A stretch of DNA of 64,000 nt, taken from contig NZ_CP140151.1 of the NCBI RefSeq assembly GCF_034479555.1, forward strand, positions 2,976,001 to 3,040,000. The letters run 5' to 3'. This DNA comes from Chromohalobacter canadensis. GTDB taxonomy: Bacteria > Pseudomonadota > Gammaproteobacteria > Pseudomonadales > Halomonadaceae. The translations under genes and the position numbers were made by a program. The notes beneath the pieces were generated by a model, which saw only the letters and a list, made by a program, of their open reading frames with translations, searched no databases and was not told the DNA's origin. The stretch's first letter is position 1, and each line of letters begins with the position of its first letter. Of this stretch, positions 1 to 64,000 are shown in pieces.

Positions 1-526
<526 letters not shown>

Positions 527-530
<4 letters not shown>

Positions 531-1864
531 GTGCAGCACACGCTTTTCTACAGCGGCTCGGCGAGCGAGCCGATGACGAGCCGACCTGGGTGGCGGCACG
601 CCGCCAGGCCGGGGCGGCACGCTTCGAAGCCTTGGGATTTCCTACCAAGCGTGACGAGGCCTGGAAATATACCGACGTTCGGCGCATCGCCGAAGGCGAA
701 TTCACGCTGGCCGATGACGCCGAGCTCGATGAGGCGCGTTTCGCGGCACTCGGCATGCCGCTGGACGCACATCGCCTGGTATTCGTCGATGGCGTCTTCT
801 CGTCGGCCTTGTCAGATCTGACGGGGCTGCCCGACGGCGTTTCCGTCGAGCCGTTGACCACGGCGATGCGCACTAACCACGAGGCAATCGGCGGCGCCAT
901 CGGACGCCTGGCGGGGGTCGACTTCTCGCCGTTCACCGCGCTCAATGTGGCGCTTTCCGAGGAAGGCGCGGTCGTGCGCATCGGTCAGGGCGTCGTGGTC
1001 GACAAACCGATCTATGTGGTCTTCGCCTCGCGCGCCAATGAATCGGCGCGGATGAGTCATCCGCGTGTATTGGTGATGGCCGGAGCGCGTAGCCAGGCCA
1101 CGGTGATCGAGCATTACGCCGGCGAGGCGGGTGCGGCCAACTTCACCAACGTGGTCAGCGAAGTCATGCTTGAACGTGGCGCCATCGTCGATCACTACAA
1201 GCTGCAGGAAGCCTCGAGTGAGGACCTGCACGTGGCGAGCATCCATGTCGAGCAGGGCCGCGATTCGCGCTTTACGTCGTTCAACCTGAACCTGGGCGGC
1301 GCGCTGGTGCGCACCGACTTGGTCACCGACCTCAACGCGCAAGGTGCGGAGACCAATTACAACGGGTTGTTCTTCGTCCAGGGTCGTCAGCACGTCGACA
1401 ATCACACTCTGGTCAACCACAACGCGCCGAACACATTCTCCAACGAAAACTACAAGGGCATTCTCAACGACCGTGCCCGGGGCGTTTTCAACGGCAAGGT
1501 GGTCGTCAAGCGCGATAGCCAGCAGATCGAGGCGTATCAGAACAACGCCAACCTGCTGTTGTCCGACCGCGCCGAGATCGATACCAAGCCGGAGTTGGAA
1601 ATCTATGCCGACGACGTCAAGTGCTCGCACGGTGCGACGACCGGCCAGCTCGACGAAGAGGCCGTCTTCGCATTGCGTACGCGCGGCATTGACGAGCAAA
1701 TGGCGCGCGGTCTCTTGACGTTGGCATTCGCTGGCGAGGTGATGGATCAGGTGCGTCTGCCGGGCATTGCCGAGCGTGTCGAGCGTGCCGTGGCAGGGAA
1801 ATTGCCCGAGCGCTTCAATCTCGCGGATTTGGTCGAGGTTTCCGACGCGCTTGAGGAGGCCTGA
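527..1864 (+). CDS. sufD: SufD, Fe-S cluster scaffold subunit
   Basis: Component of the SufBCD scaffold that receives sulfur from SufS and builds Fe-S clusters. 445 residues, close to the usual SufD size. The ATG at 527 overlaps the sufC stop (ATGA); an in-frame upstream start at 503 would lie inside sufC and is less likely. The C-terminal beta-helix shows the family block with HNAPNTFSNENYKG and DDVKCSHGAT; Cys366 and His368 match the conserved Cys/His pair of SufD. The N-terminal WKYTD motif is also typical. sufS starts 5 bases after the stop codon, so this is one operon. Confidence 0.96.
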
Positions 1865-1868
1865 GCAC

Positions 1869-3110
1869 ATGAATGCCTTTGCCGAGACGATGCTGGATGT
1901 GGCGCGTGTGCGTAGCGACTTCCCGATCCTCGAACGGGAAGTCCACGGCAAGCCGTTGATCTATCTGGACAACGCGGCGACCAGTCAGACGCCAACGGCG
2001 GTCATCGACACGTTGGACGATTACTATCGGCGCTATAACGCCAACATCCATCGCGGGCTGCATACCCTGGCTGACGAGGCCACGGCGGCTTACGAGGGCA
2101 CACGCGAGAAGGTGCGTGCCTGGCTAGGGGCGGCGTCGCATCGCGAGATCGTCTTCACGCGTGGCACCACTGAGGCGATCAATCTGGTTGCCAATAGCTG
2201 GGGGCGGGCCAATCTGCAGCCGGGTGACGAGATCATCGTCTCGTTGATGGAGCATCATTCGAATATCGTGCCTTGGCAGATGCTGTCCGAGGCGCTGGAC
2301 GTCACGCTCAAGGTGATTCCGGTCGACGAGCGCGGCGTTCTCGATCAAGCGGCTTATCGGGACATGCTGGGCGAGCGCACACGTCTGGTGTGCGTCAATC
2401 ACGTCTCGAATGCGCTGGGCACCGTCAATCCAGTGGCGGAAATGGCGCGTGCGGCGCATGAGCATGGCGCCCTGATCCTGGTCGACGGTGCCCAGGCGGT
2501 GCCGCATCAACGCGTCGATGTTCAGGCACTGGACGTCGACTTCTATGCGTTCTCGGGACACAAGGCGTATGGCCCCACCGGCGTGGGTGCGCTCTATGGT
2601 CGTGAGGCCTTGCTCGAGGCGATGCCGCCTTGGCAGGGCGGGGGCGAGATGATCAGCCGCGTGTCCTTCGAGAAGGGCACGGTTTACAGCGAGATTCCAC
2701 ATAAGTTCGAAGCCGGCACACCGGCTATTGCGGAAGTGATCGCCCTGGGGGCGGCGCTCGACTGGATAGCGGATACCGGCATCGACCTGATGGCGGCGTG
2801 GGAGCATCACTTGCTCGAGCGTGCCACCGACAAGCTGCAGGAGGTCGATGGCCTGCGCATGATCGGCACGGCGCCGGACAAGGTGAGCGTGCTGTCGTTC
2901 GTGGTCGACGGCGCGCATTCCCAGGATATCGGTCTGCTGATCGATCAGCTTGGCGTGGCGATCCGTACCGGGCATCATTGTGCCCAGCCGATGCTTGCCA
3001 GCATGGGGCTCGACGCGACTTGCCGCGCCTCTCTGGCAGCATACAACACGCCAGAAGAGGTCGATGCGTTCGTCGAGGCCTTACAGAAAGTCATCGCTAT
3101 GGTGCGCTAA
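1869..3110 (+). CDS. sufS: SufS, cysteine desulfurase
   Basis: PLP-dependent type II cysteine desulfurase that removes sulfur from cysteine and passes it to the SUF scaffold. 413 residues. Visible: the cofactor lysine at about Lys232 in SGHKAYGPTG, the active-site cysteine at about Cys371 in RTGHHCAQP, and the N-terminal YLDNAATSQTP block. No SufE gene follows; the next gene is sufT, so the sulfur acceptor is either SufBD directly or a SufE/SufU encoded elsewhere. ATG at 1869 follows closely on sufD. Some in-frame sequence upstream of this ATG is the tail of sufD read in another frame. Confidence 0.95.
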   Translation: MNAFAETMLDVARVRSDFPILEREVHGKPLIYLDNAATSQTPTAVIDTLDDYYRRYNANIHRGLHTLADEATAAYEGTREKVRAWLGAASHREIVFTRGTTEAINLVANSWGRANLQPGDEIIVSLMEHHSNIVPWQMLSEALDVTLKVIPVDERGVLDQAAYRDMLGERTRLVCVNHVSNALGTVNPVAEMARAAHEHGALILVDGAQAVPHQRVDVQALDVDFYAFSGHKAYGPTGVGALYGREALLEAMPPWQGGGEMISRVSFEKGTVYSEIPHKFEAGTPAIAEVIALGAALDWIADTGIDLMAAWEHHLLERATDKLQEVDGLRMIGTAPDKVSVLSFVVDGAHSQDIGLLIDQLGVAIRTGHHCAQPMLASMGLDATCRASLAAYNTPEEVDAFVEALQKVIAMVR

Positions 3111-3120
3111 CGGAGACGGC

Positions 3121-3684
3121 ATGGATCAACTGCGAAGCCTCTACAAGGGGCAGGAAATGCCCTTGCAGCGCGATGTCGAGGCGATCTCGATTCCCTTCGG
3201 CAAGAGCGTGACCTTGACCGAGGACAGTATCGTCTCGGTGATGCAGGCCAAGGGCGGAACCGTCAGTGTCGGTTTCGAGGGACGCATGTTCCTGATCGAG
3301 GGGCACGACCTCGATGCCTTGGGGCTCGAGGCAGTGTCGCGTGCGTCTCTCCCCGAAGGGGCCAGCGACGAGCAGCTCGAGGCCTTCATATGGGCGCAGC
3401 TGCGCACCTGTTTCGACCCGGAAATTCCAGTCAATATCGTCGATCTGGGACTGGTCTACGGATGCCGTATCGAGCATCTTCTGAGTGGCGAGACCATGGT
3501 GACCATTCGCATGACATTGACGGCGCCGGGCTGTGGCATGGGTGAGGTGATCGCCGAAGATGCCCGACGCAAGCTCCAGGGCGCTGCGCAAGTGTCCAAG
3601 GTGCATGTCGAGATCGTTTTCGACCCTCCCTGGAGCCGTGAGATGATGACGGAGGAGGCGAGGCTGGAACTGGGCATGTTCTAG
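3121..3684 (+). CDS. sufT: SufT-type Fe-S maturation protein (MIP18/DUF59)
   Basis: 187-residue protein of the SufT family, a MIP18-like (DUF59) auxiliary factor in maturation of Fe-S proteins. The DUF59 core starts around residue 85 with the diagnostic DPEIPVNIVDLGLVY block and contains the TAPGCGMG cysteine motif. The N-terminal 80 residues are the SufT-specific extension. It begins 10 bases after sufS and closes the operon, as a GC-rich hairpin followed by a T-rich stretch lies about 35 bases downstream. Confidence 0.9.
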   Translation: MDQLRSLYKGQEMPLQRDVEAISIPFGKSVTLTEDSIVSVMQAKGGTVSVGFEGRMFLIEGHDLDALGLEAVSRASLPEGASDEQLEAFIWAQLRTCFDPEIPVNIVDLGLVYGCRIEHLLSGETMVTIRMTLTAPGCGMGEVIAEDARRKLQGAAQVSKVHVEIVFDPPWSREMMTEEARLELGMF

Positions 3685-3716
3685 GACAAAGCCTTCATCG
3701 CTCTCTTTCTCATGGT

Positions 3717-3741
3717 GGGGCGTGGCTCACGCCCCTTATTC
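3717..3741 (+). terminator. Rho-independent terminator of the suf operon
   Basis: GGGGCGTG at 3717-3724 pairs with CACGCCCC at 3728-3735 over a 3-base loop, followed by TTATT. It sits between sufT and the next gene. It also covers an alternative GTG start (3722) of the downstream gene, which argues for the later ATG. Confidence 0.65.
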
Positions 3742-3754
3742 GTTGGAGATCCGC

Positions 3755-4447
3755 ATGCCGCGAGAAAACGGTCGCCGGGGGCTGATCCGGTGGGGATGGC
3801 GACTGCTCAAGTGGTGTCTTGTCGGCGTGATCTTCATGTTCGTCGTGGTGGTGGTGCTCAACATCTGGGTGTTCGCCAAGACGACTGGCCGTATTCATCA
3901 CGACACGCTTGTATGCGACGCTGAGCCGGTCGGGTTGGTCTTCGGGACCGCCGAAGGACTTCGTGGCGGCGGCCACAACCCCTATTTCTCTGCACGCATG
4001 GAAGCCGCGGCGCAATTGCTGCGTCTGGGGCGTGTCCAGCACCTCTTGTTGTCTGGTGACAACCGCACGCGCTACTACAACGAGCCTGTTTCGATGTGGC
4101 GCTCATTGCGTACTCGTAACGTCGGTAGTGACGATATGACCCTCGACTATGCTGGTTTCAGCACCTTCGACAGCGTGGTGCGGGCCCGCCGTGTCTTCGG
4201 GGCCGAGCACGTATTGTTGATATCGCAGGCATGGCACTTGCCGCGTGCCCTGTTCATCGCCGATGCGGTCGGCTTGAAGGCGGAGGGATGCGCCGTGCCA
4301 GATGGTCGGGTCGGGGGCGAGTGGCAGCTTTGGCTGCGCGAATGGCTGGCACGCGCAGCGACCGTCGGTGATATCTATCTGTGGGGAAGGGTGCCTTACT
4401 TTCTCGGGCCGCCTGAAACGTTGCCTATCCGCAAGAAGGAGGAGTAG
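3755..4447 (+). CDS. SanA/YdcF-like DUF218 membrane protein
   Basis: 230 residues. One N-terminal membrane helix (about residues 16-36, rich in V/F/L) anchors a DUF218 domain. The block beginning VGLVFGTAEGLRGG, followed by LLLSGDNRTRYYNEP and later LLISQAWHLPRALFIA, closely follows the SanA (vancomycin high temperature exclusion) pattern. SanA affects the envelope permeability barrier; the biochemical activity is not established. Start chosen at ATG 3755 with GGAG about 8 bases upstream. A GTG at 3722 is in frame but lies in the suf terminator. It converges on the unknown gene at 4469-4903. Confidence 0.85.
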   Translation: MPRENGRRGLIRWGWRLLKWCLVGVIFMFVVVVVLNIWVFAKTTGRIHHDTLVCDAEPVGLVFGTAEGLRGGGHNPYFSARMEAAAQLLRLGRVQHLLLSGDNRTRYYNEPVSMWRSLRTRNVGSDDMTLDYAGFSTFDSVVRARRVFGAEHVLLISQAWHLPRALFIADAVGLKAEGCAVPDGRVGGEWQLWLREWLARAATVGDIYLWGRVPYFLGPPETLPIRKKEE

Positions 4448-4468
4448 TGAAGGTGCTCGAGACCGGGA

Positions 4469-4903
4469 TCAGCGCTTATGCTGTGCGTTGAGCTCGCGGA
4501 TCAACGCCCGACAGTTCTTCCAGCAGCGCTCCAGCGCCGGCTCTACGTCATCCGGGAGGGGATGGGTGAATGCCGTGCCCATCGCCTGCATCAACACGCG
4601 CTCTTGCTCGAGTAGCTCGCCTAGCAGCACCTGACTGTCATTGCCCACGAAACTCTTGATGCGACTCCACAGCCAGAGGTAGTCATCGCGCTCCACGTCG
4701 GCATCGCGTGGCAGGATATCGAGATGTTCCTTGGCAAGTTTTTGCAGCTCGCGCATGGCCTGGCCGCGCTCTTCATAGTGCGGCTTCAGACGATCGCGCA
4801 GCGCAGGGCGCAGGCGCTCGAAATTGTCCTGGAAATAATCGAGACTATCGGCCAGCGCTTCCAGCACGCTGTCCATCGCCACTTGGCGATTATCGAGAAA
4901 CAT
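4469..4903 (-). CDS. Unknown helical protein, 144 aa
   Basis: I do not recognise a family. The product is 144 residues, charged, without signal peptide or membrane segment, and looks mostly alpha-helical (leucine/glutamate/arginine repeats such as DSVLEALADSLDYF and LGELLEQERVLMQAM). It has a single W-rich patch (DYLWLWSRIKSF). The start is well supported: a complete nine-base Shine-Dalgarno, AGGAGGTGA, lies at 4910-4918 (read on this strand), six bases from the ATG, suggesting strong translation. A four-helix-bundle or ferritin-like fold is possible but unproven. Confidence 0.75.
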   Translation of the reverse strand: MFLDNRQVAMDSVLEALADSLDYFQDNFERLRPALRDRLKPHYEERGQAMRELQKLAKEHLDILPRDADVERDDYLWLWSRIKSFVGNDSQVLLGELLEQERVLMQAMGTAFTHPLPDDVEPALERCWKNCRALIRELNAQHKR

Positions 4904-5012
4904 GGGCGGTCACCTCCTCCGGTGACGCAAATTGTGCGGGTGGAAACAGCGTTTTGCTACCCCGGCGGAAAGAAAATTTCCCCTGTGGCACGGCGCACGA
5001 CGAATGCCGCGC

Positions 5013-5921
5013 TCAGCCCTTGGGTTTGGGAGGCGCCTTGCGCGGGGTGACACCATTTTTCGCGATGTAGTCGATGATCTGTCCGGCAATATCCTTGCCT
5101 GTGGCGGTTTCGATACCTTGCAAGCCCGGTGAGGAATTGACCTCCATGATCACGGGGCCGTGATTGGAGCGTAGTAGATCCACACCGGCGACGCGCAGGC
5201 CCATCGCCTTGGCGGCGCGGATGGCCGTGGAGCGTTCTTCCGGGGTGATACGTATGACGCTGGCGGTGCCGCCACGGTGAAGGTTGGAACGGAACTCACC
5301 TTCGAGCGCCTGACGCTTCATGGCGGCGACAACCTTGTCGCCAATCACCAGGCAGCGCACATCGGCGCCCTTGGCCTCCTTGATGTACTCCTGGACCATG
5401 ATGTTGGCTTTCATGCCCATGAAGGCCTGGATGACCGATTCGGCGGCCTGGTTGGTTTCCGCCAGAACCACGCCGATGCCCTGAGTCCCCTCGAGCAGTT
5501 TGATGACCAGCGGTGCGCCCTTGACCATGGTGATGAGGTCAGGAATATCGTCCGGTGAATGGGCGAACCCAGTGACCGGTAGCCCCAGCCCCTTGCGTGA
5601 CAGCAATTGCAGTGAGCGTAGCTTGTCGCGCGAACGCGTGATCGAGACCGAGTCGTTGAGCACATAGGTACTCATCATCTCGAACTGACGCAACACGGCG
5701 CAGCCGTAGAAGGTGACGGACGCGCCGATGCGCGGCACGATAGCGTCAAACGGTTCGATTTCCTCGCCTTTGTAGTGAATCGACGGCCGATGTGAAGCGA
5801 TGTTCATATAGCAGCGTAGCGTATCGACCACCCGGGCAGTGTGCCCGCGCGCTTCGGCAGCCTCGATCAGACGCCGTGTGGAGTACAGTCTGCGATTACG
5901 TGAAAGAATGCCGATGTGCAT
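5013..5921 (-). CDS. rimK: RimK, glutamate ligase acting on ribosomal protein S6
   Basis: ATP-grasp ligase that adds glutamate residues to the C-terminus of ribosomal protein S6. 302 residues from ATG at 5921; an ATG four codons earlier (5933) is possible, but the family N-terminus (MxIxILSR) matches the later one. Visible ATP-grasp blocks: [32 protein letters not shown], and the metal/ATP site [17 protein letters not shown]. It lies downstream of the RimB-type protease, 33 bases apart, so the two are probably cotranscribed. In Pseudomonas fluorescens RimA, RimB and RimK act together; no RimA (EAL domain) gene is seen here. Confidence 0.95.
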
Positions 5922-5954
5922 GGTCGTCTCCACTCGATAGCGATGCCGGCGGGA

Positions 5955-6392
5955 TCAGGGTTCGCCGTGCAGGAAGGCCGCGCCGGGCGCGACCAAAAGG
6001 CGGCGCAATGCGCGCCGTCCAAGCAGCATGGGGTGGCGCATGCTACGCCGGTCGGTCAAGGTCAGCTCGATAGGATAGTCGAGCCCCCCGAGTTGCATTT
6101 GCGTTCGGATGACGTAGCGCCATTGCTCGAACCCGTTGGAGTTCTTGACCTTGCGGTGGTCGTAAAGCGGTAGTTCCAGCGTATGCACTGGGGCGTCGGG
6201 CCCGCCGCTGCGCGTGATGAAACGAACCCAAAGATGCTCTTGCCGCTCGAATGTCTCGATGTTTTCGGCGTGCAATGCCGAGGTGCGCGCCCCCGTATCG
6301 ATTTTAGCGCACAGCGTCAGCCCCAGCTCCGGCAGGGTGACCATTTCGCGCCGACCGATGACAGCCTTGGCTTGATAGGGCAGTGCTTTCAT
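5955..6392 (-). CDS. rimB: RimB-type retropepsin-like protease (COG4067)
   Basis: 145 residues. Families of this type were annotated as ATP-dependent zinc proteases, but the fold is that of a retroviral-type aspartic protease. The catalytic signature D-T-G-A-R-T-S-A-L is present with Asp32, near the start, followed by the flap-like region and MLLGRRALRR near the end. In Pseudomonas the homologue works with RimK in S6 modification; the direct link to rimK here (33-base gap) supports the same role. It begins 3 bases after the stop of the upstream DUF3549 gene, so all three genes likely form one operon. Confidence 0.85.
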   Translation of the reverse strand: MKALPYQAKAVIGRREMVTLPELGLTLCAKIDTGARTSALHAENIETFERQEHLWVRFITRSGGPDAPVHTLELPLYDHRKVKNSNGFEQWRYVIRTQMQLGGLDYPIELTLTDRRSMRHPMLLGRRALRRLLVAPGAAFLHGEP

Positions 6393-6395
6393 GCA

Positions 6396-7430
6396 TCAAC
6401 GATCCAGTTCGGCCAAGCGCAAGCCGATAGGAGAGTCGGCACTCGCTTGGCGCAGCGTCATTAATACCGGTAGGCGCAAGCGTGGCACAAGCGCCAGGTC
6501 ACGTACCAGTGCGGTAAAGTTTGCTTGTGGCGTTTCCGCTAGTCGTGTGAGAAACCGCGGCAAGCGTTGCTCATCCTCAAGATGCACCCAGCCGCGCGCG
6601 GCGATGGCGGCGAGTACATCGGGGCCACAGGCCGCTGGGTCGTCGAGTAGCGTATCGTACCAGGCACCGACCCGTGAATCGCGACTGCCGCCCAGAGCGC
6701 GAATTACTGCGCATACGGTTTCGAGATCCCCTGAGCGCGCTGCTTGTTCGGCGCGTTCGCGAAGCGGCTCCACGCATGCCGAAGCCAAGTCTTGATGTTC
6801 CATACAGTAGCAAAGCGGTTGCAGGACCTCGACCGGTAGCGCGGGGATGCGCTCAGCCAAGCGAGCCTCTTCACCACTTTCGAGGCGGGCCACGAGATCG
6901 GCAATTCCCTGCAGGCCGAGCATTTGCCAGTTGACGCTGGTGTCGGCATCGATCAGGTAGGCGTAGACGAGCGCGTGGTGCTTGCTGGCCGGTTGGGCAA
7001 AGTCGCGGGCGGCCTGGGCATGCAACACGGCCTGTTGCGTGAGCTCGGGATTAAAGACCAAGGGATTGTCGCGCATCAAGTTGTCGATGTGCGGTGCATC
7101 GTCGCGCCCGACGCTTTCCACCGTGCGCCCCAGGGTCTCGACCAAGCGTTCGAGGAAGGCGTCGCGTGGTCCGGGGACCAGCATGCCTTGCTCATCCAAG
7201 GGCAAAGCCAAGAACCAGATCAAGGGCTCGCTTGCGGTATCGTTGCCCAGGCGGAAAGCGCATGCCAGGCGCGCTTGGCCGTTCCAGGGCAAAGGCCAGG
7301 GGGTGGCGCCGGCTTCGAATTCGGTGAGCCGAGAGAATTCGAAAGGCGCGATGCGGCGCCCCATGTCGAAAAGGCGTACTTCCGCACCGGTACGTTGGAA
7401 AAATTCACTGAGCGTGGTGATCGACTGCAT
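6396..7430 (-). CDS. DUF3549 family protein
   Basis: 344-residue soluble protein resembling the gammaproteobacterial DUF3549 family, whose function is unknown. The N-terminal start MQSITTLSEFFQRTG and the segments WFLALPLDEQG and LVFNPELTQQAVLHAQAAR are the regions I rely on. The open frame extends upstream to 7886, but the ATG at 7430 has a good GGAGG ribosome site and marks the family start. There is no signal peptide. The C-terminal half is a series of helices rich in A/L/R. It sits upstream of and tightly linked to the rimB-rimK genes. Function should not be assumed from that alone. Confidence 0.8.
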   Translation of the reverse strand: MQSITTLSEFFQRTGAEVRLFDMGRRIAPFEFSRLTEFEAGATPWPLPWNGQARLACAFRLGNDTASEPLIWFLALPLDEQGMLVPGPRDAFLERLVETLGRTVESVGRDDAPHIDNLMRDNPLVFNPELTQQAVLHAQAARDFAQPASKHHALVYAYLIDADTSVNWQMLGLQGIADLVARLESGEEARLAERIPALPVEVLQPLCYCMEHQDLASACVEPLRERAEQAARSGDLETVCAVIRALGGSRDSRVGAWYDTLLDDPAACGPDVLAAIAARGWVHLEDEQRLPRFLTRLAETPQANFTALVRDLALVPRLRLPVLMTLRQASADSPIGLRLAELDR

Positions 7431-7557
7431 GCTGCCTCCGGGATCGAGGCCGGCACTGTAGCGTTCAAGGATGGCGCTGACCAGCCCAGATTGGTCAAAA
7501 AATAAACGCTTTCTGCCAGGCGGCGTCACCCAAGGCCAAACGAAGGTTGTCCCACGT

Positions 7558-7610
7558 TTATCCACAATCCCGTCCCAATGAACTGTGGGTAAACGACGTC
7601 TTGAGGATAA
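7558..7610. promoter_or_regulatory. Cluster of three DnaA-box-like 9-mers
   Basis: TTATCCACA at 7558-7566 is an exact consensus DnaA box. TGTGGGTAA at 7584-7592 and TGAGGATAA at 7602-7610 are inverted copies with one mismatch each. All fall within 53 bases of the 254-base gap between the divergent DUF3549 and yqcC genes. They may regulate either gene or titrate DnaA. No replication genes are nearby, so this is not proposed as an origin. Confidence 0.4.
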
Positions 7611-7684
7611 AACGTCGACGAGGTGGTCAATCGCCCAGGGGGAACGCGATAATGGGCCTGTATTTACCCCTTCCAGGAGACGAG

Positions 7685-8011
7685 ATGACGGCTCATGACG
7701 CCTTGATGAAGGCATTGGAAAACTTGGTCGCGACATTGCGCAGTGTCGATATGTGGCGAGTGGAGGAGCCATCCGCAGCGGCTTTCGCCAGTCAGCAGCC
7801 ATTTTGCGTCGATACCATGGCGATGCCGCAGTGGCTGCGCTATGTCTTCGTGGCGCGGCTTGAAACGCTGGCCGAAGCCGAGTCACCGTTACCGGCGTCC
7901 TGCGATGTAGCGCCCGCTGTGGATACCTGGCTGAAGGACGCCTCGCCCAGCGTGCGTCGCGTGGTCACCGAAGCCGTGGCCGAGGTGGATCGGGTCGTCA
8001 CCGAGGCGTGA
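7685..8011 (+). CDS. yqcC: YqcC family protein
   Basis: 108-residue soluble protein of the YqcC family (DUF446). The hallmark is a small helical protein with a PFCVDTM block followed by a W-L-R-Y-V-F segment near the middle (here residues about 40-55), both present. The function is unknown. In enterobacteria yqcC sits next to truC and syd, but not here. ATG at 7685 has AGGAG nearby; the open frame continues upstream to 7547 without a better start. A bidirectional hairpin separates it from the convergent porin gene. Confidence 0.8.
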   Translation: MTAHDALMKALENLVATLRSVDMWRVEEPSAAAFASQQPFCVDTMAMPQWLRYVFVARLETLAEAESPLPASCDVAPAVDTWLKDASPSVRRVVTEAVAEVDRVVTEA

Positions 8012-8031
8012 TGTACATGGCCAGACACTAA

Positions 8032-8055
8032 AACGCCGGGCGAGAGCCCGGCGTT
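8032..8055. terminator. Bidirectional terminator, yqcC / porin
   Basis: Perfect 10-bp stem AACGCCGGGC (8032-8041) and GCCCGGCGTT (8046-8055) with a GAGA loop, placed between two convergent genes. Short A/T ends on both sides allow it to work in either direction. Confidence 0.8.
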
Positions 8056-8080
8056 ATATCAACGTACTCACGCGTCTTAC

Positions 8081-8668
8081 TTAGAAGCGATAGCTGAGAC
8101 CGCCACCCACGGTGACCGGGTCCAGATCGACCGAGCCGGCTGAGCTGCCATTGATGTCGATGTCGGAGTCCACATCGGTGTAGCTGGCGAAGCCATTGAA
8201 GGCCAGGTTCTCGGTCACGAACAGGTCGACGCCTAGTTCACCGACAGCACCCCAGGATTCGTCCATATCGGCGCTCTGACCGTTGGCGAGGTTTTCGCTG
8301 GAGAACTTGGTGTAGTTGACACCGGCGCCGGCATAGGGCTGAACGCGCGAGTCAGTGCCACCCAGCGGATAGTATTGCAGCGTCAGATTGATCGGGCGCT
8401 GCTCGAAGTCGCCGTCGACCCCATTGGCCGAGAAGTCGTGCTCGAACTTTTCGCTGGAGCTTAGAGCGACACCCATCTTGTCGTGGAAGAGGTAGCCGAT
8501 GCTACCCATGAAACCACTCTCGTCGTCGACATGGCTGTCATCCATATCGCTCTTGGCGATATCGCCGCGTACGAAGAAGTCGCCTGCGTCATAGGCGAGA
8601 GCGGCTTGGGTACCGAAAGCGCAGGTGCCGGCCAGTACGAGAGCGGAAAAAAGTTTGGTCTTGGTCAT
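8081..8668 (-). CDS. OmpW-type outer-membrane beta-barrel protein
   Basis: 195 residues. A clear Sec signal peptide (K4/K5, hydrophobic core, cleavage after ALA near residue 25) is followed by an acidic barrel, and the protein ends in SYRF with a terminal aromatic residue, the outer-membrane insertion signal. Alternating strands (LTLQYYPLGG, VQPYAGAGVNYTKFS, ENLAFNGFASYTDVDSD) fit an eight-stranded OmpW/AlkL-like porin, which moves small hydrophobic molecules across the outer membrane. Many Asp residues are in keeping with a halophile. Start is ATG 8668 with AGGAG upstream. A likely promoter and two operator-like repeats lie upstream. Confidence 0.8.
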   Translation of the reverse strand: MTKTKLFSALVLAGTCAFGTQAALAYDAGDFFVRGDIAKSDMDDSHVDDESGFMGSIGYLFHDKMGVALSSSEKFEHDFSANGVDGDFEQRPINLTLQYYPLGGTDSRVQPYAGAGVNYTKFSSENLANGQSADMDESWGAVGELGVDLFVTENLAFNGFASYTDVDSDIDINGSSAGSVDLDPVTVGGGLSYRF

Positions 8669-8726
8669 GGGACACTCCTTTGGGTTACAGCGCCGTATCG
8701 AACGGCGTTTCCGTATCAACGCTTGC

Positions 8727-8755
8727 AGTATAGGAAACAGTGTTTTTTAAGTCCA
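8727..8755 (-). promoter_or_regulatory. Sigma-70-like promoter of the OmpW-type gene
   Basis: On the minus strand TGGACT (8750-8755) and TATACT (8727-8732) are 17 bases apart, matching -35/-10 spacing. The start of transcription would be near 8720, giving a leader of about 52 bases that contains a small hairpin (CGCCG 8691-8695 with CGGCG 8703-8707). Confidence 0.6.
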
Positions 8756-8777
8756 GCAGAATTTTCAAACACTGTTT
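8735..8777. promoter_or_regulatory. Pair of AAAC-N3-GTTT operator-like repeats
   Basis: AAACAGTGTTT at 8735-8745 and its exact reverse complement AAACACTGTTT at 8767-8777. Each is itself near-palindromic, and their centres are 32 bases apart (about three helical turns). The first lies inside the porin promoter spacer and the second just upstream of the -35, a layout typical of repression. The motif resembles the AAAC-gap-GTTT sites of PsrA/TetR-type regulators; the actual regulator is unknown. Confidence 0.5.
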
Positions 8778-9024
8778 TCTTCCGTTGTGCGAGTCTAATC
8801 CACCATGATGGGAGAGTTCGGCATTATGCGGCTGTCGTACCATCGAAATGTTCGAATTCGCCAAGCGGGTGAAAAAGCTCTTAACTACCAAGTGACCCAT
8901 TACGAAGGTGCACGTTGATGGGAAGAGGCTCACGGACCGGTGTGGTTGGGCCGGTCCTGGTGCGGGTTGGAGATGGCGACGTTGAGTCGAGGTTGATCGT
9001 GGCAAGCTAAAAGCGGAGGGAGAG

Positions 9025-10044
9025 ATGGAATTATCATCGTCGACGGGCGAGGAGGGACAGAGAGAAGAGCCCGGTACTGGTTGGTTGTTGTCCATCGTGG
9101 TGCCTGTCATGAACGAAGAGGCCGCCATTCCGGGGTTCATGCAGGCGATCTGTGACGCGCTTGATGGCCATATTGCGCAGTGGGAAGTGCTCTTCATCGA
9201 TGATGGGTCGCAGGATGCGACCCTGACAAGCTTGCGCCACGCATATGAGCGGGACGCTCGCGTACGCTATCTTTCGTTGACCCGTAACTTCGGCAAGGAG
9301 GCGGCGCTGTCGGCGGGGCTAGCGCATGCGCGTGGCGATGCCATCGTACCCATGGATGTCGACCTCCAGGACCCGCCAGAGGTGATTATCGAATTCGTAC
9401 GCCTGTGGCGTGAGGAAGACTATGACATGGTCTATGGCGTACGCGGCACCCGTGACGAGGACACGCATACCAAACGTGCCACCGCCGGCTTGTTCTATCG
9501 CTTCTTCAACCGTATGGCAGAGACGCCGATTCCGCGTAACGCGGGAGATTTCCGGCTCATGGATCGGTGCGTGGTCGACGCCATCAACCGCTTGCCGGAA
9601 CGCAGTCGGTTCATGAAGGGGTTATTCTCCTGGCCGGGGTATCGCACCACCGGGGTTTACTACGCACGCCCTTCCCGCGAGACGGGGCAGAGTAAATTCA
9701 ACTACTGGAAACTGTGGAACTTCGCCCTGGATGGCGTGGTGAGTTTTTCCACCTGGCCGTTGCGGATCTGGTCCTACTTCGGTGCAGTGATCGCCTTGAT
9801 CGCTTTCTTGTACATCGTGTTGCTGGTGGGGCGTGTAGTGCTATTTGGCAGCGACGTGCCCGGCTATGCGTCGCTGATGACGGCGATCCTGTTTTTCGGC
9901 GGCATGCAATTGTTGTCGATCGGCGTGCTGGGGGAATACGTGGGACGCCTCTTCATCGAGGCCAAGCATCGGCCGCTCTACCTGGTTGCCGAAGATAGCG
10001 ATACGCCACGATCATCGCGCCGTCGAGGAGATAACGAGCCATGA
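9025..10044 (+). CDS. GtrB-type polyprenyl-phosphate glycosyltransferase
   Basis: 339-residue GT2-family enzyme. The cytoplasmic catalytic domain (about residues 20-240) shows VVPVMNEE, the nucleotide-sugar Asp pair in FIDDGS, and MDVDLQDPPE, followed by two membrane helices (about 245-275 and 285-315). This arrangement is that of GtrB / DPM1-like enzymes, which load glucose or another sugar onto undecaprenyl phosphate at the inner face of the membrane. It overlaps the next gene (GtrA family, putative flippase) by four bases. No third, serotype-specific transferase lies next to the pair; a GtrII-like protein is encoded at 48575-50104. The sugar is unknown. Confidence 0.85.
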   Translation: MELSSSTGEEGQREEPGTGWLLSIVVPVMNEEAAIPGFMQAICDALDGHIAQWEVLFIDDGSQDATLTSLRHAYERDARVRYLSLTRNFGKEAALSAGLAHARGDAIVPMDVDLQDPPEVIIEFVRLWREEDYDMVYGVRGTRDEDTHTKRATAGLFYRFFNRMAETPIPRNAGDFRLMDRCVVDAINRLPERSRFMKGLFSWPGYRTTGVYYARPSRETGQSKFNYWKLWNFALDGVVSFSTWPLRIWSYFGAVIALIAFLYIVLLVGRVVLFGSDVPGYASLMTAILFFGGMQLLSIGVLGEYVGRLFIEAKHRPLYLVAEDSDTPRSSRRRGDNEP

Positions 10045-10427
10045 GTCGGCTGGCGGGAGAGGCCGGAACCGCTGCGCGCTTCGGGCTCGTCGGGGTCATT
10101 GCCACAGGGAGCCATTTGCTGGTGGCGGGCGTGCTGCTCGGGCTCTGGCCGGGGATGTCCGAATTCGTGGCGAATCTCGTGGCATTTTTGGCGGCTTTTC
10201 AGGTGTCGTTGATCGGGCATCGACGGGTTACCTTTCGTCGGCGTGGCCGGGCAACGCGTTTTTTCCTGGTGGCGGCGTTGGGATTCGCTCTTAATAACGG
10301 GGTATTGGCCGCCTTGTTGGCCGTAACCCCGCTAAGCGGCTTTATCGCCGTGGCGATCGCGACATTGATGGTGCCGGTGCTCACTTACCTGGCATCGCGC
10401 TTCTGGGCCTTCGGCGAGCCACCGTGA
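10041..10427 (+). CDS. GtrA family membrane protein (putative lipid-linked sugar flippase)
   Basis: 128 residues with four predicted membrane helices and the GtrA family pattern: F-G-L-V-G near the N-terminus, positively charged loop HRRVTFRRRGRATRFF in the middle, and the ending SRFWAF. GtrA proteins are thought to flip undecaprenyl-phosphate-linked sugar across the inner membrane for use by a periplasmic transferase. The ATG overlaps the upstream glycosyltransferase stop (ATGA), so the two are coupled. A terminator hairpin follows at once. Confidence 0.85.
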   Translation: MSRLAGEAGTAARFGLVGVIATGSHLLVAGVLLGLWPGMSEFVANLVAFLAAFQVSLIGHRRVTFRRRGRATRFFLVAALGFALNNGVLAALLAVTPLSGFIAVAIATLMVPVLTYLASRFWAFGEPP

Positions 10428-10436
10428 CTGACCATC

Positions 10437-10463
10437 AAAAAGGGCTCCCGCAGGAGCCCTTTC
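10437..10463. terminator. Bidirectional terminator, gtrA / putP
   Basis: AAAA then AGGGCTCC (10441-10448), a CGCA loop, and GGAGCCCT (10453-10460) followed by TTT. It lies between convergent genes and could end transcripts from both sides. Confidence 0.85.
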
Positions 10464-10492
10464 ACTACTCGGAGTGCGCTATACGCGCTCTT

Positions 10493-11983
10493 TTAGCGAG
10501 AGATTTGCTTATATTCCCCGGCATCGTTGGTCATGCTGCTCACCACGAGGATGGCAATGAAGGAAGCGATGAAGCCAGGAATGATCTCGTATACACCGGA
10601 ACCTCCCATGAACGACGCGTTCCAGCCCAATGAAATCCAGATCATGACGGTGACGGCACCCACGACCATGCCTGCGATGGCGCCAGCGCCGTTTGTGCGC
10701 GACCACATCAGCGACAAGATGATCAATGGGCCGAATGCCGCACCGAAGCCTGCCCAGGCGTTACTGACCAGCCCCAGAACCTGAGAGTTCGGGTCAGATG
10801 CAATGAAGGCTGCCACCAAGCCAACCAATACAACACTAGCTCGACCTATTGTGACGGTCTCCTTTTCCGTTGCCTGCTTACGCAGGAACAGGCGGTAGAA
10901 GTCCTCGGTCAGTGATGAAGATGCCACCAGAAGCTGGCTGGACACGGTGCTCATGATCGCCGCGAGCAGTGCCGCATAGAGGAAGCCGGTGATCAGCGGA
11001 TGGAACAGCAGGTCCGCTAGAATGATGAAGATCGTTTCCGGATCCTCGATGTCCATACCATTGCGGATTGCATAGGCCCGGCCGAATATCCCCAGAGAGA
11101 CCGCGCCGACCAGGGAGATGAGCATCCAGCTCATGCCGATGTTTCGAGCAATAGGCACATCCTTCAGCGTTCGAATGGCCATGAAGCGCACGATGATGTG
11201 CGGTTGCCCGAAATAACCCAGCCCCCAGGCCACTGCTGACAGCCAACCGATGAAGGTCAGTCCATCCGTCCACGATAGCAGCGTGGGATCGACGTCATTC
11301 AGGGTCTGCGAGGCTTGGGTAAAACCGCCGCCACCTTCGCCGAAGATCACGACCGCTGGCATGATGATCAGAGCCAGCATCATGATGCAGCCTTGCACGA
11401 AGTCCGTCATGCTCACGGCCAAAAAGCCGCCGACAACCGTATAGACAAGCACCACACCCAGAGTGATGACGACACCGACAGCGTAATCGCTCAGACCACC
11501 AATGTTGATAACGCCGGAAAACGCGCTTTCGAACAGCTTGCCGCCTGCCACTAGGCCGGATGCCGTGTAAACCGCGAAGAAGACGACGATGACGATGGCG
11601 GATACCGTCCTCAGCGACATTGCCCTAGTCGGGAATCGGTTTGCCAGGAAGGCTGGAATGGTGATCGCATTGCCATAGTGAACCGTCTGTTCACGAAGGC
11701 GTGGTGCGACCAGCACCCAGTTGAAGAATGCCCCGACGAATAGGCCGATACCGATCCAGGCCGAGCCCAGGCCAGAGGCGAACATCGCCCCAGGCAAGCC
11801 CAATAGCAACCAGCCACTCATGTCAGAAGCACCGGCCGACAGGGCCGCCACTTTAGGGCTGAGGGTGCGGCCCCCCAACATGTAATCTTCAGACGTGGAT
11901 GTGGATGTGCGCATGGCATAAAGGCCTATGCCGATCATGAGCACAAAATAAGCAAAAAGGCTGATCCAAACACCAATAGCCAT
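10493..11983 (-). CDS. putP: PutP, sodium/proline symporter
   Basis: 496-residue member of the sodium:solute symporter family (SSS) with about 13 membrane helices. The first helices, the GGRTLSPKVAALSAGASDMSGWLLLGLPGA region with its Na+-binding residues, and the block MSTVSSQLLVASSSLTEDFYR are very close to PutP. It imports proline with sodium, both as a carbon/nitrogen source and as a compatible solute. ATG at 11983 has AGGAGA upstream. The gene follows putA on the same strand, 193 bases away, with its own likely leader. Confidence 0.93.
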   Translation of the reverse strand: MAIGVWISLFAYFVLMIGIGLYAMRTSTSTSEDYMLGGRTLSPKVAALSAGASDMSGWLLLGLPGAMFASGLGSAWIGIGLFVGAFFNWVLVAPRLREQTVHYGNAITIPAFLANRFPTRAMSLRTVSAIVIVVFFAVYTASGLVAGGKLFESAFSGVINIGGLSDYAVGVVITLGVVLVYTVVGGFLAVSMTDFVQGCIMMLALIIMPAVVIFGEGGGGFTQASQTLNDVDPTLLSWTDGLTFIGWLSAVAWGLGYFGQPHIIVRFMAIRTLKDVPIARNIGMSWMLISLVGAVSLGIFGRAYAIRNGMDIEDPETIFIILADLLFHPLITGFLYAALLAAIMSTVSSQLLVASSSLTEDFYRLFLRKQATEKETVTIGRASVVLVGLVAAFIASDPNSQVLGLVSNAWAGFGAAFGPLIILSLMWSRTNGAGAIAGMVVGAVTVMIWISLGWNASFMGGSGVYEIIPGFIASFIAILVVSSMTNDAGEYKQISR

Positions 11984-12016
11984 AAAAACGTCTCCTGTTC
12001 TTAATTATCTTAGTTA

Positions 12017-12135
12017 TTAGGCCGGATGTAGATCCGGCAGGTTGTTGGTACGCATACGGGCCAGAACATTGATGGCGGGCACCATGAACAGGCAGAGCGC
12101 GGAGGTGAAGCCGATAGTGGCGTTGTCTTGACCAT
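12017..12135 (-). pseudogene. Possible remnant of a small membrane protein
   Basis: Between putA and putP, one frame of the minus strand encodes DNATIGFTSALCLFMVPAIN and ends NNLPDLHPA before a stop at 12017. It looks protein-like (one membrane segment), but has no start codon in that frame. An ATG at 12135 with AGGG upstream is out of frame by a single base, so a one-base deletion could have broken a roughly 38-residue gene. The end of the frame overlaps a hairpin (GCCGGAT 12021-12027, ATCCGGC 12032-12038). This may be chance; it needs comparison with related genomes. Confidence 0.25.
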
Positions 12136-12176
12136 GAGGGGATTCCCTTCGTTTGTTGTTTGATGACGAGTGAAGA

Positions 12177-15100
12177 TCACTCGTCTCCCAGCGCGAGTAG
12201 AGACGCATTGCCGCCCAAGGCAGCGGTATTGATGGTGCGAGTCTTCTCCGTGGCGAACCGCTGCAGATAATGCGGTCCGCCCGCTTTGGGGCCAGTGCCC
12301 GACAGGCCTTGACCACCGAAAGGTTGAACGCCCACGACAGCGCCGATGATATTACGATTGACGTACACATTGCCCACTCGAATTTTCTGCGCTATTTCAG
12401 CGGCGAAGGATTCGTTGCGACTGTGAATGCCGAACGTCAGGCCATACCCCTTGGCATTGATGGTATCGATGACATGGTCGATCTCCGCGCTGCGATACCG
12501 AGCAATATGTAATATCGGCCCGAATTGCTCGCTCTCCAGTGCATCGATGCCTTCGATCTCGAACGCGGTCGGTGCAATGAAGTGACCGTGCGCTGTGGCG
12601 TCGGCATCGGGGGTTGCTTCAGCCACCAGACGGCCTTCCGCCTTGAGCCGCTCGATGTAATCGCTGAGCTGACGATGAGCGTCTTCGTCGATGACCGGGC
12701 CGACATCGGTACCCAGATCGCGTGGGTCGCCGATGTGTAGCTCCGCCATGGCGCCCTTGAGTAGCTCGATAACGTGGTCGGCGACATCTTCCTGGATGTA
12801 GAGCACGCGCAAGGCGCTACAGCGCTGGCCGGCGCTCTGGAACGCCGAGGCCACCACGTCGGCGACGACCTGCTCGGGAAGCGCGGTGGAATCGACGATC
12901 ATGGCGTTCAGGCCACCGGTTTCGGCGATCAAGGTCGGCAGCGCGGCACCTTTGCGATCGGCGAGGGCACGGTTGATGATTTGTGCGGTGTCCGTACCTC
13001 CGGTGAAAACGACGCCGGTGATACGGGCGTCACCGGTCAGTACGCTGCCCACGGTGGGGCCATCGCCGGGCAGCAACTGCACCACGTCGCGCGGCATGCC
13101 GGCTTCATGGAGCAGTTCCACGACGCGGTGTGCGATCAGCGAGGTCTGTTCAGCAGGCTTGGCGAGCACCGGGTTACCGGCGACGGCGGCGGCGACCATT
13201 TGGCCGCAGAAAATCGCCACCGGGAAATTCCACGGGCTGATGGCGGCGAAAACGCCCTTGCCGGACAAGATCAGCTCGTTGGACTCGCCGGTCGGGCCGG
13301 GCAGCGGGATCGGCGCGTCGAACATCTCGCGAGCACGCATCGCATAGTAGCGGCAGAAGTCCACCGCTTCGCGGATCTCGTCGACGCCATCGGTGAGCAG
13401 CTTGCCGCCTTCGCGGGAGCACAGCGTCATCAGTTCAGCGAGGTGTTCCTCCATCAAGTCGGCGAAGCGCTCGAGAATCTGCGCACGCTCCTCGACCGGC
13501 GTATCGCTCCAGCGAGGGAAAGCCGCCCAGGCGGCATCCACGGCGCGCTGGGCCTGCTCACTCGTGGTCCACTGCACACTGCCCACGCGCTGGCGGGTAT
13601 CGTAAGGGCTGGGTACGTCGTGACGCTGTGCGGTATCGTCTTCCACGTCGAAGGCCAGCAGCGGCTTGACGTGATGCTCGCTATCCATGAACGCCGCCAT
13701 GGCGTCGATCAGCGGTTGGTATTGGCTGTTGATGTTCAAGTTGACGCCCTTGGAATTCTTGCGTTTTTCCCCATAGATGTCGCGTGGCAGCGGAATCCGT
13801 GGATTGGCATAGGTGTCGTATTGCGACAAGGTCTCTACCGGGTGCTCGCAGAGGCTTTCCACGGGCACGCGAGGATCGACCAACTGGTGCACGAAAGACG
13901 AATTGGCACCGTTTTCCAGCAAGCGCCGCACGAGGTAGGGCAGCAAATCCTTATGCGCACCTACCGGGGCATAGATACGGCAGTAAGTGCCCTGTGGCGC
14001 GCGCTTGAGCGCGGCTTCGTAGAGCGCCTCGCCCATGCCATGCAGGCGTTGGAATTCGAAATGGCGATCGCCTGCGTTAGCGAGTTCAAGGATGGTGCTG
14101 ATGGTGTGGGCATTGTGCGTCGCGAACTGCGGGAAGATGCGCCCCCGGGTGTTCTCGGAGAGCAGGAAATGCACGCAGGCAAGGTAGGTGACATCGGTGC
14201 ACGCCTTGCGGGTAAAGACCGGGTAGCCGTCGAGCCCTTGCTGTTGGGCTTCTTTGATTTCGGTATCCCAGTAGGCGCCCTTGACCAGGCGAAGAGGAAT
14301 CTCGTCGCCACACTGATCGGCGAGGCGGTTTATGTAGTGCAGAACGGGTAAGGCACGCTTGGAATAGGCCTGCACTACCAGCCCGAAGTGTCCCCAGCCC
14401 CGGCAGGCATCGCTTTCGAACACGTCGCGGAAGACTTCAAGCGACAACTCCAGGCGGTCGGCTTCCTCGGCGTCGATGGTGATGGCGACGTTGTTCTCGC
14501 GTGCCAGCGAGGCGAGCCGGCGGACGCTGTCGGTGAGCTCCTCGAGGATCTGGCGGCGGCGTCCGAATTCGTAACGCGGATGCAAGGCCGATAGTTTGAT
14601 CGACACCGAGGGCGCTGGCGTCTTGGCGTCCAGCTTGCGGCTGGTAGCACCGACGCGCTCGATGGCCTGGGCGTAATCATCGAAATAACGGTCGGCATCG
14701 GGCCGCGTTCGCGCCGCTTCGCCGAGCATGTCATACGAGTAGGTGTAGCCCTTGTCGAACAGCGGCTGAGAGCGTTTCAAGGCCTCGTCGATGGTGCGCC
14801 CCAGCACGAACTGCTTGCCCATGATCTTCATCGCCTGATACATGGCGCGGCGAATCACCGGCTCGCCCATGCGATTGACCATCTTGTTGATGAAGGTGGC
14901 GGGCTTGCCTTCGCGGGGCTGGTCGAGCTGGAGGACGCGGCCGGTCATCAAAAGCCCCCAGGTGGAGGCGTTGACGAACCATGACTCGCTCTGGCCCACG
15001 TGCGCCTTCCAGTCGGCAGGTCCCAGCTTGTCTTCGATCAGGGCATCGGCGGTGGCCTTGTCGGGAATGCGCAGCATGGCCTCGGCCAAGCACATCAACA

Positions 15101-15368
15101 TCAAGCCTTCATGAGTATCGAGGCTGTATTCCTGAAGCAACTCGTCGATGGAGTCGACTGCCGTATCCATTTCGCGGACGTCGCGCACCAGCTCAGCGGT
15201 TTGCGTGGCGATACGCTTGAAGTCTTCCTCTTCGGTACGCAAGAACGTAACCAACTCGGCGACATAGGCGTCTTCCTCGACGCTGTAATAATCGCTGACA
15301 CGGGCGAACAGCGTGTCGAGATCGTCCGTCCAGGTGGCAGTTTCCAGCATGGTGTTGGCATTTTGCAT
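12177..15368 (-). CDS. putA: PutA, bifunctional proline dehydrogenase / P5C dehydrogenase
   Basis: Oxidises proline to glutamate in two steps: an FAD-dependent proline dehydrogenase domain (about residues 130-480) and an NAD-dependent aldehyde dehydrogenase domain (about 560-1020), the latter with the catalytic cysteine in AGQRCSALR near residue 849. 1063 residues from ATG at 15368. The N-terminal DNA-binding ribbon-helix-helix found in E. coli PutA (1320 aa) is absent, so this enzyme should not repress its own operon. The AraC gene upstream may take over that role. The open frame upstream to 15518 lacks an obvious ribosome site. Confidence 0.95.
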   Translation of the reverse strand: MQNANTMLETATWTDDLDTLFARVSDYYSVEEDAYVAELVTFLRTEEEDFKRIATQTAELVRDVREMDTAVDSIDELLQEYSLDTHEGLMLMCLAEAMLRIPDKATADALIEDKLGPADWKAHVGQSESWFVNASTWGLLMTGRVLQLDQPREGKPATFINKMVNRMGEPVIRRAMYQAMKIMGKQFVLGRTIDEALKRSQPLFDKGYTYSYDMLGEAARTRPDADRYFDDYAQAIERVGATSRKLDAKTPAPSVSIKLSALHPRYEFGRRRQILEELTDSVRRLASLARENNVAITIDAEEADRLELSLEVFRDVFESDACRGWGHFGLVVQAYSKRALPVLHYINRLADQCGDEIPLRLVKGAYWDTEIKEAQQQGLDGYPVFTRKACTDVTYLACVHFLLSENTRGRIFPQFATHNAHTISTILELANAGDRHFEFQRLHGMGEALYEAALKRAPQGTYCRIYAPVGAHKDLLPYLVRRLLENGANSSFVHQLVDPRVPVESLCEHPVETLSQYDTYANPRIPLPRDIYGEKRKNSKGVNLNINSQYQPLIDAMAAFMDSEHHVKPLLAFDVEDDTAQRHDVPSPYDTRQRVGSVQWTTSEQAQRAVDAAWAAFPRWSDTPVEERAQILERFADLMEEHLAELMTLCSREGGKLLTDGVDEIREAVDFCRYYAMRAREMFDAPIPLPGPTGESNELILSGKGVFAAISPWNFPVAIFCGQMVAAAVAGNPVLAKPAEQTSLIAHRVVELLHEAGMPRDVVQLLPGDGPTVGSVLTGDARITGVVFTGGTDTAQIINRALADRKGAALPTLIAETGGLNAMIVDSTALPEQVVADVVASAFQSAGQRCSALRVLYIQEDVADHVIELLKGAMAELHIGDPRDLGTDVGPVIDEDAHRQLSDYIERLKAEGRLVAEATPDADATAHGHFIAPTAFEIEGIDALESEQFGPILHIARYRSAEIDHVIDTINAKGYGLTFGIHSRNESFAAEIAQKIRVGNVYVNRNIIGAVVGVQPFGGQGLSGTGPKAGGPHYLQRFATEKTRTINTAALGGNASLLALGDE

Positions 15369-15558
15369 GTCATGACCCCGTGATGATCGGCGACGCAATA
15401 ATGAAGGTAGGCGTGCGGAGTCGGCGCCAGTATCGGCGTCCTTGTTATGTTGTAGAGCGTCGACTTTAGAGTGGGTCAGCGTGCACGGTCTTGCCAATTT
15501 CTCGGGTGTTTGTGTCAAAAACCACGGCAGGTGAGTGGGTGGGGTTGAATGTTAGACC

Positions 15559-16347
15559 TTAGTCTATGATGGATGGCGTGGTCATGACGGAGGCGGTGGC
15601 ACCTCGGCGCCATTGTGAGGGCGACTGGCCATGGTGGCGCCGGAAGGCATGTGACAAGGCGCTTTGATTGGCGAATCCTGTGCGTGCCGCGATTTCGCTG
15701 AGCGGTGCGCTGGCAGTTCGCAGCAATGTACTTGCGCGCTCGAGACGGCGACGCAACAAGTACTGGTACGGCGTCAGCCCCGTATGGCGTCGAAAGCGCT
15801 CGCCGAAATGTGCCTCGCTCAGACAGGCCAGGCGTGCCAGATCCTTGACCGTCACGCGCTCGGCGAGGTGGATGTCGATATAACGATCAATGGTATCGAG
15901 ATCCAGTGCGCGTCCGTTATCGAGCGTCGTCGGCGCGGCCAGGCGGGCATGCAGGCAGCTCAAGAAAGTGGTGGCGAGCAGTTCGCCGTCGGCATGGCGT
16001 GGCTGCGACATTTCTTGCACCACGAAGTTGAGATAGTTGCGCAGCGGATCGTCGAGCGTGAAGTAGCGTGGCGCATCGAACAGGCTGGCCAGTTCGCGAT
16101 GGCCTCCGGTCAGCGAGGGTGAGTCATCCGGGAGGTCGAGGATCAGCTGGCGGTTATCACCGATACCTTCGTAATAGTGGACATGATTGATCGGGACGAT
16201 ACAGCCGGACAGAGGAGCAATGGAGCCGCCCAGCCCCTCTATCTCGAATTCGGCATGGCCGGCCAGGCCGATGACGATCTGATGGAAAGCATGACCATGA
16301 TGCTTGACGGTGTTGTCGAGCGGTGTCAGACGAATGCTGCTGCTCAT
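15559..16347 (-). CDS. AraC-family regulator, PruR-like
   Basis: 262 residues: an N-terminal cupin-like sensor (H-G-H-A-F-H, residues about 17-90) and a C-terminal AraC double helix-turn-helix (about 165-255; LARLACLSEAHFGERFRRHTG and IAARTGFANQSALSHAFRR). ATG at 16347 has AGGAGGG upstream; an earlier in-frame ATG at 16386 lacks one. It lies directly upstream of putA on the same strand. In Pseudomonas aeruginosa, where PutA also lacks the DNA-binding domain, the AraC protein PruR activates putA and putP in response to proline. The same role is inferred here from position and family, not demonstrated. Confidence 0.8.
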   Translation of the reverse strand: MSSSIRLTPLDNTVKHHGHAFHQIVIGLAGHAEFEIEGLGGSIAPLSGCIVPINHVHYYEGIGDNRQLILDLPDDSPSLTGGHRELASLFDAPRYFTLDDPLRNYLNFVVQEMSQPRHADGELLATTFLSCLHARLAAPTTLDNGRALDLDTIDRYIDIHLAERVTVKDLARLACLSEAHFGERFRRHTGLTPYQYLLRRRLERASTLLRTASAPLSEIAARTGFANQSALSHAFRRHHGQSPSQWRRGATASVMTTPSIID

Positions 16348-16411
16348 GGCGACCCTCCTGAGCTTCGCAGTGAGCTTACCATACACGCCCAGAGCACTTG
16401 AGGTGCAATTC

Positions 16412-16783
16412 TCAGGCCTCTAGTTCAGGCTTCGGCAGTGCCAGGCGTGCACGCAAATGGTCGCGTATCGCCTCGAGTTCGTCACGCCCGGCACGCGATA
16501 GCAGGCAGCCTCCCTGCACGACTTGCCAAGGTCGACCGTGCTCCTCCATCACATGCTGCGCGCGGCGGCGAATACTTTCGAGATAGGCATCGTGGCGAAT
16601 CGGATAATCGACCAGGGTATGCCACTCGGCCACGCTGACGCGCTTGTCCAGCGTTTTGTCGAACAGCGTGAGCAGATGCTCGGGCTCGGTCCGGTAACGG
16701 GGCGTACGGCTGAGCATCAGCATCGCCACGGTACCGACCAGGATCGTCAGGCAGACGGCGAAAACCAGTAAAAAAAGTAGCAT
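16412..16783 (-). CDS. Unknown membrane-anchored protein, 123 aa
   Basis: No family recognised. An N-terminal membrane helix (about residues 3-25, LLFLLVFAVCLTILVGTVAML) is followed by a charged cytoplasmic or periplasmic tail of about 95 residues with many Arg/His/Glu. There is no lipobox. It lies between the AraC regulator and the tRNA gene, both on the same strand, and stops 64 bases before the AraC gene begins. Confidence 0.65.
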   Translation of the reverse strand: MLLFLLVFAVCLTILVGTVAMLMLSRTPRYRTEPEHLLTLFDKTLDKRVSVAEWHTLVDYPIRHDAYLESIRRRAQHVMEEHGRPWQVVQGGCLLSRAGRDELEAIRDHLRARLALPKPELEA

Positions 16784-16885
16784 GATGCGGTGAGAGGCCG
16801 AAACGAATGCGAAGTTTCGAGTCTAGCATGTGATTGCGCCACGACGCAGTGACTCTCCCAGCGCGATGAAATCGCAAGGCAGGGA

Positions 16886-16961
16886 TGGAGCGGGCAACGA
16901 GGCTCGAACTCGCGACCCTCAGCTTGGGAAGCTGATGCTCTACCAACTGAGCTATGCCCGC
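16886..16961 (-). tRNA. tRNA-Gly (CCC)
   Basis: A 76-base cloverleaf with encoded CCA end. The acceptor arms GCGGGCA / TGCCCGC pair perfectly; the D-arm has AGCTCAGTTGGTAGAGC, and the T-arm has GTTCGAGCC. The anticodon loop is TTCCCAA between TCAGC and GCTGA, so the anticodon is CCC, reading glycine GGG. It is a single gene, on the minus strand. Confidence 0.97.
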
Positions 16962-16973
16962 TCGACGCAGGGA

Positions 16974-17002
16974 TGTTAATCACGCCGGCCAGGGCTTGGC
17001 AA
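16974..17002 (-). promoter_or_regulatory. Promoter of the tRNA-Gly gene
   Basis: On the minus strand TTGCCA (16997-17002) and TTAACA (16974-16979) are 17 bases apart, placing the transcript start near 16967, about six bases before the mature tRNA. Confidence 0.45.
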
Positions 17003-17043
17003 GCCTGATCATGGCAGCGCTCGATAAAAATGCGCGAGGCGAG

Positions 17044-17070
17044 GGAACTTTTGCCTGCAAAACGGTCTGA
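17044..17070 (+). promoter_or_regulatory. Sigma-E (AlgU/RpoE)-type promoter
   Basis: GGAACTT at 17044-17050 and TCTGA at 17066-17070, separated by 15 bases, match the extracytoplasmic stress sigma factor consensus (GAACTT, 16-17 bases, TCTGA in AlgU promoters; 15-base spacing is slightly short). There is no protein gene downstream on this strand, only a terminator about 70 bases away. Confidence 0.6.
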
Positions 17071-17076
17071 GTTAGT

Positions 17077-17166
17077 GCAAGAAACGTAATTCAGGCAGTC
17101 GCTAGGAAATGCGTTTTGAGCTTACTGTTCTCGATTGACCGCCGTGCCTTTGCACGGCGGTTTTTT
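17077..17166 (+). ncRNA. Candidate sigma-E-dependent small RNA, about 90 nt
   Basis: A strong rho-independent terminator (CCGCCGTGC 17139-17147, GCACGGCGG 17152-17160, then six T) is oriented on the plus strand, where no gene lies upstream: the tRNA and its neighbours are on the minus strand. About 70 bases before it is a sigma-E-type promoter whose start would be near 17077. The resulting RNA of about 90 nt, beginning GCAAGAAACG and ending in a U-run, has the size and layout of Hfq-dependent sigma-E small RNAs such as MicA and RybB, which repress outer-membrane protein synthesis. Not found by similarity; targets unknown. Confidence 0.55.
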
Positions 17167-17183
17167 ATGGGCGGGTGTCGGCC

Positions 17184-17594
17184 TCAGCAGCGGTTGCGCA
17201 TTACCAACAGGGCGGCGAGAACCTCGCGGCGGGTCACTAAGCCGATGACGTGCCCATCATCGACGACGGGATATACCTTTGGGCGTTCGCCACGCATGGA
17301 CTCGGCCAGGTCGACGATGCTCTTGTCGGGCGTCACCGTCAGTACCTCGCCTCGCATCAACTCGCCGACCAATGAGGGCTGGCCGCAGTGATAGGCACTA
17401 TCCAGCAACTGGCCTAACACATCCTGCTCCGAGATGAAGCCGATCAGATGGCCGTGCGTATCGACGACTGGCGCACCTGGCAATCGGTGGCGCGCCAGGC
17501 CGTCGGCGAGCGCCGAAATCGAGGTGTCGGCGGTGACTCGGTAGCCATCGCCGATCATGATATCGCCGACGACGGCGGGGGATGAGCGCGTCAT
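17184..17594 (-). CDS. CBS-pair domain protein
   Basis: 136 residues made almost wholly of two CBS motifs (about 8-65 and 73-132), seen as repeated (I/V)xxxDGxxxGxxxxxDVL patterns: GHLIGFISEQDVL and GHVIGLVTRREVL. Such stand-alone CBS pairs usually bind adenosine nucleotides and act as regulatory modules. The partner is unknown; nothing adjacent is an obvious target. ATG at 17594 has AGGAGG upstream. The plus-strand terminator of the candidate small RNA ends 18 bases beyond its stop. Confidence 0.85.
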   Translation of the reverse strand: MTRSSPAVVGDIMIGDGYRVTADTSISALADGLARHRLPGAPVVDTHGHLIGFISEQDVLGQLLDSAYHCGQPSLVGELMRGEVLTVTPDKSIVDLAESMRGERPKVYPVVDDGHVIGLVTRREVLAALLVMRNRC

Positions 17595-17849
17595 GGCAGG
17601 CCTCCTGAGGACGACGGGCAGGATCGAGGAACTAGCCCTCTAGTCGAGGGTAGCTTATTCTCACGTTGGCATTGCAGTGCGTGGCGGTTGTCTAAACGAT
17701 CAAGGGGCGGTTACTTGAAAGTCGCTCTCATGCCTTCATTTAAATTGCATAGGCTATAGTGTCTTTGTGAGGAAATGACGTCGCGCAGAAATAGCGCAAA
17801 CCATTGGCATGAGGCGTAATACACAAGGTTCGGCTCTTCGGGAGGCAAC

Positions 17850-18119
17850 ATGAACGCACGCGATTACTTGGCCAAGCAGGGCATCGGTCTCGACAAGGAA
17901 GAGGACAAGCCCACCACCCTCGAAGAGCAGGCCTGGGCACGCGCCCGGGGCGCGGCAAGTCATCGTCCGCGCAGTGGTACCCCCCATGATTGGGAAGATT
18001 GGGAGCGCCACCACGACACGCTGGCCTCCGGCGCCGACGAAGTGCGCCAGAAGATCGACCCCGATGCGCATTCGCATGCGCCGGGCGTCGAATATTGCGA
18101 CCCTCGCGGCAAGCAATAG
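17850..18119 (+). CDS. Small unknown hydrophilic protein, 89 aa
   Basis: No family recognised. 89 residues, strongly hydrophilic (many Asp, Glu, His, Arg), with no membrane helix or signal peptide, likely poorly structured. GGAGG sits seven bases before the ATG, and base composition is like its neighbours, so it is probably a real gene. It is followed 119 bases later by a Pmp3-type small membrane protein, and the two could be transcribed together to the terminator at 18451. Confidence 0.6.
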   Translation: MNARDYLAKQGIGLDKEEDKPTTLEEQAWARARGAASHRPRSGTPHDWEDWERHHDTLASGADEVRQKIDPDAHSHAPGVEYCDPRGKQ

Positions 18120-18237
18120 CCAGGCTATCGAGGCGTCATGCCAATGCGTATCATGCGAGGCGGTGAATACCACCAGTGGGGGCGCCCCACACTACTTTGA
18201 AAGACTCTGAAAGGACGCATTCACAAGGAGAGGATGT

Positions 18238-18396
18238 ATGGACATTATCCGCATAATTCTGGCTATTTTGCTGCCGCCCCTGGGGGTTTTCCTGCAGGTC
18301 GGTTTCGGTCTGCATTTCTGGCTCAACATTCTGCTGACGTTGTTGGGGTATATCCCCGGCATCATTCACGCCGTCTGGATCATCGCCACGCGGTGA
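18238..18396 (+). CDS. YqaE/Pmp3 family small membrane protein
   Basis: 52 residues and nearly all hydrophobic: MDIIRIILAILLPPLGVFLQ, then a second helix ending GYIPGIIHAVWII. The LPPLGV turn and the GYIPGIIHA motif are diagnostic of the YqaE/Pmp3 (UPF0057) family, stress-induced two-helix inner-membrane proteins linked in yeast and plants to cation and salt tolerance. AGGAG lies 8 bases upstream of ATG 18238; an ATG at 18234 is in a different frame. Too short to appear in a coarse gene list, but well supported. Confidence 0.85.
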   Translation: MDIIRIILAILLPPLGVFLQVGFGLHFWLNILLTLLGYIPGIIHAVWIIATR

Positions 18397-18450
18397 CAAC
18401 AGATGTGGCGCCGCCGAGATGGCGGCCATGGCTGAGTGTCATCTGAGCAA

Positions 18451-18480
18451 CGAGCCCGCCTAGGCGGGCTCGTCTTGTTT
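18451..18480 (+). terminator. Rho-independent terminator
   Basis: CGAGCCCGCC (18451-18460) pairs with GGCGGGCTCG (18463-18472), followed by TCTTGTTTT. It ends the transcript of the YqaE-type gene. Confidence 0.85.
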
Positions 18481-18575
18481 TGGTAGAGCGTACTTTGGTA
18501 GGGCTTAGTATGAGGTGGCTGGTTAAAAGATATGATAAAACGTAAGCCATCGTTGACGTCTTTCTTGAGGATTCC

Positions 18576-20369
18576 ATGCCGCGCAAGATTGCCCTGGCAT
18601 TATGCCTAGCCGTGATGAGCCCCGTAGCACTTGGGGTGAGCGTGGGAGCGCCGCAGGTCACCTCTTATATCAACCAGCCCTTGCGCGCCGAACTGACGCT
18701 GTCGGGTGTCGGCGATGTCGATCCCCAGCGACTCAAAGTGCGTCTAGCGGACGATGCTGCCTTTGAGGCGGTAGGGTTGGATAAAAGGGCACTTGATATG
18801 CCGTTGAATGTCGATCTATCGAGTGATACCACACCGCCACGCGTCACGATCAGCAGTCAGGCGCCGGTGGGGCGCGCATATCTCGAATTATTGCTGGAGG
18901 TATCATGGCCACAAGGGCGTATCCAGCAGCCGGTGACATTGCTGTTTGATCCGCCTGGCTACGCCCTGGCGAGCTCTTCCACTGCGTCGCAGACAGCGCA
19001 AGGCACGTCGACGCGGCAAGCTAATGTATCGCTGTCTTCTCCCGCGACCTCTCAGTCCCAGTCTGAGACACCGCAGGGCGTTGTCGGGACCGTTCGCGAG
19101 AGTGCCGAGCCCTCGCCTCCCGCATCGGCCGACACTTCATCGGTGCAGCGCGCAGGGGAGGCCGATGCTCGACGTGCAGGCGAGCTGGAGGCGGCACTGC
19201 AAGCCCTACGCTTACGCGTGGCCTACGTCGAGCAGGAACGTGATGCCTTGGCCGAGCGTCTCGAAGCGCTCTCGGCACTGCCGCCGGTCGACGTGACCGG
19301 TGTGGCGGCCTTGCTGGCACAGACGGCGTCCGATACCTCGTCGGCAGCGTCCGGCGAGCGGGCAGCATCGTCCAGTGAAGAGGCGCCGCCGAGCACTGCC
19401 GAGGGTAATGAAGCATCGTCATCTTGGCTGGGACCATGGCAGGTAGGATTGTTGATCGTGCTTGCAGCACTGCTGGCGCTCTGGGGGTGGCAACGTTGGC
19501 GTACCGGGCGTGAAGCGACCTACCAGGATATGGCGGCGCGGTTGGGGACGACGCAGTCCTCCGCTAAGGCTCGTCCGATCCTCAGCGACGATGATGTACC
19601 CGAGACGGCCACCATCGACGAGGCCGATATTTATATCGCCTATGGACGTTATACCCAAGCGCGCGACTGGCTGCAGGCGCGACTGGCGGTACAGGAAAAT
19701 GCCGAGTTACGCCTCAAATTGCTGTCGGTGTTGGGCGAACTGGGCGAGCTCACCGCGTTGGAGCGGGAGGCTGAGTGTTTCGCGTCGGCAGTCAGTGATG
19801 AAACGCATCGCGAGGCCGAGGCCTTGGTGACGCATTATCGTCAAGTCGGCGCCAAACAAGCCGCCAACGCGCCGCATGAGTCGGTGGCGTCTTCCCCCGA
19901 GGTGGACTCTCTGTTCGAAGGTGCCTCAGGGGCTGCTGACAATGCCAAGTCCGAGACGCCGTATGATGATCCGGACGAGGGGAGCGTGACGCCGGCCGCA
20001 CGCCCCGACGAGGAGGCAGCGCCGCTCGAGTTCGACCCTCCCGAGGTGCCCGAAGCGCCTACGCGTCTGGACTACCAATTGCCTGAGGTGGAGCCCTCGG
20101 CGGGGACCGAGCCGTACGCTGAGTCACGCGAGTCATCACATGATGTCGCGCGTTGGGAGGTCGAGGAAGTGGCGTTCGCACCCTCGCATCTGGATAATGG
20201 GCGCGCCGCCGAGGCGCCAGCCGACGCGCTGGAAAAGGCGCGGGGCTTGCTGGCCACCGAAGGCGACACCACGCAGGTCAAGGCGTTGCTGCAAGTCGCT
20301 GCGCGAGCCGAGGATGATGGCGTCGCGCGTGAAGCCAAGGCGCTGATGCGTGAATATGACAGCGTCTGA
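18576..20369 (+). CDS. fimV: FimV-like protein
   Basis: 597 residues. Signal peptide (1-20), a FimV N-terminal domain beginning GAPQVTSYINQPLRAEL, a coiled-coil segment around 205-235 (LEAALQALRLRVAYVEQERD), a membrane helix at about 284-306, and an acidic C-terminal part ending in a short FimV tail (EKARGLLATEGDTTQVKALL). FimV homologues organise type IV pili and polar targeting. This copy is shorter than Pseudomonas FimV (over 900 aa) because the acidic middle is reduced, and no LysM motif is obvious. It is upstream of truA, as in Pseudomonas. Confidence 0.85.
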   Translation: MPRKIALALCLAVMSPVALGVSVGAPQVTSYINQPLRAELTLSGVGDVDPQRLKVRLADDAAFEAVGLDKRALDMPLNVDLSSDTTPPRVTISSQAPVGRAYLELLLEVSWPQGRIQQPVTLLFDPPGYALASSSTASQTAQGTSTRQANVSLSSPATSQSQSETPQGVVGTVRESAEPSPPASADTSSVQRAGEADARRAGELEAALQALRLRVAYVEQERDALAERLEALSALPPVDVTGVAALLAQTASDTSSAASGERAASSSEEAPPSTAEGNEASSSWLGPWQVGLLIVLAALLALWGWQRWRTGREATYQDMAARLGTTQSSAKARPILSDDDVPETATIDEADIYIAYGRYTQARDWLQARLAVQENAELRLKLLSVLGELGELTALEREAECFASAVSDETHREAEALVTHYRQVGAKQAANAPHESVASSPEVDSLFEGASGAADNAKSETPYDDPDEGSVTPAARPDEEAAPLEFDPPEVPEAPTRLDYQLPEVEPSAGTEPYAESRESSHDVARWEVEEVAFAPSHLDNGRAAEAPADALEKARGLLATEGDTTQVKALLQVAARAEDDGVAREAKALMREYDSV

Positions 20370-20424
20370 GGGCTATACGCAGACGTTTGCACGACATACC
20401 CAAGACTCAACGTGACGGATATTG

Positions 20425-21351
20425 ATGGCCTTCTTCGAATTCCAGGATGACCGCCAGCCGCTGGAAGGACGCATTGCACTCGGTGTCGAGTACGATGGCA
20501 GTGCGTATTGTGGTTGGCAGCGCCTCACGCAAGCGCCTTCGGTGCAGGCAGCGCTGGAAACTGCGCTTTCGAAGATTGCCAATACGCCGGTGCAAGCACT
20601 GTGCAGCGGGCGCACCGATACCGGCGTGCATGCGACGCGTCAGGTAGTGCACTTCGATGCGCCGGTGCCTCGCACGCAAAAAGCCTGGCTGTTTGGCGCC
20701 AACGCCAAATTGCCGCGCGATGTTGCGGTGCGTTGGGTGGTGCCGGTCGCCGACGATTTTCATGCGCGACTCTCGGCCTTGGCGCGGCGCTACCGTTACG
20801 TGATCCTCAATCAGCCATCGCGACCGGTGCTGGAACGCGCCAATGCTACCTGGTGCCGTGAGCCGCTGGATGCCGAGCGCATGCATGCTGCCGCCCAAGC
20901 GTTGATCGGCGAGCACGATTTTTCGAGTTTCCGTGCTGCGGGCTGCCAGTCGAAAAGTTCCCATCGTCATGTGCACTTCATCGAAGTACGACGTTATGGG
21001 CCGCTGATCGTCATCGACATTCAGGCCAACGCGTTCTTGCACCACATGATCCGCAATATCGCCGGCGCGCTGGTGGCTGTCGGACGCGGCGATCATCCGA
21101 CGACCTATCTTGGCGAGCTGTTGTTGCTGCGTGACCGAACGCAGGGCAATGTCACGGCGCCGGGGTGCGGGCTGCACTTCGTCGATGTGTACTACGACGA
21201 ACGCTTCGAATTGCCACAAGAGCCGCTGGGCCCAAACTTGCTGGCGTTTGTCGGCGAGTGGAGCGGTGAGCGCACATTGCCGGATAGTGAGTGGGCGCGT
21301 GCGCGTCGCCAGCGCCGCGTTTATCCACCGCGTCGGGAGGTGTCGTCATGA
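20425..21351 (+). CDS. truA: TruA, tRNA pseudouridine(38-40) synthase
   Basis: Converts uridines 38-40 in the anticodon arm of many tRNAs to pseudouridine. 308 residues. The catalytic aspartate is Asp65 in GRTDTGVHA; other family blocks are ALGVEYDGSAYCGWQ near the start, FRAAGCQSKSSHR and FLHHMIRNIAG. Start ATG at 20425; a TTG one codon earlier is also in frame. It overlaps trpF by four bases (ATGA), giving the conserved truA-trpF pair. Confidence 0.95.
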   Translation: MAFFEFQDDRQPLEGRIALGVEYDGSAYCGWQRLTQAPSVQAALETALSKIANTPVQALCSGRTDTGVHATRQVVHFDAPVPRTQKAWLFGANAKLPRDVAVRWVVPVADDFHARLSALARRYRYVILNQPSRPVLERANATWCREPLDAERMHAAAQALIGEHDFSSFRAAGCQSKSSHRHVHFIEVRRYGPLIVIDIQANAFLHHMIRNIAGALVAVGRGDHPTTYLGELLLLRDRTQGNVTAPGCGLHFVDVYYDERFELPQEPLGPNLLAFVGEWSGERTLPDSEWARARRQRRVYPPRREVSS

Positions 21352-21983
21352 AGGCGCCGCTGCAAAGAACCCGTGTCAAGATCTGCGGCCTGACCCGTGA
21401 GGAAGATATCGAAGCGGCCGTGGCGGCGGGGGCCGATGCGCTGGGCTTCGTGATGTGGCCAGGCAGCGCGCGGGCCATCGACGAAGCGCGCTTGGCGCGG
21501 CTATCGGCGTGCGTGCCGCCCTTCGTCACGCGAGTGGGGTTGTTCGTCGACCAGTCGGAGGACGAGATTCGGCGTTGCGCGCGGTATCTGGATTTGGTGC
21601 AGTTGCACGGCGACGAGACTGCCGAGGCCTGTGCGCATCTGAATGTCTCCTGGATCAAGGCCTTGCGCATGCGCGACGGGCTCGACTTGCATGCCGAGGC
21701 CGCGCGTTATGCTGGCGCGCGTGCCTTGTTACTGGATGCCTATCGTCCCGGAATACCGGGCGGAACGGGCGAGACCTTCGACTGGTCGCGAATCCCCGCA
21801 AACCTGGCAAAACCTGTTATTCTCGCAGGAGGCTTGACGGCAACCAATGTCGCCGAAGCCATTCAGCGGGTGCGGCCCTACGCCGTTGACGTCTCGGGAG
21901 GCGTCGAGGCGGCCAAGGGTGTCAAGGACCCCGCGAGCATCCGGGCATTTTTGTCCCAAGTGTCCCATACCCAAGCCCCATAG
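21348..21983 (+). CDS. trpF: TrpF, phosphoribosylanthranilate isomerase
   Basis: Third step of tryptophan synthesis from anthranilate. 211 residues in a (beta-alpha)8 barrel: [14 protein letters not shown] at the start (catalytic Cys), VGLFVDQ, QLHGDE, LLLDAY and the phosphate site [19 protein letters not shown] near the end. It overlaps the truA stop and is followed by trpB 11 bases later. Confidence 0.95.
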
Positions 21984-21994
21984 AGGTGTCATTC

Positions 21995-23209
21995 GTGTCC
22001 AAGTTCAGCGACCTGACCCGACTGCCGGACGCCCAAGGCCATTTCGGTCCGTACGGTGGCCGGTTCGTCTCGGAGACTCTGAGCTTCGCCCTGGAAGAGC
22101 TGGAGAAGGCCTACATGAGCCTTCGCGACGATGCTGACTTCCAGGCCGAATTCGACCGTGATCTGGCCCATTACGTGGGCCGCCCGTCTCCGCTATACCA
22201 CGCTGAACGATGGTCCGAGATGCTCGGTGGTGCGCAGATCTGGCTCAAGCGCGAAGATCTCAACCATACCGGCGCCCACAAGGTGAATAACACCATCGGT
22301 CAGGCGCTGCTCGCCAAGAAGAGCGGCAAGCCACGTGTCATCGCCGAGACCGGTGCTGGTCAGCATGGCGTGGCTACCGCTACCGTGGCTGCGCGGCTAG
22401 GTCTCAAGTGCGAGATCTACATGGGCGCCGAGGACGTCGAGCGCCAGAAGCTCAACGTCTATCGCATGCGTCTGTTGGGAGCCGAGGTACATCCGGTCGA
22501 GTCCGGATCGCGCACCCTCAAGGACGCCATGAATGAAGCGCTACGCGACTGGGTGACCAATGTCGACGATACCTTCTATATCATCGGAACCGTTGCCGGG
22601 CCGCATCCCTATCCCGCCATGGTGCGCGACTTCACCGCGGTGATCGGTCGCGAGGCGCGCGAGCAGAGCCTGGCGCAGATAGGTCGCCTGCCCGATGCCC
22701 TGGTGGCCTGTGTGGGAGGCGGATCCAACGCCATCGGTTTGTTCTATCCCTTCATCGAGGATGAAGAGGTGGCCATGGTGGGCGTCGAGGCCGGTGGTGA
22801 TGGCGTCGAAACCGGGCGTCACGCCGCACCGTTGACTGCCAATGCGCCCAGCGGTGTGCTGCATGGCAATCGGACCTATCTGATGTCCGATGAGAGTGGC
22901 CAAGTGTCAGATACGCACTCGATCTCCGCGGGCCTCGACTATCCTGGCGTCGGCCCCGAGCATGCACTGTGGAAGGATGTCGGTCGCGTCAGCTACGTGG
23001 CCGCCAACGACGATGCGGTGCTCGAGGCGTTTCGCGAGCTGACTCGCATCGAGGGCATCATGCCCGCCCTGGAATCGGCTCATGCGTTGGCCCATGCCAA
23101 GGTGATGGCAGCCTCCATGCGTCCCGATCAGCACATCGTCGTCAATCTTTCCGGGCGCGGTGACAAGGACATTCACACGGTGGCCAAGCTCGACGGTCTG
23201 GAATTTTGA
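21995..23209 (+). CDS. trpB: TrpB, tryptophan synthase beta subunit
   Basis: PLP enzyme that condenses indole with serine to tryptophan, in complex with TrpA. 404 residues. The cofactor lysine is Lys96 in [21 protein letters not shown] and the LSGRGDKD end are diagnostic. Start chosen at GTG 21995 (AGAGG eight bases upstream); a GTG at 21986 is in frame but overlaps that ribosome site. Followed by trpA two bases after the stop. Confidence 0.96.
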
Positions 23210-23211
23210 GC

Positions 23212-24021
23212 ATGACTATGAATCGTATCGATCAACGCTTTGCGGCGCTCAAGACCCAGTCGCGCCGCGCCTTGATTCCGTATATCACCGCCGGTGATCC
23301 CGCGCCGCAATATACCGTCGGTTTCATGCACGCCTGCGTCGAGGCGGGCGCCGATGTACTGGAATTGGGCGTGCCGTTTTCCGACCCCATGGCCGATGGG
23401 CCGGTGATCCAGAAAGCTTGCGAGCGCGCGCTCAAGCATGGGACGCGCTTGGCCGACGTGCTCGATATGGTCGCGTCGTTTCGCGAGACCGACCAGGCAA
23501 CGCCGGTCGTGTTGATGGGCTATCTCAACCCCATCGAGCGCATGGGCTACGAGGCATTCGTACGGCGTGCACGGGATGCGGGAGTCGACGGCGTGCTGAT
23601 GGTCGACATGCCTCCTGAGGAAGCGACTGCGGTGGCGCCACTGTTTGCCGAGCACGGTCTACAGTCGATCTTCCTGTTGGCCCCTACCACCTCGCCCTCC
23701 CGGGCCGCTACAATATGTGCGCACGGTGAGGGTTATTTGTACTATGTATCACTCAAGGGTGTAACTGGCGCCGCATCGCTCGATGTCGAGGCTGTGGCGC
23801 GGCAGTTGGCGCCGCTACGCGAGATGACCGATTTGCCGTTATGTGTCGGCTTCGGCATTCGTGATGGTGAGACCGCTGCGGCGGTCGGCCAGGTAGCCGA
23901 TGGTGTCATCGTCGGCAGTGCACTGGTGTCGCGTATCGCCGAAAACGCCGAACGCCCCGAGGCCATACCGGCGGCGCTCAAGGCTGTACTTGGCGACATG
24001 CGCGATGCGCTGGATCGCTGA
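23212..24021 (+). CDS. trpA: TrpA, tryptophan synthase alpha subunit
   Basis: Splits indole-3-glycerol phosphate to indole, which is channelled to TrpB. 269 residues. Glu and Asp catalytic residues in [15 protein letters not shown], the FLLAPTTS segment, and the phosphate site [10 protein letters not shown] are present. Start ATG 23212 has GGA nine bases upstream; ATG 23218 is an alternative. The gene lies just after trpB, and accD starts about 90 bases later. Confidence 0.96.
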
Positions 24022-24111
24022 GGTGGTCATGCGATCCTCTATTATTCGCTGTATTGGGCCACGGACGTGGCTCGATGCGTCAGACAAGCAACACGGAAGC
24101 GTCTCAGAACC

Positions 24112-25044
24112 ATGAGCTGGCTAGACAAAATTGTGCCGTCGATGAGCCGTATCCAGCGAACCGATCGCCGGAAAAGCGTGCCGGATGGCCTGTGGCGTAA
24201 GTGCCCCAACTGCGAGGCGGTGCTCTATCTCCCCGAGTTGGAGCGCCATCAGAGCGTGTGCCCCAAGTGCGATCATCATCTGCGCCTGACAGCACGCAAA
24301 CGACTCAACTGGTTCCTGGATACGGAAGGTCGCGAGGAGATCGCCGCCGACCTGCAGCCTAGTGACCGGCTCAAGTTTCGCGATTCCAAGAAGTACAAGG
24401 ATCGCTTGGCGGCGGCCCAGAAATCTACTGACGAAAACGATGCCTTGATCGCCATGCGCGGCAAGCTCGATGGCCTGCCGGTAGTCGCGGTGGCGTTCGA
24501 GTTCAGCTTCATGGGCGGTTCCATGGGGGCTGTGGTGGGCGAGAAATTCGTGCGTGCCGCGACCCAGGCGCTGGAAGAAGGCGTACCGCTGGTCTGCTTT
24601 GCCGCATCCGGCGGCGCTCGCATGCAGGAAGCGCTTTTCTCGCTGATGCAGATGGCCAAGACATCTGCGGCCTTGGAAAAGCTCAAGCAGGCAGGCGTGC
24701 CTTACATATCAGTGTTGACCGACCCTGTCTTTGGCGGAGTGTCCGCATCGTTGGCGATGCTGGGCGATCTCAATATCGCCGAGCCGAACGCCTTGATCGG
24801 GTTCGCTGGGCCGCGCGTCATCGAGCAGACCGTGCGCGAACAATTGCCGGAAGGCTTCCAGCGTAGCGAGTTTCTGCTCGAGCACGGCACCGTGGACATG
24901 ATCGTGCATCGTCATGATATGCGTGAGCGTCTGGGCGGTGTCATGCGCAAGCTGACGCATCAGTCGCGTCTCGGCCAGGACAGCGAGACCGACGAAGAGC
25001 CTGCTCAGAGCACACTGGACGAGTTCTCCCAGGCCGATCACTGA
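24112..25044 (+). CDS. accD: AccD, acetyl-CoA carboxylase carboxyltransferase beta subunit
   Basis: Forms malonyl-CoA for fatty acid synthesis with AccA, AccB and AccC. 310 residues. The N-terminal zinc ribbon is complete (Cys31, Cys34, Cys50, Cys53), followed by the crotonase-like carboxyltransferase core with [11 protein letters not shown] and the PVFGGVSAS region. ATG at 24112 gives the usual MSWLDKI start. It abuts folC directly (the next ATG follows the TGA with no gap). Confidence 0.97.
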
Positions 25045-26346
25045 ATGGCTGATACGACCACTCTGGAAGCTTGGCTGGCGCATCTCGAGCGCCAGCATCC
25101 CGTGGCCATCGATCTGGGGCTCGAGCGGGTCACCACAGTCGCCGTGCGCCTGGGGCTCACCTCCAGAGCACTGGCGGGGTGTGTGATCACCGTGGCCGGC
25201 ACCAACGGCAAAGGCTCGACCGTGGCCATGCTCGATGCGCTGGCACGCGAGCATGGCTGGCGCAGTGCCGCTTATACATCACCGCATCTCCAGCGTTACA
25301 ACGAACGCCTGTGCTTCGATGGCCAAGAGATCGATGATGCCGCTTTGGTAGAGGCCTTCGAGGCCGTCGAAGCGGCGCGACTTGCGGATGAAGAGATCAG
25401 CCTTACCTACTTCGAAGTCGGCACTTTGGCCGCGTTGTGGCTGATTATGCGCCAGCAACCCGATGTCGCGTTGCTCGAAGTAGGGCTGGGCGGTCGCTTG
25501 GACGCGGTCAACGTCATCGATCCGGACGTGGCTGTGGTTACCACTGTGGCTCAAGATCACGCAGCCTTTCTGGGCAATCATCTAGAGACCATCGGCGAAG
25601 AAAAGGCCGGCATCATGCGTCCGGGTCGCCCGGCGGTACTGGGTAGCACCGCCTTGCCGGCGAGTGTGCGCCAGCATGCCGAGAGCCTGGCGGCACCGGT
25701 ATTCGCGCTTGGCGAACGTTTTGACTGGCAAGCCATAGCCGATGGCTGGCAGTGGCAGGGCGAAACCGCCACTGGTGAGGCCCTGACGCTGCGTTCGCTC
25801 CCCGACCCTTACCTGCCATTGGACAATGCTGCGACGGCATTGCAGGCACTGACGCTAGCCGGAATTTCCCTGGAGGGAGTGGCATGTCAGCGGGCTTTTG
25901 GCCGAGCGGTACTGGCCGGGCGGCTGCAATGGCAGGGTCCCTGGTGTCTGGATGTCGGTCATAATCCGCATGCTGCTGCCTATGTCGCTACCTCCTTGGC
26001 GCGGCGCCCGCCGCGCGGGCGCCGCTTTTGTCTTCTGGGCATGCTGGCGGACAAGGATGCCAAGGGCGTGATCGAGGCGCTGGCGCCTCAGATCGATGCC
26101 TGGGTGCCGGTATCGTTGAGCGGCGATCGCGCGCGCGGTTCCTCACAGTTGGCCGCCTTCCTGGAGGCTTGCGACGCTCAGGTGCTGCATTGCGCCGCGT
26201 CGCCGGACGCTGGCGTACGCTGGTTGCACGCCAATATGGACAATGGCGACGAGGTGCTGGTGTGCGGCTCGTTCTGGACCGTCGCCGAGGCTTCGACCAC
26301 CCTTGAGTCACTCGGGGTCGTGGCGAGCCCAAGGAGTGTGTCATGA
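25045..26346 (+). CDS. folC: FolC, dihydrofolate / folylpolyglutamate synthase
   Basis: Adds glutamates to folates and makes dihydrofolate. 433 residues of the Mur ligase type: P-loop TVAGTNGKGST (about 49-59), YTSPHL, LLEVGLGGRLDAVN, and a C-terminal domain with DVGHNPHA and GMLADKD. It begins immediately after accD and overlaps the SPOR-domain gene by four bases (ATGA). Confidence 0.95.
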   Translation: MADTTTLEAWLAHLERQHPVAIDLGLERVTTVAVRLGLTSRALAGCVITVAGTNGKGSTVAMLDALAREHGWRSAAYTSPHLQRYNERLCFDGQEIDDAALVEAFEAVEAARLADEEISLTYFEVGTLAALWLIMRQQPDVALLEVGLGGRLDAVNVIDPDVAVVTTVAQDHAAFLGNHLETIGEEKAGIMRPGRPAVLGSTALPASVRQHAESLAAPVFALGERFDWQAIADGWQWQGETATGEALTLRSLPDPYLPLDNAATALQALTLAGISLEGVACQRAFGRAVLAGRLQWQGPWCLDVGHNPHAAAYVATSLARRPPRGRRFCLLGMLADKDAKGVIEALAPQIDAWVPVSLSGDRARGSSQLAAFLEACDAQVLHCAASPDAGVRWLHANMDNGDEVLVCGSFWTVAEASTTLESLGVVASPRSVS

Positions 26347-27017
26347 AATATGGAATGCGTGAGCGCATCAGTGGCGCGATCATCCTCGTCGCATTGGCAG
26401 TGATTTTCCTGCCCATGCTGCTCGATGAGCCGACTCCGCGGAGCGAGCGCCCCGAGCCGGTACTGACCATCGAGCAGCCGATTCCCGTTGATCAGCGTGA
26501 TGTCGAATCTCCCGAGCCGCCCGCCAACCTTGAGAATGACACGGGCGATGACAGGGTTGTCGAGCCGGCGACCGGGGCCCAGCTCGGTCAATCCGAGGCC
26601 GATGCTTCTTCACAGCCCGGGGCTTCGCAGCCAGAAGCATCCGATGACGGCGAGGCATCCGGCGAGGCGGAGGTCGCGAACGACGATCCCATTGCCGCCA
26701 TTGCCGAGCAGTCTGCATCGTCGGAAGCGCAACGAGATACCGGTGACAACGAGGCGTCTTCGACGTCCGATTCGCCCGCGCCACAAGACGGTTGGGCAGT
26801 CCAGGTAGGCAGCTTCGGGCAGGCGGACAATGCGACACGGCTCGTCGAAAAGCTCTCATCACAAGGGTTCGATGCCTATCAGCGCCCGCGAGAGAATGAT
26901 CTGACGACGGTGTACGTCGGTCCGTTCGGAACCTCCGATGAAGGTGAGCGTGTGCGCACCGAACTCAAGGAAGACGCCAATATCCAGGGGCTCTTGATTC
27001 GCGTGCAGGAGGAATGA
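26343..27017 (+). CDS. dedD: DedD-like SPOR-domain cell division protein
   Basis: 224 residues. An N-terminal membrane helix (about 11-28, GAIILVALAVIFLPMLLDEP) leads to an acidic, low-complexity periplasmic linker and a C-terminal SPOR domain (about 148-222: WAVQVGSFGQADNATRLVEK, VYVGPFG) that binds denuded septal peptidoglycan. DedD contributes to cell constriction. The position between folC and cvpA is the standard gammaproteobacterial order. Confidence 0.9.
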   Translation: MKYGMRERISGAIILVALAVIFLPMLLDEPTPRSERPEPVLTIEQPIPVDQRDVESPEPPANLENDTGDDRVVEPATGAQLGQSEADASSQPGASQPEASDDGEASGEAEVANDDPIAAIAEQSASSEAQRDTGDNEASSTSDSPAPQDGWAVQVGSFGQADNATRLVEKLSSQGFDAYQRPRENDLTTVYVGPFGTSDEGERVRTELKEDANIQGLLIRVQEE

Positions 27018-27613
27018 TGACGCTGACCTGGCTCGACTGGGCTTTCCTGGCGGTATTGGCCGTCTCCATGTTGGCCGGTTTCATGCGGGGTCTGGTGCGC
27101 GAAGCTTTGGGACTGGCCGCCTGGGTGGCGGCGCTATTGGGCGCGCGGATGTTCGCCCCGGCGGTAGCCGAGATGATGGCGCCCTATATCGACCATCCCG
27201 AAATTCGTCTGGTGCTGGGCTTCGTGCTGGTCATCTTCGTCATCATCATGCTTTGCGGGTTTTTGATCCGCATGATCAACGCCGCTATCGAATGGGTCGG
27301 CATGGGATTTTTCAACCGTGTCGCCGGCGCGACGTTCGGTGCTGCGCGAGGTGCCTTGATCCTGGTACTGGCGACGGTCATCTTGACGTTGACGCCCTTG
27401 TCAGGGATCGCCGCATGGCAGAATGCGCAGCTGCGCCCGGCCTTCGAACAATTGCGTGATTGGTCGGTGGATCGCCTGGAGAAATGGGAAATCGACACTT
27501 CGGGTGCCGAACGTGCCCTGCGCGACACGGGCCGCGAGGCGGCTGACCAAGTGCTGGAAACGTCGCCCGAGGCACCTGCACCGAACGCATCATCGGATAA
27601 GACGGCGCCCTAA
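27014..27613 (+). CDS. cvpA: CvpA family membrane protein
   Basis: 199 residues with four membrane helices in the first 145 residues (WLDWAFLAVLAVSMLAGFMRG at the start, with the conserved RG(L/F)VREAL turn), then a soluble tail. CvpA is needed for colicin V production and stress tolerance in E. coli; its molecular role is unclear. AGGAGG lies directly before two tandem ATG codons (27014, 27017). It shares the classic cvpA-purF order. Confidence 0.9.
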   Translation: MMTLTWLDWAFLAVLAVSMLAGFMRGLVREALGLAAWVAALLGARMFAPAVAEMMAPYIDHPEIRLVLGFVLVIFVIIMLCGFLIRMINAAIEWVGMGFFNRVAGATFGAARGALILVLATVILTLTPLSGIAAWQNAQLRPAFEQLRDWSVDRLEKWEIDTSGAERALRDTGREAADQVLETSPEAPAPNASSDKTAP

Positions 27614-27671
27614 AGGCGCCTTGATGCATGACAGGCTTCAATCGCGAACGGCTTTCATCGCAGCCGTTCGC
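27604..27671 (+). promoter_or_regulatory. Two hairpins in the purF leader
   Basis: GGCGCC / GGCGCC (27604-27620) spans the cvpA stop; the second is GCGAACGGCT (27644-27653) with AGCCGTTCGC (27662-27671), a perfect 10-bp stem without a T-run. They may tune purF expression or mRNA stability. No clear PurR box is seen. Confidence 0.35.
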
Positions 27672-27700
27672 TACTCTCAAGGCAAGCGAGGAAAGGCACA

Positions 27701-29221
27701 ATGTGCGGTATCGTGGGCCTCATGGCCAATCAGGCGGTCAATCAGTCGCTGTATGACGCGCTGACAGTGCTCCAACACCGTGGCCAGGATGCCGCCGGGA
27801 TGATGACATGGCATGAGGGACGCTTCCTGCTGCGCAAGAGCAATGGCCTGGTGCGTGATGTGTTTCATACGCGCCACATGACGCGTCTGCGCGGCAATAT
27901 GGGGATTGGGCATATTCGTTACCCGACGGCCGGCTCGTCGAGCGAAGCTGAATCGCAGCCATTTTATGTCAACTCGCCCTATGGTATCTCGCTGGCGCAC
28001 AACGGCAATCTAACCAATTCCGAACAGCTCAAGCGCGAGTTGTTCTTTTCCGATCTGCGCCACATCAATACCAGCTCCGATTCCGAAGTCCTGCTCAATG
28101 TGTTCGCGCACGAGCTGGGCAAGCAAGGGCACGACCTTTCCCCAGATGACATCTTCGATGCCGTTCGTCGCGTCCATCGCCGTTGTCAGGGCGGTTATGC
28201 TGCGGTTGCGTTCATCAATGGCTTTGGCATGGTCGCGTTCCGTGATCCGCACGGGATTCGCCCGGTGGTCTATGGCACCCGCGACAGCGACGATGGCCAG
28301 GACGTGATGATCGCCTCTGAGTCGGTGGCGCTGGATGTCGGCGGCTTCGAGCTGTGTCGCGATCTGGCGCCCGGTGAGGCGATCTTCATCGAGACCGAGG
28401 GCAATCGGGTGCATACCCAGCAGTGCGCTGACCGCCCACAGTTGACGCCGTGCATCTTCGAGCACGTCTACCTGGCGCGTCCCGATTCGATCCTCGATGG
28501 CGCCTATGTCTACGGCACGCGCATGGAGATGGGGCGCAAGCTGGGCGATCGTATCCAGCGTGACTGGCCGGAGCATGACATCGACGTGGTGATTCCGATC
28601 CCCGATACCTCGCGTACCTCGGCGCTGGAACTGGCGCAGCATCTGGGCGTGACTTACCGCGAAGGCTTCATGAAGAATCGCTATATCGGGCGGACCTTCA
28701 TCATGCCGGGGCAGACGCAGCGCAAGAAATCGGTGCGTCAGAAGCTCAATGCCATCGACGTCGAGTTCGCCGGCAAGAACGTGCTGCTGGTCGACGACTC
28801 CATCGTGCGCGGTACCACCTGTAAGCAGATCATCCAGATGGCTCGCGAGGCTGGCGCGCGCAAGGTCTATTTCGCGTCCGCTGCGCCGCCGGTGCGTTAT
28901 CCCAACGTCTATGGCATCGACATGCCGGTGGCATCGGAATTGATCGCGCATGGGCGTAGCGAAGAGGAAGTCGGGGAGCTCATCGGTGCTGATCGCATCG
29001 TCTATCAGAAACTCGAGGACCTCAAAGCGGCATGTCGCGACGTCAATCCCTCGCTCGAGGAGTTCGACTGCTCGGTTTTCGATGGCGAGTACGTGACCGG
29101 TGATATCGATGCCGCCTATCTGGCCGATCTCGAGGCCGCGCGTAACGATGTAGCCAAGCGCCAGGAAAACTCAGTGCATGCTGTGGTCGATTTGCATAAC
29201 GATGTCGAAGAAGACGACTGA
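27701..29221 (+). CDS. purF: PurF, amidophosphoribosyltransferase
   Basis: First committed step of purine synthesis: PRPP plus glutamine to phosphoribosylamine. 506 residues with no propeptide: Cys2 is the glutaminase nucleophile (MCGIVG). The glutaminase half includes [11 protein letters not shown] and HNGNLTN, and the transferase half includes the PRPP motif [13 protein letters not shown]. As in Pseudomonas, cvpA precedes it and metZ follows after 11 bases. Confidence 0.97.
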
Positions 29222-29232
29222 GGAGGTGGGAC

Positions 29233-30423
29233 ATGCATGACGATCATGACGACACCTTCGCGCTCGACACGCTAGCGATCCGTGCCGGCCACGACCGCAC
29301 GCACGAACAGGAACATGGCGAGCCGATTTTCCCCACGTCGAGCTTCGTCTATGGCAGTGCCGCTGAGGCGGCACGCAAGTTCTCCGGCGAAGAGCCGGGT
29401 AACATCTATTCGCGCTTCACCAATCCCACGGTGCGCACCTTCGAGCAACGCCTGGCGGCGCTCGAAGGGGGCGAGCAGTGCGTGGCTACCAGCTCCGGCA
29501 TGGCGGCGATCCTCGCCACGGCGCTGGCGTTCCTGCAGGCCGGCGACGAAATCGTCGCCTCGCGTTCGTTGTTCGGTTCCACGGTCAGCCTGTTCGACAA
29601 GTATCTCGGTAAGCTGGGCATCGTGACCCGTTACGTGGAACTGGGCGATCTGGATGCCTGGCAGGCAGCGATCACGCCGAAGACGCGCTTGCTGTTTGCC
29701 GAGACGCCCTCCAATCCGCTTTCCGAGGTGGTGGATATCACCGCCTTGGCTGAGTTGGCGCATCGCCATGACGCTTGGCTCGCCATCGACAATTGCTTTT
29801 TGACCCCGGTGTTGCAGCGCCCGCTCGACTTGGGCGCCGATCTGGTGATTCATTCGGCGACCAAATATCTGGACGGCCAGGGGCGTGCCATCGGCGGTGC
29901 CGTGGTGGGGCCCGAGGAGATGCTCAAGGAACTGGTGGGCGTCGTGCGCACCTGTGGTCCCTGCATGAGCCCTTTCAATGCGTGGATCTTCCTCAAAGGG
30001 CTGGAAACGCTGGGGCTGCGCATGAAGGCGCATTGCGAGAATACTCTGGCCTTGGCGCAGTGGCTGGAGGCGCAGCCGGAGATTGCCCGCGTGCATTACA
30101 GCGGCCTGGAAAGCCATCCACAGCATACGCTGGCCAAGCAGCAGCAAAACGGCTTCGGCGCAGTGCTGGGCGTGGAAGTGAAAGGCGGCCGCGACGGTGC
30201 CTGGGCGCTTATCGATCATTCACGCTTGATGTCGATCACCGGCAACTTGGGTGATGTGAAAACCACCGTCACGCACCCGGCGACGACGACGCATGCGCGC
30301 TTGAGCGACGAGCAGAAGGCCGCCGCGGGGATCAGTGAAGGCTTGGTGCGCATCGCCGTGGGGCTGGAAGCGCTGGATGATCTCAAGCGCGATATCCGTC
30401 GTGGGCTCGATACGCTTGGTTGA
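29233..30423 (+). CDS. metZ: MetZ, O-succinylhomoserine sulfhydrylase
   Basis: PLP enzyme that makes homocysteine from O-succinylhomoserine and sulfide, replacing the two-step MetB/MetC route. 396 residues of the Cys/Met metabolism family; cofactor lysine about Lys211 in HSATKYLDGQGR, and SRFTNPTVRTFEQRLAALEG near the start. The purF-metZ order and the high similarity in motifs to the Pseudomonas enzyme favour MetZ over MetB. A terminator follows 32 bases downstream. Confidence 0.9.
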   Translation: MHDDHDDTFALDTLAIRAGHDRTHEQEHGEPIFPTSSFVYGSAAEAARKFSGEEPGNIYSRFTNPTVRTFEQRLAALEGGEQCVATSSGMAAILATALAFLQAGDEIVASRSLFGSTVSLFDKYLGKLGIVTRYVELGDLDAWQAAITPKTRLLFAETPSNPLSEVVDITALAELAHRHDAWLAIDNCFLTPVLQRPLDLGADLVIHSATKYLDGQGRAIGGAVVGPEEMLKELVGVVRTCGPCMSPFNAWIFLKGLETLGLRMKAHCENTLALAQWLEAQPEIARVHYSGLESHPQHTLAKQQQNGFGAVLGVEVKGGRDGAWALIDHSRLMSITGNLGDVKTTVTHPATTTHARLSDEQKAAAGISEGLVRIAVGLEALDDLKRDIRRGLDTLG

Positions 30424-30455
30424 GCCGCATCCCGGTTTGTCGGTTCGTTCGAATG

Positions 30456-30488
30456 ACGCCTCGCTCCCTCTGGGGGCGAGGCGTTTTT
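30456..30488 (+). terminator. Rho-independent terminator of metZ
   Basis: ACGCCTCGC (30456-30464) pairs with GCGAGGCGT (30476-30484), followed by TTTTT. It lies between the convergent metZ and rsgA genes and overlaps the last base of rsgA. Confidence 0.85.
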
Positions 30489-31519
30489 CATGGGGTGCGG
30501 TCGGGTTCCAGGCTATCGACGATGTGCCGGTAGCTATTGAACCGTGAGGCGAGAATGTCGCCGCGTTCCACGGCCTCACGCAAGGCGCATCCCGGTTCCT
30601 GGCGATGGTGACAATCCCGGAACTTGCAATGGCCGAGATACGGTTGGAATTCGATGAAGCCCCGCGCTACCTCGTGCTCCTCGAGATGGCCCAGGCCGAA
30701 TTCGCGAATGCCCGGCGAGTCGATCAGTTCACCGCCTGCCGGCAGGTGATAGAGCGTGGCCGTGGTGGTGGTGTGCGTGCCCTTGCGCGAGTCCACCGAG
30801 AGCGCGCCGACCCGCAGTTGCCTATCGGGCAGCAGGCGGTCGATCAAGGAGGACTTGCCAACCCCGCTCTGGCCCACGAACACCGAGGTGCGCTCGGTAA
30901 GGCAGGCATGCAGGGCATCGAGACCGTTTGCACACTGGGTGGAGGCGCTGACCACTTGGTATCCCAGCTCACGATAGCGCGCGAGTAGAGTGCGCAACTC
31001 GCCGCCTTCGTCGGGCAGCAGGTCGGTCTTGTTGAGCACCAGCACCGGGGCAATGCCGGTGGCTTCGGCGGCGACGAGATAGCGGTCGATGAGATTGGGG
31101 TGGGGCACGGGCTCCACGGCGAAGACGATCAGGATCTGTGCGATGTTGGCGGCCACGGGCTTGAGCTGGCCACGCGCGTCGGGACGCTCGAGCACGCTGC
31201 GTCGCGGCTGGCGCGCCACGACCACTCCACTTCCGTCGCTCGCCGTGCGCCATACCACGTCGTCGCCAGTGACCAGGCCCTCGAGATTGGCGCGCAGATG
31301 GCAACGGTGGCGTTGGAGGTCGCCGTGTTCATCCTCAGCTTCCACCTCCAGCGTGCGTCCGAAATGCGCGGTGACACGTCCCAGACGTTCGGGGCCGTAA
31401 TCACCGGCCTCAAGCGCGGTATCGTCGCGCTGGGTGCGGCGTTCGGCACGTTCGGCGCGCTGGGCTTGAATCTTTTCGACCCGCCAACGTTGCTGGCGGC
31501 TGAGTTTGCGTTTGCTCAT
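30488..31519 (-). CDS. rsgA: RsgA, ribosome small-subunit GTPase
   Basis: Circularly permuted GTPase that helps mature the 30S subunit. 343 residues: an OB-fold N-terminus, G4 motif NKTDLL before the P-loop GQSGVGKSSLI, G3 DSPGIREF, and a C-terminal zinc-binding region with the order C-x5-C-H-H-x5-C. It is divergent from orn over an 88-base gap, a common gammaproteobacterial pair. Confidence 0.95.
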   Translation of the reverse strand: MSKRKLSRQQRWRVEKIQAQRAERAERRTQRDDTALEAGDYGPERLGRVTAHFGRTLEVEAEDEHGDLQRHRCHLRANLEGLVTGDDVVWRTASDGSGVVVARQPRRSVLERPDARGQLKPVAANIAQILIVFAVEPVPHPNLIDRYLVAAEATGIAPVLVLNKTDLLPDEGGELRTLLARYRELGYQVVSASTQCANGLDALHACLTERTSVFVGQSGVGKSSLIDRLLPDRQLRVGALSVDSRKGTHTTTTATLYHLPAGGELIDSPGIREFGLGHLEEHEVARGFIEFQPYLGHCKFRDCHHRQEPGCALREAVERGDILASRFNSYRHIVDSLEPDRTP

Positions 31520-31536
31520 GCGCTCTCGGGACAGGG

Positions 31537-31555
31537 TACAATGTCAGCCATTGTA
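31537..31555. promoter_or_regulatory. Palindromic overlapping promoters, rsgA / orn
   Basis: TACAATG (31537-31543) and CATTGTA (31549-31555) form a perfect inverted repeat with a 5-base spacer. Each arm reads TACAAT on its own strand and could be a -10 box: for orn with TTGCTC (31512-31517, 19-base spacer) and for rsgA with GGGACA (minus strand, 31574-31579, 18-base spacer). The two promoters would overlap. Confidence 0.4.
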
Positions 31556-31607
31556 GCGTTCATTGCGCCATGCTGTCCCTAGGTATGGCGCCCCGATGGA
31601 GAGCCCC

Positions 31608-32171
31608 ATGGCAAGTGACACCCCGCAAGCCCCGCGTAACGACCTGCTGATCTGGATCGACCTGGAAATGACCGGGCTCGACCCCGCCCGCGAACGCATC
31701 ATCGAGGTCGCGACGTTGATCACCGATGGCGACCTGAATCTGATCGCCGAAGGGCCGGTGCTGGCGGTGCATCAGCCGGACGCCTTGCTCGAGGCGATGG
31801 ACGAGTGGAATACGCGCACGCATGGCGCCTCGGGGCTGACGCAACGCGTCCGCGAGAGTCGCATCGATACCGCCGAGGCCGAGCGCCAGACGCTGGCGTT
31901 TCTCAAGGCATATGTGACACCGAACAGCTCGCCGATGTGCGGCAACAGCGTGCATCAGGATCGTCGTTTCATGCTGCGGGAAATGCCCGAACTGGCCGAA
32001 TTCTTCCACTATCGCAATCTCGATGTCTCGACGATCAAGGAGCTGGCCAAGCGCTGGAACCCGCAGGCTCTGGCAGGTTTTGAGAAGCGCAATACGCACC
32101 AGGCGTTGGACGACATTCGTGAGTCGCTGGCCGAGCTGGCGCATTATCGCAAGACATTCCTGCGCGTCTAG
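31608..32171 (+). CDS. orn: Orn, oligoribonuclease
   Basis: DEDDh 3'-5' exonuclease that finishes RNA decay by degrading dinucleotides, including pGpG from cyclic-di-GMP. 187 residues; [10 protein letters not shown] (Asp/Glu of the active site), [10 protein letters not shown], and HQALDDI (His/Asp) are present. Start ATG 31608 with GGAGAG six bases upstream; an ATG 12 bases earlier is in frame but has no clear site. Confidence 0.95.
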
Positions 32172-32195
32172 TCGGCCTGGGGCGGCTGAAAAGGC

Positions 32196-33296
32196 CTAGG
32201 CGCTGACGTGACTGGTAATCAACTGCTCGCGTTTGTGGCGTTGTTGCTCGAGCCCCCAGCGCACGTGTTCGCGGACCAGGTCCGAGGGGTAGGCCAGGCG
32301 CGCGCGCAAGGCGCCTTCGACGCGTTCGCTCCAGGGGGCGTTGCCCAGGCCGATGGCCAGGTTGCGCAGCCAGCGCTCGTAGCCGATGCGACGAATCGCG
32401 CTGCCTTCGGTGCGCATCAGGAACTCTTCCTCGCTCCAGGCGAAAAGGCGGATGAGCGAGGCTCGGTCGAGGTCGTGGCGTGGCGCGAAGTCTTCTTCCT
32501 GTGACGCACGCGTGAAGCGCGTAAAAGGACACACCAGTTGGCAATCGTCGCAGCCGTATACGCGGTTACCCATCGCCTTGCGATATTCTTCGGGGATCGA
32601 ACCGGCGAGTTCGATGGTCAGATACGAGATGCAGCGCCGCGAGTCGATGACCTTGTCGTCGACAATGGCGCCTGTGGGGCAAGCCGTCTGACAGTTCGAG
32701 CACTTACCGCAATGCTCGCTCTCGAAGGGCGCGTCTACCGGTAGTGGCAGATCGGTGTAAAGCTCGCCGAGGAAGAACAGCGAACCGGCCTGGGGGTTGA
32801 GCAGCATGGCATTCTTGCCGAACCAGCCGAGGCCGGCTTTCTGCGCCAGGGCGCGCTCCATGACCGGGGCTGAATCGACGAAGGCACGGTAGCCGTAAGC
32901 GCCGACTTCGTCCTCGATGCGTTTGGCCAGGGTGGCGAGACGCTTGCGGATCAACTTGTGGTAATCGCGCCCGAGGGCATAGCGTGAAACATAGGCGCGC
33001 TCGGGTTGTCCGAGCACCTTGGTGGTTTCCACCTCGGGGGGCAGGTAGTCCATGCGCACGCTGATGACGCGCAAGGTGCCGGGTATGAGTTCCTCGGGTC
33101 GCGTGCGCTTGTGACCATGTTTGGCCATGAAGTGCATTTCGCCGTGGTAGCCGGCCGCGAGCCAACGCTCGAGGTAGCGCTCATGCGCTTCGAGGTCGGT
33201 GTCGGTGATGCCAACCTGCTGGAAGCCGAGTTCGCGTCCCCAAGTATGGATGCGATCGGCCAGCGCGGCGTAATCGATAGGCGAAGATGAGGACAT
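32196..33296 (-). CDS. queG: QueG, epoxyqueuosine reductase
   Basis: Last step in queuosine tRNA modification: reduces epoxyqueuosine, using cobalamin and two 4Fe-4S clusters. 366 residues. The ferredoxin-type cluster ligands are visible as CGKCSNCQTACPTG and CDDCQLVCPF, preceded by the RYALGRDYHK motif. ATG at 33296. It is divergent from nnr, the conserved gammaproteobacterial arrangement. Confidence 0.95.
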   Translation of the reverse strand: MSSSSPIDYAALADRIHTWGRELGFQQVGITDTDLEAHERYLERWLAAGYHGEMHFMAKHGHKRTRPEELIPGTLRVISVRMDYLPPEVETTKVLGQPERAYVSRYALGRDYHKLIRKRLATLAKRIEDEVGAYGYRAFVDSAPVMERALAQKAGLGWFGKNAMLLNPQAGSLFFLGELYTDLPLPVDAPFESEHCGKCSNCQTACPTGAIVDDKVIDSRRCISYLTIELAGSIPEEYRKAMGNRVYGCDDCQLVCPFTRFTRASQEEDFAPRHDLDRASLIRLFAWSEEEFLMRTEGSAIRRIGYERWLRNLAIGLGNAPWSERVEGALRARLAYPSDLVREHVRWGLEQQRHKREQLITSHVSA

Positions 33297-33389
33297 GACG
33301 AGACCCCCGTGAAGCGAGGGCGCCACCCTAGCGCAATCGTCACGTGGAATAAATGCTTGTCGTCGGCGAGCCGGAGAAAGGAGACAGTC

Positions 33390-34898
33390 ATGACAACGAC
33401 ATGCAGAGCGCCGCATCCCTTGTATGGTGCTGATCAGGTCCAGGCGCTGGATCGGCGACTCATGGCCGAGGGAATGGCAGGGTTCGAATTGATGCAGCGT
33501 GCCGCGCAGGCGGCTTATGCGGCTCTTCGCTCGCGCTGGCCGGAAGCGCATCGTTTGAGCATCTTGTGTGGCGGTGGCAATAACGCCGGCGATGGCTATG
33601 TGATGGCGGCACTGGCGGCGGGCGATGGTCTCGACGTGCAGCTTGTCGCGTTGCGCGACCCCGCGACGCTGAGCGGCGACGCGGCGCGGGCTTACGAAAT
33701 GGCCTGGCAGGCGGGACTGGATGTCATCGAATGGCGCCCTGAGACGGTGATCAACGGCGATGTCGTGATCGACGCGCTGTTGGGCACCGGCGCGACGGGG
33801 GAGGTGCGCGAACCACTGCGTAGTGTCATCGAGACGCTCAATGCGACGCCGCGTCCGGTGCTGGCGGTGGATATGCCCTCGGGGCTTTCGGCACAGACTG
33901 GCAGTATCGGCGGTGTAGCGGTACAGGCCAGCCTGACTGTCACTTTCATCGCCGATAAATTTGGCTTGCATACCGGCGCCAGCGCGGATCATGTCGGTGA
34001 GCTGCGTGTCGAGACGCTTGGGATGACGCCTCATGGGCATGATGATCTCGTGCCACTGGGTGAGCTGCAGGCGGCCGACATGCTGCAAAAGGCTTTCCCG
34101 CCTCGGTCACGGGGGAGCCATAAGGGCGACTTCGGGCATGTGTTGGTGATTGGCGGTGGCGCCGGTTTCGGAGGCGCGGCGTTGATGGCCAGTGAGGCCG
34201 CGCTGCGTAGCGGAGCGGGCAAGGTCAGTTTGGCTACTGATGCCGCGCATGTGGCGGCAAGCCTGGTGCGTAGCCCGGAGGTCATGGCGCGCGGTGTAGG
34301 GAAGGCCGAGGATATCCACGCGCTGCTCGATCAAGCCAATGCCCTGGTGGTCGGACCGGGGCTCGGACGTCAGCCTTGGGGACACGAACTGTGGCAGGCG
34401 GCACTCGCCGCAGGAGTTCCTAGTGTGCTCGACGCCGATGCGCTCAACTGGTTGTCCGAGGAAGCGACTAACCGCCGCGATGACTGGGTGCTGACCCCGC
34501 ATCCGGGCGAAGCCGCACGTTTGCTGGGAGTGTCCGGCGCCGAGATTCAGGCTGACCGGCGCGCGGCGGCACTGGCGTTGCATGAGCGTTATGGGGGCAG
34601 TGTGGTGCTCAAGGGGGCGGGCACCCTGATCGCCGATGCGGACGGCGTCACCGTGTGTCCGTATGGTAATCCCGGCATGGCGAGTGGCGGGATGGGCGAT
34701 GTGCTCTCCGGGATCGTCGGGGCATTGTTGGCCCAGGGCCAAACGCCGGGCGAAGCAGCGCGGCATGGGGTTCTTCTGCATGCCCTGGCCGGTGATGCGG
34801 CGGCGCAAGACGGGGGCGAGCGTGGTCTGGTTGCCACGGATCTGGCATCCTATGTGCGCGCGATTGCCAACCCGCGTCCCTTTGATGCCATGCGATAA
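33390..34898 (+). CDS. nnr: Nnr, NAD(P)H-hydrate epimerase / dehydratase
   Basis: Repairs damaged NAD(P)H-hydrates. 502 residues in two domains: an N-terminal YjeF epimerase (about 1-210; CGGGNNAGDGYVMA) and a C-terminal ADP-dependent dehydratase of ribokinase type (about 215-500; HKGDFGHVLVIGGG, GNPGMASGGMGDVLSG). Start ATG 33390 follows AAAGGAG. First gene of the superoperon leading to tsaE, amiB, mutL, miaA and hfq. Confidence 0.95.
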   Translation: MTTTCRAPHPLYGADQVQALDRRLMAEGMAGFELMQRAAQAAYAALRSRWPEAHRLSILCGGGNNAGDGYVMAALAAGDGLDVQLVALRDPATLSGDAARAYEMAWQAGLDVIEWRPETVINGDVVIDALLGTGATGEVREPLRSVIETLNATPRPVLAVDMPSGLSAQTGSIGGVAVQASLTVTFIADKFGLHTGASADHVGELRVETLGMTPHGHDDLVPLGELQAADMLQKAFPPRSRGSHKGDFGHVLVIGGGAGFGGAALMASEAALRSGAGKVSLATDAAHVAASLVRSPEVMARGVGKAEDIHALLDQANALVVGPGLGRQPWGHELWQAALAAGVPSVLDADALNWLSEEATNRRDDWVLTPHPGEAARLLGVSGAEIQADRRAAALALHERYGGSVVLKGAGTLIADADGVTVCPYGNPGMASGGMGDVLSGIVGALLAQGQTPGEAARHGVLLHALAGDAAAQDGGERGLVATDLASYVRAIANPRPFDAMR

Positions 34899-34904
34899 CG
34901 CGAG

Positions 34905-35396
34905 ATGCCACGAGAGATGCAACGCTTTTTGCCCAATGAAACCGCCCATGTCGCTTTCGGTGAAGCGCTGGGGCATGCCCTGGATGGCCACGGCCAAGTA
35001 CATCTGGAGGGTGAACTGGGTGCCGGCAAGACGACGCTGACGCGCGGCATCTTGCGTGCCTATGGTCATGAGGGGGCCGTCAAGAGCCCCACTTATACAT
35101 TGGTGGAGCCGTACATGCTGGGTGGGCTTTGCCTCTATCATTTCGATCTCTACCGATTGGGCGACCCCGAAGAACTCGAATTCATGGGCGCCCGCGACAT
35201 GCTTGGCGAGGACGGCTTGAGCCTGATCGAATGGCCTTCTCGAGGTGCTGGTTGGCTGCCCCGGGCCGATCTCGTGGTACATCTGGCCCTGGAGGGCGAG
35301 GGTCGCCACGTCACGCTCGAAGGACTCAGCCCGCACGGCCAGGCCGTGATCGCTGCATTGCACGCCACTCGTCAGGACAAGGAAATCGACGTTTGA
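34905..35396 (+). CDS. tsaE: TsaE, tRNA threonylcarbamoyladenosine ATPase
   Basis: P-loop ATPase needed with TsaB and TsaD for the t6A modification at tRNA position 37. 163 residues; P-loop GELGAGKTT, KSPTYTLVEPY, and HFDLYRLGDPEEL are all diagnostic. Start 34905 is used, with 34917 a close alternative; neither has a strong ribosome site. It overlaps the amiB start. Confidence 0.93.
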   Translation: MPREMQRFLPNETAHVAFGEALGHALDGHGQVHLEGELGAGKTTLTRGILRAYGHEGAVKSPTYTLVEPYMLGGLCLYHFDLYRLGDPEELEFMGARDMLGEDGLSLIEWPSRGAGWLPRADLVVHLALEGEGRHVTLEGLSPHGQAVIAALHATRQDKEIDV

Positions 35397-36886
35397 AGCC
35401 GTTTCATGATAAGCCCTGGCAGGCGCGATGCCACGTGAGTGCCGTCCGGCATCTCATTAGCCTTGCCGTACTGATGATGCTTGCGATGAGTCATGTGGCG
35501 CCTGCGCAGGCCGCCGACGTCGACAATATCCGTCTCTGGGCGGCTCCTGACCATGTGCGCGTGGTCTTCGACCTCTCCGACGAGGTGGATAGTTCCGTGT
35601 TCAAGCTCGACGACCCGCGCCGCCTGGTGGTCGACTTGAAGGACGCGAAACTGGCCTTCGATCCGGACGATATCGACACGGGCGACAGCGCGATAGAGAC
35701 GTTGCGAACCGGGCGGCGCAACGGTGATGATCTACGCGTGGTCTTCGATCTCAACAGGAAGATAGAGCCCCACCACTTCTTGTTGCCGCCCACCGATCAG
35801 TATGGCTATCGCCTTGTGGTCGATCTCGACTATCCGGGCGAGGGCGCGCTGGACGAGCCTGTCGATCCCATCGCGGCCATGATTCGCGACCAGGAAATGG
35901 AAGCCGAGCGAGATCTGAGGCAGGCCGAGGCCGAAGGGACGTCGCCAAGCGCGGCGTTGGCCAAGCGCGACAGCCAGGCGAAACCTCACCCCAAGCGCGA
36001 TATCATCGTTGCCGTCGACCCCGGCCACGGGGGCGAAGATCCGGGGGCAACCGGACCTAGCGGTACGTATGAAAAGGACGTCGTATTGGCCATTGCACGC
36101 AAGGTCCAGGCCTATATTAGTGGCACCTCGGGGTTCAAGGCCTTCCTGACGCGAGATAGTGATTACTACGTGGGCCTGCGCAAAAGGACATTGCTGGCAC
36201 GCGAGCAGAAAGCCGATTTCTTCGTCTCGGTGCATGCCGATGCGGTCAAGAGCCGGGGCCCCACCGGTAGCTCCGTCTATGCGCTGTCCAAGAACGGGGC
36301 TACCTCGGAGAGCGCGCGTTGGCTGGCCGAGTCGGAAAACCGTTCCGACCTGATTGGTGGTGTCGATGGCAACCTCGACCTGTCCGACAAGGACGAGGTG
36401 CTGCGCGGTGTCTTGCTTGACCTGACCATGACCGCGACGATGAATGACTCACTAAGCGTCGGCGGTCAGGTGCTCGATAAGCTGGGACGCGTCAATCGTC
36501 TGCATCGTTCACAAGTCGAGCAGGCGGGCTTCGTGGTGCTGAAATCACCTGACATCCCGTCGTTGCTGGTCGAAACCGGGTTCATCTCCAATCCTGGCGA
36601 AGAAAAGAAGCTGCTCTCGTCTGCGTTTCAGGAGAAGATTGCGGACGCCATCGGTGATGGGATCATCGCGCATTTTCGCCGCCACCCACCGCCTAGCAGC
36701 CTGTTAGCCTGGCAACGCGACCAAGGGCGTGGCGAAGGGCCCGGCGAATATCGTGTGCAAAAGGGTGATACCTTGTCTCAGGTCGCGGCGCGGCATGATG
36801 TGACGATGCTGGCGCTCAAGCAGGCCAACGATCTTAGCGGCGATATCCTGCGCGTGGGCCAGGTGCTGAAGATCCCTCATTCGTGA
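35393..36886 (+). CDS. amiB: AmiB, N-acetylmuramoyl-L-alanine amidase
   Basis: Periplasmic zinc amidase that splits septal peptidoglycan. About 497 residues: signal peptide, AMIN domain (about 45-170), amidase_3 (about 200-430; VAVDPGHGGEDPGATG and VSVHAD carry zinc ligands), and a C-terminal LysM (VQKGDTLSQVAARHDVTML). The start is uncertain: TTG at 35393 overlaps the tsaE stop and has AAGGA upstream; a GTG at 35435 gives a more typical short signal peptide. The frame upstream to 35129 lies inside tsaE. Confidence 0.93.
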   Translation: MKPFHDKPWQARCHVSAVRHLISLAVLMMLAMSHVAPAQAADVDNIRLWAAPDHVRVVFDLSDEVDSSVFKLDDPRRLVVDLKDAKLAFDPDDIDTGDSAIETLRTGRRNGDDLRVVFDLNRKIEPHHFLLPPTDQYGYRLVVDLDYPGEGALDEPVDPIAAMIRDQEMEAERDLRQAEAEGTSPSAALAKRDSQAKPHPKRDIIVAVDPGHGGEDPGATGPSGTYEKDVVLAIARKVQAYISGTSGFKAFLTRDSDYYVGLRKRTLLAREQKADFFVSVHADAVKSRGPTGSSVYALSKNGATSESARWLAESENRSDLIGGVDGNLDLSDKDEVLRGVLLDLTMTATMNDSLSVGGQVLDKLGRVNRLHRSQVEQAGFVVLKSPDIPSLLVETGFISNPGEEKKLLSSAFQEKIADAIGDGIIAHFRRHPPPSSLLAWQRDQGRGEGPGEYRVQKGDTLSQVAARHDVTMLALKQANDLSGDILRVGQVLKIPHS

Positions 36887-36922
36887 GCATGGACATGACG
36901 TAAGCCCTATGCGCGAGGCACA

Positions 36923-38854
36923 ATGGCGGCTATGACTGAATCCCGACGCATCCACATCCTTGATCCCAGGCTCGCCAACCAGATCGCGGCCGGCGAGGTC
37001 GTCGAGCGACCGGCTTCGGTATTGAAGGAACTGGCCGAGAACGCCATCGATGCCGGCAGCCAGCGCATCGAGATCGATCTCGAAGCCGGTGGCGCCCGCT
37101 TGATTCGTGTGCGTGACGATGGGCGGGGTATCGCCGAAGACGATCTGCCGCTGGCACTGTCACGGCATGCGACGAGCAAGATCGCCTCGCTGGACGATCT
37201 CGAAGGCGTAGATAGCCTCGGTTTTCGCGGCGAGGCGCTGGCCTCGATCAGTTCCGTCTCGCGACTCGAGCTCGTTTCCAATACGCAGGATGAGCCGAGC
37301 GCGGGCTGGCGTGTGGTCGCCGAAGGGCGTCAGATGGAGCCTCGAGTGAGTCCCGCGCCACATCCACGTGGCAGCTCGGTCGTGGTCCGCGACCTGTTCT
37401 TCAATACCCCGGCGCGACGCAAGTTTCTGCGTACCGAGAAGACCGAATTCGGCCATGTTGAAGAGACGTTTCGGCGGCTGGTGCTATCGCGCTACGACAT
37501 CGCTTGGGTGCTGCGTCACAATCAGAAGGTCGTGCATCAGCTGCGAGCGGGCGATGAGCCGGCGGCGATGGAGCGGCGTGTTGGCGCGCTGCTGGGACGC
37601 AAGTTCCTCGAGAATGCCCTGCATGTGGATATAGAAGCGACCGGTTTGCGCCTGTGGGGGTGGGTCGGGCTGCCGACGCATTCCCGTGCACAGGCAGACC
37701 AGCAGTATTTCTTCGTCAATGGCCGCGTCGTGCGTGATCGTCTGGTTGCCCATGCCGTGCGTCAAGCCTATCGCGATGTGCTGTTTCACGGCCGCCACCC
37801 GGTTTTTGTGCTCTATCTGGAGCTCGATCCGCACGTGGTCGATGTCAACGTGCATCCCACCAAGCATGAAGTCCGCTTTCGCGATGGGCGCCTGGTGCAC
37901 GACTTCCTGTTCTCGAGCCTGCACCGTGCGCTGGCCGATGTCCGCCCCAACGAGCCCACCTCGCCAGACGCGGCACCTGCAAGTGCAGGTGACGAGGTGT
38001 CGACACCGGGGGCGCCGACGACTGCGGCCAATGAGCAACCACGCTGGCAACAGCAGGGCATGGCCTTGGGCGCCGATCAGGAGCGTCCTGCGGCCCATCG
38101 CGTGCGCGAATTCATGGCCGGTTACCAGGCACTGCATCCAGAGCATGAAGAGCAGCTGTTGACGCCGCAGCCGCAGCGCACCGCACCCGAGGCGCCGGTG
38201 GCAGCTGAGCCCGATGTCCAAGCGAAGGCGATGCCCGAGGCCGATGCGACCCAGGCGCCGCCACTAGGCTATGCGGTGGCGCAGCTGCATGGTGTCTATA
38301 TTCTCTCGCAGACCGCACGCGGGCTGGTCGTGGTCGACATGCATGCCGCGCACGAGCGCATTACCTATGAGCGCATGAAGCAGCAAGTGCATGGCGACGG
38401 ACAAGCCCTGGGACGGTTGCAGACACAGCCGCTGCTGGTGCCGATGTCGCTGGCGGTCAGCACGCGCGAGGTTGAAACCGCCGAGCGCGAGCGCGAGACC
38501 TTCGAGCGCTTGGGAGTCGAGTTGGACGTCGCGGGTCCGGAGACGCTACTCGTGCGCCGGGTGCCGGTGTTGCTCGACAATGCCGATGTCGAATCGCTGA
38601 TTCATGGCATGCTGGCCGATCTTGAACGTTTCGGGCGGTCGGACAGGGTCGAAGCGCATATCAATGAATTGCTTTCCAGCATGTCGTGCCATGGCAGTGT
38701 GCGGGCCAATCGTCGGCTGACAGTGCCCGAGATGAATGCCTTGCTGCGTGATATGGAGCGCACTGAACGCAGCGGGCAATGCAATCACGGGCGGCCGACC
38801 TGGACCGAGATGTCGATGCACGAGTTGGATAAGCTGTTTCTCCGTGGCCAGTAA
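36923..38854 (+). CDS. mutL: MutL, DNA mismatch repair protein
   Basis: Mismatch repair ATPase linking MutS to downstream nucleases. 643 residues: GHKL ATPase motifs ([25 protein letters not shown]), linker about 335-440, and a C-terminal dimer domain. The C-terminal part carries [12 protein letters not shown] (Asp472-Glu483), the metal-dependent endonuclease motif (DQHA-x2-E-x4-E type) found in MutL of MutH-less bacteria. So this MutL probably nicks DNA itself. Starts ATG 36923 or 36932. Confidence 0.96.
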
Positions 38855-38885
38855 AGCTGGTCATTGACTGTTTTCAGGATTCTCG

Positions 38886-39824
38886 ATGAACGATACGCGG
38901 CCACTGGCCATCCTCTTGATGGGCCCGACGGCGGCCGGCAAAACCGATTTGGCTATCGCCTTGCGCGAGCGCTTGGGCGGCGAACTGGTCAGCGTCGACT
39001 CGGCGATGATCTATCGCGGCATGGACATCGGCACCGCGAAACCTTCGGCGGAAGAGTTGGCGCGAGCGCCGCATCGCCTGATCGACATTCGCGACCCCGC
39101 CGACACGTACTCCGCCGCTGAATTCCGCGAGGACGCCCTGGCCGAGATGCGCGACATCTCGTCGCAGGGGCGTATCCCGATACTCGTGGGTGGCACCATG
39201 ATGTATATCAAGCGTTTGATCGATGGCGTCGCGGAACTGCCCGCTCGCGATGCCGCATTGCGCGATGAGCTGGCCCTGCGCGCCAAGCGCGAGGGGTTGG
39301 AAGCGCTGCATGCAGAGCTCGCGCAGGTCGATCCGGTCGCTGCGAAGACCATCCATCCGCATAATCGTCAGCGCCTGTTGCGGGCGCTGGAAGTGTATCG
39401 CCTCACCGGCCGAGCATTAGGCGAGCTATGGGCCGAGCAGCCCCGTGAAACCTTTCCTTGGCGCCTCGTGTCCATAGCGCTGGCGCCTACCGAGCGTCGG
39501 GTGCTGCATGCGCGTATCGCGCAGCGCTTCGAAGACATGCTGGCAGGAGGCTTCCGCGAGGAAGTCGCCGCTCTCAGAGCGCGTGGCGATTTGCATCGTG
39601 GGTTCCCCGCGATTCGCTGTGTCGGCTATCGTCAGATGTGGGAGCATATGGATGGCGAGACTGATGAGGCGACGATGCGCGAGCGTGGCATAGCGGCGAC
39701 GCGGCAACTCGCCAAGCGTCAGTTGACCTGGCTGCGCAATTGGCAAGGCGTGCAGTGGGTCGATAGCGAGGCGAGCGATATGCACGAGCAGGTATTGAAA
39801 ATCGTGCGCGGAAGCGGCACTTAG
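38886..39824 (+). CDS. miaA: MiaA, tRNA dimethylallyltransferase
   Basis: Adds the isopentenyl group to A37 of tRNAs that read UNN codons. 312 residues; P-loop LLMGPTAAGKT, VDSAMIYRGMDIGTAKP, VGGTMMYIKRL and the RQLAKRQLTWLRN tail are all present. It lies between mutL and hfq. Confidence 0.96.
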   Translation: MNDTRPLAILLMGPTAAGKTDLAIALRERLGGELVSVDSAMIYRGMDIGTAKPSAEELARAPHRLIDIRDPADTYSAAEFREDALAEMRDISSQGRIPILVGGTMMYIKRLIDGVAELPARDAALRDELALRAKREGLEALHAELAQVDPVAAKTIHPHNRQRLLRALEVYRLTGRALGELWAEQPRETFPWRLVSIALAPTERRVLHARIAQRFEDMLAGGFREEVAALRARGDLHRGFPAIRCVGYRQMWEHMDGETDEATMRERGIAATRQLAKRQLTWLRNWQGVQWVDSEASDMHEQVLKIVRGSGT

Positions 39825-39948
39825 CGTAAGATGTCCGGTCACGACAACGCCTGGCGAGTAGCGCCGCGAACGGCGGTGGCGACGCGAATGGCGGCTGTGA
39901 CCCTTCGAAAACGACCATAAACCACAGCGAGAAGTTAGGGAGAGCAAA

Positions 39949-40200
39949 ATGTCCAAAGGACAGTCCCTTCAAGATCCGTACTTGAACATTCTGCGCAAGG
40001 AGCGCATTCCGGTCTCCATCTTTTTGGTGAACGGTATTAAATTGCAGGGACAGGTCGAGTCTTTCGATCAGTTCGTCATCCTGCTGCGCAATACCGTCAG
40101 CCAGATGGTGTACAAGCACGCCATTTCCACTGTCGTGCCATCCCGCAACGTGCGTCTTCCCGTCCAGGACCCGAATGCTCCGGCGGAAGAAGACGTTTGA
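39949..40200 (+). CDS. hfq: Hfq, RNA chaperone
   Basis: Sm-like hexameric chaperone that pairs small RNAs with mRNAs. 83 residues; Sm1 ([20 protein letters not shown]) and Sm2 ([10 protein letters not shown]) motifs are intact, and the acidic C-tail is short. The leader after miaA is 124 bases, and GGGAG precedes the ATG. The presence of Hfq supports an Hfq-type small RNA at 17077-17166. Confidence 0.98.
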
Positions 40201-40214
40201 TCGAGAGGCGCTGA

Positions 40215-41534
40215 TTGTTTTTCGAACGTCCCGACGCCGGTGAAACGGCGGTTCTCGTCCATGTGGATTTCCACGACGAACAGGAACGTGAAGACCCGGG
40301 AGAATTCCTGGAGTTGGTGCGTTCCTCGGGTGTGACGCCGGCGACTCTCATCGAGGGCAGTCGGCGTCGTCCCGATCCCAAGACATTTATCGGCAGCGGT
40401 AAGCTGGAGGAGATTCGCGAGGTACGCGAACTTCACGGCGCCGAAGTCGTCATTTTCAATCATGCCTTGTCGCCTTCGCAGGAGCGCAATCTGGAACGCG
40501 CCCTGAAAAGTCGCGTGCTGGATCGCACGGGTTTGATACTGGATATATTCGCGCAACGTGCGCGTACGCACGAAGGCAAGCTGCAGGTCGAGCTGGCACA
40601 GCTAGAGTACATGTCGACGCGCCTGGTGCGTGGATGGACCCACCTGGAGCGCCAGAAAGGCGGGATCGGCTTGCGCGGCCCAGGGGAAACCCAGCTCGAG
40701 ACCGACCGCCGCTTGTTGAATGGTCGTATCAAGGCGATTCACAAGCGGTTGGAGAAGGTCCGCACACAGCGCGATCAGAATCGCCGTGCGCGGGCGCGTG
40801 CCGAGATTCCCAGCGTGTCCCTGGTGGGCTATACCAATGCTGGTAAGTCAACGCTGTTCAATGCTTTGACCCAGTCAGATGTGTACACCGCTGATCAGCT
40901 GTTCGCCACGCTCGACCCGACGTTGCGTCGCATCGAGGTGGAAGATGTCGGACCGGTGGTCATGGCTGATACGGTGGGGTTCATCCGCCATCTGCCACAC
41001 AAGCTGGTGGAGGCGTTTCGTGCCACCTTGCAGGAAGCGACTGAGGCCTCGTTATTGGTGCATGTCATCGATGCGGCGGACCCGGATCGCGATTTCAATG
41101 TGGCGCAGGTCGATGCAGTGCTCGAGGAAATCGGTGCCGCTGAGGTGCCGCGGCTGCTGGTCATGAATAAAATCGACCTCTTGGACAGCGCTCCACGTCT
41201 TGAGCGTGACGGACACGGTCGCCCGCAGATCGTGTGGCTATCGGCGCGTGATGCACGCGGCTTTGAATTGCTGCATCAAGCACTCGGCGAGCTGCTGGCT
41301 GAAGAGCTGCTCGAGACGAGTTTGACGCTGGAGCCCGAGCAGGGAAGATTGCGGGCATCGCTGCATGAGTTGAATGCCGTGCAGCAAGAACAATTTGACG
41401 AGCAGGGCCGAATCCTGCTGGATATCCGTCTGCCTAGACGCGATTTCTTTCAGTTGATGGCCCGTCTCGGCGAGAAGGCAGCACATTATTTGCCGCCGGG
41501 AGCCCTCGATCGCCCGGAGTGGGAGCGCGACTGA
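40215..41534 (+). CDS. hflX: HflX, ribosome-associated GTPase
   Basis: GTPase that rescues stalled ribosomes and splits 70S under heat stress. 439 residues: N-terminal HflX domain (ERNLERALKSRVLDRTG, GWTHLERQKGGIGLRGPGE), G1 GYTNAGKST, G3 DTVGFIRHLP, G4 NKID. It starts with TTG (40215), with GAGAGG six bases upstream. The gene follows hfq after 14 bases. Confidence 0.95.
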   Translation: MFFERPDAGETAVLVHVDFHDEQEREDPGEFLELVRSSGVTPATLIEGSRRRPDPKTFIGSGKLEEIREVRELHGAEVVIFNHALSPSQERNLERALKSRVLDRTGLILDIFAQRARTHEGKLQVELAQLEYMSTRLVRGWTHLERQKGGIGLRGPGETQLETDRRLLNGRIKAIHKRLEKVRTQRDQNRRARARAEIPSVSLVGYTNAGKSTLFNALTQSDVYTADQLFATLDPTLRRIEVEDVGPVVMADTVGFIRHLPHKLVEAFRATLQEATEASLLVHVIDAADPDRDFNVAQVDAVLEEIGAAEVPRLLVMNKIDLLDSAPRLERDGHGRPQIVWLSARDARGFELLHQALGELLAEELLETSLTLEPEQGRLRASLHELNAVQQEQFDEQGRILLDIRLPRRDFFQLMARLGEKAAHYLPPGALDRPEWERD

Positions 41535-41595
41535 CAGTGCCTGTCACTGGCGCCCCTGGCGAGATGCATCGCAATCAATGCAGTGGAGAAAACGT

Positions 41596-42960
41596 ATGGC
41601 TTGGAACGAGCCTGGTGGTGGCAATCAGCAGGACCCGTGGAGCGGCGGCGGTCGCCGCGGCAGCGGTAATGGTAGCGGTGGGGGCAATGGTGGCAACAAC
41701 CAAGGCCCACCCGATCTCGACGAGGCGCTGAAGAAGTTTCAGGACAAGCTTAGTCGTTTGATGGGTAAGCGCGGCAAGCGTGGTGGCGATAGCAACGGCG
41801 GCGGATCGGGAGGCAAGGGGAATCCCTTCATCCTGCCGGGTGTGCTAGTGATCATTGTATTGGCCATCTGGGCCGGGTCCGGTTTCTACGTGGTCGATCA
41901 GTCTGAACGTGGCGTAGTGCTGCGCTTCGGCAAGTATTACGATACGGTGAATCCCGGTCTGCATTGGAGCCCGACCTTTGTCGATCAAGTGACGAGGGTG
42001 AACGTCACCGAGGTGCGCTCGTTCCGTCAGAATGCTTCCATGCTGACGAGCGATACCAACATCGTGACGGTACGCCTCTCCGCCCAGTATCAGGTCGCCA
42101 ATCCTCGCGACTATGTGCTTAATGTGCGTGATCCCGAGCAGAGCCTGCGCAACGCACTGGACTCCACGTTGCGTCATGTCGTGGGTGCGAGTGGCATGCA
42201 GAACGTGCTGACCAGTACCACTGAGGTCGAAGAAGTCAAACAGATCGATGAAGGTGGCAAGGTACCGGATATGCCGGAAACCGTGGAAGATCCCAGCGAA
42301 TTGCCGGTGGTCACCATGACGCCGCCGGTCCCGGATTCGTTGCTCAGTGGCCGTGAGGAGCTTGGCCCCGAGGTCGCCAAGCGGCTCCAGGAGTCGCTGG
42401 ATGCTTATGGATTGGGGCTGCGTTTGCAGACCGTCAACCTGGAAAGCACCCAGGCGCCGGACCAGGTTCAAGATGCCGTGGACGACGTGATTCGCTCACG
42501 CGAGGATCGTCAGCGCTTGATCAACGAAGCACGGGCCTACGAGAATGCCCTGCAGCCCCGCACCGAAGGGGAAGCGCAGCGCTTTATCGAGGAAGCCACC
42601 GGTTATCGTAATACCGTGGTGTCGGATGCCGAAGGTCAAACCAGCCGCTTCCTGGCCGTGTTGGGCGAATACCAGCAGGCGCCGGAAGTGACACGCCAAC
42701 GTCTCTACTTGGATACGGTGAGTGAGGTGTTGGGTAACAACCGCAAGGCATTGATCGATGTTGGTTCTCAGAATAACTCGATGATCTATCTACCGCTTGA
42801 TCAGCTAGGTAAGCCTCGCGCCGGTGGTAGCGGTGTTGACTCGCAAGATATACGTGAACTTGAGTCGGTCTTCCAGCAGGTTCAAAACGAACCACTTTCT
42901 GGTAGCGACAACAGCAGTGGTCAGCGCCAGTCGAGCGGAATTTCGCGGGAGGGTCGTTAA
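41596..42960 (+). CDS. hflK: HflK, FtsH-regulating membrane protein, with an insertion
   Basis: Prohibitin/SPFH-family partner of HflC; the complex cages the FtsH protease. 454 residues: a Gly/Asn-rich N-terminal segment, a membrane helix (about 77-98), then the SPFH domain. Compared with the E. coli pattern I recall, about 45 extra acidic, proline-rich residues are inserted around residues 208-255 (from TEVEEVKQIDEGG to SLLSGREE), where the family normally has a short turn. ATG 41596 has GGAG upstream. hflC starts two bases after the stop. Confidence 0.92.
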   Translation: MAWNEPGGGNQQDPWSGGGRRGSGNGSGGGNGGNNQGPPDLDEALKKFQDKLSRLMGKRGKRGGDSNGGGSGGKGNPFILPGVLVIIVLAIWAGSGFYVVDQSERGVVLRFGKYYDTVNPGLHWSPTFVDQVTRVNVTEVRSFRQNASMLTSDTNIVTVRLSAQYQVANPRDYVLNVRDPEQSLRNALDSTLRHVVGASGMQNVLTSTTEVEEVKQIDEGGKVPDMPETVEDPSELPVVTMTPPVPDSLLSGREELGPEVAKRLQESLDAYGLGLRLQTVNLESTQAPDQVQDAVDDVIRSREDRQRLINEARAYENALQPRTEGEAQRFIEEATGYRNTVVSDAEGQTSRFLAVLGEYQQAPEVTRQRLYLDTVSEVLGNNRKALIDVGSQNNSMIYLPLDQLGKPRAGGSGVDSQDIRELESVFQQVQNEPLSGSDNSSGQRQSSGISREGR

Positions 42961-42962
42961 TC

Positions 42963-43856
42963 ATGGTCAACAATCGTGCCTTGGGTATCGTCGCATTGCT
43001 GGCTGTGGGGGCCTGGATCGCCAGTTCCAGCTTGTATGTGGTGACAGAGAAGCAGCGTGCCATCAAGTTACGCTTCGGTGAGGTGGTACAGGCCGATATC
43101 GAGCCTGGCTTGCATGTAAAATGGCCGGTGCTCAACACCGTGCGCTTCTTCGATGCGCGCGTGCAGATGCTGGAAAGCACCGAAAGCCGCTTCCTGACAG
43201 CGCGTCGCAATGCCTTGATCGTCGACTCTTACGTCAAGTGGCAGGTCGTCGATCCCAGCTTGTACTATCAGTCCACACGAGGAGAGGTATCGCGTGCTGA
43301 GGACCTCATCGCGCCGCGCGTTGATGAAAGCCTGCGTAATGCCTTCGGTAGCCGTGAAGTGGACAAGATCATTAGCGAAGAACGCAACGAGATGCTCGAG
43401 GAGCCTCAAGAACAGCTGGATAAACGACTGCGTGAAGAGGTGGGTGTCGCGATACTGGATATTCGCCTCAAGCGTGTCGAACTCCCTCAAGAAGTTCAGC
43501 AGGCGGTTTTCCAGCGCATGCGTACCGAGCGTAATGCCGAAGCGCGTCAGTATCGCGCCCAAGGTGAGGAACAGGCCGAGCGTATTCGCGCCCGGGCCGA
43601 TCGTGAGCGTCAGGTGACGTTGGCGGATGCGCGCAAGAAGGCCGAGACGCTGCGTGGTGAAGGTGATGCCAAGGCTGCGGAGATCTATGCCAGCGCTTAT
43701 ACGCAGGATCAAGACTTCTTCAATTTCTATCGCTCCCTGCAAGCGTACCGGAACAGCTTCGACAAGGGCGACGATATGCTGTTGTTGAGTCCGGATAGCG
43801 AGTTCTTCCGCTATTTCCGGTCGCCGACCGGCGAGGCGAGTAGCAACGACGAATAA
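42963..43856 (+). CDS. hflC: HflC, FtsH-regulating membrane protein
   Basis: Partner of HflK. 297 residues with an N-terminal membrane helix (about 5-23), the SPFH domain (TEKQRAIKLRFGE, PGLHVKWP, DARVQMLEST), and a C-terminal coiled coil. Last gene of the superoperon; a hairpin and then a strong terminator lie downstream. Confidence 0.95.
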   Translation: MVNNRALGIVALLAVGAWIASSSLYVVTEKQRAIKLRFGEVVQADIEPGLHVKWPVLNTVRFFDARVQMLESTESRFLTARRNALIVDSYVKWQVVDPSLYYQSTRGEVSRAEDLIAPRVDESLRNAFGSREVDKIISEERNEMLEEPQEQLDKRLREEVGVAILDIRLKRVELPQEVQQAVFQRMRTERNAEARQYRAQGEEQAERIRARADRERQVTLADARKKAETLRGEGDAKAAEIYASAYTQDQDFFNFYRSLQAYRNSFDKGDDMLLLSPDSEFFRYFRSPTGEASSNDE

Positions 43857-43865
43857 GTCACGATC

Positions 43866-43907
43866 TGGCCTCCGGGGTACCTCCGTCCGGGGTACATCCG
43901 GAGGCCA
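43866..43907. repeat. Inverted repeat after hflC
   Basis: GGCCTCCGG (43867-43875) and CCGGAGGCC (43898-43906), with two copies of CCGGGGTAC between (43873-43881, 43888-43896). No T-run follows. It could protect the 3' end of the hfl mRNA or be a leftover of duplication. Confidence 0.5.
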
Positions 43908-43926
43908 AACGTGATAGACTCTTGAC

Positions 43927-43949
43927 ACCGGGCGTCGCCCGGTTTTTTT
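43927..43949 (+). terminator. Rho-independent terminator of the hfq-hfl superoperon
   Basis: ACCGGGC (43927-43933), 3-base loop, GCCCGGT (43937-43943), then seven T. Strong intrinsic terminator. Confidence 0.9.
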
Positions 43950-44093
43950 GTGGCCTGTCAGCGGATATGGATGCCTCTACGGCGATTCGCGACGGGCTCG
44001 GTATGCGACTCCGACATGACGTGTCAGCGTTCGTGTCGTCTCGCCCGCAACCGACGATGCCAATACGCCACTCATTTCTGGCAGGACCAAAAA

Positions 44094-45275
44094 ATGACCA
44101 TCGCTGACCGCTGGCTGCTTCCCGACGGAATGGATGAAGTACTTCCGCCTCAGGCGACGCGCATGGAGCAACTGCGTCGTGCGTTGCTCGATCTGTATGA
44201 TCGCTGGGGATATGATTTGGTGATTCCTCCGACGGTCGAGTTTCTCGATTCGCTGTTGACCGGCACGGGGACCGATCTCGATCTGCAGACGTTCAAGCTG
44301 ACCGACCAGCTTTCCGGTCGGATGATGGGCGCCAGCGCGGATGTGACGCCGCAGGTGGCGCGTATGGATGCGCATTCATTGAAGCGCAGTGGGCCGGCAC
44401 GACTTTGCTATTGCACGACCGTGTTGCGTGCCAAGGCCGACCAACACCAGGGAGGGCGCAGCCCGACTCAGGTTGGTGTGGAGCTTTTCGGCCATGCGGG
44501 GTTGGATGCGGACATCGAGGTGTTGCGGCTGGCACTCACGGGGCTGGAAGTCGCCGGGGCCGGCGAAACTCACCTGGCGCTCAGCCATATCGGCATCTAT
44601 CGTGCTTTGGTGCACGCGGCGGCATTGAATGCGGAAAGCGAGTATGCGCTTTTCGAAGCCATCGAGCGCAAGGCCTTCAACGACGTCGATGCCCTGGTCG
44701 CGCGGGACGTGCGTGACCCCGCGTTGGCCGAGATGCTGCAAACGTTGCCGCGTCTTTACGGCGGCCAAGAGGTGCTCGACCAGGCCCGCGAGGTCTTTGC
44801 GGGCGCGCCTCCCGCCGTCGCGGCGGCGCTGGATGAACTTCAGGCGTTGTGCCGGGCCGTCACGGCCAATCATCTACAGGCCGAGGTGTATATCGACCTG
44901 GCCGAATTGCGCGGGTATCAATATCACACGGGTATGGTGTTTGCGGCTTATGTGCCTGGTTACGGTCAGGCCTTGGCCAAGGGAGGGCGCTACGACGACA
45001 CCGGACGCGCCTTCGGTCGGGCGCGCCCGGCGACGGGATTTTCCATGGATCTCAAGCTGTTGGCTTCGCTCATCGAGAGCGGTCCGCGCGGCGATGGTAT
45101 CTGGGCGCCTGCCGACGATCGCGCCACGCTTACCCAGGCCATTGCGCATCTGCGTGCTGCCGGTGAGCGCGTCATTCAGGCGTTGCCAGGGCAGCGTGTG
45201 GGGCCTCGCGAACAGCGTTGTGATCGACAGCTAGTGGAAACCAACGGCGAATGGCGGGTCGAACCGCTCGCGTAA
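44094..45275 (+). CDS. hisZ: HisZ, ATP phosphoribosyltransferase regulatory subunit
   Basis: Histidyl-tRNA-synthetase-like protein that forms the first enzyme of histidine synthesis together with the short HisG. 393 residues: DRWLLPDGMDEVLPPQA at the start, the class II-like core with RLCYCTTVLRA, and ELRGYQYHTGMVFAAY. It lacks the anticodon-binding domain of true HisS. ATG 44094 follows GCAGGA. It precedes purA, as in many proteobacteria. Confidence 0.92.
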   Translation: MTIADRWLLPDGMDEVLPPQATRMEQLRRALLDLYDRWGYDLVIPPTVEFLDSLLTGTGTDLDLQTFKLTDQLSGRMMGASADVTPQVARMDAHSLKRSGPARLCYCTTVLRAKADQHQGGRSPTQVGVELFGHAGLDADIEVLRLALTGLEVAGAGETHLALSHIGIYRALVHAAALNAESEYALFEAIERKAFNDVDALVARDVRDPALAEMLQTLPRLYGGQEVLDQAREVFAGAPPAVAAALDELQALCRAVTANHLQAEVYIDLAELRGYQYHTGMVFAAYVPGYGQALAKGGRYDDTGRAFGRARPATGFSMDLKLLASLIESGPRGDGIWAPADDRATLTQAIAHLRAAGERVIQALPGQRVGPREQRCDRQLVETNGEWRVEPLA

Positions 45276-46604
<1,329 letters not shown>

Positions 46605-46635
46605 ACCCTGAACGTTTGCCCGCTTCACTTGAGCG

Positions 46636-46670
46636 ACGCCCGGTCGGCTGCATTGCCGATCGGGCGTTTT
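46636..46670 (+). terminator. Rho-independent terminator of purA
   Basis: CGCCCGGTCGGC (46637-46648) pairs with GCCGATCGGGCG (46655-46666; one mismatch or bulge), followed by TTTT. Confidence 0.8.
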
Positions 46671-46719
46671 CATGACGAGGCCCGGCTTGCAAGGGCGATG
46701 CTTTTGCTCCTCGACAATG

Positions 46720-46752
46720 AAAAGGCCCGCGCCATCACGGCGCGGGCCTTTT
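46720..46752. terminator. Bidirectional terminator, purA / symporter
   Basis: AAAA then GGCCCGCGCC (46724-46733), a loop, GGCGCGGGCC (46739-46748) and TTTT. It serves the convergent purA and sodium/solute symporter genes. Confidence 0.85.
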
Positions 46753-46779
46753 GTGTCATGCGTGTTGTCGCAGGGGCGT

Positions 46780-48375
46780 CTAGCCGGCGAACGCAGCGTA
46801 GATGGCGATGACGCACAGGACTAGCACCAAGCCTACGGGCCAAGCACCTTTCCAGGGAGTCAGGTCGACTTCACCCGCATCCTGATGAACCCACTTGGTT
46901 TCGCGCGGGTAGACCTTGCCGATAATCAGCATGATGGCGATCAGCAGCACGAAGACGCCTGCTACGAAATGGTACTGACTAGTGACGTCGAGAATCTTGT
47001 TGAAGGGCGGTATGAAATATCCCGCTGCTATCAACAAGCAACCCGCGACCAAGCCCACCTTGGCGGCAATGGCGGGGACGCGCTTAGTGAGAAGCCCCAC
47101 CAGGACCACGGCCAGGATGGGAATGAAGTAAATAGCGTTCATCGTCTGCAAGTAGCTGAACAAACTTTCCTGACCCGCGAGAAGCGGTGCGATGACCATG
47201 GCGGCAATGGCCATGATCCAGCCGAAGATCTTCCCCACTTTAACGACCTGGGCTTCATCGGCGTTCTTGTTGATGACGCCCTTATAGATGCCCAGGCTGA
47301 ACAGTGTTGTGGTGCTATTCAGCGCCGAGTTGAACGACGACAGGATGGCGCCGACCATCACGGCAGCGAAGAAGCCGGTCAGGTAAGGGGGCAGGACGTC
47401 GAACACTAGGTGGCCGTAGGCTTCATCTGCCTTGACGCCCTGATCGGCATACATGTGGTACGCGATGATGCCCGGAAGGACGAGGTACAGGGGGCCGAGA
47501 AGTTTGAAGAAGCCGGTCAGCAGAACGCCCTTCTGGCCTTCGGCGAGGGTCTTGGCGGCGAAGGTGCGCTGAATGATCTGCTGATTGGTGGTCCAGTAGA
47601 ACACGTTGATCAGGAAGACGCCGGTGAATAGCGTGGCGAAGGGTACGGCTTGATCCTCGCGTCCCATCGAATTGAACATCTCGGGATGCTGTTCGTTGAG
47701 GATATCCCAGCCGGCCAGGATGCCTCCGCCATCGCTGACGGCGTTGAGAGCGAAAAACACGATCAAGAGGCCGCCGATGAGCAGTCCGACTCCATTGAGC
47801 GTATCGGACACGGCTACCGTCCGCAGCCCCCCGAAGAGCGCATACACGGCGCCGATCAGGCCTACGATCCACACGGTCGCCCACAGCAGGAAACTGCTCG
47901 ATTCGATGCCCGTCAGCCCTTGGAGATCGAGCATGCCTTGCAAGCCGATCGCGCCGGAGTACAGCACGATAGGCAGCAGAATGACCGCATAGGCGATCAG
48001 GAAGATGATGTTACAGATCAACTGCGTGCCGTGGTCGAAGCGAATCTCCAGCAATTGCGGCACGGTCGCGATCCCGCTACGCAGGAAGCGTGGCAGAAAG
48101 AAGAGCGCCAGTAGCACCAAGGCCACGACCGCAACGACCTCCCACGCCATGACACTCAGGCCATCAGTGAAGGCCGACCCGTTGAGACCCACCATCTGCT
48201 CGGTGGAGAGATTGGTCATCAAAAGTGAGCCGGCGATCAGCGGGAAAGTCAGGCTACGACCGGCCAAGAAGTAGCCGCTGGTGCTACGCAGGTCGTCTCG
48301 GCGCGTGATCAACCAGGTGATCAGTGCGACGAGCCCCGTGAAGAAAAGAAACGAGATCAGCGTCAGGGCATGCAT
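46780..48375 (-). CDS. Sodium:solute symporter (SSS family), SglT-like
   Basis: 531 residues with about 14 membrane helices. Shows the SSS family core (GYFLAGRSLTFPLIAGSLLMTNLSTEQ; GGLRTVAVSDTLNGVGLLIGG; AILSSFNSALNSTTTLF). The sequence belongs nearer to the sugar-type branch (SglT/YidK) than to PutP, and a large C-terminal extension ends in VLCVIAIYAAF. The substrate is unknown: sugars, polyols or another solute. It is the second SSS transporter of the window. Confidence 0.85.
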   Translation of the reverse strand: MHALTLISFLFFTGLVALITWLITRRDDLRSTSGYFLAGRSLTFPLIAGSLLMTNLSTEQMVGLNGSAFTDGLSVMAWEVVAVVALVLLALFFLPRFLRSGIATVPQLLEIRFDHGTQLICNIIFLIAYAVILLPIVLYSGAIGLQGMLDLQGLTGIESSSFLLWATVWIVGLIGAVYALFGGLRTVAVSDTLNGVGLLIGGLLIVFFALNAVSDGGGILAGWDILNEQHPEMFNSMGREDQAVPFATLFTGVFLINVFYWTTNQQIIQRTFAAKTLAEGQKGVLLTGFFKLLGPLYLVLPGIIAYHMYADQGVKADEAYGHLVFDVLPPYLTGFFAAVMVGAILSSFNSALNSTTTLFSLGIYKGVINKNADEAQVVKVGKIFGWIMAIAAMVIAPLLAGQESLFSYLQTMNAIYFIPILAVVLVGLLTKRVPAIAAKVGLVAGCLLIAAGYFIPPFNKILDVTSQYHFVAGVFVLLIAIMLIIGKVYPRETKWVHQDAGEVDLTPWKGAWPVGLVLVLCVIAIYAAFAG

Positions 48376-48541
48376 GGAATGGGCATCCTTGGGCTTTCAT
48401 GGATCATGGCCGTGGCGATTGAAGACTGGCGACTGCCCTTGGCATATCGTCAGGCTTCAAGCGTACGGGCGCGTCGATGACACTACATCGTGGGAACGAA
48501 TTTTAGCCGGCAAACAGTAAACTACCATTCGCCATTTGTCT

Positions 48542-48561
48542 GACATTGCCCAAGTAATGTC
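48542..48561. promoter_or_regulatory. Inverted repeat upstream of the symporter gene
   Basis: GACATT (48542-48547) and AATGTC (48556-48561) with an 8-base spacer, in the 199-base gap between the GtrII-like gene and the symporter gene. Could be an operator; there is no T-run, so not a terminator. Confidence 0.3.
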
Positions 48562-48574
48562 TGTATAACACGGC

Positions 48575-50104
48575 TCATGGGTCGCCAGTATCCCGTCGAC
48601 AAGCTCCGTCCAAGGACACGAAGATTGCGTCTTGCCACTGATATAGCGTGTACCAGCCACGTTCCAAGAGAGGTTCGAGGGTAGTGCAGTGGTCAGCGAA
48701 GGCGTCGCGCAGCGCCTGGTCGCCATTGAACTCGTAACGCTGAGGCAAGCCCAGGCGGTAGAGATTTTGATAGCCCCACCAGTAGCCGTTGTCGAGATAA
48801 CTTCCCACTAGTTCCTTGAGTATGGGGAACGCATGCACGGTATTGTCGGCGCTTTTACTGAGTGGGAGAGTGCCGAAGACGACGAGGGCACCTTCCGCCT
48901 CGAGTCGTCGCAGGTCGTCGACCAACTGGCGCGACACGCTTTCCTCGAACGATTTCTGACTGCCTTGAGCATTGCCGTAGGCATAAGCGATCACCGTGGC
49001 ACCTCCCAGCACGAGAACAAGCATTGAAACGCCTAAGCGGCGCCATCCGTAATATTCGCAAGTAGCCACTGCACAGAACAGTGAGCCGGCGCATAAGGCA
49101 CCGAACCCGATGAAGGTGCGCGGACGCCAGAGAGGGTCTTCAAGCGCCGCCATGATACCGAGCGCGCCAAGCGGTAGTAGCAGCAAGATGATCAACATGA
49201 TCAAGAGCCGCCAGGGCCATGCAAGGGGACGCTTGGCCTGTGACGGACGGAGGGCACCCAGGGTCAGGCCGGTCAGTGCGATCAGGGCCGTGGCCGATAG
49301 GCCCCACCAAGGTGCGCCAGCGAGTGTCCTGGCTGCATAGCGCCAGAACGTCAGGGTGTTGTCGACGATATGCATGGGCAATGTCGCTGGGGGAGCCATC
49401 TGGCTATGCGACAGGCTATAACCGCCAGCCAGCCACCAGACTGATATCAGTTTGTACCCCAGGAGTGTGACGGCGCCAGCGACTAGCAAGCCGACATGGC
49501 GCCGCCATTGCAGCGTGCCATAAGTGGCCAGGCTGAGAAGAGCATGAAACGCGAGCAACACGAAGTAAACGCTCACTGCCGCCTGATAGAAGCAGAGACT
49601 GGCGAATAAGCCGATAACCGACAGCATGACTCCCTTTCCCCATGATGCTCTCATGCCGGCGGCAAGCGCCAGTCCGGCGCAACTGACAGCAAGTGCCATG
49701 GGCAGGGCATCGAACTGATAGGAAAGGTTTTGCAGGAAGAAGGGCTGTAGCACCAATAGTGCCATCGCAAGCCAGGCGTGACCGTCGTTAAATTTTACAA
49801 AGGCCTGACGTAGCGCAACGAGCATTGTCGCGATGCTGGTCAATCCCAGCCATAAAGGAAGTGGAGCCAACTCGACGACACGCGTGCCTTGATTGAGCGC
49901 GAGCATAACGACATCGGCAAGAGGGCGCGCATTTGAAGTCCAACCGGGCTCGCCATACATGCTGCGCCAGATATCGTCGAGATAGAGACGATCGGCCGCC
50001 ACGATCGGGTAAGTGGCCAGCACAAGACCAATGAAGGCTCCCATCCATCGCCAGACATCCGGGCTGGGCGTGCGAGAGTGCAGCGGAATTGACGGTATCG
50101 ACAT
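48575..50104 (-). CDS. GtrII-like multi-pass membrane glycosyltransferase
   Basis: 509 residues with about 10 membrane helices. The first loop carries the D-D-I-W-R-S block (about residue 42) followed by SNARPLAD, and the C-terminal 100 residues form a soluble periplasmic part. This resembles the GtrII family of periplasmic (GT-C type) transferases that use lipid-linked glucose. It may work with the GtrB-GtrA pair at 9025-10427, although they are 38 kb apart. ATG 50104 has AAGGG upstream; an upstream in-frame start at 50179 is less likely. Neighbour opgG is divergent. Confidence 0.6.
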   Translation of the reverse strand: MSIPSIPLHSRTPSPDVWRWMGAFIGLVLATYPIVAADRLYLDDIWRSMYGEPGWTSNARPLADVVMLALNQGTRVVELAPLPLWLGLTSIATMLVALRQAFVKFNDGHAWLAMALLVLQPFFLQNLSYQFDALPMALAVSCAGLALAAGMRASWGKGVMLSVIGLFASLCFYQAAVSVYFVLLAFHALLSLATYGTLQWRRHVGLLVAGAVTLLGYKLISVWWLAGGYSLSHSQMAPPATLPMHIVDNTLTFWRYAARTLAGAPWWGLSATALIALTGLTLGALRPSQAKRPLAWPWRLLIMLIILLLLPLGALGIMAALEDPLWRPRTFIGFGALCAGSLFCAVATCEYYGWRRLGVSMLVLVLGGATVIAYAYGNAQGSQKSFEESVSRQLVDDLRRLEAEGALVVFGTLPLSKSADNTVHAFPILKELVGSYLDNGYWWGYQNLYRLGLPQRYEFNGDQALRDAFADHCTTLEPLLERGWYTLYQWQDAIFVSLDGACRRDTGDP

Positions 50105-50357
50105 CAGGTACCCTTCGTGGTGTGGAGAAAGCGTGGATGAGCGCAATGTGACGACAACGCTGCGCTGGGCTCCCTTCATGCCCTGCGTGATGCTAAGCTC
50201 TCATATCGGGAGCATGGAGAGCTTCTCGTCTCATCGATCTGCGTCGCCTCTGGAACTTTCATCTTCGTTGGGTGTATTGCATACGTTAGTGTGTTCAGCC
50301 GAAGAATGTGACGTAAAGGGGTGACTTGCCCCTGAAAAGCCGCAAGGGAGTAGTAAT

Positions 50358-51947
50358 GTGAGTGTACCGAATCGACATTTTTTGACGGCAATTTTTCCGC
50401 GTCGTTGTAGTCGCCCTCTCGCGGGCATGTTGGGCGTATGGTTAGCCTTCGCGGCGCAGGCGTGTGTTGCCTTTGGCTTCGAGGATGTGGTCAAGAAAGC
50501 CGAGCAACTTTCCGAGCAAGGATACCAGTCACCCGAAACAAGCGTGCCGGAATCGCTGAGCAACCTGGAGTACTCGGACTACGCCAAGATTCATACAAAA
50601 GATGGTCACGCGCTGTGGGAGGACGACGATTTACCCTTCAATCTCGCTTTCTTTCATAAGGGGATGCACTACGACACCTCGGTGAAGATACACAGCGTCG
50701 TGGATGGTGAAGTGGAGGATATTGCTTTCGACCCTGATGACTTCACTTACGGTGATCTGGATATTCCCGAGGAAGATCTCGAGGACCTCGGGTTTGCAGG
50801 GTTCAAGGTTACCAATGCGCTCAATGACGCCGATCGCATGAATGAAGTCATGGCTTTTCAGGGGGCGAGTTATTTCCGCACCTTGGGGCGTGATCAGACC
50901 TATGGGTCTTCCGGCCGTGGTCTGGCGATCGACACCGCATTACCCAGTGGTGAGGAATTCCCCGCGTTTCGTGAGTTCTGGGTCGTCAAACCAAGCAACG
51001 ATAGCCAATACCTGACGGTGTTCGCGATACTTGATTCGCCAAGCCTTGCCGGCGCTTATCGTTTCGTTCTGCGTCCCGGCGAAGACACCGTCGTCGATGT
51101 GACATCGCGGCTTTTCATGCGTAACGCTGTGGAAAAATTGGGGATCGCGCCTCTGACGAGTATGTATTTGTATGGCCCTGGCCAGCCCACGGACTCACTC
51201 AACTATCGGCCGGCGATTCACGATTCCAATGGCTTGTTGGTGCACGATGGCGGCGATGAAGAGCAGTGGATCTGGCGCCCGCTTGCCAATCCTGACAAGT
51301 TGATGGTCGACGAGCAGGATGTCGACTCTCTCGAGGGCTTCGGGCTGCTGCAGCGCAGTCATGATTTTCACGATTATGAAGACCTCAAAGATCGTTATGA
51401 TCGTCGTCCAAGCGTGTGGATCGAGCCTCAAGATGACTGGGGCAAGGGCCAGGTCGAATTGATCCAGATCCCCACGCCCGACGAGACCAACGACAACATC
51501 GTTACCATGTGGAAGCCCGACGAAGCGCCGCAAGCGGGGGATGAACTCGACTTCAATTACCGCATGTACTGGACGACGCACGAGGCCAAGTTCCATAGCC
51601 CTGATTTGTCCTGGGCTAGCCAGACGCGTCGCTCGCAAGGCGAGGTGCGTCAAGACAACTTGGTGCGTGAGACCGATGGTTCGCTGGCGTTCATCGTCGA
51701 TTTCAAGGGGCCGGGGCTGGAGTCGATCAAAGACGGTGCCAGCATGGAAGTCGATGCCTCTGTCGGAGATAACGGCGAACTGGTCGAAAGTCGTGTCGTT
51801 CCCAATGACGCCGAAGGTGGTTGGCGGATGTTCGTGCGCGTCAAGCGTAGCGATGACAGTCAGCCCTTGGATATCCGCGCCTACCTGAAGGATGGGGATG
51901 AGCGGCTTTCGGAAACCTGGTATTACCGGCTCCCTGCCAATGGTTGA
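50358..51947 (+). CDS. opgG: OpgG, periplasmic glucan biosynthesis protein
   Basis: Periplasmic protein needed for osmoregulated periplasmic glucan (OPG) synthesis, acting with OpgH on the glucan backbone. 529 residues: a signal peptide (about 1-40, [18 protein letters not shown]), then the MdoG domain with [20 protein letters not shown] and a C-terminal Ig-like part. It starts at GTG 50358 with AAGGGAG upstream. It overlaps opgH by eight bases. Glucans of this type are made at low osmolarity, in line with a halotolerant lifestyle. Confidence 0.93.
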
Positions 51948-54441
51948 TACACAAGCTGATACGGTGACCGGCGATTATCTCGAACGCCTGGCACAGGAAA
52001 CGGACTCCCGAGGGGCGCGCCGCGAGTTACTTGCTAGTCGTCTCGATGAACACGGCATGGAAGCCTTGCACTCGAGCCTCGGCGCGCGCGAGGTCTCGGA
52101 GGATGATCCGGCTGCGGCGTCGGTGGGCGCGCGTCTGTCGCTGGCGTATAGCGCCCGTCCGTTGGCGCCGCCCACTGTGCTCACGACTGACGCGCAAGGC
52201 ATTACGCGGCTTTGCACGACGCCGCCGATAGCACGCACACCCTTGGCGCCGGAGCCATGGGCGGCTAATCCTTTCGTGCGTTATGCCCAGCGTGCGCGCA
52301 ACTGGGTAGAGCGTGGTTTTCGCCGACGTCATAAGGGTGGTGCGGATGCCGTGCCGACCCCTCGCTGGCAGAAAGTTGGCAGGCTACGTCGCAAGATTCT
52401 GTTGATCCTGGTGGTAGGTCAAAGCCTGGTGGCGGCGGAATACATGCGTTCGGTGTTGCCCTATCAAGGCAAGCAAGTGCTCGAAGTCGCCATTCTGACG
52501 TTGTTCGTGCTGTTGTTTTGCTGGGTCTCGGCGGGGTTCTGGACGGCCCTCATGGGGTTCTTCCAGCTTTTGCGTGGACGCGACCGCTACGCGATCGATG
52601 CCCGTGACGTGCAGGAGGAAGCGCCGATTGACGAAACGGCGCGCACGGCGCTGGTTGTGCCCATCTGCAATGAGGATGTGGCGCGCGTTTTTGCCGGCGT
52701 GCGGGCCACGCTCGAGTCACTGCGCGATAGCGGCCAGGAACGCCACTTCGACCTGTTTATTTTGAGCGATACCTTCGATCCCGAACTGGCGATCGCGGAG
52801 ACGCACGCCTGGTTGGCGTTGTGTCGTGAACTGGATGCCTTCGACCGAGTCTTCTATCGGCGCCGCCAGCGCCGCATGAAGCGCAAGAGCGGCAATATCG
52901 ACGACTTCTGCCGTCGTTGGGGCGTCAATTATCGCTACATGGTGGTGCTGGATGCTGACAGTGTCATGAGCGGTGCTTGCTTGACGCGCTTGGTGCGGTT
53001 GATGGAAGCGAATCCCAAGGCCGGGATTATCCAGTCTGCGCCGCGCGCCTCCGGCCGGCTGAATCTCTATGCACGTATGCAGCAATTCGCGACGCGTGTC
53101 TATGGACCGCTCTTCACGGCGGGGCTGCATTTCTGGCAGTTGGGCGAGTCGCATTACTGGGGACATAACGCGATCATTCGCCTGGCCCCTTTCATGCGTC
53201 ACTGCATGCTGGCGCCGTTGCCCGGGAAAGGCTCTCTGTCCGGGGAAATTCTGTCGCACGATTTCGTCGAAGCGGCGTTGATGCGTCGGGCGGGATGGGG
53301 CGTGTGGATCGCCTACAACCTGGATGGTAGTTACGAAGAGATGCCACCCAACCTCCTCGACGAGCTCAATCGCGATCGTCGTTGGTGTCATGGCAACTTG
53401 ATGAACTTTCGCCTGTTTCTGGCCAAGGGCATTCACCCCGTGCATCGTGCGGTCTTCCTGACCGGGGTGATGTCGTACATATCGGCGCCGTTGTGGTGCT
53501 TGTTCCTGATCTTGTCGACCGCTTTGCTGGCGGTACATACGTTGAGTACGCCGCAGTATTTCCCCGAGCCCGGCATGATGTTTCCTGTCTGGCCGCAGTG
53601 GAATCCAACCATGGCGGTGGGGCTGTTCGCGGCGACGGCCACGCTTTTGTTCTTGCCCAAGGTGCTCAGTGTGATCCTGGTCATCGCGCAGGGGTCCAAG
53701 GAATTCGGCGGCGGCTTGCGGTTATGCGCGGGCATGGTCCTGGAATCGCTGTTCTCCATGCTGATGGCGCCGGTACGGATGCTCTTCCATACACGCTTCG
53801 TAATGACGGCGCTTCTCGGGCGTGCCATACAGTGGCGCTCTCCGTCGCGTGACAACAGCGATACGCCGTGGGGCGATGCCATGCGTCACCATGGCGTTCA
53901 GACGCTCATCGGGGCGGTGTGGGCCGTGGGCGTGTATTACATGGAACCGACCTTCCTGTGGTGGCTGGCGCCTATCGTTGGCGCCTTGATGGTGTCGATC
54001 CCGGTTTCGGTGTTTTCCAGCCGCGTGTCGCTAGGACGCTGGTGCCAGCATGCGCGCTTGTTTCGTATTCCCGAAGAGACGCATCCCCCGCGTGTGTTGC
54101 GGCGCATGGTGCGTCATCTGAAACGTATGCGCGCCCAGCAGGCAACGGCGCCGACGTTCGTGCAGGTGGTCGTCGATCCCATGGCCAATGCGCTAGGGTG
54201 TGCGCTGGCCACGAGCCGACATGGCGTATCGGCGCTTCTGCGGCGGCGTCGAGAAGAGCGGGTCAGGGCGGTCGTCACCGAGAACCCCAGCAAGGTTGAG
54301 ACAGCGACCCGTTTGAACTTTCTCGATGACCCCGTCCTGCTGTCGATGCTGCATCACTGGGTATGGACATCGCCCGACGCACACCCGGACTGGCGCGAAC
54401 TCGGTACGCCGACGCCTGTCTCATGGCGGGTACCGGGATGA
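51940..54441 (+). CDS. opgH: OpgH, glucan glucosyltransferase
   Basis: Inner-membrane GT2 enzyme that polymerises glucose from UDP-glucose into periplasmic glucans. 833 residues: N-terminal cytoplasmic arm, about eight membrane helices, and the central domain with [22 protein letters not shown], and the Q-x-x-R-W-type motif [12 protein letters not shown] 51940 lies within the last codons of opgG. The acyltransferase at 54930 is close downstream, with a GlsB gene and a terminator in between. Confidence 0.94.
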
Positions 54442-54550
54442 GATGACACGTCACGACGTATCGCCGCCAGCCTAGCTGCTATGCTGGAGGCGATGTCCGT
54501 GAGTGGCCTTTCATGTAGCGTCGCATTCAAGGAAAGAAGGAGATGAAGGA

Positions 54551-54793
54551 ATGAGTATCATTTTGTGGTTGATCATCGGGGGCCTGGCCGGCTGGATTGC
54601 AGGCAAGATAATGCGCGGTGGCGGCTTCGGTATCCTCGGCAATATCGGTGTCGGCATCGTGGGCGCGGTTATCGGTGGCTTTCTCTTCAGTCTACTGGGA
54701 CTTGCGCAGACCAATATCATCGGCTCGTTGATCATGGCCGTGATTGGTGCCGTGCTGCTGCTGTGGATCGTGGCCAAGGTCCGGAAGTCGTAG
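54551..54793 (+). CDS. GlsB/YeaQ/YmgE family stress-response membrane protein
   Basis: 80 residues with three membrane helices and the Gly-rich pattern of the family (LIIGGLAGWIAGKIMRGGG, GNIGVGIVGAVIGG). Members rise under stress; the biochemical function is unknown. ATG 54551 has AAGGA directly upstream and AGAAGGAG earlier. A hairpin terminator follows at 54858. Confidence 0.85.
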   Translation: MSIILWLIIGGLAGWIAGKIMRGGGFGILGNIGVGIVGAVIGGFLFSLLGLAQTNIIGSLIMAVIGAVLLLWIVAKVRKS

Positions 54794-54857
54794 CGCGTCG
54801 TGGGTTACCGATGCCCTGAAGAGTGTCCGTTGAATATGGAAAACGAATGATTCCTTG

Positions 54858-54887
54858 CCCCGGCCCCTTTGAAAGGTCGGGGTTTTT
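54858..54887 (+). terminator. Rho-independent terminator
   Basis: CCCCGGCC (54858-54865) with GGTCGGGG (54875-54882, one G-U pair) followed by TTTTT. It ends the GlsB-type transcript. Confidence 0.75.
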
Positions 54888-54929
54888 CGTGGATGCCGTG
54901 TCCGCGGAACTGCTGTGAGACTCGTGCTT

Positions 54930-56219
54930 ATGGACAAGACACAACAGCCAGGCCAGAAGGAACGCTTTATAGGCCTGGAGTGGTTACGCTTCGCGCTCGG
55001 GCTTTATATCGTTATCTTCCACACTTTGCATACCTACCCGTCGATCAGTGCCTGGTCGCATTACGTGACAGATATCGGTTTCTTCTCGACGAGTACTTTC
55101 TTCGTGCTGTCGGGCTTCTTGCTGACCCACGTGTACCTCGATGAGCGTCGCCAGTTGCGTGAGCCAGCCCGCAGCTTCTGGATCAAGCGTTTCTCGAACT
55201 TATATCCGATTCATATCGGAGCGTTGGTGCTGGCGGTCAGTATGTCGGCTTTAATCGGGTATTTGGCGATTTCGCCGGAAGACGCCGACATGTCGTGGCG
55301 TTTCGTGATATACGACGTCAACAATGACCTTGGGCAGGTGACGCCGGGGGCCCTGGAGCATTTCATGGGTAACGGAGAGCTTGCGCTCAATCTGGCACTC
55401 AACGTCGGGCTGCTGCATGCCTGGAATCCGTATTATCTGACCTTCAACCCGCCGTCCTGGTCGATTTCGGCGCTGATGGCCTTTTATCTGGTCTTCCCGT
55501 GGATAGCGCCGCGTCTATTTCGTCTCCGTCGCGTGGGCCGAGCCCTAGCGCTGACCAATTTGCTGTACCTGATTCCCCCGTTGGTGGTCATCGCCATGAC
55601 CGACTTCGGTATGCCCGAAACGGGTATCCTGCACCGCAACCCCTTGATTCGTTTGCCTGAATTCGTGGCGGGGATACTACTGTGCGTGTGGTATACCCGC
55701 TATCGCGCGGCGGGCGGTTGGCTGAGTGTCAGGCGGCGTCTGATGTTGGCGACATTTGTGGCGACTTGTGTGGTGGTAGCAGTCTGGTTGTTGGGCCAAG
55801 GCCATGCCTGGTATTACCTGTTGCATAATGGCCTGTTACTGCCCGCGCAGTTGGCGCTGATTCTACTGGCCACGCAATGGCGCACGCCCGAGAGTCGTCG
55901 AGTCCGTCGCTTGGCGAGCCGACTGGGAGGGGCGTCGTTGCCGATGTTCGCGCTACATGTCCCGCTGTTCGTGATCTTCACCCGAATCGAGCGCGTGCTT
56001 GCCGGCGATCCAGCACTGTGCACGAGTGGATTTCGCGCCTGCCTCGACGCTGCCGGTGACAGCTCCGTGGTGTTCTATCCGTTGTTTCTATTGCTGACGG
56101 TGCTGTTCTGCGTGATGTTTCAGGAACAGTTCGTACTGCGGGTGCGCAATGTCATGCAGCGTTGGCTGCTGCCGAGGGTGGGGACGCCACCGTCGCATAC
56201 CGAGAAGGTGGCGCGCTGA
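54930..56219 (+). CDS. Acyltransferase 3 family membrane protein
   Basis: 429 residues with about 10 membrane helices. The start GLEWLRFALGLYIVIFHTLH and STSTFFVLSGFLLTHVY, then FWIKRFSNLYPIH, are the hallmark blocks of the acyltransferase-3 / OafB family (catalytic His in the first helices, R/H motif). Its position behind opgGH suggests it could add acyl or succinyl groups to periplasmic glucans, like OpgC of E. coli, but a role on other envelope sugars is equally possible. Starts ATG 54930 or GTG 54915; neither site is strong. Confidence 0.8.
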   Translation: MDKTQQPGQKERFIGLEWLRFALGLYIVIFHTLHTYPSISAWSHYVTDIGFFSTSTFFVLSGFLLTHVYLDERRQLREPARSFWIKRFSNLYPIHIGALVLAVSMSALIGYLAISPEDADMSWRFVIYDVNNDLGQVTPGALEHFMGNGELALNLALNVGLLHAWNPYYLTFNPPSWSISALMAFYLVFPWIAPRLFRLRRVGRALALTNLLYLIPPLVVIAMTDFGMPETGILHRNPLIRLPEFVAGILLCVWYTRYRAAGGWLSVRRRLMLATFVATCVVVAVWLLGQGHAWYYLLHNGLLLPAQLALILLATQWRTPESRRVRRLASRLGGASLPMFALHVPLFVIFTRIERVLAGDPALCTSGFRACLDAAGDSSVVFYPLFLLLTVLFCVMFQEQFVLRVRNVMQRWLLPRVGTPPSHTEKVAR

Positions 56220-56253
56220 CGTAGCTGCTCGTTTTGAATACCCGGCCTGAATG

Positions 56254-56287
56254 ACAAAGGGGCGCCATCGGCATGGCGCCCCTTTGT
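56254..56287. terminator. Bidirectional terminator
   Basis: ACAAAGGGGCGCCAT (56254-56268) and ATGGCGCCCCTTTGT (56273-56287) form a perfect 15-bp stem with a CGGC loop, between the convergent acyltransferase and gabT genes. Confidence 0.9.
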
Positions 56288-56309
56288 GTCATGAGTACGC
56301 GCGAGTCAT

Positions 56310-57590
56310 TTACGCGTGGCTCAATTCCTTGAGGCAAGTCTCGACGATGTCCAGGCCTTCTTCGAGTATTTCGTCCTCGATGGTGACCGGCATCAAGAAG
56401 CGCAGGGTGTTGCCGTAGAGGCCGCAGGACAGCAGGATCAGCCCCTTCTCGCGTGCTTTCTTGCACAGCGCCCCGGTCAGCTCAGCATCCGGCGTGTGCT
56501 TGGCCTTGTCGGCGACTACGTCGAAGGCGGCCATGGCGCCCAGGTGGCGGACATTGTCGACGCAGGCGAAATCTTGCTGCCATTTTGCGAAGCGCTCACC
56601 CAACTTGTCGCCCAGCGCCTGGCTCTTCTCGAGAATTTTCTCCTCCTCGAAGACTTCCAGTACCGCGAGGGTAGCGGCGCAGGAGACCGGGCTGCCGGTG
56701 TAGGTACCGCCCAGCGAGTTGCCACCAGAGGCGTCCATGACCTTGTCGGTGCCGACCACGGCGGAGATCGGCATGCCGTCGGCCATGCTCTTGGCCATGG
56801 TGATGATGTCGGGCTCGACGCCGCTGTGCTCGATGGCGAACAGCTTGCCGGTGCGCCCGAAGCCGGACTGGACTTCGTCGACGATCAGCAAAATGCCGTG
56901 CTCGTCGCAGATCTCGCGGACCGCCTCGAGGAAACTGGTCGACGCCGCGTAGAAGCCACCTTCGCCGAGTACCGGCTCAAGCACGATGGCGGCAGTGTCG
57001 CGGGGGTTGGCGTCGGTCTTGAGCGTCATCTTCAGACCGTTTAGCGCATCTTCCTCGCTAACCCCGTGGTAGGGCACCGGATAGGGCGCGCGGAAGACGT
57101 TGCCCGGCATGCTGCCGAAGTCGGTGGCATAGGGCGCGACCTTGCCGTTCATGGCCATGGTCATGAAGGTCCGGCCATGATAGCCGCCGGTGAAGCAGAT
57201 GACGTTGTCGCGTCCCGTTGCCGCGCGAGCCACCTTGACGGCGTTCTCAAGTGCCTCGGCGCCGGAGTTGGCGAGCATCACCTTGCCGTGGCCGCGTACC
57301 GGAGTGAGCTGGCTGAGTTTTTCGGCGACTTTCACGTAGCCCTCATAGGGCATCACCGTCTGACAGGTATGCATCACCTTGTCGAGTTGGTCCTTGACCG
57401 CCTGCACCACCTTGGGATGACGGTGGCCGACGTTGAGCACGCCGATGCCGCCAGCGAAGTCGATGATACGATTGCCGTCGGCGTCCCAGATCAGGGCGTT
57501 CTCGGCACGCTCGGCAAACTGGGTCGCTGGGCTCGCGGCGCCGCTGGCGACGTAACGTGTCTTGAGTTCATTGAGCTGTGCGTTGTTCAT
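56310..57590 (-). CDS. gabT: GabT, 4-aminobutyrate aminotransferase
   Basis: PLP enzyme that moves the amino group of GABA to 2-oxoglutarate, giving succinate semialdehyde. 426 residues; cofactor lysine Lys267 in ITMAKSMADG, Asp238 in LIVDEVQSGFGRTG, ANSGAEALENAVKVAR and FTGGYHGRT. It is downstream of gabD on the same strand, 13 bases apart, so a gabD-gabT operon. Strong AAGGAGG before ATG. Could also act on related omega-amino acids. Confidence 0.92.
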   Translation of the reverse strand: MNNAQLNELKTRYVASGAASPATQFAERAENALIWDADGNRIIDFAGGIGVLNVGHRHPKVVQAVKDQLDKVMHTCQTVMPYEGYVKVAEKLSQLTPVRGHGKVMLANSGAEALENAVKVARAATGRDNVICFTGGYHGRTFMTMAMNGKVAPYATDFGSMPGNVFRAPYPVPYHGVSEEDALNGLKMTLKTDANPRDTAAIVLEPVLGEGGFYAASTSFLEAVREICDEHGILLIVDEVQSGFGRTGKLFAIEHSGVEPDIITMAKSMADGMPISAVVGTDKVMDASGGNSLGGTYTGSPVSCAATLAVLEVFEEEKILEKSQALGDKLGERFAKWQQDFACVDNVRHLGAMAAFDVVADKAKHTPDAELTGALCKKAREKGLILLSCGLYGNTLRFLMPVTIEDEILEEGLDIVETCLKELSHA

Positions 57591-57603
57591 GCTTGCCTCC
57601 TTG

Positions 57604-59052
57604 TTAAAGTCCGCCCATGCAGACGTATTTTAGTTCAGTATATTCCTCGAGACCGTGGTGGGAGCCTTCGCGTCCCAGCCCGGACTCCTTGATGCCGCCG
57701 AAGGGCGCCAGCTCGGTCGATAGAAGCCCTTCGTTGATGGCGACCATGCCGTATTCGAGACCCTCCATCACTTGCCATATACGTCGATAGTCGCGCGCAT
57801 AGACATAGGCGGCAAGGCCGAATTCGGTAGCGTTGGCCATGGCGATGGCCTGGGCTTCGTCGGTGAAACGAAAGACGGGTGCCACGGGACCGAAGGTTTC
57901 TTCGCGAGCGACATGCATGTCTTCGGTGACGTCGGCGAGCAGGGTCGGTTGAAAGAAGGTGCCGCCCAAGGCGTGCGGCTCGCCGCCGCACACCAAGCGT
58001 GCGCCCTTGGACCGGGCATCGGCAATGTGTGCCTGAACCTTGTCGATGGCTGCGGTGTTGATCAAGGGGCCTTGGGTCACGTCGTCGTCGAGGCCGTTAC
58101 CGACCTTGAGTTCCGCGATGCGCTCGGCGAACCTGGCGATGAAGGCGTCGTAGATGCCGTCCTGCACCAGAAAGCGGTTGGTGCACACGCAGGTTTGCCC
58201 GGAATTGCGGAACTTGGAGGCGATGGCGCCTTCCACGGCGGCATCCAGATCGGCGTCGTCGAAAACCACGAAGGGCGCATTGCCGCCCAGTTCCAGAGAC
58301 GCTTTCTTGACGGTCTCCGCGCACTGCGCCAGCAAGCGCTTGCCGACCGGTGTCGAGCCGGTGAACGAGACCTTGCGCACCCGAGGGTCGGTGGTCAACA
58401 CGTGGCCGATCTCGGCGGGCTTCTCGGCAGTGAGTACGTTGATGACGCCTGCGGGGAGTCCGGCATCATCGGCGAGTTTGGCTAACGCCAGGGCGGTCAG
58501 CGGTGTGGCTTCCGCGGGCTTGATCACCACCGGGCAGCCTGCCGCCAAGGCCGGGGCGCATTTGCGTGTGATCATCGCCAGCGGGAAGTTCCAGGGCGTA
58601 ATCGCGGCGACCACGCCGATCGGCTCGCGCATGACGAGAATACGCTTGTCGGCGCCGTGGCCGGGCAGGGTCTCGCCAGCGATGCGTTTGGCTTCCTCGG
58701 CGTAGTATTCGATGAAGCTCGCCCCGTAGGCGACCTCGCCCCGCGATTCGGCGATCGGCTTGCCCTGTTCCAGGGTCATCAGTTGCGCCAGTGCCTCGCG
58801 ATTGGTCATGACACGCTCGAACCAGGCACGCAACAAGGATGCGCGCTCCTTGGCGGGGCGTCGACGCCATTGCGGCCACGCAGCCTCGGCGGCGGCGATG
58901 GCATCGCGTGCCTCGTCGGCGCCCAGATCGGGAACCTGTGCCAGGCATTCGCCCGTGGCAGGGTCGGTAACCGCGAAACGGCGCTCGCTATCGCGCCATT
59001 CCCCGCCTATGTAAGCGCGGTCGGTCAAGATATTGGGTGTTGGCTGACTCAT
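57604..59052 (-). CDS. gabD: GabD, succinate-semialdehyde dehydrogenase (NADP+)
   Basis: Oxidises succinate semialdehyde to succinate, the second step of GABA use. 482 residues of the aldehyde dehydrogenase family; catalytic Glu254 (ELGGNAP), Cys288 (GQTCVCTNR) and the TPWNFP block are present. The Cys-x-Cys at the active site fits the redox switch known in E. coli GabD. First gene of the gabDT pair, with GGAGG before the ATG. Confidence 0.9.
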   Translation of the reverse strand: MSQPTPNILTDRAYIGGEWRDSERRFAVTDPATGECLAQVPDLGADEARDAIAAAEAAWPQWRRRPAKERASLLRAWFERVMTNREALAQLMTLEQGKPIAESRGEVAYGASFIEYYAEEAKRIAGETLPGHGADKRILVMREPIGVVAAITPWNFPLAMITRKCAPALAAGCPVVIKPAEATPLTALALAKLADDAGLPAGVINVLTAEKPAEIGHVLTTDPRVRKVSFTGSTPVGKRLLAQCAETVKKASLELGGNAPFVVFDDADLDAAVEGAIASKFRNSGQTCVCTNRFLVQDGIYDAFIARFAERIAELKVGNGLDDDVTQGPLINTAAIDKVQAHIADARSKGARLVCGGEPHALGGTFFQPTLLADVTEDMHVAREETFGPVAPVFRFTDEAQAIAMANATEFGLAAYVYARDYRRIWQVMEGLEYGMVAINEGLLSTELAPFGGIKESGLGREGSHHGLEEYTELKYVCMGGL

Positions 59053-59256
59053 GGAAGCCTCCGGGTGAAGCGTGATTCATCGTCTATTGTTTGACGGTGT
59101 GTGCATTATTTAAAACACTTGGCCAGGGTGGCGTCCAGCGATTTTTCGTATCTTGCACGGGCAAGGTTATCGTGCCCTGCGTATCGGCGACACCAGGCTC
59201 TTTCCGGTACACTATGGCGCCGTTGTATGAATGCCGAGTCATGAGTGAGGTGCGTC

Positions 59257-61713
59257 TTGATCGATCCTCTTAACGCCTGGTGGGCACAGCAATTGGTGCT
59301 GTGCGGCTGGGCGTTTGATCCCGAACCGTTGAGCGTGTCGCCCGAGACGGCGCAGGCACGCTTAGCGTTGTTGGACGTGCGCGAACGAGGAGAGCTTGGC
59401 TGGCGCTTGGCCGAAGCGTGCATGCCGGGGCAGGGCGAGGCCTTGCGTCAGCTACAGGCACTTGAGCTGCTGGCGTTGTCGGGCGCCGCCGAGTGGCTGG
59501 ACGCTCGCCGGGCACACGCCTGGGCGGAATGGATTGCCGCTGACATCCAGGCGCAGCATGCCTCACTGGACGCATGGCTGACGGCGTTGCGGCGCGAGCG
59601 GGGACAAATCGACTGGACACAAGATGATGACGGTTTTCTCGAGGCGTGCGAAGCATTGTCGCAACTCGAGCGCGAAGCGGCCGGCGTTACCTGGGCTGCG
59701 CTCGCCGTGTGGCTCTCCGATCGGCCTCGTCAGCTACCGTGGCCAGTCGATCAGAATAGTGGCGTATGGCGTCTGCGCGCGGTCTTCGCCCCCGTGCTGA
59801 CCACGACGTGCGATGCACGCTTGGACTGGCCGGAGGTGGAACGCTGGTTGGCCGAGGTCTGGCGCATCGATGGGCGCGATGAATTGATTCGCATGCTGCT
59901 GTGGCTGGGCGGGCAAGGGCATCGTTATACATGGGATCTCGATGCCGCGCGTTTGACTTCACAGGGGGGGAGTGCTCGACGTCAGTGGTTGGAATCGCTC
60001 GGTGAGGCGAGGGACTATGGCCATATGATGCTGACATTCCTCGACAGCGGAGAGCCCCTGGAATGGGCGGCATGGGATTGGCTACGGTTGGCGGATCTGG
60101 CCTACGCAGGCTGGAACGCGGGCTGGCTCGACGCGCAGGAAGCCGAGGCATTTGCGGCGCACGCGGGCGATCTGCTGATGCGCCGGTATCTTGACTGGAC
60201 GGCCGTCGCCAAGGCGTATCAGCGTGGGCGTAGTCTTTTCGAGGGGGCCGATCGACGTGCGGATTTCTCGCGTGACTGGGACGTCTTGCTGCGTTCACGG
60301 TCGAGCCCCTGGCAGATAACGCTCGATACGCTGCTGGACGACGCCCAACGCGAGGCCGCGCGGTCGGCCATTCGCGATTGGCGTGCCCCGGCATGGCATT
60401 GGGTCCTGGCGTTGGCGGCGATGCGTGAACCCGATCTGTTGTACCGCCAGGGCATCGACCGCACTCCAGATGCGCAGCAGCGAGACGAGGCGCGTCGTTA
60501 TCTGCGTGACACCTTGGGTCTCGAGCCTTCCATGGGCACGGCCGGCCTGGCCAGCTTGTGGCTGCCCGGACAGGTGCATCATCTCAATCAATTGGCCGCC
60601 GATGCCGCTCACGGTGCATTGCCGGCGGCGAAAACGCCCTTTGGACACGCGATGCCGGAGGCCGTGCGGCTACGCAACGGACTCAAACACTGCACGCGCC
60701 ATGCGGCGACGATCTTCATGGCGGAGAAATACGCCTTCTACCTGATGATGTGTGCGGACAGCGGCGATTACGATCGACGCGAGCTCGAGACGTTGGCGGA
60801 GTCGCTACGCGGCGTACTGAGCCGTTTTTATAGTGGCCCCAAGGCGCTGATCGAAGCGTGGGCGGCATGGGAGGCGGCGTTGCCCGAAGCGGAGGATCCG
60901 TCCCTGGTGGCGGAAATCCGTTGGCACCGAGATGACCCTGGAAGCCCCTTCCATTGGCTCGACTGGCGTCATGGCACTTGGCTCGAACCCGGCGAGCGTT
61001 TGTCGCTGCCACGCTTTACGGCCCTGGCGTTGGTCGGGCCTCTCAATGCCCCTGTCTGGAGTGCCCCGGGCCCTGAAGTTGGCAGCGAGCGTGAGGAGCT
61101 TCGCGAATGGCTCGATAGTCATTATGGGTTGTTGTCGGCGGAGGCACTCAAGGAGTTCCTGGATTTCCTGATCGAGGCGGGCGATCGTCAGGAATATCAG
61201 ATCAACTATGCGCCTTATACGCTCAATTCCGCGCGCTTGCGTGAGGAAGTCGCGATTATCGAGTCCGGCGAGTGCAGCGAGGATGATCGCAACCATCTAC
61301 TGCGCCTGCGGCGCGTCGAGAATAACGCGTCGGGGTGCAACGAATATGACATGGCTGCCTGGGATGTAGCGCAGGCCGTCGATCTCGCCATTGCCGGGCG
61401 ACAGATGGATTGGCTATCGGCGGGGGAGTTCGACGCCCTGGTGGAGCGCGCCGCTCACTTGGCGCAAGCGCACTATGCCAGTTGGTACGATTACGCCCGG
61501 GGGCTTTATGCGGGTTTTTCCTTCTTCATGGGCGAGACCGATGAACGTGAGGCGTTCCTGCAGGGGTTCGGCGAGGCGCTGACCGCTTGGTTGACGGCTG
61601 CGCCACCGCTGGCCGGTGGCTGGGCGAGTCTCGATTTCCCGGGCGCGCCCGCACGTCACTGGGCGCCTTTGCATATCGATACCCTACCGGGCGATGCGCG
61701 GACGTTGCACTGA
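59257..61713 (+). CDS. Large protein with two DUF1266-like modules, function unknown
   Basis: 818 residues and no signal peptide or membrane helix. Two C-terminal-type blocks of the DUF1266 (YbeR/YbeU) pattern are seen: about residues 190-360 (ERWLAEVWRIDGRDELIRML, GGQGHR, AWDWLRLADLAYAGWNAGW) and about 610-790 (REWLDSHYGL, AAWDVAQAVDLAIAGRQMDW, GFSFFMGETDERE). The region between (about 370-600) is helical with no clear match. Strongly rich in Trp, Ala, Leu, Arg. Start is uncertain: TTG 59257 with GAGG six bases upstream, or GTG 59245. DUF1266 has no established function. Neighbours (gab genes, NlpC lipoprotein) give no clear hint. Confidence 0.7.
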   Translation: MIDPLNAWWAQQLVLCGWAFDPEPLSVSPETAQARLALLDVRERGELGWRLAEACMPGQGEALRQLQALELLALSGAAEWLDARRAHAWAEWIAADIQAQHASLDAWLTALRRERGQIDWTQDDDGFLEACEALSQLEREAAGVTWAALAVWLSDRPRQLPWPVDQNSGVWRLRAVFAPVLTTTCDARLDWPEVERWLAEVWRIDGRDELIRMLLWLGGQGHRYTWDLDAARLTSQGGSARRQWLESLGEARDYGHMMLTFLDSGEPLEWAAWDWLRLADLAYAGWNAGWLDAQEAEAFAAHAGDLLMRRYLDWTAVAKAYQRGRSLFEGADRRADFSRDWDVLLRSRSSPWQITLDTLLDDAQREAARSAIRDWRAPAWHWVLALAAMREPDLLYRQGIDRTPDAQQRDEARRYLRDTLGLEPSMGTAGLASLWLPGQVHHLNQLAADAAHGALPAAKTPFGHAMPEAVRLRNGLKHCTRHAATIFMAEKYAFYLMMCADSGDYDRRELETLAESLRGVLSRFYSGPKALIEAWAAWEAALPEAEDPSLVAEIRWHRDDPGSPFHWLDWRHGTWLEPGERLSLPRFTALALVGPLNAPVWSAPGPEVGSEREELREWLDSHYGLLSAEALKEFLDFLIEAGDRQEYQINYAPYTLNSARLREEVAIIESGECSEDDRNHLLRLRRVENNASGCNEYDMAAWDVAQAVDLAIAGRQMDWLSAGEFDALVERAAHLAQAHYASWYDYARGLYAGFSFFMGETDEREAFLQGFGEALTAWLTAAPPLAGGWASLDFPGAPARHWAPLHIDTLPGDARTLH

Positions 61714-61931
61714 TGGGGCAGGGCGCTGGGATGAAACATTTCGTATCCCGCTCTGAGAGCTCTCGTCAAAAGGCGGGAGTTTCTCTATCATCGTATCGGT
61801 CTTGATGCCCTGCTGGGCACACGACATGTTAACGAGTCGAGTCTAGGCCGCTCTGGCGGTGGCACTTGCGATGCGCGCCACCACCACAGCGACCCCCTCG
61901 CCAGGTAGTGCCTAGTAAGGCAGGGCGTCGT

Positions 61932-61951
61932 CTTGCATTCATTCATGCAAG
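61932..61951. promoter_or_regulatory. Inverted repeat upstream of the NlpC/P60 gene
   Basis: CTTGCAT (61932-61938) and ATGCAAG (61945-61951) with a 6-base spacer, about 50 bases before the NlpC/P60 start, in a 286-base gap otherwise without signal. May be an operator. Confidence 0.3.
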
Positions 61952-61999
61952 TGCCCCGAGGCATCCGCGAGGTTGAATACGTGTGATGAGGTCGCTTGG

Positions 62000-62620
62000 A
62001 TGCTTCGAACCATGGCATTGGGATGGGCACTGGCTGCTCTTTTGGGTGGTTGTGCCACGCAAAGCCCGCAATATACCGCTCCACAATCGTCTGCGCTGTC
62101 TGTGTCCGCCAAGGTTGGTGAAGATGCGCTCTCCGACGCCGGCCGCGAATCTCCGCTGGCTATTTTTCGCGCCAGCGACGTTCAACGGGCGCTGGTATCA
62201 CCGGCGCGTATTCGTGAGGCGTTACTGTTTGAACATCGGCGCTGGGTGGGAACGCCGTATCGTCTCGGTGGGACCACGCAACGCGGCATCGATTGCTCGG
62301 CGCTGATGCAGCATGTCTACAGCGATGCATTCAATCTCTCCCTGCCGCGTACCACCGAGCAGCAAATACAAGAGGGAAAACGGGTCCAGCGCAGCGACTT
62401 GGAAGCAGGCGATCTGGTCTTTTTCCGTTCCCCAGGCCCTTACAACCATGTCGGCGTCTATGTTGACGACGGCTATTTCCTGCATGCCTCGACGTCACAG
62501 GGCGTCAAGTTGTCACGCCTCGACAATGTCTACTGGAATCGTCACTACTGGCAATCACGGCGGCCCATGGACAGAACACAGCTGGCGGCGCGTATCGATC
62601 GCCCACCCCAAGAAGGATGA
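62000..62620 (+). CDS. NlpC/P60 peptidoglycan endopeptidase lipoprotein
   Basis: 206 residues. Lipobox LLGGC with Cys18 marks a lipoprotein signal, so the mature protein is membrane-anchored. The C-terminal NlpC/P60 domain (about 75-190) has catalytic Cys99 (GIDCSALMQH), His150 (YNHVGVYVD) and His162. This is the MepS/Spr-like family that cuts the D-Glu/meso-DAP link or the D-Ala-mDAP crosslink. ATG 62000 has a GAGG upstream; an ATG at 62012 is also possible. Confidence 0.9.
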   Translation: MLRTMALGWALAALLGGCATQSPQYTAPQSSALSVSAKVGEDALSDAGRESPLAIFRASDVQRALVSPARIREALLFEHRRWVGTPYRLGGTTQRGIDCSALMQHVYSDAFNLSLPRTTEQQIQEGKRVQRSDLEAGDLVFFRSPGPYNHVGVYVDDGYFLHASTSQGVKLSRLDNVYWNRHYWQSRRPMDRTQLAARIDRPPQEG

Positions 62621-62722
62621 GCGGCTCGCAGGTTTCGTCATGCCTGGTCGATAGGTGCCTCTCGTATCTGGTTTGTATAATGCTGCGTCGGACGAGATCA
62701 TGATGTACTCATGGAGGATGTC

Positions 62723-63925
62723 ATGATCGAACCACGTACCCGCGCCTGGTGGCGCGCAACCTTGGCACTGTGCCTGGGCTCCTTTACCGTCTTCATCAAT
62801 TTATACGTTGCCCAGCCATTGCTGCCGGCCATTCGCGAGAGCTTCGATGTCTCGACGCTGGCTGCGGGCAGTGCGATGTCGGTGAGCATGTTGACGCTGG
62901 CACTGTCGCTACTGTTCTACGGCCCGCTTTCCGATGCCATCGGCCGGGCCGCCATCATGCGTGTCACGCTGGTACTCGCCAGCCTCTGCACCTTGGTCAT
63001 GGCATTTGCGCCCAACTTCGCGAGTCTATTGGCCTTGCGTGCCTTGCAGGGGTTCTTGCTGGGCGGCTTGCCGGCGGTAGCGATCGCCTGGATGGGTGAT
63101 GAATTCAACAAGCCGGCGCTTTTGCTGGCCGTCGGGCTCTATATCAGCGGTAACACGCTAGGTGGGATCGGCGGGCGTGTCATTGGCGGCACGGTTGCCG
63201 AACATTGGGGATGGCATAGTAGTTTCGTGGCGATTGCGTGTCTGAGCCTGGCATGCACCTGGGCCTTCTGGCGCGCCTTGCCGCCTGCCCGACAGTTCCG
63301 CCCTTCGCCATTGCGCGTGGGGCAGGCCGCGCGGGACATGCAAGGGCATTTGCGCGACCCCCGCTTGATTGCCGCCTATCTGATCGGCGGGTTCAACTTC
63401 TTCATCTTCCTCAATCAATACAGCTATGTGACGTTTCGGCTCAGTGAGGCGCCATTTTCTCTCACCTCGCAATGGTTGGGCCTGATCTTCCTGACCTATC
63501 TCGGCGGTACCGTGGGCTCGGCGCTGTCCGGGCGTATCGCGCAGCGCTTGTCGCAGCCGGCCTGCATGATGCTGGGCATCGGCATCCTGATGAGCGGCTC
63601 GTTACTCACGTTGATGCCCTCCTTGATCACGATCATTGTGGGACTGACGATCAATGCCGTGGGATTCTTCCTGGCGCACTCGATGGCCTCGAGCTGGGTG
63701 GGGCGGCAGGCACAGCGCGCGCGGGGCAGTGCGTCGTCGCTGTATCTGGTGTTCTACTATTTGGGCGCCAGCCTCGGTGGTTTTTATCTGGAGCCGTTCT
63801 GGGCGCGCTGGCAGTGGAGCGGCGTAATCGCTGCTTCGCTGCTGGTGTTACTGGGAACCTTTAGCGTGTCGGCTTGGTTGTGGCGTCGCGAGCGACGCAT
63901 GGTCGACATGCCAGCGTCGACCTGA
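62723..63925 (+). CDS. MFS transporter, YnfM-like
   Basis: 400 residues with 12 membrane helices and the MFS motif between helices 2 and 3 (GPLSDAIGRAAIM). The start (LALCLGSFTVFINLYVAQPLLP) and the layout agree with the YnfM/arabinose-efflux-like group. Substrate unknown, likely drug or metabolite efflux. Start at ATG 62723 with GGAGG five bases upstream; the ATG at 62711 lies on that site. Confidence 0.85.
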   Translation: MIEPRTRAWWRATLALCLGSFTVFINLYVAQPLLPAIRESFDVSTLAAGSAMSVSMLTLALSLLFYGPLSDAIGRAAIMRVTLVLASLCTLVMAFAPNFASLLALRALQGFLLGGLPAVAIAWMGDEFNKPALLLAVGLYISGNTLGGIGGRVIGGTVAEHWGWHSSFVAIACLSLACTWAFWRALPPARQFRPSPLRVGQAARDMQGHLRDPRLIAAYLIGGFNFFIFLNQYSYVTFRLSEAPFSLTSQWLGLIFLTYLGGTVGSALSGRIAQRLSQPACMMLGIGILMSGSLLTLMPSLITIIVGLTINAVGFFLAHSMASSWVGRQAQRARGSASSLYLVFYYLGASLGGFYLEPFWARWQWSGVIAASLLVLLGTFSVSAWLWRRERRMVDMPAST

Positions 63926-63935
63926 GCGCGTACTC

Positions 63936-64000
63936 TCAAGGCTTGCCGGCGTCATCGCCCCACACGTCTTCGAGGCGGTCGTCACGACCGCAGCCGGCAC
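63936..64000 (-). CDS. C-terminal end of an unknown gene (cut by the window)
   Basis: The last bases of the window, read on the minus strand, are an open frame ending in a stop at 63936-63938, with the residues CGRDDRLEDVWGDDAGKP. The Asp-rich ending and the convergent position behind the MFS gene suggest a real gene entering from the right. It is too short to identify. Confidence 0.35.
   Translation of the reverse strand, partial: AGCGRDDRLEDVWGDDAGKP

Follow-up and report, generated by a model that had tools for sequence, protein, structure and literature searches.

A probable sigma-E-dependent small RNA gene of Halomonadaceae, predicted to pair with a porin mRNA at two sites

In Chromohalobacter canadensis, a member of the Halomonadaceae, a promoter and a transcription terminator lie close together on the plus strand with no apparent protein-coding gene between them, which raises the question of whether they delimit a small RNA (sRNA) and, if so, which mRNA that RNA acts on. 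The locus is found in a complete 3,595,165-base genome, and the window, the whole stretch of DNA that was analysed, comprises 64,000 nucleotides of it. Positions 17044-17166 of the window very probably constitute a stand-alone gene for a trans-acting, sigma-E-dependent antisense sRNA that represses a porin, probably with the assistance of Hfq. From the sequence we infer that the gene is transcribed, that it depends on sigma-E and its product on Hfq, and that the effect on the porin is repression and not activation. The elements of the locus and the relevant genes around it are given below.

16886-16961, minus strand: tRNA-Gly(CCC), a flanking gene that is frequently kept as a neighbour
17044-17050, plus strand: -35 element GGAACTT of the sigma-E/AlgU type, read directly and kept as GAACTT in 65 of 75 copies
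17066-17070, plus strand: -10 element TCTGA, 15 bases past the -35 element
17077-17166, plus strand: putative small RNA gene of about 90 nt, its start deduced from the promoter and its end from the terminator
17077-17121, plus strand: 5' stem-loop with a variable stem sequence and a conserved loop (fold z -4.1)
17094-17104, plus strand: loop/core GGCAGTCGCTA, predicted to pair with porin codons 6-9 (+17..+27)
17119-17130, plus strand: mostly single-stranded linker AGCTTACTGTTC, predicted to pair with the porin 5' UTR (-31..-20)
17137-17166, plus strand: intrinsic terminator (stem 17137-17162 and T-run) with compensatory changes in helix 4
17184-17594, minus strand: gene for a two-CBS-domain protein, a conserved neighbour convergent with the sRNA gene
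39949-40200, plus strand: hfq, located within the window some 23 kb away from the sRNA gene, its start and stop codons read directly

A preliminary description of this DNA had claimed an AlgU/RpoE-type promoter with 15-base spacing, a strong intrinsic terminator at 17139-17166, no plus-strand gene between the two, and flanking tRNA-Gly and CBS genes on the other strand. The promoter elements read as it gave them, both neighbours are read on the minus strand, and the terminator has a stem at 17137-17162 (11 pairs, eight of them G-C, with a loop of four) and a T-run that ends at 17166. Just one plus-strand ORF of at least 60 aa overlaps 17077-17166, namely 17116-17391 (TTG start); it reads out across the sRNA terminator and is taken as spurious. 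The tRNA-Gly neighbour was present in four of seven family loci in one set and in seven of ten in another, and the CBS protein is 92-95% identical in seven Chromohalobacter loci, the next best reaching at most 66%.

Taken alone and set against chance, the promoter motif and the terminator would be only suggestive. With up to one mismatch allowed, the window contains a single GAACTT-N15-TCTGA, itself a perfect match, versus 0.42 expected, and 36 of 100 window shuffles gave at least one such match; five terminator-like sites lie in the surrounding 3 kb versus 2.3 expected. Genome-wide (3.6 Mb, both strands), GGAACTT-N14..16-TCTGA has three matches versus none for the reversed control pattern, and the two matches elsewhere (L054 and L056) are inside reading frames, as judged by eye. 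Promoter and terminator are raised above chance by conservation, since in 65 of the 75 copies GAACTT is followed by a TCnn element at a distance of exactly 15 bases, in a search that permitted spacers of 13-18 bases. The -10 variants among relatives are TCTGA, TCAGA, TCATA, TCTTA and TCTCA, and an A+T-rich stretch upstream of the promoter is also common (by eye).

The region was found by DNA search in all ten genomes of the genus (its own included), the nine others being 83-96% identical over a query that took in the tRNA. Of the 275 family genomes, BLAST matched just 17. A covariance model derived from 13 sequences had a match in 197 of the 275 at E<=0.01, the weak matches among these having been checked in part. 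Placement was checked independently with 80 loci retrieved through the CBS protein alone. The covariance model matches 74 of them, as well as the window, at E<=0.01 in 70 cases and at 0.06-0.13 in the last four, and every one of the 74 matches lies on the opposite strand, no more than about 300 bases beyond the CBS gene. Four further loci (L138, L144, L155 and L161) carry the sRNA by eye, and it was not seen in L113, where the sequence stops shortly past the CBS gene, or in L164, which has another context. The preliminary description had made its reading hinge on conservation in close relatives, where both promoter and terminator proved to be conserved.

None of this corresponds to a known Rfam family, an identity that is rejected because no match reaches the gathering score: at that threshold the window gave no match except the tRNA, and ten related loci gave only tRNA and ALIL, with nothing at the sRNA. 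Below threshold, 17000-17200 had 16 matches at E<=10, neither MicA nor RybB among them, the best being Leu_leader (25.6 bits, cut-off 50) and GcvB (22.3 bits, cut-off 42). A second model (R2), run over the order, matched 39 of 390 genomes, of which 18 are Halomonadaceae and the other 21 score at most 31.5 bits. Homologues outside the family were rejected on inspection by eye of three of these 21 (L178, L179 and L180), which show a terminator with no core and no promoter.

The predicted RNA consists of the 5' stem-loop, the linker and the terminator hairpin, and its structure is conserved where its sequence is not. In the outer helix of the 5' stem-loop, double changes occur at six of six pairs and 85% of cells are paired; the middle helix, one of four helices, has only 45% of cells paired. 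The structural covariation score is 0.476 versus 0.174 in shuffles and was reached by none of 500. In the model-fitted alignment, which is biased toward the model's own structure, 81.8% of cells are paired versus 64.4% in the shuffled control, and double-change cells number 265 versus 82. That alignment was used in place of a wide MAFFT alignment, whose RNAalifold consensus has only four pairs, probably through misalignment of the variable stem. Among 12 RNAs folded, L154 and L138 adopt another fold in their 5' portion and L127 folds weakly (z -2.6). The loop is kept across genera as GCAGTCGC(T). The 5' end (GCAAGAAACG) had earlier been guessed to be the seed; given the variability of the 5' stem that proposal is rejected, and the predicted pairing with the porin instead involves the loop of the hairpin together with the linker.

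The ten copies without an intact GAACTT comprise one with GAACTA and nine with divergent -35 regions (L093, L095, L096, L101, L127, L130, L146, L149 and L165), which come from Modicisalibacter, Onishia (three), Cobetia (two), Aidingimonas and two Halomonas sp. The divergent sequences include GGGAGAATTTT, GGATAGTTTTC and GGATCAAAAC, and the -10 element reads GGTCACA or GGTCATA in six of the nine. A different -35 is also seen in copies from genera g9, g10 and g14 among the matches listed. The differences could stem from drift or from a switch to another sigma factor; with these copies deviating, not every copy would, judged by sequence, be under sigma-E control. The two Cobetia loci (L095 and L096) have an sRNA without the CAGTCGC core that retains a linker like the porin-pairing type (TTTAACTGTTC).

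The genome encodes the proteins that are proposed to act with the sRNA. RpoE scores 309.6 bits versus a curated cut-off of 236.15, a gene with an RseA_N domain lies downstream of rpoE, and Hfq is likewise above its cut-off and is likely the chaperone of the sRNA. As for rpoE's own promoter, only a weaker candidate, GAACTT-N16-TCAAT, was found by eye.

The loop complement TAGYGACTGC occurs at nine sites on both strands of the genome, one of them the sRNA, and the reversed control at 28. The site at 727364-727373 on the minus strand falls within the sole Porin_4 gene of the genome (726295-727353, minus strand), at codons 6-9. The other sites are L183 and L185-L190, among which the gene context was examined for L006 (= L186); its 14-nt match was rejected as an mRNA target, the complement being antisense to a reading frame of 217 aa, which we take to be chorismate-lyase-like. 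At -31..-20 the porin leader carries GAACAGTAAGCT, which is exactly complementary to the linker of the sRNA, and this sequence has three exact matches genome-wide: the sRNA, the porin 5' UTR and one site (L304) that was rejected as a target because it is antisense to a gene (by eye). These two seed patterns made up the genome-wide target search.

A Shine-Dalgarno-like AAGGA (-15..-11) and the AUG fall between the two porin sites, and because the sites are ordered as an antiparallel duplex requires, both helices could form at once. Co-folding of sRNA and porin gives -80.0 kcal/mol versus -55.4 kcal/mol for the separate strands, a gain of -24.6 kcal/mol, with a mean pairing probability of 0.98 at the UTR site and 1.00 at the coding-sequence site; the interval -19..+12 has little contact with the sRNA (mean inter-molecular P 0.14). 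The collinear pairing score of the porin is 63.8, versus a maximum of 41.2 elsewhere (95 start regions, 51 window genes) and of 49.0 in 1000 dinucleotide shuffles. The Porin_4 porin is thus a well-supported candidate for the target, judged from sequence and predicted pairing.

Pairing in other genera was examined with orthologous porins that were sought through protein similarity, not complementarity; 66 of 74 genomes had one at E<=1e-15, and the tests cover the 59 genomes with both an sRNA and a porin start. Both sites are present and collinear in 55 of the 59 with the first-hit porin, a count that has no shuffle baseline and rests on a lenient criterion (at least 7 nt, G-U allowed), and in 56 of 59 with a paralogue for G220 and G269. 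The combined pairing score exceeds all 100 shuffles in 46 of the 59 genomes (50 with paralogues) and does not do so in 13. Duplexes in other genera are often longer than that of Chromohalobacter: the 12 genomes of genus g7 have 19-24 contiguous nt with the coding sequence (G-U allowed), and the 19-nt coding-sequence duplex of G100 is entirely Watson-Crick. In the co-folds of ten genomes, pairing is weak at the coding-sequence site of G187 (0.12) and G124 (0.60) and at the UTR site of G168 (0.52).

Letters that differ between genera often change in both partners. The third base of codon 9 (C or T) is matched by G or A in the sRNA in 12 of 12 genomes of g7 and is a Watson-Crick partner in 40 of 51 overall; the third base of codon 5, which may be C, G, T or A, has its Watson-Crick complement likewise in 40 of 51, with only two of seven in g14. 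The table behind these counts omits eight of the 59 sRNAs that lack the core, five of them from g14. For either position, 40 of 51 was reached by none of 5000 shuffles, a statistic that, like the other shuffle statistics here, ignores shared ancestry. On the linker side, UTRs reading AGTAAGC, AGCAAGC or AGTTAGC are often paired with sRNAs reading GCTTACT, GCTTGC or TAACT, and UTR TCGCGACTG goes with sRNA CAGTCGCGA in G124 and G126; exceptions to the correspondence include G118, G033 and G050. Within g14, absence of the CAGTCG core from the sRNA and GTAACTGC in the porin occur in the same five genomes, and the seven sRNAs with the core face GCG, GCA or GTG in the porin at that position. Nine g14 RNAs pair also, or instead, with codons 2-5 via GCGTCT(TT).

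This signal is almost wholly one between genera, because permutation within genera and same-genus partners reproduce the values of the true pairs. The pairing score is 698 of 867; with porins permuted within genus the mean is 693.0 (maximum 699), with porins permuted among all genomes 679.5 (maximum 692), and with the register slid it is at most 479 of 867. Similarly, the mean linker-UTR energy over the 59 genomes is -20.6 kcal/mol for a genome's own partner, -20.5 for same-genus partners, -16.9 for other genera and -9.3 for mononucleotide shuffles, the means including G179, whose linker was taken from the wrong stretch (-10.6 kcal/mol).

A mechanism may be proposed from these predictions. RpoE (sigma-E/AlgU), once released from an RseA-like anti-sigma factor, would transcribe about 90 nt from 17077 to 17166, and the RNA would adopt the 5' stem-loop, the mostly single-stranded linker and the terminator hairpin. 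The loop would then pair with porin codons 6-9 and the linker just 5' of the porin Shine-Dalgarno sequence, so that two helices would clamp the ribosome-binding site and start codon and block the initiation of translation. The clamped mRNA would probably be exposed to decay as well, and envelope stress would lead to a drop in porin synthesis. A block at initiation is favoured because the start region is bracketed by the two helices.

Pairing 5' of a Shine-Dalgarno sequence can activate translation in other systems, and it is conceivable that the sRNA pairs with the porin mRNA and activates or stabilises it, by opening an inhibitory leader or masking an RNase site. One of the two sites does lie in the 5' UTR, ahead of the Shine-Dalgarno sequence, and the co-fold in the own genome leaves -19..+12 mostly free of sRNA; however, the other site falls within the coding sequence, close to where the ribosome footprint ends, the helices bracket the start region, and the known sigma-E/AlgU porin sRNAs treated in excerpts of PMC4651636 and PMC7264166 repress, which makes activation quite unlikely. 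Less credence still is given to the absence of any functional RNA, with a chance promoter and terminator or a terminator that serves only the convergent CBS gene. One-mismatch promoter matches are expected at 0.42 per window and bidirectional terminators are common, but the sequence from the -35 element through the T-run, hairpin and linker included, is conserved and covaries with a porin encoded at another place in the genome; a chance promoter beside an orphan terminator is rejected by that conservation.

It is possible, though we would not put it at even odds, that the porin is one target among many and that core and linker are conserved to serve a broader regulon of outer-membrane proteins, a situation compatible with repression of the porin by a sigma-E-dependent sRNA. 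MicA and RybB have several targets according to excerpts of PMC4651636, and the target search here covered two seed patterns only. Against this stands how closely the sRNA follows the between-genus differences of the porin, third codon positions and UTR included, which suggests that the porin may be the dominant constraint.

The preliminary description had likened the RNA to MicA and RybB, as a sigma-E sRNA with an outer-membrane-protein target. That reading is supported by the conserved promoter, hairpin and terminator, by the covarying porin sites and by the presence of rpoE, the RseA_N gene and hfq. The likeness holds for the logic and not for membership, since neither Rfam family matches. 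RybB is about 80 nt long, ends at an intrinsic terminator and pairs with early codons. Its mRNA targets are of the porin type and the proposed sigma-E control would be shared, whereas the RybB seed is its unstructured 5' end and here the 5' end belongs to a stem that covaries, with loop and linker predicted to pair at two sites. MicA would likewise share proposed sigma-E control and a major outer-membrane-protein mRNA as target, but it acts through a single 5' seed and on ompA, the target here being a Porin_4 porin, and its Rfam model gives no match. ErsA would resemble the sRNA in AlgU/sigma-E-type control, use of Hfq and repression of a porin, all of them proposed here; its locus and porin family differ from those of the Halomonadaceae sRNA. 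According to excerpts of PMC4651636, RybB is controlled by sigma-E and represses ompC, ompW and ompN, and MicA is controlled by sigma-E and represses ompA; an excerpt of PMC7264166 describes ErsA of Pseudomonas aeruginosa as AlgU-controlled and as repressing, with Hfq, the translation of the porin oprD.

The features of this functional class found by sequence and computation are a sigma-E promoter, a short free-standing gene ended by a terminator, pairing around a porin start, and genes for sigma-E, its anti-sigma factor and Hfq. The sRNA is thus apparently an undescribed conserved gene that forms a new, separate family within a known functional class. No description of such an sRNA was found in the open-licence literature on Halomonas, Halomonadaceae and Chromohalobacter, and in an excerpt of PMC13414033 Halomonas appears only in connection with a foreign sRNA that was engineered. 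There is a reasonable case, somewhat better than even, that a Halomonadaceae family of sigma-E sRNAs clamps one porin mRNA on both sides of its ribosome-binding site, has co-evolved with it letter by letter while holding silent third codon positions, and represents a second, independent solution of the MicA/RybB kind. If so, envelope stress would throttle a porin through an unrelated RNA as it does in enterobacteria, an instance of convergent wiring, and the two-site clamp would provide a natural data set on the co-evolution of an sRNA and its target's coding sequence. The Halomonadaceae are a salt-adapted family with industrial uses, and the sRNA is testable at once, having a defined promoter, a predicted target and natural compensatory changes.

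Two minor observations concern the flank of the locus. An Rfam ALIL pseudoknot, a frameshift signal of insertion sequences, lies at L146:4300-4416 (plus strand), about 0.7 kb from the sRNA locus and past the tRNA. In several Chromohalobacter genomes the DNA search also found extra copies of roughly 25 bp from the 3' end of tRNA-Gly, repeated near the tRNA or serially; they resemble attachment-site remnants and may derive from elements that integrate at tRNA-Gly.

G001:C1:383557-383583; G005:C1:819671-819697; G003:C1:541946-541971: tRNA-Gly 3'-end copies near the tRNA-Gly locus
G009, C1:495285-495310 and 495443-495469: tRNA-Gly 3'-end copies near the tRNA-Gly locus
G002:C2:121229-121412: tRNA-Gly 3'-end copy on another contig
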